Assembly (NCBI GenBank): GCA_019118985.1
Contig: DWXX01000044.1
Coordinates: 1 to 45,865 of the forward strand
From: Candidatus Faecalibacterium faecipullorum
Lineage (GTDB): Bacteria > Bacillota > Clostridia > Oscillospirales > Ruminococcaceae
DNA length: 45,865 nt
Reading direction: 5' to 3'
In this document: piece by piece, positions 1 to 45,865 of the stretch
How positions within the stretch are numbered: position 1 is the first letter of the stretch
How the letters are laid out: each line of letters opens with the position of its first letter
Translations under genes and position numbers: made by a program
Notes under the pieces: model-generated
Told to the model about the DNA's origin: nothing
The model's input: the letters and a program-made list of their open reading frames with translations, nothing else
The model's database searches: none

Positions 1-725
1 TCCATGCGGGAGGTGATATTGGCGTCGCCGTAGAACTGGCCGCCGTAGAAGTAGTTGATGTCGACGGCGTTGCCGGTCTCCTGGGCAGCGGCGTCAACGC
101 CCTGCACGAAGCCGTAGCCGTAGCGGATGACGGCGGGCACAGCCATGCCGCCCAGGAAGCCCAGGTGGGTGAAGCCGTCCTTGGCGATGGCGTAGCCGGC
201 CAGGTAACCGGCCTGCTCTTCCTTGAAGGTGATGCAGTAGCAGTTGCCGGGGATGGCGTCGGTGCCGATGTCAGCCTGGGTCACATCGATGGCGATGAAG
301 CGGATGTCGGGGTACTGCTCGGCAGCCCATGCCAGGGAAGCGCCGTACAGGTAGCCGACGCAGACGACAGTGTCGGCGCCGTCGTTGACAGCCTGACGGA
401 TCATGGTCTCACGGTCCTCGTCAGAAGCGTCAGCCTCGGGGATGTAGTACTGGCAGTTGTCGCCCATGTAGTTCTGGACGGCGGTCCAGCAGGCCTGGTT
501 GAAGCTCTCGTCGTCGATGGTGCCGGTGTCGCAGCACAGGGCCACGTAAGAGACGGCGGGCGCCTCGGCAGCCTCAGAAGAGGCGGCGGAGGAAGCGGTG
601 CTGGAAGCAGCGGACGAAGCAGTGCTGGAAGCGGTGCTGGAAGAGCCGCCGCAGGCAGCCAGAACAGAAACGGCAGCGGCAGCGCCTGCCACGGCCATGA
701 ACTTACGACGCGAAATCATAGACAT
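1..725 (-). CDS. BMP-family (Med/BmpA-like) ABC transporter substrate-binding lipoprotein, C-terminus truncated by window edge
   Basis: Minus-strand translation MSMISRRKFMAVAGAAAAVSVLAACGGSSSTASS...VSYVALCCDTGTIDDESFNQACWTAV...; lipobox LAAC, Ser/Ala linker, BMP-type body. Confidence 0.85.
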   Translation of the reverse strand, partial: MSMISRRKFMAVAGAAAAVSVLAACGGSSSTASSTASSAASSTASSAASSEAAEAPAVSYVALCCDTGTIDDESFNQACWTAVQNYMGDNCQYYIPEADASDEDRETMIRQAVNDGADTVVCVGYLYGASLAWAAEQYPDIRFIAIDVTQADIGTDAIPGNCYCITFKEEQAGYLAGYAIAKDGFTHLGFLGGMAVPAVIRYGYGFVQGVDAAAQETGNAVDINYFYGGQFYGDANITSRM

Positions 726-812
726 AATGGAATTCTCTCCTTTGTACAGTTGTCTGCAATCATTCGGATAAGAAGCGGAACGCGGGGCATAGCACCGCAT
801 TCTCTACACTCC

Positions 813-841
813 AGTATAGCCGCAAAATGTGTCGGGCGCAA
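813..841 (-). promoter_or_regulatory. sigmaA-type promoter of BMP lipoprotein gene (TTGCGC-N17-TATACT)
   Basis: Read on minus strand upstream of the start at 725. Confidence 0.6.
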
Positions 842-885
842 GTTGTTTTAATTACAAATTCTTTACAGTTTTTCCATAAAAGCAA

Positions 886-927
886 CAAAAACCGACACAG
901 GATATGCACCCTGCATCGGTTTTTTTG
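886..927 (-). terminator. Rho-independent terminator downstream of cdd
   Basis: accgacacagg...cctgcatcggt hairpin with flanking A/T runs. Confidence 0.7.
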
Positions 928-976
928 ACATCCCCCTCAGACGCGCTGCGCGCGGGGGAGCCTGGGCGGAATGGCT

Positions 977-1402
977 CTATATATTTTGGGGGCCGAAAGC
1001 GAAGGGCAAAAGCTCGCCGAGGGTGCGCTCGATGTAGTCGTCCTCGGTGCGGGCCATGATGACGTTCAGCCCGTCGCCGCAGAACTCGTACAGCGCCTGG
1101 CGGCAGACCCCGCAGGGGGCGGTGACCAGCTCGTTCACCTCGCCCATCCGGGCGCCCACCACCGCGATGTCGGTGAACCGGGTGACCCCCTCGCTGACCG
1201 CCTTGAACAGAGCGGTGCGCTCGGCGCAGCTGGTGGGGGTCAGGGCCGCGTTCTCGATGTTGCAGCCGGTAAAGACCCGCCCGTCGGCGCTGCGCAGGGC
1301 GGCCCCCACCGCAAAGCAGCTGTAGGGGGCGACGGCCTGTTTGCGGGCCTCAAACGCCGCGCGGATGAGGGTCTGCTTTTCCTCACGGGTCAGTGCAGAC
1401 AT
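977..1402 (-). CDS. cdd: Cytidine deaminase
   Basis: 141 aa with CNIENAALTPTSCAERTALFKA and APCGVCRQALYEF zinc motifs. Confidence 0.93.
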   Translation of the reverse strand: MSALTREEKQTLIRAAFEARKQAVAPYSCFAVGAALRSADGRVFTGCNIENAALTPTSCAERTALFKAVSEGVTRFTDIAVVGARMGEVNELVTAPCGVCRQALYEFCGDGLNVIMARTEDDYIERTLGELLPFAFGPQNI

Positions 1403-1418
1403 AGCGCGCGCCTCCCTC

Positions 1419-2138
1419 TCAGTAGTCGGCGCCGAGGGCTACCTTCATCATGTCGGTAAAGCTCTTCTGGCGCTGCTCGGCGGTGGTGAGCTCGGGGGAG
1501 ACAAAGCTGTCCGAGATGGTCAGCAGGCAGGCCGCCTGCTTGCCCAGCACCTGCGCGTTGGCGAAGAGGGCGAAGCTCTCCATCTCGACGCACAGGCAGC
1601 CCTGCTCGTCCCGCAGCTTTTCCCAGTAGGTGGGCTTTGCGTCGGAGGGCTGGCGGTAGAACACGTCGGAGGAGTGGACGTTCCCCTCGATGAGGGGGAT
1701 GCCGAGCTTTGCGGCCGAGGCCCGCAGCTTCTCGTTCAGCGCACGGCTGGGGAAGGTGATCTGCCCTTCAAAGCCGCTCTGGGTGCGGGCGTAGCTGGAC
1801 TCGCTCACCGCGCCCGAAGCCAGCACCACGTCGAAGAGTTTGGCCTTGTCGGTGTAGCTGCCGGCCGAGCCGATGCGGACGATGTTCTCGACGCCGTAGA
1901 ACTTGTACAGCTCGTAGGAGTAGATGCCGATGGAGGGCATCCCCATCCCGCTGCCCATCACGCTGATGGGCCGGCCCTCGTAGCTGCCGGTGAAGCCCAG
2001 CATCCCGCGGACGGCCGTCACCTGGCGGACATCCTGCAGGAAGGTCTCGGCGATGAACTGGGCCCGCAGCGGGTCGCCCGGCATCAGGACAGTCTTGGCG
2101 AAGTCGCCCATTTCGGCGGCAATGTGGGGGGTGGACAT
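1419..2138 (-). CDS. deoD: Purine-nucleoside phosphorylase, DeoD type
   Basis: 239 aa MSTPHIAAEMGDFAKTVLMPGDPLRAQFIAETFL... Confidence 0.93.
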   Translation of the reverse strand: MSTPHIAAEMGDFAKTVLMPGDPLRAQFIAETFLQDVRQVTAVRGMLGFTGSYEGRPISVMGSGMGMPSIGIYSYELYKFYGVENIVRIGSAGSYTDKAKLFDVVLASGAVSESSYARTQSGFEGQITFPSRALNEKLRASAAKLGIPLIEGNVHSSDVFYRQPSDAKPTYWEKLRDEQGCLCVEMESFALFANAQVLGKQAACLLTISDSFVSPELTTAEQRQKSFTDMMKVALGADY

Positions 2139-2166
2139 AGGGAAAACCTCCTTTTGTTTGTTGTTT

Positions 2167-4029
2167 TTACTTGTTGAAATAATTCTGCGGCGGCAGGTAG
2201 CGGCCGTTCAGCCGGATCTCAAAGTGGCAGTGGTTGCCGGTGGAGCGGCCGGTCGAGCCGACGTAGCCGATCAGCTGGCCCTGGCTGACAGCCTGTCCGG
2301 CGCTGACGGTCAGGGACAGGCAGTGGCTGTACAGGGTGCTGTAGCCGTTGCCGTGGTCGATGATGAGGGAATTGCCGTAGCCGGTGCCGGCGCCGCCCCG
2401 CTCGTAGCCCGCCTTGGTGACCACGCCGCTGGAGGACGCATAGATGGGGGTGCCGGCCGGCGCGCAGATGTCGACCCCCTTGTGGCTGCTGGAATACCAG
2501 CGCGAGCAGTAGGTGTAGTTGGGCACCGGCCAGATGAAGGTGCCGTTGCCCACCTGCGCGACGCTGCCGCTGGGCAGCTTGGTGCCCACCACGATCTCCC
2601 GCTGGACCGGTTCCTTGGTGACCTGGCTGCTGATGATGGTCTGCTGCAGCAGGTTGCCGTCAGTGTCGTAGAGGTTCTGGGCGGTGATGGTGCGCACGCC
2701 GTTCTCGCCCTCCTGGACGGTGCGGGTGGTGCCGAAGCTGTACTCGCTGGACTGGGTCTGCTTGGTGGTGAAGGGGATGTCCTCGTTCCAGGTGACGGTG
2801 CGGGTGATCTGCACCTCCAGCATGGCCTCCTCCCGGGTGACGATCAGCTCGTCGCCGGGGAAGATGGCGGTGTCGGTGTCGATGCCGTTCAAAGCGCACA
2901 GCTCGGCGGTGGTCAGGTTATTCTTGGTGGCGATCAGGCTGATGCTGTCGCCGGCGACGACGGTGTACACCCGCTCGGCCTGCCGCACCCCCGACAGCAG
3001 CCCCACCACGTCGGCGTAGGACATGAAGCTGTCGGTGAAGTACAGGCCCTGCTCCACCGTCACCTCGCGGTTGAAGCTGACCGAGACGTTGGGGTCGTCG
3101 GGGTCCTCGTAGGGCTCCAGCAGCCCGCTGAGGTAGAGCTGCAGCTGGTCCCCCTCGGCGCAGACGGCGGTCAGCTCGCCGTCCAGGTAGAGGGCGGTGC
3201 CGCTGCTGATCTCGTCGCTGACGGCGGACAGGATGGCGTCGGCCATCTGCCCCTCGTCCATCACGTCGCTGGAGATGGCCAGCCGGTAGGTGGGCTCGAT
3301 GGTCAGCTCGGCGTCGGCGTCGGCGCCGGTGTAGTTGACGCGCTGCAGCACATCCTCCCGCGCGGCGTCAAAGACGGTCTCGTTGGGCACGTTGCCCACC
3401 AACGTGCCGTTGACCTCCACGGCCAGGGTATAGGGGCGGCCCACCATCACCTGCACCACCGTCAAAAGGACGGCCAGCGCCCCGACGGGCAGGATGTAGG
3501 CCACCATCTTGGGCAGCAGCCCGCCGTAGCGCACCGCGCCCCGGCCCAGGTACCGCAGGTCGGCGGCGATGCCGGCCCAGAAGCCGCGGGCGCGCCGCAC
3601 ATCGTTGCCGTAGACCCAGATGTTGCGCACGCCGCGGAAAAATACGTACACCGGCACGAACAGCTCCCGCAGGACCACCCGCACTTCGGGGAAGGCGGTG
3701 CCCGCCAGACGGCGGCCGCCCTGCAGCAGGGCGTGCGCCAGCCAGAGGGCGGCGGCACGGGCGGTGCGCCAGGCCCGGATGAGGGCGTACTCGCCGGCAA
3801 AGCCGAGGGCGTACAGCCAGTCCCCCAGCCGGGCGGCCAGGGGCAGGGCGCAGACCAGGGCCCACAGGGCGTCCATCCGCCCGGCCAGGCGGGTGCGCAG
3901 GCGGTGGCTGCGGATCACCCGGCGGCACTCGGCCCGGGTGATGGCGGCCCGCAGCCGGTCTTGTATGGTCAGGGGAGGCGGGGCGGCCTGTACGCCGCCG
4001 GGCTGCTCCTTGATCTTTTCGTCAATCAA
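2167..4029 (-). CDS. LysM/G5-domain M23 family metallopeptidase (cell-wall endopeptidase)
   Basis: LysM-like YTVVAGDSISLIATKNNLT, G5-like region, C-terminal M23 HKGVDICAPAGTPIYASSSG...HCHFEIRLNG. Start placed at TTG 4029 behind ggaaggag because the ORF-track ATG at 4074 overlaps the predicted -10 box. Confidence 0.85.
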   Translation of the reverse strand: MIDEKIKEQPGGVQAAPPPLTIQDRLRAAITRAECRRVIRSHRLRTRLAGRMDALWALVCALPLAARLGDWLYALGFAGEYALIRAWRTARAAALWLAHALLQGGRRLAGTAFPEVRVVLRELFVPVYVFFRGVRNIWVYGNDVRRARGFWAGIAADLRYLGRGAVRYGGLLPKMVAYILPVGALAVLLTVVQVMVGRPYTLAVEVNGTLVGNVPNETVFDAAREDVLQRVNYTGADADAELTIEPTYRLAISSDVMDEGQMADAILSAVSDEISSGTALYLDGELTAVCAEGDQLQLYLSGLLEPYEDPDDPNVSVSFNREVTVEQGLYFTDSFMSYADVVGLLSGVRQAERVYTVVAGDSISLIATKNNLTTAELCALNGIDTDTAIFPGDELIVTREEAMLEVQITRTVTWNEDIPFTTKQTQSSEYSFGTTRTVQEGENGVRTITAQNLYDTDGNLLQQTIISSQVTKEPVQREIVVGTKLPSGSVAQVGNGTFIWPVPNYTYCSRWYSSSHKGVDICAPAGTPIYASSSGVVTKAGYERGGAGTGYGNSLIIDHGNGYSTLYSHCLSLTVSAGQAVSQGQLIGYVGSTGRSTGNHCHFEIRLNGRYLPPQNYFNK

Positions 4030-4073
4030 AAGAGTGGTTCTCCTTCCAGTGGATTCGAAACATTCTACCCTCA

Positions 4074-4101
4074 ATTATACACCGCCGGGGCGGTGTGGCA
4101 A
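4074..4101 (-). promoter_or_regulatory. Promoter TTGCCA-N16-TATAAT whose spacer is an 8-bp-arm dyad (ACACCGCC-CC-GGCGGTGT on minus)
   Basis: Direct reading of minus strand. Confidence 0.6.
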
Positions 4102-4140
4102 GGTTTTGGGCAGGATTTGGGGTCAGCTTTCACCGACTTT

Positions 4141-5076
4141 TCACGAAAAGAGGGCGGCCATGTCGGCCGGCAGCGGGCTTTCGACGGTGACCGGTTCCAG
4201 CCGCAGCGGCGTCTCGAACCAGAAGCCGTCGGCCGTCTGCCGCCCCGCCGGCACCCAGAACCGCTGCCGGGCGCAGTGCAGCGCCTGCCGGCCGATCCGC
4301 CCGCGGTGGCCGCCGTAGAGCTCGTCCCCGGCCAGGGGGCAGCCGATGGAGGCAAAGTGGACCCGGATCTGATGGGTCCGCCCGGTGACCGGGACGCAGG
4401 CGGCCAGGCTGAGGCCGTTCTGTACCTTTAGAATGGTGTACTCGGTGCGGCTGGGTTTGCCGTCCGGGGCGACGCACCGCCCGATGATGCTGTCCCCCCG
4501 CCGCCCGATGGGCGCGTCGACCACCCCCGGGCCGAGGGGCAGCTCCCCCTCGACGGCGGCGTAGTAGAGCTTTTCGACATGGCGGGCCAGCAGGGGAGCG
4601 GCGTAGGCGTTCTGCGCCGTCAGCACAAGGCCGCTGGTGTCCTTGTCGATGCGGTTGACCGGGCGGAAGACCGGGCTGCGCCCTTCGGCCAGACGCATGG
4701 CGGCGTAGCCGTTGGCCAGGGTGCCGCCGGGGTAGTTGAGGGTGGGGTGGACGGCGAGGCCGGCGGGCTTGTCCACCGCAAGGGCGAAAAAGTCCTGGTA
4801 GGCCGCCCGCACCGGGATGCCGGGGTCGGGCGCACAGCCGGCGCCGGGCTCGTCTGCGGGCAGCTCGAAGGAGACCACCTGCCCCGGCCAGACCCGCCGG
4901 TCGGCAAAGATGGGCGCGCCGTCGGCGTAAAAGCCCCCGCCGCGGAACTTGACCGCCCGCACAAGGTCGGTAGACAGCCCGCAGGCCCGCAGAAAGCTGC
5001 GCAGCACCACGCCGCCGGGCCCGGCTTCGGCCGGCACCGGGAAATACAGGCGCATTTGCCCCGCCCCCTTTCGCAC
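4141..5076 (-). CDS. RluA-family pseudouridine synthase
   Basis: VNRIDKDTSGLVLTAQNAYAAPLLARHV, GRTHQIRVHFASIGCPLAGDELYGG. Confidence 0.9.
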   Translation of the reverse strand: MRKGAGQMRLYFPVPAEAGPGGVVLRSFLRACGLSTDLVRAVKFRGGGFYADGAPIFADRRVWPGQVVSFELPADEPGAGCAPDPGIPVRAAYQDFFALAVDKPAGLAVHPTLNYPGGTLANGYAAMRLAEGRSPVFRPVNRIDKDTSGLVLTAQNAYAAPLLARHVEKLYYAAVEGELPLGPGVVDAPIGRRGDSIIGRCVAPDGKPSRTEYTILKVQNGLSLAACVPVTGRTHQIRVHFASIGCPLAGDELYGGHRGRIGRQALHCARQRFWVPAGRQTADGFWFETPLRLEPVTVESPLPADMAALFS

Positions 5077-5114
5077 AAAAATAACAGCACCAGTATATCA
5101 GAAAAGCCGGCTGC

Positions 5115-5143
5115 TTGCAAATCGCCGCCGTTTATGGTATCAT
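5115..5143 (+). promoter_or_regulatory. rnpB promoter TTGCAA-N17-TATCAT
   Basis: Predicted start about 6-8 nt downstream coincides with the 5' strand of RNase P helix P1. Confidence 0.7.
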
Positions 5144-5147
5144 ACAG

Positions 5148-5500
5148 CGTGGAAAACGAGTGGAACATACGGCGGCGGGGCGGCTTTGACCGCTCTGAGG
5201 AAAGTCCGGGCTTCACAGAGCACGGTAACTGCTAACGGCAGCCGGGGGTGACCCCAGGGAAAGTGCAACAGAAAGGAAACCGCCGCGCCCCGCGCGGTAA
5301 GGATGAAAGGGCGAGGTAAGAGCTCACCAGCGGATGGGTGACCATCCGGCTTTGTAAACCCTACCGGAAGCAACGCCTGCATGGGACATACAACGCTGCT
5401 CGCGCGTCCCGATGGCGGCACGAGCCCGTCAGCAATGGCGGGCCTAGACAGATCGTCGTTTAATACAGAACCCGGCTTACGGTCTATCTCGTTTTCCGCT
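5148..5500 (+). ncRNA. rnpB: RNase P RNA (bacterial)
   Basis: GAGGAAAGTCCGGGCTTC and ACAGAACCCGGCTTACGG core elements; P1 helix GTGGAAAACGAG/CTCGTTTTCCGC closes the molecule. Confidence 0.95.
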
Positions 5501-5513
5501 TTGAAGAGTGATG

Positions 5514-5546
5514 GGGGCCCGCTGCGTGTGGCGGGCCCTCTTTTTC
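5514..5546 (+). terminator. rnpB terminator
   Basis: gggcccgc tgcgtgtg gcgggccc followed by tcttttt. Confidence 0.8.
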
Positions 5547-5651
5547 TGCGCTTTTCACAAATTGTTTCTTTTCGTTTTGGGCAGAATGTGCTATACTAAG
5601 ACAGTTGTAAGCTCGAACGAGCGTGAAAAGCTGTTGTAAACTGGACAGGAT

Positions 5652-7586
5652 GTGGCTTGTATGAAGGATGGCTTTCTGAAAGCGGCCGCCCTCTCGCCCG
5701 CGCTGCGGGTGGCGGACTGCGCCTATAACGCCGGGCAGATCGTCTCGGCCATGAACGACTGCGCCGCCCGCGGGGTCAAGCTGGCGGTCTTCCCCGAGCT
5801 GGCACTGACCGGCTATACCTGCGGGGACCTGTTTTTCCAGCAGGCGCTGCAGCAGGGGGCGGCGGACGCCCTTGCGCAGGTGCTGTCGGCCAGCGCGCAG
5901 CTCGACCTGATCGCCCTGGTGGGGCTGCCTTTGCTGGTGGAGGGCAAGCTGTACAACTGCGCCGCCGCCGTCAGCCGCGGGCGGCTGCTGGGCGTCGTGC
6001 CCAAAGCCTGCCTGCCCAACTACGGCGAATTTTACGAAAAGCGCCACTTCGCCCCCGGGCCGAAACGCCCGCGGACCATCACCGTCTGCGGGCAGGAGGC
6101 GCCTTTCGGCACCGCGCTGCTCTTCGCCTGCCGGCAGATGCCGGCGTTTGTGCTGGGGGCCGAGCTGTGCGAGGACCTGTGGAGCCCGCTGCCCCCCTCC
6201 ACCTTCCACGCGCTGGCGGGGGCGACGGTCATCGCCAACCTCTCGGCCAGCGACGAGACGGTGGGCAAGGCCGAGTACCGCCGCGCCCTGGTGGAGAACC
6301 AGTCAGCCCGGCTGCTGTGCTGCTACCTCTACGCCTCGGCCGGCCGGGGCGAGAGCACCCAGGATATGGTCTTTGCGGGGCACGACCTGATCGCCGAGAA
6401 CGGCGCCCTGCTGGCCGCCACCCGCCCCTTTGAGGGCGGCTGTGCCGAGAGCGAGCTGGACTGTGCCCGGATGCTGGCCGAGCGGGCCCGCAACACCAGC
6501 TTCCTGCCGGCGGGGGAGGAGGAATACCAGCGGGTGTGGTTTGACCTGGAGGTCACCGAGACGGCCCTGACCCGCCGGGTGGACCCCGCCCCCTTCGTCC
6601 TCGGCGACCCCCGCCGCCGGGCCGAGCGGTGCGAGCTGATCCTGAAGATGCAGGCCGACGGCCTGGCCAAGCGGATCGACCACACCCATGCAAAGACCGC
6701 CGTCATCGGCATCTCGGGCGGGCTGGACAGCTGTCTGGCCCTGCTGGTGACCGCCCGCGCCATGCGGCAGCTGGGCCGCCCCGCCTCCGACGTGCTGGCG
6801 GTAACCATGCCCTGCTTCGGCACCACCCGCCGCACCCGCAGCAACGCCGAGCTGCTCTGCCAGCAGCTGGGGGTCGCCTTCCGGGAGGTGAACATCACCG
6901 GCACCGTCCGCAGCCACTTTGCCGACATCGGCCACGACGGCGTCACCCCCGACGTCACCTTTGAGAACAGCCAGGCCCGGGTGCGCACCCTCGAGCTGAT
7001 GGACATCGCCAACCTCACCGGCGGCTTTGTGGTGGGCACCGGCGACCTGTCCGAGCTGGCCCTCGGGTGGGCCACCTACAACGGCGACCACATGAGCATG
7101 TACGGGGTCAACGCCGGGGTGCCCAAGACCCTGGTCCGCCATCTTGTGCGGTACGAGGCCGACACCGCCCCCGACGAGGCGCTGCGCCGGGTGCTGCTGG
7201 ACATTCTGGACACCCCCGTCTCCCCCGAGCTGCTGCCCGCCCAAAACGGCGAGATCGCCCAGCGCACCGAGGAGCTGGTCGGCCCCTATGAGCTGCACGA
7301 CTTCTATCTGTACTATGTGCTGCGGTTCGGCTTTGGGCCGCGCAAGATCTTCCGGCTGGCCAAAGCGGCCTTCGCCGGCCGGCCCGAGTACTCCGACGCG
7401 GTGCTCTACAAGTGGCTGCGCAGCTTCTACCGGCGGTTCTTCGCCCAGCAGTTCAAGCGCAGTTGCCTGCCCGACGGGCCCAAAGTGGGCAGCGTCACCC
7501 TCTCCCCCCGGGGGGACTGGCGGATGCCCAGCGACGCGTCGGCGGCGGTCTGGCTGGCCGAGCTGGACGCCCTGGGCATCGAGTGA
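5652..7586 (+). CDS. nadE: Glutamine-dependent NAD+ synthetase (nitrilase domain + NadE domain)
   Basis: 644 aa; VFPELALTGYTCGDLF, GISGGLDSCLALLV, GTGDLSELALGWATYNGDHMSMYGVNAGVPKTL. Start GTG 5652 or ATG 5661. Confidence 0.93.
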   Translation: MACMKDGFLKAAALSPALRVADCAYNAGQIVSAMNDCAARGVKLAVFPELALTGYTCGDLFFQQALQQGAADALAQVLSASAQLDLIALVGLPLLVEGKLYNCAAAVSRGRLLGVVPKACLPNYGEFYEKRHFAPGPKRPRTITVCGQEAPFGTALLFACRQMPAFVLGAELCEDLWSPLPPSTFHALAGATVIANLSASDETVGKAEYRRALVENQSARLLCCYLYASAGRGESTQDMVFAGHDLIAENGALLAATRPFEGGCAESELDCARMLAERARNTSFLPAGEEEYQRVWFDLEVTETALTRRVDPAPFVLGDPRRRAERCELILKMQADGLAKRIDHTHAKTAVIGISGGLDSCLALLVTARAMRQLGRPASDVLAVTMPCFGTTRRTRSNAELLCQQLGVAFREVNITGTVRSHFADIGHDGVTPDVTFENSQARVRTLELMDIANLTGGFVVGTGDLSELALGWATYNGDHMSMYGVNAGVPKTLVRHLVRYEADTAPDEALRRVLLDILDTPVSPELLPAQNGEIAQRTEELVGPYELHDFYLYYVLRFGFGPRKIFRLAKAAFAGRPEYSDAVLYKWLRSFYRRFFAQQFKRSCLPDGPKVGSVTLSPRGDWRMPSDASAAVWLAELDALGIE

Positions 7587-7595
7587 GGGCGGCCC

Positions 7596-7955
7596 ATGCA
7601 GCGTAAAAAGATACTTGCCAACGCCCTGTTTGCGGCGGTGATCCTGCTGGCTGCCGCGGCGCTCTTCCTTCTGCGGGGGGCCGGGCGGGCGGCGGACGCC
7701 CCCCTGCAGGCCCGGCTTGTCTACGGCGACGGCGCCGACCGGGTATTGGACCTGCCCCTCGATGAGGACAAGGTCTACGATGTGGACACCGGCTACCTCA
7801 CCGTCCACATCGAGGTGCGGGACGGGGCGGCCCGCTTTGTCGACTCGCCCTGCCCCGACCACATCTGCGAGGGCTACGGCTGGCTGACCCTGGAGGACCA
7901 GACCGCCACCTGCCTGCCCGCCCGCGCGGTGCTGACCATCGTGCCGGCTGCCTGA
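7596..7955 (+). CDS. NusG domain II-containing membrane-anchored protein
   Basis: 119 aa, N-terminal TM, RFVDSPCPDHICEGYGWLTLEDQTATCLPARAVLTI. Confidence 0.75.
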   Translation: MQRKKILANALFAAVILLAAAALFLLRGAGRAADAPLQARLVYGDGADRVLDLPLDEDKVYDVDTGYLTVHIEVRDGAARFVDSPCPDHICEGYGWLTLEDQTATCLPARAVLTIVPAA

Positions 7956-7987
7956 CCGGGCGGCCGCATTGCAAAGGAGCATATCCC

Positions 7988-9364
7988 ATGGAGTTTGAGT
8001 TCGAGCCGGACAGCCAGGAAAACGCCGGCCACACCGGCGCACAGCCCCGGCAGCCCCGGAAAATACACCGCAGCGACGGCGAGGCGTCCTCCGGCCCGGT
8101 GCCGGTGGACGGGGCGGACTTCTTCCGCCCCCGCCCCCAGGACCAGGAGCCGCCCGCCCCGCCCCCGCCCGGCCCTGCCGCCGGCGCGGGCGGCACAGCC
8201 CATCCATTCACCCGAGGTTTGACCATGCTGATCCTGACGTTGCAGGCGGCCCTGAGCGCGGCGGCCCTCTTCCAGCTTTACCGCACCCGGATGCTGCCGG
8301 GGTACTATCTGGCTATCCTGGCCGCGCTGCTGGCGCTGGTGTGGCTGCTGTTCTACAAGTGTCAGGCTTTCAAAGTGCGGGGCGCGCTGACCCGCGCGCT
8401 CTCCCTGCTGCTCAGCGCCGGGATGGCGGTGGGCTGCGTCTGGGCGCAGCAGGGCCTGGACGCCCTCGACCAGGTCACCCTTGGGGAAGAGACCGGCGGG
8501 GAAGAGGTGCTGGCCATCACCACCGAGCCCTTCGTGGTCTACCTCAGCGGGGTGGACACCCGGGGCGAGCTGACCGAGAACGCGCGCAGCGACGTGAATA
8601 TCCTGGCGGTGGTCAACCCGGTCACCAAGCGGGTGGCCCTGGTCAACACCCCGCGGGACTACTACGTCGACCTGGCCGGCACCGACGGCAAGGACAAGCT
8701 GACCCACGCCGGGCTGTACGGGGTCGAAACTTCAATGCAGACCCTCGGCAGCCTCTACGGCATCGAGGTGGACGAGTATGTCCGGATCAATTTCGCCGGC
8801 TTCATCGACATCGTGGACGCGTTGGGCGGGGTGGACGTCTACTCTGACTACACCTTCACCTCGGTGGGCAGCCCCGGCTACTACGACCCCACCGACTTTA
8901 CCGAGGGGTGGAACCATCTGGACGGCCGGGCGGCCCTCGCCTTCGCGCGGGAGCGGCACGCCTTCGCCACCGGAGACATCCAGCGGGGCATCAACCAGAT
9001 GAAGGTGATCGACGCCATGCTGGAAAAGATCAAGAGCCCCGCCCTGCTGACCGGCTACAGCCGGCTGCTGACCGCGGTGGCGGACAACTTCGTCACCAGC
9101 CTGACCTCGGCGGAAATATCCGCGCTTGTGCGGATGCAGCTGTCCGACTTTGCCGCATGGGACATCGAGAACTGCAGCGTCACCGGGGCGAGCTCGTCCA
9201 GCACCCACTGCTACTCGGCCCAGGGGCAGAAGCTGTACGTCATGACCCCCGACGAGGCGTCGGTGGAGGCCGCCAGAGCGGTCATCCAGTCGGTCCTCAG
9301 CGGCGAGGCGGCCCCCGCGCCGCAGGCCGACCCCGCAGAAGAAGCGGCCAGCGAAGCCGCCTGA
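7988..9364 (+). CDS. LytR-CpsA-Psr (LCP) family protein
   Basis: RSDVNILAVVNPVTKRVALVNTPRDYYVDLAGTDGKDKLTHAGLYG...FARERHAFATGDIQRGINQMKVI. Confidence 0.92.
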   Translation: MEFEFEPDSQENAGHTGAQPRQPRKIHRSDGEASSGPVPVDGADFFRPRPQDQEPPAPPPPGPAAGAGGTAHPFTRGLTMLILTLQAALSAAALFQLYRTRMLPGYYLAILAALLALVWLLFYKCQAFKVRGALTRALSLLLSAGMAVGCVWAQQGLDALDQVTLGEETGGEEVLAITTEPFVVYLSGVDTRGELTENARSDVNILAVVNPVTKRVALVNTPRDYYVDLAGTDGKDKLTHAGLYGVETSMQTLGSLYGIEVDEYVRINFAGFIDIVDALGGVDVYSDYTFTSVGSPGYYDPTDFTEGWNHLDGRAALAFARERHAFATGDIQRGINQMKVIDAMLEKIKSPALLTGYSRLLTAVADNFVTSLTSAEISALVRMQLSDFAAWDIENCSVTGASSSSTHCYSAQGQKLYVMTPDEASVEAARAVIQSVLSGEAAPAPQADPAEEAASEAA

Positions 9365-9378
9365 ACCACCCATGACCG

Positions 9379-9408
9379 GGCTGCGCCTTTGGGCGCAGCC
9401 TATTTTTT
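9379..9408 (+). terminator. Terminator after LCP gene
   Basis: ggctgcgcc ttt gggcgcagcc tatttttt. Confidence 0.8.
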
Positions 9409-9456
9409 GTGCTATCTGCCGGTTTTACGCCCAAAATCTTGTTGCATATTATAGAA

Positions 9457-9485
9457 TTGACAGAGCTGTCCCGCTGGCATAAACT
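9457..9485 (+). promoter_or_regulatory. Promoter TTGACA-N17-TAAACT upstream of phosphohexomutase
   Basis: Direct reading. Confidence 0.5.
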
Positions 9486-9578
9486 ATAAGTAGAGTCGTA
9501 TACAAGGGGGCGGTCTGCCCGCCCCGGGGGCTCCACCACACATGAAGCGGAGAATATAGCAAAGGTAAGGTGTTCACA

Positions 9579-11261
9579 ATGTATCTGGATGAATACAAGC
9601 GTTGGATGGCGGCTGACCTGGAGGACGCTGACCTCAAGCCCGAGCTGGCCAAAATCGAGGGGAACGACGCTGAGATCAAAGACCGTTTTGCGGTGGCGCT
9701 GAAGTTCGGCACCGCCGGCCTGCGCGGCGTGCTGGGCGCCGGCACCAACCGGATGAATATCTATGTCGTCCGTCAGGCCACCCAGGGCCTGGCCAACTGG
9801 GTCAAGACCCAGGGCGGCACCCAGACCGTCGCCATCAGCTACGACAGCCGCATCAAGAGCGACGTCTTTGCCAAGACTGCCGCCGGCGTCCTGGCGGCCA
9901 ACGGCATCAAGGTGCGCATCTACGACGCGCTGATGCCGGTGCCGGCGCTGAGCTTTGCCACCCGCTACTACAACTGCAACGCGGGCATCATGGTCACCGC
10001 CAGCCACAACCCCGCCAAGTACAACGGCTACAAGGCCTACGGCCCCGACGGCTGCCAGATGACCGACGACGCGGCCGCCATCGTCTACAATGAGATCCAG
10101 AAGACCGACATCCTGACCGGCGCCAAGTACATCTCCTTCGCCGAGGGCGTCGAGCAGGGTCTGATCCGCTTTGTGGGCGACGACTGCAAGAACGCCCTGT
10201 ACCAGGCCATCGAGGCCCGTCAGGTCCGCCCCGGCCTGTGCAGGACCGCCGGCCTCAAACTGGTCTACAGCCCGCTGAACGGTTCTGGCCTTGTGCCGGT
10301 CACCCATGTGCTGAACGACATGGGCATCACCGATATCACCATCGTGCCCGAGCAGGAGTACCCGAACGGCTACTTCACCACCTGCTCCTACCCCAACCCC
10401 GAGATCTTCGAGGCCCTCAAGCTGGGCCTGGAGCTGGCCGAGAAGTCGGGCGCAGACCTGATGCTGGCCACCGACCCCGACGCCGACCGCGTCGGCATCG
10501 CCATGAAGTGCCCCGACGGCAGCTATGAGCTGGTCACCGGCAACGAGATGGGCGCGCTGCTGCTGGACTACATCTGCGCCGGCCGCATCGAGAAGGGCAC
10601 CATGCCCAAAAACCCCGTCGCCGTCAAGTCCATCGTCTCCACCCCGCTGGCTGACGCCATCGCCGCCCACTACGGCGTTGAGATGCGCAGCGTCCTGACC
10701 GGCTTCAAGTGGATCGGTGACCAGATCGCGAACCTCGAGGCTGCGGGCGAGGTGGACCGCTTCATCTTCGGCTTTGAAGAGAGCTACGGCTACCTGGCCG
10801 GCCCCTATGTCCGCGACAAGGACGCCGTCATCGGCTCGATGCTGATCTGCGAGATGGCCGCCTACTACCGCAGCATCGGCTCCTCCATCAAGCAGCGGCT
10901 GGAAGAGATCTACCAGCAGTACGGCCGCTACCTGAACAAGGTGGACAGCTTCGAATTCCCCGGCCTGACCGGCATGGACAAGATGGCCGGCATCATGAAG
11001 AACCTGCGGGAGAACCCGCCCGCCGAGTTCGCCGGCCACAAGGTGGTCAAGGTCACCGACTATGAGAAGCCCGAAGAGACCGGCCTGCCCGCGGCGAACG
11101 TCCTGATCTACGCCCTCGAGGGCGGCGCGACCGTCGTGGTCCGTCCCTCCGGTACCGAGCCCAAGATCAAGACCTACTTCACCACCCTCGGCAAAGACCT
11201 GGCCGAGGCCCAGGCGCAGAAGGACGCCCTGGCGGCGGCCCTCAAGCCGATGCTCGCGTAA
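9579..11261 (+). CDS. Phosphoglucomutase/phosphomannomutase (alpha-D-phosphohexomutase)
   Basis: KFGTAGLRGVLGAGTNRMN, VTASHNPAKYNGYKAYGPDG, ATDPDADRVGIAMK, VRPSGTEPKIKTYF. Confidence 0.93.
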   Translation: MYLDEYKRWMAADLEDADLKPELAKIEGNDAEIKDRFAVALKFGTAGLRGVLGAGTNRMNIYVVRQATQGLANWVKTQGGTQTVAISYDSRIKSDVFAKTAAGVLAANGIKVRIYDALMPVPALSFATRYYNCNAGIMVTASHNPAKYNGYKAYGPDGCQMTDDAAAIVYNEIQKTDILTGAKYISFAEGVEQGLIRFVGDDCKNALYQAIEARQVRPGLCRTAGLKLVYSPLNGSGLVPVTHVLNDMGITDITIVPEQEYPNGYFTTCSYPNPEIFEALKLGLELAEKSGADLMLATDPDADRVGIAMKCPDGSYELVTGNEMGALLLDYICAGRIEKGTMPKNPVAVKSIVSTPLADAIAAHYGVEMRSVLTGFKWIGDQIANLEAAGEVDRFIFGFEESYGYLAGPYVRDKDAVIGSMLICEMAAYYRSIGSSIKQRLEEIYQQYGRYLNKVDSFEFPGLTGMDKMAGIMKNLRENPPAEFAGHKVVKVTDYEKPEETGLPAANVLIYALEGGATVVVRPSGTEPKIKTYFTTLGKDLAEAQAQKDALAAALKPMLA

Positions 11262-11290
11262 CCCCGCGCCCCATCCCCAACACAAGCAAA

Positions 11291-11325
11291 CAGCGCACGG
11301 ACATGGCAGCCCGTGCGCTGTTTTT
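11291..11325 (+). terminator. Terminator after phosphohexomutase
   Basis: cagcgcacgg...ccgtgcgctg ttttt. Confidence 0.8.
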
Positions 11326-11338
11326 GTCGGTGCGCAGG

Positions 11339-11899
11339 TCAGTTCTGCGCCTTTTCCTGGTTCTGCCGCATCAGGGCGGCCAGCTCTTCGGCCGATTCGG
11401 TCATGCCGCGGTCCATCCAGGTGCAGACCGTCCCGTAGATGCCGTAGGCGATGAAGGCTTTGGTATAAGCCCAGATGTTCTGGTCGTCCTCCTGCGGCCC
11501 GCAGATCCGCAGGATGGTGTCCCGCAGGATGGCGCGGTCGTTGCGGTAGACCGCGGCATAAAACTCCCGGTGGGCTTTGTAGTGCATCAGCAGGCTGACC
11601 ATCAGGTTCTCGGGTTCCCGCCCGGCGGCCTCGTCCCGCGCCTTGGCGGCGTCGTAGTCCTTCTGCCACCGGCGGACGAGGGCCTCGTCCTGCCGCTGCA
11701 GCACCGCCTCCTTGCTGTCGAAGTTGCGGTAAAAGGAGGCGCGCCCCACCCCGGCGGCGGCGCACAGCTCGCTGATGGATACCTCCTCGATGGTCTTTGT
11801 CCGCAGCAGGCCGATCAGCGCAGAGGTGATCTGCCCGATCACATAGCTGTTGCGGGCCTCGTTGCTCATCGGTGATACAGAAGGCTGGGCTTGTCTCAT
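11339..11899 (-). CDS. TetR/AcrR family transcriptional regulator
   Basis: N-terminal HTH: QITSALIGLLRTKTIEEVSISELCAAAGVGRASFYRNFDSKEAVLQ; start ATG 11899 behind aaggag. Confidence 0.88.
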   Translation of the reverse strand: MRQAQPSVSPMSNEARNSYVIGQITSALIGLLRTKTIEEVSISELCAAAGVGRASFYRNFDSKEAVLQRQDEALVRRWQKDYDAAKARDEAAGREPENLMVSLLMHYKAHREFYAAVYRNDRAILRDTILRICGPQEDDQNIWAYTKAFIAYGIYGTVCTWMDRGMTESAEELAALMRQNQEKAQN

Positions 11900-11913
11900 T
11901 TTTGATTTTCTCC

Positions 11914-11942
11914 TTGACAGTGTGATTTTTCGCTGATACAAT
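11914..11942 (+). promoter_or_regulatory. Divergent promoter TTGACA-N17-TACAAT driving the small ORF and hydrolase remnant
   Basis: Direct reading; located immediately upstream of the tetR start. Confidence 0.55.
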
Positions 11943-12029
11943 AGCAACGCCGTTACAGATGTATGACCGGCTTGCAACCATGATACGCCTTTTGAGCCGG
12001 TTTGTCAAGAGAAAGGAGCCGGACAAAAC

Positions 12030-12164
12030 ATGACCATGGGCACAAAGCGCGCCCTCATCCTGGCCGCCGTGGTAGTGGCGGGGGCCATTCTGGGGCGGCT
12101 GGCGGTGCGGGCCGGCCTCAACCTGCTGCTGGGGGGCACCCTGTTCGGGGGGAATATCTTATGA
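12030..12164 (+). CDS. Small hydrophobic protein, 44 aa
   Basis: MTMGTKRALILAAVVVAGAILGRLAVRAGLNLLLGGTLFGGNIL; ggag RBS; ATGA overlap with next gene. Confidence 0.5.
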   Translation: MTMGTKRALILAAVVVAGAILGRLAVRAGLNLLLGGTLFGGNIL

Positions 12165-12426
12165 GAAAGACAGAGAAAAGGGGGAAGCGCAGATTGCTGT
12201 GGGGCCTTATCTACACCGGCGCGTTTCTGGCCGCCTTCGCCGGGTCGGCCGTTTTCAAGATGACCTACGACCCGCTGGGCGGGCTGACCAAAGTGGACTG
12301 GAGCGACGCGGTGGGCACCGTCTACACCGATTCCCCCACTCGGGCCACGGGCTGCAGAACGACAACAAACAGGCCCGCCTCTATTACCGGAAGATCAACG
12401 AATATCTCGACGCTTGCCTGCGGTAA
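12161..12426 (+). pseudogene. Alpha/beta hydrolase remnant: N-terminus joined to C-terminus by internal deletion plus frameshift
   Basis: N-terminal frame MRKTEKRGKRRLLWGLIYTGAFLAAFAGSAVFKMTYDPLGGLTKVDWSDAVGTVYTD; C-terminal PHSGHGLQNDNKQARLYYRKINEYLDACLR in a different frame; catalytic core absent. Confidence 0.72.
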
Positions 12427-12442
12427 AGCCGCGGTGTAAGGG

Positions 12443-12483
12443 AGCGCCCGGCGTCCCCGCAGCTGCGGGGGCGCTTTGATTTT
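12443..12483 (+). terminator. Probable terminator after hydrolase remnant
   Basis: agcgcc...ccccgcagctgcgggg-gcgct followed by ttgatttt. Confidence 0.55.
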
Positions 12484-12497
12484 AGGCGGGGGAAAGG

Positions 12498-12526
12498 TTG
12501 CAGTTTACCGGTTGATGCGCTATAAT
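12498..12526 (+). promoter_or_regulatory. Promoter TTGCAG-N17-TATAAT upstream of ispDF
   Basis: Direct reading. Confidence 0.65.
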
Positions 12527-12601
12527 AATAATCGGGTTTTTATCATCAGAAATACGCTGGCCGCGCCTGGATGCGGCAGCTGCAGGAATGGGACGCGACA
12601 G

Positions 12602-13774
12602 ATGAGATACAACGCTTCGGCCGTCATCCTGGCGGCAGGCTCTTCCACCCGGATGGGCTTTGACAAATTGGGGTTCGACCTTGGGGGCGAGACGGTGCTG
12701 GCCCGCAGCCTGCGCGCCTTTGACCGCTGCCCGCTGATCGGCGAACTGATCGTGGTGACGGGGGCGGACGACGCGCTGCCCCGGCGGGAGGCTGCCCGCT
12801 GCACAAAGCCGGTCCGCCTTGTGCCCGGCGGTGCGACCCGCGCCGACAGCGCCCTGAACGGGGTGCGGGCGGCTGCGGGGGCGCTGGTGGCCATCCACGA
12901 CGCGGCCCGCCCCTTTGTCAGCGGGGCGGTCATCGAGGCCGCGCTGCAGGCCGCCGCCGCGTGGGGGGCCGCCGCCCCGGCGGTGCCGGTCAAGGACACC
13001 GTCAAGCAGGGGACGCCGGGGGACGGCCGCGCCGTCCCCGACCGCTGCATGGTGGCCGGCACCCCCGACCGCAGCAGCCTGTACGCGGTGCAGACCCCGC
13101 AGTGCTTCGACCGGGCGGCCTATCTGCGGGCGGCCGAGGCCCTCGGCCCCGACGCCGCCCGGCAGGTCACCGACGACGCCAGCCTGTTTGAGCTGGCGGG
13201 GCTGCCGGTCCGGCTGACCGCCGGCGATTACGCCAACTACAAGATCACCACGCGGGAGGACCTGCCCCCCGCTGCGCCCGCAGGGCAAGGAGGATGCACC
13301 ATGCGCATCGGCCACGGCTACGACGTCCACCGCCTGACAGAAGGGCGGAAGCTCATCCTCGGCGGGGTGGAGGTGCCCTTTGAGAAGGGGCTGCTGGGCC
13401 ACTCCGACGCCGACGTGCTGGCCCACGCCGTCATGGACGCGGTACTGGGCGCGGCGGCGCTGGGGGACATCGGGCAGCACTTCCCCGACAGCGACCCCGC
13501 CTACGCCGGGGCGGACAGCCTGGCGCTGGCCCGGCAGGTGGCCGGGCTGGTGGGGCAGGCCGGCTGGCAGGTGGGCAACATCGACGCCACCATCCTCTGC
13601 CAGCGGCCCAAGCTCGCCCCTTACATCCCCGCCATGCGGCGGAACCTGGCCGACGCCTTCGGGCTGCCGGCAGATGCGGTGAGCGTCAAGGCCACCACCG
13701 AAGAGCGCCTCGGCTTTACAGGCGAGGGGCTGGGCATCGCGGCCCACGCCGTCGCCCTGATCGTGCCCCGCTGA
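12602..13774 (+). CDS. ispDF: Bifunctional IspD-IspF (MEP cytidylyltransferase / MEcPP synthase)
   Basis: Isp[24 protein letters not shown]...[11 protein letters not shown]...[10 protein letters not shown]; Isp[48 protein letters not shown]; one continuous frame. Confidence 0.92.
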
Positions 13775-13790
13775 CAGGAGAGACTGAGCC

Positions 13791-14684
13791 ATGAACTGGA
13801 GTTCCATCATCGCAAATTTTCAGACCTTCAATTTTGCCGACCTGCTGGATGTGCTGGTGGTGACCTTTGTCATCTACCAGATTTTGGGCATCGTCAGCCG
13901 CACCCGCGCCGGGCAGCTGGCCCGCGGCGCGCTGGTGGTGGCGCTGATCTACCTGATCGCCACCACCGCCAATATGCGGACGGTGACCTGGATCATGGAT
14001 TCGCTGCTGCAGGTCGGCTTGCTGACCCTGGTGGTGGTCTTTCAGCCTGAGATCCGCCGCGCGCTGGAGCGGATGGGCCAGACCGACCAGTGGTTTTTGA
14101 AGTTTTTCCGGGTCCGCCATGTCGACCCCGCCACCCGCGGCAGCTGGCGCAGCGCCATCATCGCCATCTGCGACGCGGCCGAGCGCTTTTCCGAGACAAA
14201 GACCGGCGCGCTGATCGTCCTTGAGCGGCGGACCGACCTGTCTGAGATCGAGCGCACCGGCACCCCGGTGGACTGCGAGGTCAACCCCGAGGTGCTGGGC
14301 ACCATCTTCTATGAGGGCACCCCCCTGCACGACGGCGCCGCCATCATCGAGGACGGGCGGGTCAAGGCGGCGGGCTGCGTGCTGCCCCTGTCCAACAACC
14401 TCGACCTGGGCAAGGATATGGGCACCCGCCACCGCGCCTGCCTTGGCATCGCCGAAAATTCGGACGCCATCGCCATCGTGGTCAGCGAGGAGACCGGCAT
14501 CATCTCGATGGCCAAAAACGGCGTTTTGATCCGCCATTTTGACCGGCAGACCCTCTACACCCGCCTGGTGGACGAGATGATCCCCAAAGACGCCGCCGCC
14601 GACAAGGGCCGCGGCCTGGACACCATCAAGGGGCAGGTGCTGTCCCTGATGGACTGGAGGAAGAAGGAGGGGGAAGGCAAATGA
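13791..14684 (+). CDS. cdaA: Diadenylate cyclase CdaA (c-di-AMP synthase)
   Basis: N-terminal TMs; DAC motifs LHDGAAIIEDGRVKAAGCVLPLS and GTRHRACLGIAENSDAIAIVVSEETG. Confidence 0.95.
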   Translation: MNWSSIIANFQTFNFADLLDVLVVTFVIYQILGIVSRTRAGQLARGALVVALIYLIATTANMRTVTWIMDSLLQVGLLTLVVVFQPEIRRALERMGQTDQWFLKFFRVRHVDPATRGSWRSAIIAICDAAERFSETKTGALIVLERRTDLSEIERTGTPVDCEVNPEVLGTIFYEGTPLHDGAAIIEDGRVKAAGCVLPLSNNLDLGKDMGTRHRACLGIAENSDAIAIVVSEETGIISMAKNGVLIRHFDRQTLYTRLVDEMIPKDAAADKGRGLDTIKGQVLSLMDWRKKEGEGK

Positions 14685-15979
14685 GCCCGATCAAAAAGCT
14701 GCTGCGCCCCGAGGGCGGGCAGAACCGCTCCCTGCTGGAGGACCGCCGGGTCCGCCTGGCGCTGGCCGCGCTGCTGGCGGTGCTGCTGTGGGTGGCGGTG
14801 ACCACCGTGGTCCAGCCCGGCACCACCATCCCGCTGGGCAACGTGCCGGTGGACTACACCTATGAATCCAGCGTCTATACCTCGCGGGGGCTGAGCATCG
14901 TGGACGCCCCCGAGCGCAGCGTCACCCTGACCATCTCGGGGGACGGCTACACCATCGGCGAGCTGCGGGCGGAGGACTTTGTGGTCTACCCCGACTGCTC
15001 GTCGGTCCGCTCCAGCGGCACCAAGAACCTGCAGCTGCGGGTGCGCTGCATCAACAGCGCCGTCGCGGGCAGCATCTCGGTCTCCATCGCCGACGCCAAC
15101 AGCACGGTGGACGTCGTCTTTGACGTGGTGGAGGAAAAGACCCTGCCCATCCAGGTCAACACCCGCTACCTGACCATCGAGGACGGCTATATCCTCTACA
15201 GCACCGCCGCCTCCAGCGAGACGGTCACCCTGACCGGCCCTTCCAGCGAGCTGGCGGGGGTCGCCTCCTGCACCGCCGAGGTCAGCTACAGCGACCCCCT
15301 CAGCGACAGCGTGACGGTGGACACCAACCTCCGCTTTTACAACGAGAGCGGCCAGGAGCTGCACTTCGAGTACGTCACCCTCGACCGCACCGCGGTGGAG
15401 GTGACCCTGTCGGTCTACAAGACCGCCCGGCTGCCCATCAACGTCCGCTTTGTCAATACGCCGCCGAACTTTGACGATTCGGTGCTGATCTATTCCCTCA
15501 GCCAGACCGAGCTGCGGGTGGCGGGCCCCGCCGGCACGGTGGACGATCTGTCCGAATTGGCGGTGGGCACCATCGACCTGTCCACCTTCGCGCTGGACAA
15601 GGTGTACGAGATGCCCATCACCCTGCCCTCGGGGCTGGTGGCGCTGGACAATGTGGACACCGTCACCGTCAGCTTCAACTGCAGCGCCATGGCCACCAAG
15701 ACCCTGAACATCCCGGCCGAGAATGTCGAGGTCATCAACCTGCCCCCCACCTATCAGCTGACGGTGGAGAGCGACCGGCTGATGAACGTCACCCTCTGCG
15801 GCCCCGCCGCCGTCCTCGAGGGGCTGACCGCCGACCAGGTGGTGGCCCGCATCGACGCCGACGACTTCGCGGTGGCCCTCGGCCAGCAGAACATCGCCTG
15901 CAGCATCTACGTCCCCGCCGACGGGCGGGTCTTTGCCCTGGGCAGCTACGCCGTCCAGTGCATGATCGAAAGCAACTGA
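14681..15979 (+). CDS. cdaR: YbbR-domain protein, CdaA regulator
   Basis: Single TM plus repeated YbbR-like modules; 4-bp overlap with cdaA. Confidence 0.88.
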   Translation: MSPIKKLLRPEGGQNRSLLEDRRVRLALAALLAVLLWVAVTTVVQPGTTIPLGNVPVDYTYESSVYTSRGLSIVDAPERSVTLTISGDGYTIGELRAEDFVVYPDCSSVRSSGTKNLQLRVRCINSAVAGSISVSIADANSTVDVVFDVVEEKTLPIQVNTRYLTIEDGYILYSTAASSETVTLTGPSSELAGVASCTAEVSYSDPLSDSVTVDTNLRFYNESGQELHFEYVTLDRTAVEVTLSVYKTARLPINVRFVNTPPNFDDSVLIYSLSQTELRVAGPAGTVDDLSELAVGTIDLSTFALDKVYEMPITLPSGLVALDNVDTVTVSFNCSAMATKTLNIPAENVEVINLPPTYQLTVESDRLMNVTLCGPAAVLEGLTADQVVARIDADDFAVALGQQNIACSIYVPADGRVFALGSYAVQCMIESN

Positions 15980-16026
15980 GCGGTCCCTTGCCGCGCATCC
16001 CGGACAGAAACGGAACGATAACGCCC

Positions 16027-17622
16027 ATGATCCTGGTCAGAGACATCCGCCTGCCCCTCTCCGCCGGGGAGGAGCAGGCCAAGGCCCAGGCCCTCAAGAT
16101 CCTGCGCCTGCCTGCGGGCAGGGTCGGCCGGATGGGGGTGTCCCGCCTCTCGGTGGACGCCCGCCACGGCCGGCCCAAGCTCGTCTATACCATAGCGGTC
16201 ACGCTGAAAGATGAGGGTGAGGAACCTGCGTTTGCGGGCTCCTCGCCCTGCGTTGCTTTGCGTGCGGAGCCGCAGTTCACCCTCACCCACGGCGCAGAAA
16301 AGCTGCCCGGCCGGCCGGTGGTCTGCGGGCTGGGGCCGGCGGGGCTGTTCGCGGCGCTGGCTTTGGCGCGGCAGGGCTTCGCCCCCATCGTGCTGGAGCG
16401 CGGCCCCGCCCTCGACGAGCGGGTGCGGGCGGTGGAGCGCTTTTCCGCCACCGGCCAGCTTGACGGGAACGCCAACATCCAGTTCGGGGAGGGGGGCGCC
16501 GGCACCTTCTCGGACGGCAAGCTGACCACCCGCATCGGCGACCCGCTCTGCGGCTACGTCACCCGGGTCTTTCTGGAGCACGGCGCCCCCGCCGAGATCG
16601 CCTGGCAGCAGAAGCCCCATGTCGGCACCGACCTGCTGCGCGGGGTGATCGCCTCCATCCGGCGGGAGATCGAAGCCCTCGGGGGCGAGGTGCGCTTCCA
16701 CACCGCCCTCACCGGCCTGCGGACGGAACACGGCGTGCTGACCGGCATCGCCACCACCGCGGGGGAGCTGCCCTGCCGGGTGCTGGTGCTGGCGGTGGGC
16801 CATTCGGCCCGCGACACCTTTGAGGCGCTGATGGACGGCGGGCTGCAGCTGAGCTGCAAGCCGTTCAGCGTCGGCTTCCGGGCCGAGCATCTGCAAAGCG
16901 AGATCGAAAAGAGCCTCTACCACGAGGCCGCCGGCCACCCGGCCCTGCCGCGGGGGGAGTATCAGCTTTCCCAGCAGGTAAACGGGCGGGGCGTTTATAC
17001 GTTCTGTATGTGCCCGGGGGGCCAGGTGGTGGCCGCCGCCAGCGAAGCAGGGGGCGTCGTCACCAACGGGATGAGCTACCACGCCCGGGCCGGCCGCAAC
17101 GCCAACGCGGCGGTGGTGGCCGGGGTGGGCCCCGCCGACTTCGGGGGCGACCCGCGGCGGGCCATCGCCTTCCAGCGGGAGCTGGAAGCCCGGGCCTTCG
17201 CCGCCGGGCGGGCGGGGGGCCTCTACGCCGCCCCCGCCGAGAACATGGTCAGCTTCCTCGAGGGGCGGGGCGAGCTGAAGGTCGGCCGGGTGGTGCCCAC
17301 CTACGACCGCGGGGTGGCCCCCGCCGACCTGGGCAGCCTGCTGCCCGCCGAGCTGGCCGGCGCGCTGCGGGCCGGGCTGCGGGCCTTTGACCGCAAGCTG
17401 GCCGGCTACACCGCCCCCGAGGCCATTCTGACCGGCCTTGAGACCCGCACCTCCAGCCCGGTTCGGCTGGAGCGCGGGGCAGACTATGTATGCACCCAGC
17501 TGCAGGGGCTTTACCCCTGCGGCGAGGGGGCGGGCTATGCCGGCGGCATCATGAGCGCCGCCGTGGACGGCCTGCGGGCGGCTGCGGCTATTGTGGGCCG
17601 GTACCGCCCGGCAGGGGATTGA
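16027..17622 (+). CDS. FAD-dependent dehydrogenase (COG2509-type)
   Basis: GLGPAGLFAALALARQGFAPIVLERG...NIQFGEGGAGTFSDGKLTTRI; CGEGAGYAGGIMSAAVDGLRAA. Confidence 0.88.
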   Translation: MILVRDIRLPLSAGEEQAKAQALKILRLPAGRVGRMGVSRLSVDARHGRPKLVYTIAVTLKDEGEEPAFAGSSPCVALRAEPQFTLTHGAEKLPGRPVVCGLGPAGLFAALALARQGFAPIVLERGPALDERVRAVERFSATGQLDGNANIQFGEGGAGTFSDGKLTTRIGDPLCGYVTRVFLEHGAPAEIAWQQKPHVGTDLLRGVIASIRREIEALGGEVRFHTALTGLRTEHGVLTGIATTAGELPCRVLVLAVGHSARDTFEALMDGGLQLSCKPFSVGFRAEHLQSEIEKSLYHEAAGHPALPRGEYQLSQQVNGRGVYTFCMCPGGQVVAAASEAGGVVTNGMSYHARAGRNANAAVVAGVGPADFGGDPRRAIAFQRELEARAFAAGRAGGLYAAPAENMVSFLEGRGELKVGRVVPTYDRGVAPADLGSLLPAELAGALRAGLRAFDRKLAGYTAPEAILTGLETRTSSPVRLERGADYVCTQLQGLYPCGEGAGYAGGIMSAAVDGLRAAAAIVGRYRPAGD

Positions 17623-17631
17623 GGGAGAAGC

Positions 17632-19062
17632 ATGGACGACAACAGAGAAAAACAGGAAAAGAAGGACCCCGGCCGGGACGAGGCCGCCGTGCAGGCGGAG
17701 CTGGAACGGCAGCTGCGTGACCTGGGGGTCAGCGTGAACGACCTGGGGGCCACCGTCGGCGACGCCTTCCGCCACGGCTTTGAGGGCCGTGGGGACGAGC
17801 TGGGCCGGCAGGTCAGCGGCGTGGCCGACGACGTCACCGCCATCCTGAACAGCGTGGTGGACGAGGTGGCCGGCGCCTTCCGGGAGGCTGCGCAGGACCT
17901 GCGGGACGACAAAGACAAGCGCCGCGCCCGCGAGCAGCGCCGCCGCCGGCGGGAAGCCCGCCGCGACGGATACGGCCGCCCGGAGGCGGACGCGCCCTAC
18001 GACTACGCCGCGCAGTTCGAGGCCGGCCCCGGGCGGGTCAGCTTTGGGCGCTGGCGCTCCGACCGGGATGCCGCCCCCGCCCCCGGCGGCGAGGGCGGGT
18101 ATGTCCGCACCATCCGGTGGAGCGCCCGCAAGCGGTTCGGCATCGGGCTGGCGCTGGCCGCGACCTGCGGCATCCTGGCCTTCAGCTTTTTTGTGGGGGG
18201 CATTGCCTGCCTGGTCGGCACCGAGGCGGTGCTGGCCGATTCGGTGGCCGAAGCGGTGCTGGTCTGGACCGGCATCGGCCTGTTCGTGGGGGGCGGCCTG
18301 TGCACCGGCGGCGCCCTCTACGGCGGCGAACAGCTGGAGGCATCCAAACTGCTGCGCCGCTGCGCCGACACCTTCGACGGGCTGGACCTGTCGGACGGGG
18401 TGGACCTGGACGACCTGGCCGGGCTGGTGCAGATCAAAAAGAAAAAGCTGCGCAAACAGCTGCGTGAGTATATCGGCAGGGGCTGGCTGGCCGGCTGGCT
18501 GGATGAAAAGGAGGACTGCCTCTACCTGAGCGCCGCCGATTACCGCGCGGCCCACAACATCCCCGCCGCCCCCGACAGGCAGCCCGCCCCGGCGGCAAAG
18601 CCCGCGCCGGACAGCGCCGAGGGGGCCGACGGGGGGCAGAAACCGCCCCTCCACCTCGAGACGGCCCGCCGCTTTGCCCAGGTGCTGGAAAAAGAGCGGC
18701 GGCTGATGGCCGACCCCGCCGCCCGGGAGGAGCTGGAACGGATGCAGCAGACCACCGAGGCCATCTGCGCCTGGCTGGAGAGCCACCCCGAGAGCGCGCC
18801 CAAGGCTCGGCGGTTTGCGGAATACTATATCCCCACCACCCTCAAGCTGCTGCACACCTACAACGACGTGCAGGGCCAGCAGGGGGAGAACGCCGAGGCC
18901 ATCCGCCGGGACATTGGCGGCATCCTGCACACCTTGAACACCGCCTACGCCAACCTCTACGACACCCTGCTGGGGGACGCGGCCCTGGATGTCTCCAGTG
19001 AGATCGCGGCGCTGGAGGGGATGCTGGCCAGCGACGGCCTGACCGGGGAGGGGCTGCGATGA
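17632..19062 (+). CDS. XpaC-like (5-bromo-4-chloroindolyl phosphate hydrolysis) family protein
   Basis: 476 aa; two TM segments followed by LPTTLKLLHTYND-like domain (YYIPTTLKLLHTYNDVQGQQGENAEAIRRDIGGILHTLNTAYANLYDTLL). Confidence 0.72.
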   Translation: MDDNREKQEKKDPGRDEAAVQAELERQLRDLGVSVNDLGATVGDAFRHGFEGRGDELGRQVSGVADDVTAILNSVVDEVAGAFREAAQDLRDDKDKRRAREQRRRRREARRDGYGRPEADAPYDYAAQFEAGPGRVSFGRWRSDRDAAPAPGGEGGYVRTIRWSARKRFGIGLALAATCGILAFSFFVGGIACLVGTEAVLADSVAEAVLVWTGIGLFVGGGLCTGGALYGGEQLEASKLLRRCADTFDGLDLSDGVDLDDLAGLVQIKKKKLRKQLREYIGRGWLAGWLDEKEDCLYLSAADYRAAHNIPAAPDRQPAPAAKPAPDSAEGADGGQKPPLHLETARRFAQVLEKERRLMADPAAREELERMQQTTEAICAWLESHPESAPKARRFAEYYIPTTLKLLHTYNDVQGQQGENAEAIRRDIGGILHTLNTAYANLYDTLLGDAALDVSSEIAALEGMLASDGLTGEGLR

Positions 19063-21236
19063 GCCGCCCGTGGCAGCTGCGCCCCCTTGACCGGGAGGCG
19101 GTGGCCGGCCTGCAGGAGGCCATCGCCGAAGAGCGCGCCGACCAGCTGGAGCAGGAGGCGGCCTGGAACGGCGAGGAATGGGACGACGCCAGGCACGACG
19201 CCGTCTATGCCGCCCAGTTCAAAGAGGCCGCGCTGCTGGCGGGGCTGCTGGCGGCACGGGGCTTCACCCAGCCGGAGGAGGCGCTGTCCTTCCTCGCGGG
19301 GGAGGACGGCCTCAGCGACCCCTACCTGCTGACCGACATGGACAAGGCGGTGGCCCGCATCCGGCAGGCCATCGCGAGCGGCGAGACCATCGTCATCTAT
19401 GGCGACTACGACGTGGACGGGGTGACCGCCACCTCGCTGCTGTACGAGCAGCTCAAGGGCCTGGGGGGCAATGTCAAGTGCATGCTGCCCAGCCGGGAGG
19501 GGGACGGCTACGGGCTGTCCCGGCGGGCCATCGACCGCATCCACGCCAAGGGCTACACCCTCATCGTCACGGTGGACAACGGCATCTCGGCGGTGGAAGA
19601 GGCGGCCTACGCGGCCTCCCTCGGCATCGACCTGGTGGTCACCGACCACCACCTGCCCCCCAGCGTCCTGCCCGCCGCCGTCGCGGTGGTCGACCCCAAG
19701 CGGGAGGGGGATGCGAGCCCCTTCAAGGAGCTGTGCGGCGCGGGGGTGGCCTTCAAGCTCTGCGCCGCCCTCGAGGACTGCATGCCCGAGGAGCTGCTGG
19801 AATTTTGCAGCGACCTGGCCGCCATCGGCACGGTGGCCGACGTCATGCCCCTCACCGGGGAGAACCGCACCATCGTCAAGGCGGGGCTGCAGGCGCTGCA
19901 GCGCACCCAGCGGCCCGGCCTTGCGGCCCTGCTGCAGGAAGCCGGGCTGGCCGGCCGCCCGGTGACGGCGGACAACATCAGCTTCGGCCTGGCGCCCCGG
20001 CTGAACGCCGCCGGCCGGATGGACAACGCCGCCGCCGCGCTGCAGCTCATCCTCTGCCAGGACGAGGGGCGGGCCGCCGGGATGGCCCGCCAGCTCAACG
20101 AGACCAACGCCCTGCGGCAGGAGACCGAACAGAAGATCGAAAAGGCGGTGGAAGAGATGATCGCCGCCGAGCCCGACCGCGCCGACGACCGGGTGATGCT
20201 GCTGTGGGGCAGACACTGGCACCAGGGGGTGATCGGCATCGTGGCCTCCCGCCTGGTGGAAAAATACGGCCGCCCGGTGATGGTGGTCTCCATCGCCGAC
20301 AACGGCGAGGCCAAGGGCAGCGGGCGGAGCGTCCCCGGCTTCAACCTGCACGGGTGCATCACCGCCTGCGAGGATCTGCTGATCCGCTTCGGCGGGCACG
20401 CGATGGCCGCCGGCCTGCTGGTGCGGGAGGAGAACCTGCCCGCCCTGCGCCGCCGGATGAACGAGTGGGCCGCCCGGGAGTGCCCGGTCATCCACACCCC
20501 GCCGCTGGTCTGCGACCTGTCGCTGCGGCTGGGCAGGGTCACGGTGGAGGAGGTGCGCGCCCTCGAGCGGATGGCCCCCTTCGGCGCAGACAACCCCGCC
20601 CCGGTCTTTCTGCTGGAAAACGCCGTGGTGGAGGCGGTCTACCCGGTATCGGACGGCAGGCACAGCCGGCTGCGGCTGCATCAGGGCGGCGCGGGGCTGT
20701 ACGCGGTCTGGTTCGGCGTGCCGCCCGAGCAGGTGCCCTATCAGCCGGGGGATGCGGTGGACGCCGCGGTCAGCCTGTCGGTCTACGAGGGGCAGCGGGG
20801 GGCGCAGCTGTCGGGGCGGATCATCGAGCTGCACCCGGCGGGCTTCGGCCCTGACGCCGCCCATCAGGCCGCCCTGGCCGAGGCGCTGGCCCGCGGGGCC
20901 GACCTCTCGGAGGAGGAGCGGCAGCTGCTGCGCCCCGCTCGGGAGGATGTGGCCGCCCTGTACCGCGCGCTCAAGGCCCGGCGCTGGCACGCCGGCGACC
21001 TGCAGCCCCTGTGCGCCAGGATGGGGCAGGCCAACACCGGCCGCACCCTGGTGGCCCTGACCGCATTGCGGCAGATGGGCCTGGTGGCCGAAGCCGGGCA
21101 GGACGGCGCGCGGTACCTCGAATTGGTGCCGGTGGCCGGCAAAAAGAACCTGGCCGACGCGCCCATCCTGCAGCATCTGGAAGCGATCCGGACAAACGGC
21201 GGAGAGGAAAGCCGGGAGGAGAAGGAGGAAACGTAA
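19059..21236 (+). CDS. recJ: Single-stranded-DNA-specific exonuclease RecJ
   Basis: VIYGDYDVDGVTATSLLYEQL, VTDHHLPPSVLPAAVAVVDPKRE, FGGHAMAAGLLV. Confidence 0.92.
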   Translation: MSRPWQLRPLDREAVAGLQEAIAEERADQLEQEAAWNGEEWDDARHDAVYAAQFKEAALLAGLLAARGFTQPEEALSFLAGEDGLSDPYLLTDMDKAVARIRQAIASGETIVIYGDYDVDGVTATSLLYEQLKGLGGNVKCMLPSREGDGYGLSRRAIDRIHAKGYTLIVTVDNGISAVEEAAYAASLGIDLVVTDHHLPPSVLPAAVAVVDPKREGDASPFKELCGAGVAFKLCAALEDCMPEELLEFCSDLAAIGTVADVMPLTGENRTIVKAGLQALQRTQRPGLAALLQEAGLAGRPVTADNISFGLAPRLNAAGRMDNAAAALQLILCQDEGRAAGMARQLNETNALRQETEQKIEKAVEEMIAAEPDRADDRVMLLWGRHWHQGVIGIVASRLVEKYGRPVMVVSIADNGEAKGSGRSVPGFNLHGCITACEDLLIRFGGHAMAAGLLVREENLPALRRRMNEWAARECPVIHTPPLVCDLSLRLGRVTVEEVRALERMAPFGADNPAPVFLLENAVVEAVYPVSDGRHSRLRLHQGGAGLYAVWFGVPPEQVPYQPGDAVDAAVSLSVYEGQRGAQLSGRIIELHPAGFGPDAAHQAALAEALARGADLSEEERQLLRPAREDVAALYRALKARRWHAGDLQPLCARMGQANTGRTLVALTALRQMGLVAEAGQDGARYLELVPVAGKKNLADAPILQHLEAIRTNGGEESREEKEET

Positions 21237-21238
21237 AC

Positions 21239-23554
<2,316 letters not shown>

Positions 23555-23585
23555 CAGAACGCTATTTTTTGAAGGAGTCGAACAG

Positions 23586-24047
23586 ATGAGAGCTGTGATC
23601 CAGGCTGTATCTTCAGCCAGCGTGCGGGTGGACGGCGGCGAGCCGCGGTCCATCGGCCCGGGGCTGGTCATCCTCTTCGGGGTGAAGGACACCGACACCC
23701 TCGACATGGTGCCCCGCTTTGCCGAAAAGTGCGCCGGGCTGCGCATCTTCCACGATGAAAACGGCAAGCTGAACCGCAGCGCCCGCGACAACGGCTATGC
23801 GGCGCTGGTGGTCTCGCAGTTCACTCTCTACGGGGACACCAAAAAGGGGATGCGGCCCAGCTTCATCCGGGCGGCCAAGCCCCCGCTGTCGGTCGAGGCG
23901 TACGAGCTGTTCGTGGCCGAGATGGGCAAGCAGGGCCTGAAAGAGGTCAAGCACGGGGAGTTCGGCGCCTCGATGCAGGTGTCCCTTGTCAACGAGGGGC
24001 CCTGCACCATCGTGATGGACACCGACGAGTGGAAGAAGGGAGACTGA
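23586..24047 (+). CDS. dtd: D-aminoacyl-tRNA deacylase
   Basis: MRAVIQAVSSASVRVDGG...ALVVSQFTLYGDTKKGMRPSF. Confidence 0.94.
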   Translation: MRAVIQAVSSASVRVDGGEPRSIGPGLVILFGVKDTDTLDMVPRFAEKCAGLRIFHDENGKLNRSARDNGYAALVVSQFTLYGDTKKGMRPSFIRAAKPPLSVEAYELFVAEMGKQGLKEVKHGEFGASMQVSLVNEGPCTIVMDTDEWKKGD

Positions 24048-24048
24048 G

Positions 24049-24657
24049 ATGAAGGCATACCATGTGGTGGGGCAGGCCCCCATGTACACCAACACCTTCC
24101 TGCTGATCTCGGCGGGGGGGCACGCCGCCGTCATCGACCCGGCGGGGGCCGCCGCCGACTACGACGCGCTGCTGAACAGGGAGGGCGCGGCCCTGACCCA
24201 TATCTTCTGCACCCACGGCCATTACGACCATGTGGGCAGCGCCGCCGCCCTGAAAGAGGAGTGGGGGGCAACGCTCTACTGCGAGGCGTCCGACCTGGCC
24301 GGCGGGCAGTTCTTCCCCCTTGCCGCGGCCGACCGCGGCTATGAGGAGGGGCAGACCATCGCCGTCGACGAGCTTGCCTTCACCGCGTGGCACACCCCGG
24401 GGCACACCCCCGGCAGCGTCTGCCTGCTCTGCGGGGAGTATCTCTTCACCGGCGACACCCTCTTTGCAGGCAGCATCGGCCGCACCGACCTGCCCGGCGG
24501 CAGCACCCGGCAGCTGAACGATTCGCTGCGCAAGCTGGCCGCCCTGCCCATCCCGCCGTCGGCGCAGGTGCTGCCCGGCCACGGGGACCTGTCCACCTTT
24601 GAGGAAGAGCTCGCGCACAACTGGTACATCCGCAGCGCCTGCAAAAACGACAGATAA
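24049..24657 (+). CDS. MBL-fold metallohydrolase (glyoxalase II-like)
   Basis: HIFCTHGHYDHVGSAAAL, AWHTPGHTPGSVCLL. Confidence 0.9.
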   Translation: MKAYHVVGQAPMYTNTFLLISAGGHAAVIDPAGAAADYDALLNREGAALTHIFCTHGHYDHVGSAAALKEEWGATLYCEASDLAGGQFFPLAAADRGYEEGQTIAVDELAFTAWHTPGHTPGSVCLLCGEYLFTGDTLFAGSIGRTDLPGGSTRQLNDSLRKLAALPIPPSAQVLPGHGDLSTFEEELAHNWYIRSACKNDR

Positions 24658-24672
24658 AACACGGACGAACGT

Positions 24673-26121
24673 ATGAAACTATATATCACTGGGCTGCCCT
24701 CGGGCTACGATGTCGAGCATTTGATCCGCATCTTCTACCCCATGGCGCCCGTCACCCAGACCCCGCCCGCAGACGGCGAGGACTGCGTCTGGGCCGCCTG
24801 CACCCCCGACGGGCTTTCGGCCATGGTGCGGGAGGGCGGCCGCAGCCGCACCGTCACCGCCCCGCTGCCGGCGCCCGGCGGCCCCGACAGCCCCGAATTT
24901 GCCCTGGCCAGCCTGACCTACGACCTGCTGCGCGGCTGGACCGGCCTGCGCCCCCCCTGGGGCAAGATGACCGGGGTCCGCCCGGTCCGCCTCATCCACG
25001 ACAAACTGGCCGCCGGCTGGACCGAAGGGCAGGTGGACGAGCTGTTCTTAAAGCGGTTCGACTGCTCGCAGGAAAAGTACTGGATGGCCAAGCGGATCGC
25101 CGCGCTGCAGCGGCCCATCCTCCGCCGCGGGTCGGAGCCGAAGGCTTACAGCCTCTACATCGGCATCCCGTTCTGCCCGTCGCGGTGCAGCTATTGCAGC
25201 TTCATCAGCTGCAACCTCGACCGGGACCACAAGCTGGTGCAGCCCTACGTCGACTGCCTGTGCCGGGAACTTGCCGCCATCCGCGCCGAGGCGGAGGGGG
25301 CGGGGCTGCGTCTGCAGACGATCTACATCGGCGGGGGGACCCCCACCAGCCTGTCGGCGGCGCAGCTGCGGCAGCTGATGGGGGCGGTGCGGGAGAACTT
25401 CGCCCTCGGCGCCCTGGACGAGTACACGGTGGAAGCCGGCCGCCCCGACTGCACCGACGCCGAAAAGCTGGCTGTCATCAGGGAATACGGGGCCACCCGC
25501 ATCTCGATCAACCCCCAGACCTTCTCGGACGAGGTGCTGGCGCGGATCGGCCGCCGGCACACCGCCCAGGACATCCTGGACTGTTACGCCGCCGCCCGCG
25601 CCGCCGGCCACACCGACATCAACATGGACCTGATCGCCGGGCTGCCGGGGGACACGGTGGAGGGCTTTGAGCACAGCCTGCGCACCGCCATCGCCCTCGA
25701 CCCCGAGAATATCACCGTCCACACCCTGACCCTCAAGCGGGCCTCCCGCATCGTCATGGACGGCGAGCAGGACAGCTACGCCGACGTGGCCGCCATGCTG
25801 GAAAAGTGCAGCCTGCTGGAACAGGCCGGCTACCGCCCCTACTACCTCTACCGGCAGAAGAACACTTTGCAGAACCTCGAAAACGTCGGCTGGAGCAAGC
25901 CGGGCAAAGAGGGCTATTACAACATCTATATTATGGAGGAAGTGCAGACCATCCTCTCGGCGGGGGCGGGGGGCAGCACCAAACTGGTGGACGCCGCCGG
26001 CCGCAGGATGCAGCGCATCTTCAACTTCAAGTACCCCAACGAATACATTCTGCGCTTTGACGAGGTCCTGGCGCGCAAAAAAGGAGTGGCTGCGTTTTAT
26101 GATCACGATTTGGGTACCTAA
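24673..26121 (+). CDS. hemZ: Coproporphyrinogen dehydrogenase HemZ (radical SAM)
   Basis: IGIPFCPSRCSYCSFISCNLDRDHKLVQPYVDCL, IYIGGGTPTSLSAAQL. Confidence 0.9.
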   Translation: MKLYITGLPSGYDVEHLIRIFYPMAPVTQTPPADGEDCVWAACTPDGLSAMVREGGRSRTVTAPLPAPGGPDSPEFALASLTYDLLRGWTGLRPPWGKMTGVRPVRLIHDKLAAGWTEGQVDELFLKRFDCSQEKYWMAKRIAALQRPILRRGSEPKAYSLYIGIPFCPSRCSYCSFISCNLDRDHKLVQPYVDCLCRELAAIRAEAEGAGLRLQTIYIGGGTPTSLSAAQLRQLMGAVRENFALGALDEYTVEAGRPDCTDAEKLAVIREYGATRISINPQTFSDEVLARIGRRHTAQDILDCYAAARAAGHTDINMDLIAGLPGDTVEGFEHSLRTAIALDPENITVHTLTLKRASRIVMDGEQDSYADVAAMLEKCSLLEQAGYRPYYLYRQKNTLQNLENVGWSKPGKEGYYNIYIMEEVQTILSAGAGGSTKLVDAAGRRMQRIFNFKYPNEYILRFDEVLARKKGVAAFYDHDLGT

Positions 26122-27043
26122 GCGCCTGGTGGAGATCGACCTGTGCAACGTGGCAGCCCGCAGCGCCCCGCAGCTGGTCGCCTCCTGCGAGGAGAGCTAC
26201 GGCCGCCGGCTGCGGTACGCGGCCCAGAAGGTGCGGCAGTCGGGGGCCAAGATCATCATGCTGACCGGGCCGTCGGCCAGCGGCAAGACCACCACCTCCC
26301 ACAAGCTGGCCGCCGCGCTGCGGGAGATGGGCATCCCGGCGCAGGTCATCAGCCTGGACAACTTCTTCAAAGGGGCCGAGTACTATCCCAAAATGCCGGA
26401 CGGCACGTTGGATTACGAGCACCCCGACACTTTGGATATGCCGCTGATCCGCCAGTGCCTGCAGGAGCTCAGCCAGACCGACCACACCATATTGCCCACC
26501 TACGACTTTGTCAGGGAGCAGCGCGCCGACAAGACCGAGCCCATCGACCTTGCGGGCGGGGTCTGCATCGTGGAGGGGATCCACGCCCTCAACCCGGTGC
26601 TGACCAGTCTGGTGCCGTCGGGGCATGTCTACCGCATCTACGCCGGATTGCGGGAGGAATACTGCCAGGAGGGCCGCCGCCTGATCAGCACCCAGGACAT
26701 CCGGCTCTGCCGCCGGGTGCTGCGGGACGCCGCCACCCGCGGGCGCAGCCCCGAAAAGACCCTCGCCATGTGGGAGCGGGTGCTGGACGGCGAGACCCGG
26801 TACATCAAGGGCTTCAAGAACACGGCGGACTTTCTGCTGGACACCGCCTTCAGCTACGAGCTGCCCGTCATCGCCGGCATGCTGCCCGAAGTGGGGCGGA
26901 AGATGCCCTCGGACAGCATCTACACCGAGATGTGGGACGAGACCGCCCGCCGCTTTGAGCACGTCGACCCGCTCAGCCGCACCCTTGTGCCCGCCCACAG
27001 CATGCTGCGGGAGTTTTACGCGGCCCCCGAGCCGGCGCAATGA
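26099..27043 (+). CDS. Uridine kinase-like nucleoside kinase
   Basis: MLTGPSASGKTTTSHKLAAAL, YDFVREQRADKTEPI; overlaps hemZ 3' end by 23 bp. Confidence 0.85.
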   Translation: MITIWVPKRLVEIDLCNVAARSAPQLVASCEESYGRRLRYAAQKVRQSGAKIIMLTGPSASGKTTTSHKLAAALREMGIPAQVISLDNFFKGAEYYPKMPDGTLDYEHPDTLDMPLIRQCLQELSQTDHTILPTYDFVREQRADKTEPIDLAGGVCIVEGIHALNPVLTSLVPSGHVYRIYAGLREEYCQEGRRLISTQDIRLCRRVLRDAATRGRSPEKTLAMWERVLDGETRYIKGFKNTADFLLDTAFSYELPVIAGMLPEVGRKMPSDSIYTEMWDETARRFEHVDPLSRTLVPAHSMLREFYAAPEPAQ

Positions 27044-27095
27044 GAACATTTTGTGGCAAAATCATCAGAAAACTGTAAAAGCTGTGCCGGACTTG

Positions 27096-27124
27096 TTGCA
27101 TCATGCTGCAAAGTGCGGTATACT
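27096..27124 (+). promoter_or_regulatory. Promoter TTGCAT-N17-TATACT
   Basis: Direct reading. Confidence 0.65.
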
Positions 27125-27196
27125 GAGAACACAGACCCGGCGGCCTGCCCATCCTGAAAAGCTGCCGGCAGACTATGGAGAAGCGAGGTGTCTTTG

Positions 27197-27694
27197 ATGA
27201 TGGATGCAGAAAAATGGAAGGATACCATCCTTGCCAAAAGCCGCGAATATATGGAGATCGGCGTCACCGTGGCCAACGACCTGACCGAGAAGGGCAAGAC
27301 CCAGGCCAGGATCCTCTCCAACCAGGCCAAGATCAGCAAGGCGCAGCGGCAGCTGGGCGCTCTGGTCTACAGCCTGGCCAAGGGCAATGAGGAAAACCAG
27401 CCCCTGGTGGATAAGTACATCGACATGATCGACTCGATCGAGCAGGAGAACCGGCAGCTGAAGGCCAAGCTCACCCCCGCCGAAGCCACCGAGGTGGAGC
27501 ATGTGGCGGACAGCGAGGAGGCCGACCTGGCCGATGTGATGGCCGACCCTGCCGAGGCGCAGGACGAAGAAGCCGCCCCCGCCCCCGAGGCGGATGCCGC
27601 CGCAGACGCCCCCGCCGGCAGGTTCTGCCCGCAGTGCGGCGCACCGGTGGCGCCGGACGCGCTGTTCTGCAACAAATGCGGCGCACAGCTGTAA
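27197..27694 (+). CDS. Zinc-ribbon domain protein
   Basis: Coiled-coil N-terminus; C-terminal RFCPQCGAPVAPDALFCNKCGAQL; start ATG 27197 or GTG 27188. Confidence 0.75.
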   Translation: MMDAEKWKDTILAKSREYMEIGVTVANDLTEKGKTQARILSNQAKISKAQRQLGALVYSLAKGNEENQPLVDKYIDMIDSIEQENRQLKAKLTPAEATEVEHVADSEEADLADVMADPAEAQDEEAAPAPEADAAADAPAGRFCPQCGAPVAPDALFCNKCGAQL

Positions 27695-27708
27695 GCTGAG
27701 CGGGACAC

Positions 27709-27739
27709 GGCGCTCCCTGGACGGAAGGGGGCGCCTTTT
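27709..27739 (+). terminator. Terminator after zinc-ribbon gene
   Basis: ggcgctccct...agggggcgcc tttt. Confidence 0.7.
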
Positions 27740-27784
27740 GTCTGCGGCCCGGCGGCAAAAATTTGGGAAAATCGGCGCAACCAC

Positions 27785-27813
27785 TTGCAAAACCGGGCTG
27801 TATCGGTTACAAT
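27785..27813 (+). promoter_or_regulatory. Promoter TTGCAA-N17-TACAAT upstream of mazG
   Basis: Direct reading. Confidence 0.6.
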
Positions 27814-27855
27814 AAACTGGGATTTTGCTAAAACGGCAAAAGGGAGGACGCCCGG

Positions 27856-28587
27856 ATGGTAGACTGGCCCGAAAAGGAGCATTACGAGGCGGAGGACCTG
27901 GTCGAGATCATCCGCATCCTGCGGGATGAAAAGGACGGCTGCCCCTGGGATAAGGTCCAGACCCACCAGTCCATCCGCAAAAACTTCCTGGAAGAGACCT
28001 GCGAGGCGCTGGAAGCCATCGACGCGGACGACGCCGGGATGCTGCGGGAGGAACTGGGGGACGTGCTGATGCAGGTGGCCTTCCACGCCGTGCTGGAGGA
28101 AGAGCAGGGCCGCAGCACCTTTTCGGACATCTGCCGTGAGGTCTGCGAGAAGCTGGTCTACCGCCACCCCCACGTCTTTGCCTCGTCGGCGGCGCGCGGC
28201 GCCGGTATAAACGGCTGGGACGCGCTCAAAAATAAGGAAAAGGGCCGCCGCACCCTGGCGGATGAGCTGGACAGCGTCCCCGCCACCCTGCCGGCGCTGA
28301 TGCGGGCCCAAAAGCTGCAGAAGCGGGCGTCGGGCCACGGCGTCGGCCCCGCGGGCCAGACGGAGGCGCTGGCAGACCTCGGCAGGGCGCAGGCGCGCTG
28401 GCAGGCGGCCGCCGCGGCCGACTGCCCCCGGGAGGAAAAGGCGCAGGCCGCCGGCGCGCTGCTGTTCGCGGCGGCGCAGTCCATCCGCCTGGCCGGCCTG
28501 GACGCGGAAGAGGCCCTGACATTCGCATCCAAGGCGTACTGCAAGGCGCTGGAAGGCGGGCAGGACGCTGCAAAAGAAACGAACTGA
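27856..28587 (+). CDS. mazG: Nucleoside triphosphate pyrophosphohydrolase MazG
   Basis: GCPWDKVQTHQSIRKNFLEETCEALEAID...EELGDVLMQVAFHA. Confidence 0.92.
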   Translation: MVDWPEKEHYEAEDLVEIIRILRDEKDGCPWDKVQTHQSIRKNFLEETCEALEAIDADDAGMLREELGDVLMQVAFHAVLEEEQGRSTFSDICREVCEKLVYRHPHVFASSAARGAGINGWDALKNKEKGRRTLADELDSVPATLPALMRAQKLQKRASGHGVGPAGQTEALADLGRAQARWQAAAAADCPREEKAQAAGALLFAAAQSIRLAGLDAEEALTFASKAYCKALEGGQDAAKETN

Positions 28588-28608
28588 ACTGACTGGGAGG
28601 TAACTACT

Positions 28609-28878
28609 ATGACCAAAGCCGATCTGACTGCACAGGTAGCGGCCAACACCGATATGACCAAGAAGGACGCCGACAAGGCGGTCAACGCCGTCTTTGAGGC
28701 ACTCAGCCGGGCGCTCGCCAACGGGGAGAAGGTCACCATCTCGGGCTTCGGCACCTTTGAAGTGCGCGAGCGGGCCGAGCGGCAGGGCATCAACCCCCGC
28801 ACCCAGGAGCCCATCACCATCGCCGCGTCCCGCAGCATCGTATTCAAGCAGGGCAAGGCGCTCAAGGATTCCCTGTGA
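28609..28878 (+). CDS. hup: HU-family DNA-binding protein
   Basis: MTKADLTAQVAANTDMTKKDADKAVNAVFEAL...GFGTFEVRERAERQGINPRTQEPI. Confidence 0.94.
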   Translation: MTKADLTAQVAANTDMTKKDADKAVNAVFEALSRALANGEKVTISGFGTFEVRERAERQGINPRTQEPITIAASRSIVFKQGKALKDSL

Positions 28879-28900
28879 TCATCCGCTGAACCGTACCGCT

Positions 28901-28930
28901 GCCGGCGTGCTGAGCGCCGGCGGCTTTTTT
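28901..28930 (+). terminator. HU gene terminator
   Basis: gccggcg tgctgag cgccggc ggc tttttt. Confidence 0.75.
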
Positions 28931-28959
28931 GTGCATCACAACCAGCAAAGGAGCATCGT

Positions 28960-29205
28960 ATGCGTTTGGACAAATATCTCAAGGTCTCCCGCCTGATCAA
29001 GCGGCGGACCGTCGCCAACGAGGTGGCCGACGCCGGCCGCATCCTCATCAACGGCAAGGTGGCCAAAGCCAGCGCCGCCGTCGCCCCGGGGGATGTCATC
29101 GAGATCACCTTCGGCAACCGGCCGGTCAAGGTGCGGGTCCTCTCGGACGCCGAGCCCCGCACCAAAGACGTCGCCCGGGAGATGTACGAGATCATCCCCG
29201 ACTGA
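28960..29205 (+). CDS. rqcP: S4-domain RNA-binding protein (RqcP/YabO)
   Basis: MRLDKYLKVSRLIKRRTVANEVADAGRILINGKVAKASAAV; upstream of yabP-yabQ. Confidence 0.85.
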   Translation: MRLDKYLKVSRLIKRRTVANEVADAGRILINGKVAKASAAVAPGDVIEITFGNRPVKVRVLSDAEPRTKDVAREMYEIIPD

Positions 29206-29251
29206 CATAACCCCGCCCCCCGCCGCATAGATTGACGGTGACAAGGGGGCG

Positions 29252-29539
29252 ATGGGGATGGAAAAGCAGACCGAACGGCCGGCCGCCGCGCCGCACGACC
29301 TGATCCTGGAAGGGCGGAGCCATCTGACCGTCACCGGGGTGCGGCGGGTGCTGCGCTGCGACGCCGACGGCGCCGCCATCGAGACGGCGGACTGCCTGCT
29401 CACCCTCTCGGGGGCGGAGATCAGCGTCACCGCCCTCGACCTCGAGCGGGGGGAGGCGAAGCTGTCGGGGCGGTTCGACGCCTTTGAATACGCCGAAGCC
29501 CGCACCCCGGGCGGCCTGCTGCGCCGCCTGCTGCGCTGA
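29252..29539 (+). CDS. yabP: Sporulation protein YabP
   Basis: HDLILEGRSHLTVTGVRRVLRCDADGAAIETADCLLTLSGAEISV. Confidence 0.85.
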   Translation: MGMEKQTERPAAAPHDLILEGRSHLTVTGVRRVLRCDADGAAIETADCLLTLSGAEISVTALDLERGEAKLSGRFDAFEYAEARTPGGLLRRLLR

Positions 29540-29982
29540 TGGCCGCCGCGCCGGCCCTCTGGCAGACCGGGTGGGAGCTGCTGTGCTGCCTGTACCTGGG
29601 CGGGCTGGTGGGCGCGCTGCGGGCCCTTGCCCCCGGGCGGGGGCGGGGGGCGGTGCTGCCCGATTTAGTGCTGGTGGGGATGCTGCTGCTCTTTCTGCAG
29701 AGCTACGCCGCCGGCTACAGCGCCGCCGGCACCCTGCGGTGGTACATGGGGGCCGCCGGCTTTGCGGGGGCGCTGGCCGCCCACGCTTTGCTGGACCCGC
29801 TGACCGGGCGGCTGCGGCGCGCCCTGCTGCGCCCGCTGCGCCGCCTGCGGCACGGGCTCCTTTGCCCCCGTTTTGTGTCTCTGCGGGCCCGCCGCGCCCC
29901 AAAATGCGCAAAAACGGCGGCAGAAAATCAAAAAAAGAGCTTGCCAAAGCAGCCGCATCTGTTGTATAATTCAAACGTGTAA
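29539..29982 (+). CDS. yabQ: Spore cortex biosynthesis protein YabQ
   Basis: Multi-TM protein directly after yabP and before divIC. Confidence 0.72.
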   Translation: MAAAPALWQTGWELLCCLYLGGLVGALRALAPGRGRGAVLPDLVLVGMLLLFLQSYAAGYSAAGTLRWYMGAAGFAGALAAHALLDPLTGRLRRALLRPLRRLRHGLLCPRFVSLRARRAPKCAKTAAENQKKSLPKQPHLLYNSNV

Positions 29983-30026
29983 CAGCACGGTTGCGCAATC
30001 AAGTTCGATCCGGGAGGCAGGGCAGA

Positions 30027-30323
30027 ATGGCACGGAACCGTAAAAAAGCCAAGACGCTGTGGTGGGGCATCTCCCGCCTGTTTTTCGTGCTGCTGCTGCT
30101 CAGCATGCTGGCGGCGTATGTCTCCAACCAGGTGACCATCAGCTCCAAGCAGGCTGAACTGGACGCCCTCAACGGGCAGATCGCCCAGCAGCAGGCCGAA
30201 AACGAGGAGCTGGAGCGTATCCTCAGCGGCGACCACGACGAGATCGTCGAGTGGATCGCGCGGGATTCCTACGGCTATGCGGCCCCCAACGAGCGGATCA
30301 TCGTCGATATTTCGGGCAACTGA
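30027..30323 (+). CDS. divIC: Septum formation initiator FtsB/DivIC
   Basis: Single TM then coiled coil LDALNGQIAQQQAENEELERIL; ARDSYGYAAPNERII. Confidence 0.82.
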   Translation: MARNRKKAKTLWWGISRLFFVLLLLSMLAAYVSNQVTISSKQAELDALNGQIAQQQAENEELERILSGDHDEIVEWIARDSYGYAAPNERIIVDISGN

Positions 30324-30396
30324 GGCTGGTTCTTGCGGCGGGCCGCCCTCTGGGCGCGGCCCCGACACCACTGGGCAGAAGAAAGGGTATACAGCT

Positions 30397-30900
30397 TTGA
30401 TAGAGGTCGGTAATATTTTCGAAGGCCGGGTCACCGGCATCAAGCCCTTCGGCGCATTTGTGGCCCTCCCCGAGGGAAGGGTGGGCATGGTCCATATTTC
30501 GGAGGTCTCCAACTCCTATGTGCAGGACATCGCGGCGGTGCTGCATGAAGGGGAGACGGTCAAGGTCAAGGTGATCAGCATCTCCCCCGAGGGGAAGATC
30601 GCCCTGTCCATCAAGCAGCTGCTGCCCCCGCCCGAGCGCCCCGCCCGGGAGGGACGCGGCCCCCGCCCCGACCGCCCGCGGGACAACCGCGGCGGCCCCC
30701 GCGGCGCTAAGCGCCCCGCGCGGGACGACGGGCCCCGCGTCTGGCAGCCCCGCCCCCCCGCAAAGAGCGACAACCTCTCCTTTGAGGATATGATGAGCCG
30801 CTTCAAGAGCCAGAGCGAATCGAAGCTGGCCGACCTCGACCACGAGTCGGGGGGCCGCCGGGGCGGCTCTGCCTCCCGCGGGCGGCGGGGCGGCCGCTGA
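30397..30900 (+). CDS. S1 RNA-binding domain protein (YabR-like), TTG start
   Basis: LIEVGNIFEGRVTGIKPFGAFVALPEGRVGMVHISEVSNSYV; Arg/Pro/Gly-rich tail. Confidence 0.85.
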   Translation: MIEVGNIFEGRVTGIKPFGAFVALPEGRVGMVHISEVSNSYVQDIAAVLHEGETVKVKVISISPEGKIALSIKQLLPPPERPAREGRGPRPDRPRDNRGGPRGAKRPARDDGPRVWQPRPPAKSDNLSFEDMMSRFKSQSESKLADLDHESGGRRGGSASRGRRGGR

Positions 30901-30931
30901 GCGCGCCGCGCAAACCGAACAGGACGCAACA

Positions 30932-30963
30932 CCCGGGCCTGCCCCCTGCGGGGCGGGCCTGTT
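30932..30963 (+). terminator. Terminator after yabR-like gene
   Basis: gggcctgcccc ctgc ggggcgggcc tgtttt. Confidence 0.7.
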
Positions 30964-31000
30964 TTATGCCCCTGCGGGCAGAATCAGAAAGGAAGTACCC

Positions 31001-32227
31001 ATGTCTGCAACCTATGAACTGATCGCACCCTGCTTTTTTGGCTGCGAGTCCACCGCCGCCTTCGAGCTGCGGCGGCTGGGCGCCGAGGACCTGCGGGTCA
31101 CCGACGGGCGGCTGACTTTCCGCGGCGGGGCCGAGATGATCGCCGCCGCCAACCTCAATCTGCGCTCGGCCGAGCGGGTGCTGCTGCTGCTTGCCAGTTA
31201 CAAGGCCGACACCTTCGACGAGCTGTTCGACGGGGTGTACGCCATCCCGTGGGAAGAGCTGCTGCCCGCCGACGCGGCCTTCCCGGTCAAGGGGTCGTCG
31301 CTGAACAGCAAGCTGAGCAGCGTGCCGGCCTGTCAGCGGATCATCAAGAAGGCCATGGTCAAGCGGCTGATGCACGGGCATAAGACCTCGGTGCTGCCCG
31401 AGACCGGCAGCGCGTACCAGGTGCAGTTTTTGCTCCGCAAGGACCTGTGCGAGATCATGCTGGACACAAGCGGCGAGGGCCTGCACAAGCGCGGCTACCG
31501 CCGCAATGCCATGGAGGCCCCCCTGCGGGAGACGTTAGCCGCCACCATCGCCGACCTGGGCCGGGTACGGCGGGACAGCCGGGTGGAGGACCCCTTCTGC
31601 GGCAGCGGCACCCTGGTCATCGAGGCGGCGCAGAAGGCGCTGAACATGGCCCCCGGCCTGCAGCGGCGGTTCGCGGCCGAGCGGTACAGCTTCATCCCGC
31701 AGCAGGTCTGGGCGCAGCAGCGGCAGAAGGCCCTGGCCGACATCCGGCAGGACGCCGCCTTCGAGGGGGTGGGGTACGACATCGACCCCGCCGCCGTCGA
31801 GCTGGCCCGGGCCAACGCCCGTTTGGCCGGCGTGGACCACCGCTGCCGCTTCGAGGTGGCTGACGTGGCCGTCTTTGCCCCGGCGGCGGAGAGCATCGTC
31901 CTGACCAACCCCCCCTACGGCGAGCGGATGAGCACCATCGAGGGGGCCGCCCGGCTGGCAAAGACCTTCGGCCGGCAGATGGAGGCCCATCCCTGCGCGG
32001 GGGTGTACGTCATCACCGCCGACATGGAGTTTGAGGCCCACTACGGCCGCCGTGCGGTCAAGCGCCGCAAGATGTACAACGGTATGATCCCCTGCCAGGT
32101 ATACATGTACTACAGCGCGCCGGCCGGCAGGGCCGCCCGCCCCATGCCGAAAGAGGGCTTCGACGGGCGGCGGGGGCGTCCGTCGGCCGCGGCGGAGGGC
32201 GCAAAGGGGCCGGCAGCCGACAAATGA
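31001..32227 (+). CDS. THUMP-domain class I SAM-dependent RNA methyltransferase (RlmL N-terminal/YpsC type)
   Basis: DPFCGSGTLVIEAAQKALNMAPG, VLTNPPYGERM. Confidence 0.88.
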   Translation: MSATYELIAPCFFGCESTAAFELRRLGAEDLRVTDGRLTFRGGAEMIAAANLNLRSAERVLLLLASYKADTFDELFDGVYAIPWEELLPADAAFPVKGSSLNSKLSSVPACQRIIKKAMVKRLMHGHKTSVLPETGSAYQVQFLLRKDLCEIMLDTSGEGLHKRGYRRNAMEAPLRETLAATIADLGRVRRDSRVEDPFCGSGTLVIEAAQKALNMAPGLQRRFAAERYSFIPQQVWAQQRQKALADIRQDAAFEGVGYDIDPAAVELARANARLAGVDHRCRFEVADVAVFAPAAESIVLTNPPYGERMSTIEGAARLAKTFGRQMEAHPCAGVYVITADMEFEAHYGRRAVKRRKMYNGMIPCQVYMYYSAPAGRAARPMPKEGFDGRRGRPSAAAEGAKGPAADK

Positions 32228-32373
32228 CCAGCCCTTCAAGCCCGGAAACACCATCAAATAAGTCGGGAAATGGAACAGGTCAAGTTTGACGCTCATACAT
32301 TGAAAATAGGCGGTATCCCGGCACGCAACCGAACTTTTTCGGTGAGAAACTTGAAAGACTTGCCAAATAGCAA

Positions 32374-32402
32374 TTGCATCTCGGGCCAAAATCGATTATA
32401 CT
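32374..32402 (+). promoter_or_regulatory. Promoter TTGCAT-N17-TATACT
   Basis: Direct reading. Confidence 0.65.
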
Positions 32403-32452
32403 AAGAGCAGCGAGGGCCAGCGAGGCCCGCACTGTATGGGAGGCAGAGGGTC

Positions 32453-33325
32453 ATGACGACAGGCAAGCTCCACCCCTATCTGCCGGAGCTTTCGATCCGG
32501 GATTACAATACCTACCTGCGCTATATGCGCGGGGTGGCCTATCAGACGTATCTTGATTACGGCATGGTGACCTACGGCGTTTTGCCAAACAAGGGCGGCG
32601 TGCTGGCGCTGCTGGCCGACAGCCTGGCGGGGCGGCAGGCCACCTGCCGCAGCGTGCGGCTGCCCGGCAGCCTGATGCATGTGCCCATCATGTGCCAGAC
32701 CCGGGGCATCCGGCTGGCGGCGCAGATCGACGTGCTGATGAACTGGCACCGCCTGCAGGACCGCCGCAGCGAAGAGCTGCCCCTGGCCCAGAAGCTGGAA
32801 AAGGTGACCCAGCGCCTGACCTTGCAGAACGCCTTCCAGAAGGCTGCCGAAGAGGAGCCCGCCCTCGAGCGGATCTTCTGCCAGCAGCAGGCCCAGGCCA
32901 TCGCGCAGCAGCAGCTGCGGGGCCAGAACTATGCCGTCGCCTCTGAGCCTATGAGCAACGTCTACGGGGCACTGTTCTCGCTGCTCGCCTCCGACGACCC
33001 GGTACAGCGGAAAAATATGCGCTACATCGGCAGCTGCATCGGCAAGGCGTTCTACCTGCTGGACAAGGCGCAGCGCCACGAGCAGGACAAAAAAGAGGAC
33101 CGCTACAACGTCTTTCTGGCCAACGGCCTGAGCCGCGAGGCCGCGCAGGAGAACGCCCGCCGCCAGGCCATCGCCGCCATCAACGACTTGTCCCGGGTGT
33201 ACAGCCTGATGGACTTCAAACTGAACCGGTCCCTGCTGGACAACATCATGATCCTGGGCCTGCGGGACGCCGTCGACCCACTGGAGCACGGCGGGTGGGA
33301 CCTGGATTGGGAGCTCCCTTCATGA
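32453..33325 (+). CDS. Hypothetical protein with DUF5685-like features
   Basis: PELSIRDYNTYLRYMRGVAYQ...YIGSCIGKAFYLLDKAQRHEQDKKEDRYNVFLA...LNRSLLDNIMILGL. Confidence 0.5.
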   Translation: MTTGKLHPYLPELSIRDYNTYLRYMRGVAYQTYLDYGMVTYGVLPNKGGVLALLADSLAGRQATCRSVRLPGSLMHVPIMCQTRGIRLAAQIDVLMNWHRLQDRRSEELPLAQKLEKVTQRLTLQNAFQKAAEEEPALERIFCQQQAQAIAQQQLRGQNYAVASEPMSNVYGALFSLLASDDPVQRKNMRYIGSCIGKAFYLLDKAQRHEQDKKEDRYNVFLANGLSREAAQENARRQAIAAINDLSRVYSLMDFKLNRSLLDNIMILGLRDAVDPLEHGGWDLDWELPS

Positions 33326-33876
33326 AACGACAGAATACAAGCTGGCCGGTCGCCCTCTGCGGGGTGACCGCCGCCCTCTCGACGGCGCTGATGCTGCTGG
33401 GGGCCATCCTTCCCATCGCGATGTTCATTGCCCCCGCCGTCGGGGGCATTTTTATCGGCGTGGTGGCTGTGGAATGCGGCCGCCGCTGGGCCTGGACGGC
33501 CTACGCCGCCGCAAGCGTGCTGGGGCTGCTCTTTGTCCCGGACAAGGAGACCGCCCTCTTTTTCGTCCTGCTGCTGGGGTATTACCCTCTGGTCAAGCCC
33601 CGGCTGGACCGTCTGCGCCCCGCCGCGCTGCGGGTGGGGGCCAAGCTGCTGCTCTGCAACGGGGCGGCGGCGGTGCTCTATGCGGGGATGCTGCTCTTCT
33701 TCCCCGGCGGCGAGGCGGCGGGGGAGCTGCGGGCCGCGGCCCTCATCCTGGGCGCCGCCACACTGCTGATGGGCAACGTGGCCTTCCTGCTGTTTGACCG
33801 GGCGCTGGCCAATCTCCTGCGGGTCTACCGCCTGCTGTGGCAGCCACGGCTGCACAAAATGCTGGGCCGGCGCTGA
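33322..33876 (+). CDS. Polytopic membrane protein of unknown function
   Basis: Several hydrophobic segments; overlaps the stop of the preceding ORF. Confidence 0.65.
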   Translation: MKRQNTSWPVALCGVTAALSTALMLLGAILPIAMFIAPAVGGIFIGVVAVECGRRWAWTAYAAASVLGLLFVPDKETALFFVLLLGYYPLVKPRLDRLRPAALRVGAKLLLCNGAAAVLYAGMLLFFPGGEAAGELRAAALILGAATLLMGNVAFLLFDRALANLLRVYRLLWQPRLHKMLGRR

Positions 33877-33895
33877 CCGGCTGCATCAGCCCGCC

Positions 33896-33924
33896 TTGCG
33901 CCGCATCTCCTTTTGTGATAGAAT
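33896..33924 (+). promoter_or_regulatory. glmS promoter TTGCGC-N17-TAGAAT
   Basis: Direct reading. Confidence 0.6.
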
Positions 33925-33984
33925 GCAGCTGAGCGGGGGGCCCGGGCGGGCCTGCCGCCGTCATAGAGGGAGGTGCATTTGTAT

Positions 33985-35805
33985 ATGTGTGGTATCGTAG
34001 GCTATGTGGGCGCGCGCAGCGCCCAGGACGTATTGCTGGATGGGCTGACCAAACTGGAATACCGCGGCTACGACTCGGCGGGGGTGGCCCTCGCCGTCGC
34101 GGGAGGCATCCGGGTGGTCAAGACCAAGGGGCGGCTGACCGCCCTGCGGGCCCGTCTGGACGGGGCGGGGCTGCCGGTGGCCCACTGCGGCATCGGGCAC
34201 ACCCGCTGGGCCACCCACGGGGAACCCAGCGATGTGAACAGCCACCCCCATTCCACCCCGTATGTCAGCATCGTCCACAACGGCATCATCGAGAATTACG
34301 GCGCCCTCAAGGAGATGCTGGAGGCCCGGGGTTATGCCTTTGTCAGCGAGACTGACACCGAGGTGCTGGTCAAATTGATCGACAGCTGCTACCACGGCGA
34401 GCCCCTGCGGGCCCTGACCGAGGCCCTGGCCCGGGTGCGGGGCAGCTACGCCCTGGCCGTCCTGTTCAGCGACTGGCCCGACACCCTCTTCGCCGTCCGG
34501 CGGGAGAGCCCCCTCATCGTGGGTTATGGGGAAGGGGAGAACTTCCTGGCGTCGGACATCCCCGCCATCCTCAAGTATACCCGCAGCTACAGCGTCCTGG
34601 AAGAAGGGGATATGGTGGTCTGCAAGGCCGGCGGGGTGGCCTTCTACGATGAGTTCGGCCGGCCGACCGAGCGGCAGCGCCTGACCGCCGACTGGGACGT
34701 CGAGGCGGCCGAAAAGGGGGGCTACCCCCACTTCATGCTCAAGGAGATCAACGAGCAGCCGGCGGCCATCGCCGCGACGGTGGGCCCCCGGGTGGAGGAC
34801 GGCATGCCCGACCTGCGCATCCCGGCACTGAGCGACGAGCGGCTGGCCGCCATCCGGCGGGTCCATCTGGTGGCCTGCGGCACCGCCATGCACGCCGGCA
34901 TGGTGGGCAAAGCCGCCATCGAAAAGCTGGCCCGCCTGCCCGCCGAGGTGGACATCGCCAGCGAGTTCCGCTACCGGGACCCCATCCTCAGCCCGGAGGA
35001 CCTGGTAATCATCATCAGCCAGTCGGGGGAGACCAGCGACACCCTGGCCGCCCTCAAGCTGGCTAAGAGCCGCGGGGTGCCGGTGCTGGCCATCGTCAAT
35101 GTGGTGGGCAGCTCGATCGCGCGGGCGGCCGACTGGGTGATGTACACCTACGCCGGGCCTGAGATCGCGGTGGCCTCCACCAAGGCGTATATGGTGCAGA
35201 TGTGCGTGCTCTACCTCTTTGCGCTGCGGCTGGCCTATGCCCGCGGCAAGCTGACCGAGGCCGAGACCCGCCGCTACACCGCCGAGCTGCAGCGCGCCCC
35301 CGAGGTCATCCGCCCGCGGCTGGATGACTGTGAGTATATCAAGTACCTGGCAAGCCTGTTTGTAAACACCCAGAGCTGCTTTTTCATCGGGCGGGGGTTC
35401 GATTACGCCCTCTCGCTGGAGGGCAGCCTCAAGCTGAAGGAGATCAGCTACGTCCACTCCGACGCCTACGCGGCGGGGGAGCTCAAGCACGGCACCATCA
35501 GCCTGGTGACCGACGGCGTGCCGGTCATCGCCCTGGCTACCCAGCACGCCGTGTTTGAAAAGACCCTCTCCAACGCGCGGGAGACCAAGAGCCGCGGGGC
35601 GCGGGTGCTGCTCTTCACCACCAGAGATGCGGCAGTGCCCGACGGCATCGCCGACTACATCGTCCGGCTGGACGAATATGAGGACATCTTGATGCCGTTG
35701 CAGCTGATCGTGCCGCTGCAGCTGTTCGCCTACTACATGGCGGTGCTGCGCGGCTGCGACGTCGACAAGCCCCGCAACCTGGCCAAGAGCGTGACCGTCG
35801 AATAA
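33985..35805 (+). CDS. glmS: Glutamine-fructose-6-phosphate aminotransferase (isomerizing)
   Basis: MCGIVGYVGARSAQDVLLDGLTKLEYRGYDSAG...CGTAMHAGMVGKAAIEKLARLPAEVDIASEFRYRDP. Confidence 0.96.
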   Translation: MCGIVGYVGARSAQDVLLDGLTKLEYRGYDSAGVALAVAGGIRVVKTKGRLTALRARLDGAGLPVAHCGIGHTRWATHGEPSDVNSHPHSTPYVSIVHNGIIENYGALKEMLEARGYAFVSETDTEVLVKLIDSCYHGEPLRALTEALARVRGSYALAVLFSDWPDTLFAVRRESPLIVGYGEGENFLASDIPAILKYTRSYSVLEEGDMVVCKAGGVAFYDEFGRPTERQRLTADWDVEAAEKGGYPHFMLKEINEQPAAIAATVGPRVEDGMPDLRIPALSDERLAAIRRVHLVACGTAMHAGMVGKAAIEKLARLPAEVDIASEFRYRDPILSPEDLVIIISQSGETSDTLAALKLAKSRGVPVLAIVNVVGSSIARAADWVMYTYAGPEIAVASTKAYMVQMCVLYLFALRLAYARGKLTEAETRRYTAELQRAPEVIRPRLDDCEYIKYLASLFVNTQSCFFIGRGFDYALSLEGSLKLKEISYVHSDAYAAGELKHGTISLVTDGVPVIALATQHAVFEKTLSNARETKSRGARVLLFTTRDAAVPDGIADYIVRLDEYEDILMPLQLIVPLQLFAYYMAVLRGCDVDKPRNLAKSVTVE

Positions 35806-35810
35806 AACAA

Positions 35811-35839
35811 GACCCCGCCTTGCGAAAAGGCGGGGTTTT
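35811..35839 (+). terminator. glmS terminator
   Basis: accccgcct tgcgaaa aggcggggtttt. Confidence 0.85.
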
Positions 35840-35870
35840 GCTTTGGTAAGATTCTATCAGATGGCCTGCA

Positions 35871-37343
35871 TCACCAGAACCAATACCTCTTTTTGACCAC
35901 GATATAGACCACGACGATGGCCAGCAGGGCGACCCCCGCGGCGGCCAGCGCATAGAGATTCACGTGGATGAAGGTGAGCGTCTCGTTGGTCAGCAGATAG
36001 CGGCCGGCGGTGTCGGTGGTGATCACCCCGCCGTCGTAGCTGTTCAGGTACTGCCACTGCCCGGTGGCCTCATTGTACAGGTAGAGGCGGCTGTACCCGG
36101 CGTTGTCGCCGGTGACGGTCAGGCTGACGGTGCAGGGCATCGCGCCGCCGTCGTTGAGGGCAAACTCCACCCCATCCTGGTCGGCGCTGGGGGCAAAGGC
36201 GACCAGGGTGTCCACCACGTTCTGGGTGTTGCGGATGGCGCTGCCGTCGATGGTCAGGATATAGCCCGCGCCGGTGATGTTCATGGTCTTGCCGGTGCGG
36301 CGCAGCGCGTCCAGCATCTCAGAGGTGACGGTGGGGATATCCGCCTGCTCGAGGTTGACCAGCTCCCCCTGGGCGTCGTTGATCTGCCGGACGATGGGGT
36401 CGTCCGAGGGCGTCTCGCCGCTGCCGGGGGTGCTGCTGCCCCCATTGGAGGAGGCGCCCCCATCCGGGCTGCTGGAGGCCGCCCCGCCCTGGTTGACGAT
36501 GACCGTCACCATGCTGAGGGAGTCCCCGTTGGAGACCACGATGGAGGTGGACCCCACCCCCGCCGCCGTCACCGTGCCGCCGCCGCTGACGGTGGCCACG
36601 CTGGTGTCGCTGGAGCGGAAGGTGAGGGCCTGCGGCGCGCTGGAGGGCGAGACGCTGCCGGTGATCCGGGCTGTCTCGCCCGGCTTGAGGACCAGATAGT
36701 TGGTGTTCAGGTGGATGCCGTCGGTAGGGATATAGACGGTGACGTCCACCGTGCGGACGATGTCGCCGCAGGTGACGGTGATGGTGGCGCTGCCGCGGCC
36801 CACCGCCGTCACCCGGCCGAAGTTGTTGACCGACGCCACCGCCTCGTTGGAGGAGGCGAAGGTGACGTTGGCGGTGGCGGCCGCCGACGACGGGCTGACC
36901 GACACCGAAATGGTGGCCACGTCCCCCAGGGCGATCTCGTCTGCCGAGATGGCGGCGTCCATATCCGCCACCACGGTGGACGGGTCGGGCAGGACGGTGA
37001 TGTCGTAGTAGATGGTCACGTCGCCGGCGGTGGCCGACACCCGGGTCGAGCCCACCGACGCCGCCCCGATCAGGCCGTCCTGGCCGATCTGGACGATGCT
37101 GATGTCCTCAGAGGCGAAGGTCACCGTCTTGTTGTGGGCGTCCTCGGGCAGGACCACCGGCTTGAGCTGCTGGGTGGTGCCCACCACCATCTCGGCGTCG
37201 TAGGCGCCGGGGTCGATGCTCTCCACCTGCACCCGGCCGAAGGGCCAGGACGGCAGGTGGAGCGCGCCGGCAGGCAGGGCCGCGCCGGCGGCCAGGGCGG
37301 CCAGCAGCAGCAGCGCCGCCAGCCGTTTTGTCAGATGCTTCAT
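35871..37343 (-). CDS. Secreted, C-terminally membrane-anchored protein with bacterial Ig-like (BIG2) repeats
   Basis: Signal peptide MKHLTKRLAALLLLAALAAGAALPAGA; repeated V.FASSNEAVASVNNFGRVTAVGRGSATITV-type modules; C-terminal TM LYALAAAGVALLAIVVVYIVVKKRYWFW. Confidence 0.82.
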   Translation of the reverse strand: MKHLTKRLAALLLLAALAAGAALPAGALHLPSWPFGRVQVESIDPGAYDAEMVVGTTQQLKPVVLPEDAHNKTVTFASEDISIVQIGQDGLIGAASVGSTRVSATAGDVTIYYDITVLPDPSTVVADMDAAISADEIALGDVATISVSVSPSSAAATANVTFASSNEAVASVNNFGRVTAVGRGSATITVTCGDIVRTVDVTVYIPTDGIHLNTNYLVLKPGETARITGSVSPSSAPQALTFRSSDTSVATVSGGGTVTAAGVGSTSIVVSNGDSLSMVTVIVNQGGAASSSPDGGASSNGGSSTPGSGETPSDDPIVRQINDAQGELVNLEQADIPTVTSEMLDALRRTGKTMNITGAGYILTIDGSAIRNTQNVVDTLVAFAPSADQDGVEFALNDGGAMPCTVSLTVTGDNAGYSRLYLYNEATGQWQYLNSYDGGVITTDTAGRYLLTNETLTFIHVNLYALAAAGVALLAIVVVYIVVKKRYWFW

Positions 37344-37370
37344 GTCATACCTCGCTGCGGACAGGTTTAC

Positions 37371-38486
37371 TCAGCGTACTAAAACGCCCAAAGCCTCCAG
37401 CGCGTACTGGAAGTAGGTCACCTCGTCGTACTGGACCCGGGCGGTCACGCTCATGCCGTTGGCGAGGTCCACCTGGTCGCCGCTCTTGCTGATCAGGTAG
37501 GTGCTGTCCGGCTTGACGGTCACTTTATAGAAGGAGGTGTTGTTGGCTGTGGTCACGTCGCTGTCGATGGCGGTGACGGTGCCGGTCAGGGTGCCGTAGG
37601 CGGTCTGCGCCAGGCCGGTGATGGCGATGGTGCAGGGGTCGCCGACGTCCAGCAGGGGTCGGTCGCTGAGGGTGGCGTAGGCCACGATCTCATAGTCGGC
37701 GTTCTCGCTGGCGACGGTGGCAAGCACCGAGCCCGCCGACAGCACCATCCCGACGCTGTAGGGGGTGTCCATGTGGATGACGCCGGAGGTGGGCGCGTAG
37801 ATGTAGTAATCGTTGGCGCCGGTGCTCAGCGCGTCCAGCTGGGAGCGGAGGTTCTCGATGTTGGCCTGCACGCTGCTGACGTTCTGCGCCGCCGACTGCA
37901 GGGCGGAGTAATAGATCTGCTCCAGCTCGCTCTGGTTCTGCTCCATCATGGTCTGGATCTGCGCCTCGGTGTAGCCGGCGGCGCGGTAGGCAGACGAGTC
38001 GAAGGTGTGCTGCGCCACCTGGCTCTGGTAGCTCTCGTACTGGTAGTAATAGGTCTGGTCGGCGGGGTCCGACTCGCTGAAATAGTTGGTGTTGTCCTGG
38101 ATGGACTGGATCAGCTTGTTGTACTGGTCCAGCTGGGTCTGGTAGATGGCGAGCTGGTTTTCCAGCTGGCTGCGCTGGATGTCGATGTCGGTGCTCTTGA
38201 CATGGGCGATCAGGTCGCCCTGCTCGACATAGCTGCCCTCTGAGATGGTCAGCTCGGTGATCTGGCCCGAATAGGACGACATGATGTAGGTCTTGTTGGC
38301 AGACTGCACCGACCCCTGCAGCTGGCTGATGTAGATGCGGGGGGTGACGGTGCTCCATGCCACAAGGCCGACCATCAGCGCCGCCACGATGAGCAGCAGA
38401 GCGTACCCGTAGGGGGGCAGCTTTTTCTCCATCATGATGCGGCGGTCCTGCAGGTCGTAGAGGTTGGTGACTTTCAGGTTGGTCAT
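37371..38486 (-). CDS. HlyD-family secretion adaptor (membrane fusion protein) of peptide exporter
   Basis: MTNLKVTNLYDLQDRRIMMEKKLPPYGYALLLIVAALMVG...SSYSGQITELTISEGSYVEQGDLIAHV...YIYAPTSGVIHM. Confidence 0.85.
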   Translation of the reverse strand: MTNLKVTNLYDLQDRRIMMEKKLPPYGYALLLIVAALMVGLVAWSTVTPRIYISQLQGSVQSANKTYIMSSYSGQITELTISEGSYVEQGDLIAHVKSTDIDIQRSQLENQLAIYQTQLDQYNKLIQSIQDNTNYFSESDPADQTYYYQYESYQSQVAQHTFDSSAYRAAGYTEAQIQTMMEQNQSELEQIYYSALQSAAQNVSSVQANIENLRSQLDALSTGANDYYIYAPTSGVIHMDTPYSVGMVLSAGSVLATVASENADYEIVAYATLSDRPLLDVGDPCTIAITGLAQTAYGTLTGTVTAIDSDVTTANNTSFYKVTVKPDSTYLISKSGDQVDLANGMSVTARVQYDEVTYFQYALEALGVLVR

Positions 38487-38490
38487 ACGG

Positions 38491-38946
38491 TCAGTCCTTC
38501 TCCATAAAGACATCCACGACGGCCTCGTCGTCGTCCTGGCTGACAAAGATGGTGTAGACGCTGTTGGCGGTCTTGATGTCATGCTCGAAGGCATAGATGT
38601 TCAGCTTCTGGCCGGCCAGGTCGTTGCGGTTCATGGGGCCGACGTAGTGGGCGTACAGGCAGTTGCGCACCCGCAGCAGGGCGTCCATGTGGTACTGGGG
38701 GTCCAGCCGGGTGATCATCTGGTTGGCCTGGCGCATGATGTACATCTGGGGCTCGGGCTTGGGGCCCTTGGTGACCACCACATGCTGGATCAGCGGGCCG
38801 ATGGGCTGGGCGTTGTGGCTGCGGACAAAATTCTCCATCTGGGTGACGATCAGGGGGATATTGCCAAACTCCTCAGGCATGATGCGGCGGCTGAGCACGT
38901 TGGTCAGCTTGAGGGTCTTTGCTTCGCTTACGACAATTTCATTCAT
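38491..38946 (-). CDS. GyrI/SbmC-like (AraC effector-binding-domain-like) small protein
   Basis: 151 aa; IGPLIQHVVVTKGPKPEPQMYI...RVRNCLYAHYVGPMNRNDLAGQKLNIYAFEHDI resembles the GyrI-like pattern. Confidence 0.5.
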   Translation of the reverse strand: MNEIVVSEAKTLKLTNVLSRRIMPEEFGNIPLIVTQMENFVRSHNAQPIGPLIQHVVVTKGPKPEPQMYIMRQANQMITRLDPQYHMDALLRVRNCLYAHYVGPMNRNDLAGQKLNIYAFEHDIKTANSVYTIFVSQDDDEAVVDVFMEKD

Positions 38947-39004
38947 AGTGTTTCACCTGTTCATGTAATCTATGCTGTGCAGCGGCAGGAATGTGCGCAG
39001 TGCA

Positions 39005-39057
39005 GCAGGCAAGGGCGGACGGCGACCGGCGCGCGCTCGCAGCCCGCCTTTGCCTGC
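39005..39057 (-). other. 14-bp stem-loop in intergenic region of the peptide export locus
   Basis: GCAGGCAAGGGCGG / CCGCCTTTGCCTGC; 13 Watson-Crick pairs plus one non-canonical position. Confidence 0.55.
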
Positions 39058-39095
39058 CGCGCCCGGTGGGCACGACAGACGCCGCATAAAAATAA

Positions 39096-39129
39096 GGTGC
39101 GCCAGGAGGTACTTGCCTCCTGGCACACC
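39096..39129 (-). terminator. Terminator/attenuator hairpin downstream of precursor peptide genes
   Basis: Minus: GGTGTGCCAGGAGG CAAGTA CCTCCTGGCGCACC TTATTTTTATG. Confidence 0.7.
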
Positions 39130-39146
39130 ATAACGAGGCATTTTGA

Positions 39147-39177
39147 TCTGCCCCGACCCCGTGGGGGCGGGGTCAGA
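39147..39177 (-). other. GC-rich hairpin downstream of precursor peptide genes
   Basis: CCCCGACCCC GT GGGGGCGGGG, one mismatch. Confidence 0.55.
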
Positions 39178-39232
39178 CTAAAATACACTTGCAATCGAGA
39201 TTAGAGCTGAAGCTCCGACTCAACCGGATCGA

Positions 39233-39595
39233 TTAGCCCTCGTACCACTCGACAGAGTAGCCGGCCTTCGCACTGTCAGTGCCCAGGCTGTAGATGGTAG
39301 CAATACCAGCAACTACCTGCATGGCAGTGTTGAAGAAGTCCATATTGGCAACCTTCGCGTTCATGGCAGTGCCGATGTCGCCGAACGCATAGTGGGTGCC
39401 AAAAGTGGTGCCCAGAATGCAGCTGACAAAGCTGCCCAGGAAGGTGTTGCCAATGATCTTGATCAGGTTGGTGCCGAAGGTGCGCCAATTCTCGGAGGTC
39501 ATGACCGGGGGCAGAACGTCCGCGATCACACCGCCGCCAGTGACATAAGTCAGCTCATCCTCTGCCATTACTGCGTAATTTGCAGGAAAGGTCAT
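39233..39595 (-). CDS. Double-glycine leader precursor peptide A (bacteriocin/RiPP-like), 120 aa
   Basis: Leader MTFPANYAVMAEDELTYVTGG | GVIADVLPPVMTSENWRTFGTNLIKIIGNTFLGSFVSCILGTTFGTHYAF...; paralog of neighbour; next to C39-ABC transporter. Confidence 0.8.
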   Translation of the reverse strand: MTFPANYAVMAEDELTYVTGGGVIADVLPPVMTSENWRTFGTNLIKIIGNTFLGSFVSCILGTTFGTHYAFGDIGTAMNAKVANMDFFNTAMQVVAGIATIYSLGTDSAKAGYSVEWYEG

Positions 39596-39637
39596 GATGA
39601 ACCACCTTTCTTAATTAGAATGTTTCTGACTTATATC

Positions 39638-40015
39638 TTAGTAAGTGGTGCCGTCGATCTTGACAACCTTGTCGTTGTGCAGGGTCTTGGCAGCGTTGAT
39701 GCCCAGGGTGTAGATGGCAGCAGCGGCGCCAACCCAGGACAGAACGGTGTTGCCGATGTCGTTGGGATCCCAGTAAGCCTCTTCCAGCTTAGCGCCCAGA
39801 GCGTCAGCAGAAGCATGGCCGCCGAACAGAACGCCGATGGTGGAGCTCAGCAGGGTGGGGATGGTGGTGTTGCCGATGATGGTGATCAGGTTGGTGCCGA
39901 AGGTGCGCCAGTTAGCGCTGTTCATGACGGCGGGGAAAGCATCCCAAATGTTACCGCCAGTGACGTAGGTCAGTTCGTTCTCAGCAATAGCCGAGTAGTT
40001 TGCAGGCATCATCAT
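39638..40015 (-). CDS. Double-glycine leader precursor peptide B (bacteriocin/RiPP-like), 125 aa
   Basis: Leader MMMPANYSAIAENELTYVTGG | NIWDAFPAVMNSANWRTFGTNLITIIGNTTIPTLLSSTIGVLFGGHAS...; SD aagggag 9 nt before first ATG. Confidence 0.8.
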   Translation of the reverse strand: MMMPANYSAIAENELTYVTGGNIWDAFPAVMNSANWRTFGTNLITIIGNTTIPTLLSSTIGVLFGGHASADALGAKLEEAYWDPNDIGNTVLSWVGAAAAIYTLGINAAKTLHNDKVVKIDGTTY

Positions 40016-40066
40016 AATGAATTACTCCCTTCAAATGATTGAAACGAAAATCTTTCGGCCGCCAAA

Positions 40067-40115
40067 CGGTTGCGCAACCGCCTGGTAACCATTTATGTAA
40101 CCGGGTGCGCACCCG
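40067..40115. repeat. Pair of GCGC-centred palindromes (CGGTTGCGCAACCG and CGGGTGCGCACCCG), 35 bp centre to centre
   Basis: Direct reading at 40067-40080 and 40102-40115. Confidence 0.75.
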
Positions 40116-40124
40116 ATTGCACCT

Positions 40125-42455
40125 TTAATACGTCATCGAGTCGTCATCGTCCTCTTCATCCGGGGCGGCCGTCTCGACAACGGGCTGTTTGGGCTCTTCC
40201 CGCTTGCGGAAGATGCCCTGCTGCAGGTTCCAGAGGGCGAAGTATTTGCCTTCTTTCGCCATCAGCTCATCGTGGGTACCCTGCTCCACAATGCGGCCCT
40301 CTTCCATGACCAGGATCTGGTCGCAGCCGCGGACGGTGGACAGGCGGTGGGCGACGATCAGCATCGAACGGTCGGCCAGCTGGTTGTAGATCATGTCAAA
40401 AATGGCATTCTCTGTGGCGAAGTCGAGGTTCGAGGTAGATTCGTCCAGAATATAGAGGTTCGAGTCTTTCAAAAAGGCCCGCGCCAGGGCGATGCGCTGC
40501 TTTTCACCGCCGGACAGGCCGTTGCCGGCTTCTTCCAGGTAGGTGTAGTACTGCAGCGGCAGCTTGCGGATAAACTCGTGCGCGTCCGCCTTTTTGGCGG
40601 CTTCCTTGACTTCATCGATCTTCGCGTCGGGGCGGGAGATGCGGATGTTGTCAAAGATGGTCTTGCTGAAAAGCTCGATGTTCTGCGGGACATAGGAGAT
40701 GGCGCGCCGGACCGAATCATTGGAATATTCGTTCAGGTTGACGCCGTTCACCCTGATCTCACCTGACTCCGGCTCGTAATATTTTAGCAGGAGCTTGGTG
40801 ATGGTGGACTTGCCGCTGCCCGAAGAGCCCACCAGCGCCACCTTCTTCCCCGCGGGGATGGTGAAGGAGACGTGGTCCAGCGCCGGGTTGCGGTTGCCGT
40901 ACCGGAAGGTGACGTCGCGGAATTCGATGTCGCCCTCGATCTGCTCAAGCTCGGTGTGCTCGCGCTCGTCGTCCTGCTCGGCTTTGTAGTCCATAATCTC
41001 GGTCAGGCGCTTCATCGAGATGGAAGCCTCCTGGATCTGCAGCTGCAGGTTGACAAGGTTATTCACCGGGCTGGTGAAATAGCTGGAAAGTGTGCTGAAC
41101 GCCATGAAGGAGCCGAGGGTCATATCCCCGTTCAGCACCTGGCTGATGCCTACATAGGTGGTCAGCATCGAGAAGCCGGTGGAGATCAGGCTGGTCAGCA
41201 GCGACTGCGTTGTGGACAGCTTGCTGGACCGGATGCTGATCTTGAGGCTCTTGATATACTCGCGCTCAAGGCGTTCGAGCTCGTTGTCCTCGCCGGCGTT
41301 GCACTTGATGGTCTCGATGCCGCGCAGCCCCTCGATCATCTGGCTGTTGAGGATGGACGCCTGCTGCATGGTCTCTTCGTTGATCTTCTTGTAGGGGCGC
41401 CGGTAGACCAGCACCAGCAGGATGCTGACCAGCGTCATGAACAGCGCGATCGAGAAGAGGGTGGCGTTCATCCTGAACAGGATGATGCCGGTGATGACCG
41501 CCATCGAGATGTCCATGATCAGACTCAGCGCAATGCTTGTGAAGATGGACTTGATGGTGTTGGCGTCGGAGTAGCGGGTGGTGATATCGCCCGTTTTGCG
41601 TGTGGCGAAGAACTTCATGGGCAGCTTGTAGATGTGCCCGAAGTAGCCCAGCATCATGGGGATATCTATCTTAATGGACAGATGGACCAGAATCCACTGC
41701 CGCACGAAGGTGACGAATGCGGAGGTAATGCTGACCACGCTGAATACCAAAATCAGCGTCACCAGCAGGTTCTGCAGCCCGTAGGGCAGCACCTCGTCCA
41801 TCAAGATCTTGTTGAACAGCGAGGACGCGATGCCCAGTATGGTCAGCAGCACCGAGCTGAGGATGGCGTAGGCGAACAGCTTCTTCTGCGGCCAAAGCAG
41901 GTTGACGTACCGCTTGAAGATGCTGCCCTGCTCCACTTTGCCGGGCTGAAAGTCAGCCGTCGGGTTCAAAAGCAGCAGCACGCCGGTAAAGTTCTTGTAG
42001 AATTCGTCCAGGGTCATCCGGCGCAGCTCGGTGCCGGGGTCGCCCACCACGACGTATTCCTTGTCCTTGTATTTCTCACCGGTCTTTTCGGCCTTCTCCT
42101 TGGCTTCGGTCACGCTCAGCATATGCTTGCGGCGCGCGCCTTCGTCCGGGATGGTGGTCTTTTTGAACACCACCACAAAGTGGGTCAGGCCCTGGTCGGT
42201 GATCTCCTGCGCGATGCAGGGCAGGGTAAAGTCGCTTAAAAAGTTTTCGCGGTCCACCCGCACGGCGGCGGTGGTGAACCCCAGTTCGTTTGCGGCCTTC
42301 TGCAGGCCGACGAGGTTTGTGCCCTTCAGGTCGGTGCCCATCATATCACGCAGCCGCGTGATGGTGATTTCCTTTCTGTAATGGAGGCACACCATCGCGA
42401 GACAGGCGGCCGCGCAATCTGTGGTGTCGTGCTGCCGCACATACGTATAGCGCAT
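40125..42455 (-). CDS. Peptidase C39 domain-containing ABC transporter (PCAT/bacteriocin exporter)
   Basis: TTDCAAACLAMVCLHYRKEITITRLRDMMGTDLKGTNLVGL (C39 Cys), THFVVVFKK (His), VVVGDPG (Asp), ABC ATPase GSSGSGKSTITKLLLKYYEPESGEI...GLSGGEKQRIALARAFL. Confidence 0.95.
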   Translation of the reverse strand: MRYTYVRQHDTTDCAAACLAMVCLHYRKEITITRLRDMMGTDLKGTNLVGLQKAANELGFTTAAVRVDRENFLSDFTLPCIAQEITDQGLTHFVVVFKKTTIPDEGARRKHMLSVTEAKEKAEKTGEKYKDKEYVVVGDPGTELRRMTLDEFYKNFTGVLLLLNPTADFQPGKVEQGSIFKRYVNLLWPQKKLFAYAILSSVLLTILGIASSLFNKILMDEVLPYGLQNLLVTLILVFSVVSITSAFVTFVRQWILVHLSIKIDIPMMLGYFGHIYKLPMKFFATRKTGDITTRYSDANTIKSIFTSIALSLIMDISMAVITGIILFRMNATLFSIALFMTLVSILLVLVYRRPYKKINEETMQQASILNSQMIEGLRGIETIKCNAGEDNELERLEREYIKSLKISIRSSKLSTTQSLLTSLISTGFSMLTTYVGISQVLNGDMTLGSFMAFSTLSSYFTSPVNNLVNLQLQIQEASISMKRLTEIMDYKAEQDDEREHTELEQIEGDIEFRDVTFRYGNRNPALDHVSFTIPAGKKVALVGSSGSGKSTITKLLLKYYEPESGEIRVNGVNLNEYSNDSVRRAISYVPQNIELFSKTIFDNIRISRPDAKIDEVKEAAKKADAHEFIRKLPLQYYTYLEEAGNGLSGGEKQRIALARAFLKDSNLYILDESTSNLDFATENAIFDMIYNQLADRSMLIVAHRLSTVRGCDQILVMEEGRIVEQGTHDELMAKEGKYFALWNLQQGIFRKREEPKQPVVETAAPDEEDDDDSMTY

Positions 42456-42545
42456 AGATGTTTCCTTTACAAGAGATACACGGGGCGAAGGGCCGCCATC
42501 TCTTTGAGAATGTATGATGATTTTATTCCAATGGACTATGGACAC

Positions 42546-42574
42546 ATTCTATCATATTCCGCTCAAATTCACAA
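42546..42574 (-). promoter_or_regulatory. Proximal promoter of transporter gene (TTGTGA-N17-TAGAAT)
   Basis: Minus-strand reading; predicted 5' UTR about 85 nt; AAAGGAAA SD before 42455. Confidence 0.55.
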
Positions 42575-42646
42575 GAGGAAAATTGTTCCGCACTTTGCCA
42601 GTTCAGGCAGAATCAGGGCGGTTTTTGCGATGTGCCCGCGCCAGTG

Positions 42647-42808
42647 AAACAAAAGGGGGTAACCCTGCAGCAGCACGCAGTCCCCTGCTTTGCCCTGCCC
42701 CTGCGGAGAAACAGGACAAAGCAGAGGTCAGCTGCTATCAAAAGAAGGGAGCGCCTACCCTTTGATCAAGGTGCTGCAGCCTTAAAAGCCGTCAAGCTCT
42801 TAAAGCTC
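42647..42808 (-). ncRNA. Candidate structured leader or small RNA upstream of the peptide export operon
   Basis: Three consecutive stem-loops (42780-42805, 42737-42766, 42682-42727) plus a possible terminator, downstream of a TTGAAG-N17-TAAACT promoter; G.U pairs are tolerated only on the minus strand. Confidence 0.4.
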
Positions 42809-42814
42809 AAGTGT

Positions 42815-42843
42815 AGTTTACCACAATGCGACAGTTTCTTCAA
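42815..42843 (-). promoter_or_regulatory. Promoter TTGAAG-N17-TAAACT for the candidate structured RNA
   Basis: Minus-strand reading. Confidence 0.45.
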
Positions 42844-42845
42844 GG

Positions 42846-42898
42846 GGCCATTTTTAAATTTTGAGTAAAATTACGTGCCTGATTCGCCAAAAATGGCC
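42846..42898. repeat. 10-bp perfect inverted repeat GGCCATTTTT...AAAAATGGCC, 33-nt spacer
   Basis: Direct reading. Confidence 0.75.
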
Positions 42899-42920
42899 GT
42901 CTGTTCTGTACAGGGTGCAC

Positions 42921-42954
42921 AAAAAAGGGGCGCGGACCCCCAGCGTCCGCGCCC
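42921..42954 (-). terminator. Terminator of tRNA-Asn
   Basis: gggcgcggac...gtccgcgccc followed on minus by ccttttttg. Confidence 0.85.
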
Positions 42955-42958
42955 TCAG

Positions 42959-43032
42959 CGCCTCTTGCCTGACTCGAACAGGCGACACCCTGATTAACAG
43001 TCAGGTGCTCTAACCGACTGAGCTAAAGAGGC
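42959..43032 (-). tRNA. tRNA-Asn (anticodon GTT)
   Basis: GCCTCTTTAGCTCAGTCGGTTAGAGCACCTGACTGTTAATCAGGGTGTCGCCTGTTCGAGTCAGGCAAGAGGCG; cloverleaf closes, no encoded CCA. Confidence 0.95.
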
Positions 43033-43054
43033 ATATCACAGCTTTGCGAGAGGT

Positions 43055-43083
43055 ATTCTACCACACCCGCCGCCATTTTGCAA
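43055..43083 (-). promoter_or_regulatory. tRNA-Asn promoter TTGCAA-N17-TAGAAT
   Basis: Minus-strand reading; predicted start about 16 nt before the tRNA. Confidence 0.7.
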
Positions 43084-43163
43084 GGGGGAGCGGGAAAAAA
43101 GCGGCCGCCGCCGCCCCTTCGCCCTTTTTCCCGCCGGGGGCGGGGTATGCTGGATGGCAGGGG

Positions 43164-44027
43164 GTGACGGCGGTGCGGGTGCTGTATCTGGATGAGCTGC
43201 TGCTGGTGAATTTTGCGGCGGGGGCGGCCTTTCTGCTGGCGGCGGGGCTGCTGGCGGGGGTGCGGTGCAGCGGGCCGCGGCTGGCTGCCGGGGCGGCCCT
43301 TGCGGCGGCCAGCTGCCTTGTCCTCCTTGCGCCCGAGATGGGGGCCCTGCCCGCCCTGGCCTATAAGGCAGCGAGCGGGGCGGGGGCGGCCGCCCTGGCC
43401 TACGGCTGGCCGGGGGGGCGGGTGTTCGGGCGGCTGTGCGGGTGGTACCTGGCCCTCAACCTGCTGCTGGCGGGGGCGGCGGGCCTTGCGCCGGGGGGCC
43501 ATGCGGCCAACCTCACCGCCTACCTGGACATCACCCCGGGGCGCTTGCTGGCCGGGACGGCGGCGGTCTACATAGGGGTGCGGGGTCTGCTGGCCTTTTT
43601 GGGCAGGCCGGGGCGCGCCGCCGTCCCCGCCCGGCTGGAGCTTGCCGGCGGCGCGGTGGATGTGCTGGCCTACTACGACAGCGGCTTCACCCTGGCCGAC
43701 CCGGTGTCGGGGCGGGGGGTGGTGCTGGTGCGGTACGGCGCGGTGCGTGACGCCCTGCCCGCAGACTGCCGCGCCTGCCTGGACGCCGTCTTTGCCGGCG
43801 AGGCGCCAGCGGGCCCGGCTTTGGGGCTGCGGTACCTGTGCTGCGGCACCATCGCGGGGCGCACCCTGCTGCCCGCCCTGCCGGCGGCCGCCCTGAACCG
43901 CGCCGCCGGGCCCCGCAGCTGGCGGGCCGAAGGGCTGCTGGCGGCCTTCTGCCCCGGGGACGCCGGCGAAGGGGAGGGCTGGACGCTGCTGCTGGGCCCG
44001 GGGCTTGCCGGGCAGATGGGCCTGTGA
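43164..44027 (+). CDS. spoIIGA: Sigma-E processing peptidase SpoIIGA
   Basis: VRVLYLDELLLVNFAAGAAFLLAAG..., multi-TM, aspartyl-like YYDSGFTLADPVSGRGVVLV; directly upstream of sigE. Start GTG 43164 or 43173. Confidence 0.85.
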   Translation: MTAVRVLYLDELLLVNFAAGAAFLLAAGLLAGVRCSGPRLAAGAALAAASCLVLLAPEMGALPALAYKAASGAGAAALAYGWPGGRVFGRLCGWYLALNLLLAGAAGLAPGGHAANLTAYLDITPGRLLAGTAAVYIGVRGLLAFLGRPGRAAVPARLELAGGAVDVLAYYDSGFTLADPVSGRGVVLVRYGAVRDALPADCRACLDAVFAGEAPAGPALGLRYLCCGTIAGRTLLPALPAAALNRAAGPRSWRAEGLLAAFCPGDAGEGEGWTLLLGPGLAGQMGL

Positions 44028-44062
44028 GGGCCGCCGCAGATCGCATAGGGGAGGAACTGTAT

Positions 44063-44773
44063 ATGCTGCATTGGTTCAAAACGCTCAGAAGCCTGTGGGT
44101 GCGGCTGCTGCGCCGGGCGGGGGCATGGGGGTCGGCCCACGCCATCGGGGGCGGGCCCAGCCTGCCCGCCCCCCTCGCCCCCGAGGAGGAGAAGGCCCTG
44201 CTGGCCCAAATGGCCGCCGGCGACCGCGCCGCCCGGGACGAGCTGATCTGCCGCAACCTGCGGCTGGTGGTCTACTTATCCAAAAAGTTCGAGTCCAGCG
44301 GGGTGCCCCCCGAGGACCTGGTCTCGATCGGGACCATCGGGCTGATCAAGGCGGTCAACACCTTCACCCCGGGGCGGAACATCAAGCTGGCCACCTACGC
44401 CAGCCGCTGCATCGGCAACGAAATCCTGATGTACCTGCGCAAAACCAGCGCCCGCCGGCAGGAGGCCAGCATCGACGAGCCCCTCAACGTGGACAGCGAC
44501 GGCAACGAGCTGCTGCTGTCCGACGTGCTGGGCAGTGAGGACACGGTGGGCCAGCGCCTGGAACAGGACGCCGAGCGGGCGGTGCTGCGCCGTCAGCTGG
44601 CCCGCCTGCCCGAGCGGGAGCGCCGGATCATGGAGCTGCGCTTCGGCCTGGTGGACGGGGTGGAGCGCACCCAGAAGGAAGCCGCCGACGCCATCGGCAT
44701 CAGCCAGAGCTACATCTCCCGGCTGGAAAAGCGGATCATCCGCGACCTGCGCCGCCAGCTGGAAAGCGAGTGA
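44063..44773 (+). CDS. sigE: RNA polymerase sporulation sigma factor SigE (with pro-sequence)
   Basis: CRNLRLVVYLSKKFESSGVPPEDLVSIGTIGLIKAVNTFTPGRNIKLATYASRCIGNEILMYLRK. Confidence 0.94.
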   Translation: MLHWFKTLRSLWVRLLRRAGAWGSAHAIGGGPSLPAPLAPEEEKALLAQMAAGDRAARDELICRNLRLVVYLSKKFESSGVPPEDLVSIGTIGLIKAVNTFTPGRNIKLATYASRCIGNEILMYLRKTSARRQEASIDEPLNVDSDGNELLLSDVLGSEDTVGQRLEQDAERAVLRRQLARLPERERRIMELRFGLVDGVERTQKEAADAIGISQSYISRLEKRIIRDLRRQLESE

Positions 44774-44881
44774 GCAGTCCCCCCGCCCGGCGCGGCAGGG
44801 CAAATTTCCCATCCGCGCCGGTGCATGAGGGGGCGGGGCGGGGGCCATACTTCCGGTGACAACGATACCGGGAGGCACAGG

Positions 44882-45655
44882 ATGTACAACAAGGTGGAGC
44901 TGTGCGGCGTCAATACCGCCGAGCTGCCCGTCCTCTCTGAGGAGGAAAAGCGCGCCCTGCTGACCGCCGCCCGCGCCGGGGACGCCGGGGCCCGCCGCCG
45001 GATGATCGAGGGCAACCTGCGGCTGGTGCTGAGCGTGGTGCAGAAGTTCGCGCAGCGGGGCGAGAATCTGGACGATCTGTTCCAGGTGGGGTGCATCGGG
45101 CTGATCAAGGCCATCGACAACTTCGACCCCGGGCTGGACGTCCGGTTCTCCACCTACGGGGTGCCGATGATCGTGGGGGAGATCCGGCGGTTCCTGCGGG
45201 ACAACAACGCCCTGCGGGTCTCCCGCTCGATGCGGGACACCGCCTGCCGCGCCATGCAGGCGCGGGAACAGCTGGAAAAGTCCCTCGGCCGGGAGCCCAC
45301 CCTCGCCGAAGTGTGCGGGGCGGTGGGCCGCCCGCAGCGGGAGGTGACCGCCGCGCTGGAATCGGTGGTGGAGCCCCTCAGCCTGGAGGAACCACTGGGC
45401 GGCGGCCCCGACGCGGTCTATCTGATGGACCAGGTCAGGGACACCGACGGCGAGGACAGCTGGATCAGCGCCCTGGAGTTCCGGCAGACGGTGCAGGGCC
45501 TGTCCGAGCGGGAGCGCCGGATCATGGAGCTGCGCTACTTTTTGGGCCGCACCCAGATGGAGGTGGCCCGGGAGATCGGCATCAGCCAGGCGCAGGTCAG
45601 CCGGCTGGAAAAGGGCGCCCTGGCGCAGTTCCGCCGCGTCGGGCAGGAAAGCTGA
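44882..45655 (+). CDS. sigG: RNA polymerase sporulation sigma factor SigG
   Basis: MYNKVELCGVNTAELPVLSEEEKRALL...NLRLVLSVVQKFAQRGENLDDLFQVGCIGLIKAIDNFD. Confidence 0.94.
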   Translation: MYNKVELCGVNTAELPVLSEEEKRALLTAARAGDAGARRRMIEGNLRLVLSVVQKFAQRGENLDDLFQVGCIGLIKAIDNFDPGLDVRFSTYGVPMIVGEIRRFLRDNNALRVSRSMRDTACRAMQAREQLEKSLGREPTLAEVCGAVGRPQREVTAALESVVEPLSLEEPLGGGPDAVYLMDQVRDTDGEDSWISALEFRQTVQGLSERERRIMELRYFLGRTQMEVAREIGISQAQVSRLEKGALAQFRRVGQES

Positions 45656-45679
45656 GGCCGGAAAAAAACGCGCAAAAAA

Positions 45680-45735
45680 CGCAAATAAGGCCGCCGCAGA
45701 CGGGCAGAAATACCCGCCGCGGCGGCTTATTTGCG
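45680..45735. terminator. Bidirectional terminator between sigG and spoIIID
   Basis: cgcaaataag-(g)-ccgccgc...gcggcgg-cttatttgcg inverted repeat between convergent genes. Confidence 0.8.
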
Positions 45736-45751
45736 CGTATGGCCCCGGGCG

Positions 45752-45865
45752 TCACGGCCCGCCGGTGGGCGGGCGGTGCATCCGGCTGTACTTGGCCCGG
45801 GTGGCGGCCCCGCCCCGCAGATGGCGCTCGGCCTTGTTGCGCGCCAGCACCGCCCGCACCTGCTC
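45752..45865 (-). CDS. spoIIID: Sporulation transcriptional regulator SpoIIID, C-terminal fragment (window edge)
   Basis: ...EQVRAVLARNKAERHLRGGAATRAKYSRMHRPPTGGP*; NKAERHxRGGxATxxKY is characteristic of SpoIIID. Confidence 0.85.
   Translation of the reverse strand, partial: EQVRAVLARNKAERHLRGGAATRAKYSRMHRPPTGGP

Follow-up and report, generated by a model that had tools for sequence, protein, structure and literature searches.

MAM, the "microbial anti-inflammatory molecule", is one of the main candidates to explain how Faecalibacterium counters inflammation. Clans A-J of F. prausnitzii and the A2-165 MAM of F. duncaniae have been described previously (PMC8836110, PMC12184118). In F. duncaniae, MAM is the most abundant envelope protein, nearly all of its peptides lack the first 21 residues, and a surface lattice with six-fold symmetry has been attributed to it; the docking to PCAT, a C39-peptidase ABC transporter, and the MAM hexamer presented in the same study are models (PMC12184118). 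The published mam context comprises PCAT, a three-ORF cluster with HlyD and Ig proteins, sporulation genes and tRNAs, and two divergent mam genes near one PCAT have been reported in the strains L2-6 (clans G/H) and APC923/61-1 (clans I/J) (PMC8836110).

In this paper, we report the analysis of a contig of 45,865 nucleotides from Candidatus Faecalibacterium faecipullorum (DWXX01000044.1; hereafter, the window), in which two adjacent minus-strand genes, A and B, encode proteins with Gly-Gly (GG) leaders. Judged by their sequences, the two are members of the Faecalibacterium MAM family arranged in tandem. MAM is a known family of exported envelope proteins; the real novelty of the locus is B, an old, conserved and distinct second paralogue in tandem that carries its own leader. 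A literature search limited to open-access papers returned no earlier account of the A/B pair.

The tandem pair and the MAM family

The MAM-A precursor (39638..40015, minus strand) has 125 aa, of which residues 1-21 are the leader (39953..40015, MMMPANYSAIAENELTYVTGG) and residues 22-125 the mature part of 104 aa. The MAM-B precursor (39233..39595, minus strand) has 120 aa, with the leader at residues 1-21 (39533..39595, MTFPANYAVMAEDELTYVTGG) and a mature part of 99 aa at residues 22-120. The initial annotation had placed both GG-leader ORFs correctly while omitting the strand, and its count for the leaders was exact, as these are identical at 15 of 21 positions and each ends in Gly-Gly. The 42-nt spacer between the genes (39596..39637, minus strand) holds the conserved AAGAAAGGTGGTT ribosome-binding stretch of B; each gene has such a stretch, AGGGAG 5' of A and AAAGGTGG 5' of B. 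Identity between A and B is 47% for the whole proteins and 42% for the cores alone, the latter far above chance (z = 15.5 against shuffled cores), which bears out the proposal that the two are tandem paralogues with leaders of the GG type; they are likely export substrates. The block NWRTFGTNLI(K/T)IIGNT is indeed shared at 15 of 16 residues. The C-terminal G(I/A)A.IY(S/T)LG segment is likewise present, with A one residue off the proposed register (GAAAAIYTLG in A, AGIATIYSLG in B).

Profiles built from A and B retrieve the A2-165 MAM of F. duncaniae. The retrieved protein (L040, genome G300) was recognised as A2-165 MAM by its length of 135, by identity to the published residues 1-42 and by identity to two further published MAM peptides, one of which is GNTFLQSTINRTI. 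Its core is only 34% identical to that of A (z = 12.6) and 31% identical to that of B (z = 9.4). The MAM profile has matches in 26 Faecalibacterium genomes at E < 1e-20, and the search with A returned 13 related loci, every one of them with Faecalibacterium in its title. Outside this genus, there was no solid match to A among 299 genomes of the family (the two weak ones were a leader-only match and a permease), nor did plasmid sequences match the pair. In the genomes searched, MAM is thus restricted to Faecalibacterium, with two phage-record matches besides.

A and B resemble A2-165 MAM and clans A-J in having a 21-aa GG leader, a core of about 100 aa with shared invariant positions, an adjoining PCAT, HlyD/Ig cluster and sporulation genes, and a distribution confined to Faecalibacterium in the genomes searched. 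They differ in that both genes lie in tandem to one side of PCAT and in the MTFPAN leader of B. The leader of A fits the published motif MMMPANx(8,11)VxGG whereas that of B fails it, although B is MAM-like in the remainder of the leader and in the core; we therefore term B a MAM paralogue and not a MAM by the published motif. A screen with this motif would overlook leaders of the B type. Within B, the leader is invariant at 19 of 21 positions across nine species, varying at position 10 (I/M) and position 19 (T/N). The two-mam strains also have two divergent MAMs near a single PCAT, but their mam genes flank PCAT, in L2-6 as published and in APC923/61-1 (L021 among our loci), whereas those of the window are adjacent; moreover, both leaders of APC923/61-1 begin with MMMPAN, while B of the window belongs to a separate clade with MTFPAN.

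A matched GxxxG motif had also been pointed out, GVLFGGH in A (39815..39835, minus strand; residues 61-67) and GTTFGTH in B (39392..39412, minus strand; residues 62-68). These do occupy aligned columns and the motif is found in both members of all nine A/B pairs. Across 23 aligned family members, however, only the first G and the F are invariant while the second G and the H vary, several MAMs lack the motif at this site and GxxxG is wholly missing from A2-165 MAM, so the motif does not define the family.

Two further database matches were taken as chance, namely Pfam DUF389 on B (E = 0.008, below the cut-off) and PDB entries at E = 0.26. One of the two phage records, MT835749.1 (L117), is titled 'Bacteriophage sp.' and contains a full Faecalibacterium mam neighbourhood with the same two MAMs as APC923/61-1, and is therefore read as a mis-filed piece of Faecalibacterium chromosome. 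A phage or plasmid origin of the pair was rejected, given the nature of this record, the one of the two that was examined, and the lack of a plasmid match.

Gene neighbourhood and non-coding elements

PCAT (40125..42545, minus strand) scores 583.6 bits against TIGR01193, for which the cut-off is 523.85, and is the sole C39 protein found in the window's genome (83% complete). Upstream of it lie a tRNA and, at 43044..45655 on the plus strand, genes in conserved order that are taken to be SpoIIGA-, SigE- and SigG-like. Downstream of A and B is the adaptor operon on the minus strand, of which the first gene encodes p151 (38491..38946), a conserved protein of 151 aa with no match in the Pfam, NCBIfam or PHROG families. 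This is followed by a HlyD-type adaptor (37371..38486), for which the listed ORF starts at 38594 and the start at 38486 is preferred because it removes the overlap with p151, and by a protein with three Big_2 Ig-like domain matches (35871..37343), beyond which lies GlmS. The order SigG-SigE-SpoIIGA / PCAT-A-B-p151-HlyD-Big2-GlmS recurs in the related loci L013-L025, several of which are cut by contig ends and one of which (L024) has GlmS moved. With its sporulation sigma genes, PCAT, MAM, small ORF, HlyD and Ig-domain protein, the window agrees with the published mam context (PMC8836110).

The region between the PCAT stop and the start of A (40016..40124, minus strand) is a putative structured 5' RNA or operator, with two covarying hairpins followed by an invariant ribosome-binding stretch. 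In 18 distinct sequences (alignment A3), 97.5% of the cells pair as against 22-44% in slid controls, a measure favoured by the derivation of the structure from the same alignment. Ten pairs are changed on both sides, in 41 cells compared to 13 in shuffles. A model of the structure finds strong matches only upstream of PCAT-linked mam genes, which suggests an element that may act either as RNA or as operator DNA. The gap of about 110 nt agrees with published work that places the start of mam transcription 110 bp upstream (PMC8836110).

A terminator-like hairpin of 14 bp (39096..39129, minus strand) stands 3' of B and closes the PCAT-A-B unit; A and B are encoded behind their exporter, probably on one message. 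The terminator scan by itself is no evidence, having found one site where shuffles gave a mean of 1.5, and the evidence lies in conservation across species. Surrounding the hairpin is a highly conserved non-coding element (39093..39210, minus strand) that contains TGCCTCGTTATGGTGTGCCAGGAGGC and is present as one copy in each of 25 of the 31 Faecalibacterium genomes, while a reversed control had no match. In two loci whose mam gene is located elsewhere in the genome (L072 and L075), the element is still found between PCAT and the p151-HlyD operon. A pairing of TGCCTC with GAGGCA inside the element, noted by eye, makes an attenuator possible; the element varies too little for covariation to be informative. 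Against Rfam, only tRNA scored above the gathering score and neither the 5' element nor the terminator element was matched, so that both are without a match to any described family. The covarying 5' RNA and the single-copy terminator element offer leads on how so abundant a protein is controlled.

This arrangement bears on the original inference of a large two-peptide toxin, according to which A and B would be an oversized class IIb bacteriocin that jointly permeabilises membranes through GxxxG helix packing. The GG leaders, the adjoining C39 ABC exporter, the neighbouring position of the two genes, the GxxxG of all nine pairs and the fast protein evolution of A and B (see below) are all in keeping with it. 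However, class IIb mature peptides have about 25-60 aa, far fewer than the 99-104 aa found here, and no immunity gene is present between PCAT and the next operon, the gap between B and p151 being the conserved non-coding terminator region. No curated bacteriocin model was matched (PF10439: E = 0.2, 12.1 bits against a cut-off of 27.1). Moreover, only one mam gene is found at several loci, the homologue abounds in the envelope and A2-165 MAM lacks GxxxG. On these grounds, the class IIb assignment was rejected and the bacteriocin reading of the pair is not supported; we regard it as very improbable. The alternative raised at the same time, a surface or adhesion-type pair, fits membership of the MAM family.

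Age and diversification of the second paralogue

B is present in the window and in eight related loci (L013-L020), which together represent nine species, and each time it directly follows A. In the tree, B forms a single clade (support 100/99), while A falls among the classical MAMs; a clade of A alone (p-AU 0.11) and one that unites A with B (p-AU 0.09) are each neither shown nor rejected. Identity between the B proteins of different species is 61-73% (alignment A5), compared to 44-47% between B and the A of its own locus. B is one clade in nine species and lies closer to foreign B than to the A beside it; the duplication is therefore not recent but older than these species. The species that carry B are mostly poultry-derived, the titles indicating poultry for several and not all of them giving a source. 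Only one MAM is found in other poultry-named species (L024 and L025), and what the pair marks is thus a lineage and not all poultry species.

The median dN/dS between species is highest for A (0.72), followed by B (0.38), the Ig protein (0.28), p151 (0.14), HlyD (0.11) and PCAT (0.07); the pairs behind these medians are not independent and have a broadly similar dS, and the values do not show positive selection. The much higher values of A and B relative to PCAT and HlyD are what would be expected if the cargo is exposed and the machinery that handles it is conserved. For B, dN is lower than dS in 28 of 28 comparisons.

The two genes of the window share an identical run of 28 nt, compared to 11-19 nt in the eight related pairs, and the near-identity of the 16-residue block is therefore partly local to the window's genome. 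In L018, A (9001-9381) contains a B-like stretch at about residues 15-35. Together, the long run and this stretch suggest gene conversion. One may hence ask if B is mainly a redundant duplicate that serves as a conversion donor for the diversification of A, giving variation of the phage-receptor or antigen type. The two traces of conversion and the faster evolution of A would accord with such a role, as would the chicken MAG described below, but B is intact in nine species, is constrained by the dN/dS measures given above and has a conserved leader and ribosome-binding stretch. We consider a mainly donor role quite unlikely; the constraint and the conserved leader and ribosome-binding stretch indicate that B is in all likelihood produced as a working protein.

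In that chicken MAG (L020, 9001-9342), A lacks its GG site, some twelve residues being missing in frame, while the adjoining B is intact. The loss could be real or an assembly fault.

Probable export and place in the envelope

Of 31 Faecalibacterium genomes, 26 have both MAM (E < 1e-20) and a full-length PCAT and the other five have neither, a co-occurrence with a naive p of 5.9e-6 that ignores kinship, three of the five negative genomes being less than 90% complete. A weaker and different C39 match was seen in one genome (G082). Each of the 26 genomes has a single full PCAT, and in each the leader profile retrieves 3-8 proteins. In the window's genome, the five proteins retrieved are A, B, a pair on a second contig (C93) and one on a third (C33). 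With several leader-bearing proteins and one PCAT per genome, one transporter probably serves several cargo families, and the GG leader here would then mark an export class and not a bacteriocin.

The best explanation of the locus, and one that we hold to be highly probable, is that A and B are a MAM-family pair exported by PCAT into the envelope. PCAT would bind the leaders of both precursors, cut after Gly-Gly and export the helical cores of about 100 aa, probably with the HlyD adaptor. By homology (31-34% core identity), A and B would then become envelope coat proteins; A would be a classical MAM that diversifies rapidly, and B, under tighter constraint, either a second subunit or a minor component of the coat. 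If host NF-kB signalling is affected, this would follow at a second level. Structure prediction, which had been suggested as a check, yielded three helices for each protein, at 33-63, 70-81 and 88-107 in A and at 34-65, 71-82 and 87-105 in B; the AlphaFold2 monomer models are poor, with a pLDDT of only 47 for A and 46 for B. The predicted helices lie at places similar to those of the published MAM, 37-70, 74-86 and 100-119 (PMC12184118), which at this model confidence is weak evidence for a shared layout.

The same pair could instead be exported mainly as host-directed immunomodulators that inhibit NF-kB, with the envelope as incidental storage or display. Inhibition of NF-kB has been seen with several MAMs expressed in human cells, and in mice two MAMs gave protection from colitis, one more than the other (PMC8836110). 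However, the cell assays placed MAM cDNA inside host cells, one MAM was inactive, and the released peptides resemble degradation products (PMC12184118). A structural role in the cell accounts no less well for two divergent copies kept next to an exporter, and we judge a primarily host-directed function to be unlikely.

With regard to the coat proposed for an exported MAM-family pair, the lattice attributed to MAM in F. duncaniae is a likeness to S-layer proteins. The differences are the predicted export by PCAT after GG cleavage rather than by Sec and the size of about 12 kDa, and domain-model searches found no known S-layer domain in A or B. The conserved B provides a way to ask what MAM does, namely whether two subunits make up one coat, which of them diversifies and if a single exporter serves all the proteins with such leaders. 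A tentative possibility is that, in this one lineage, A and B are obligate partners that share one message and one PCAT and co-assemble into a two-component lattice, in which A would be the variable face seen by phages and the host and B the constrained structural partner.

Further GG-leader families with MPANYN..., YPEHF... and LPASY... leaders, often in tandem pairs or triplets, were also observed, and no description of them was found in the literature searched. Proteins with leader matches are encoded at 1926-2174 and 2255-2668 on the minus strand of L106 and at 1641-2045 on the plus strand of L107, with more in L108-L116.
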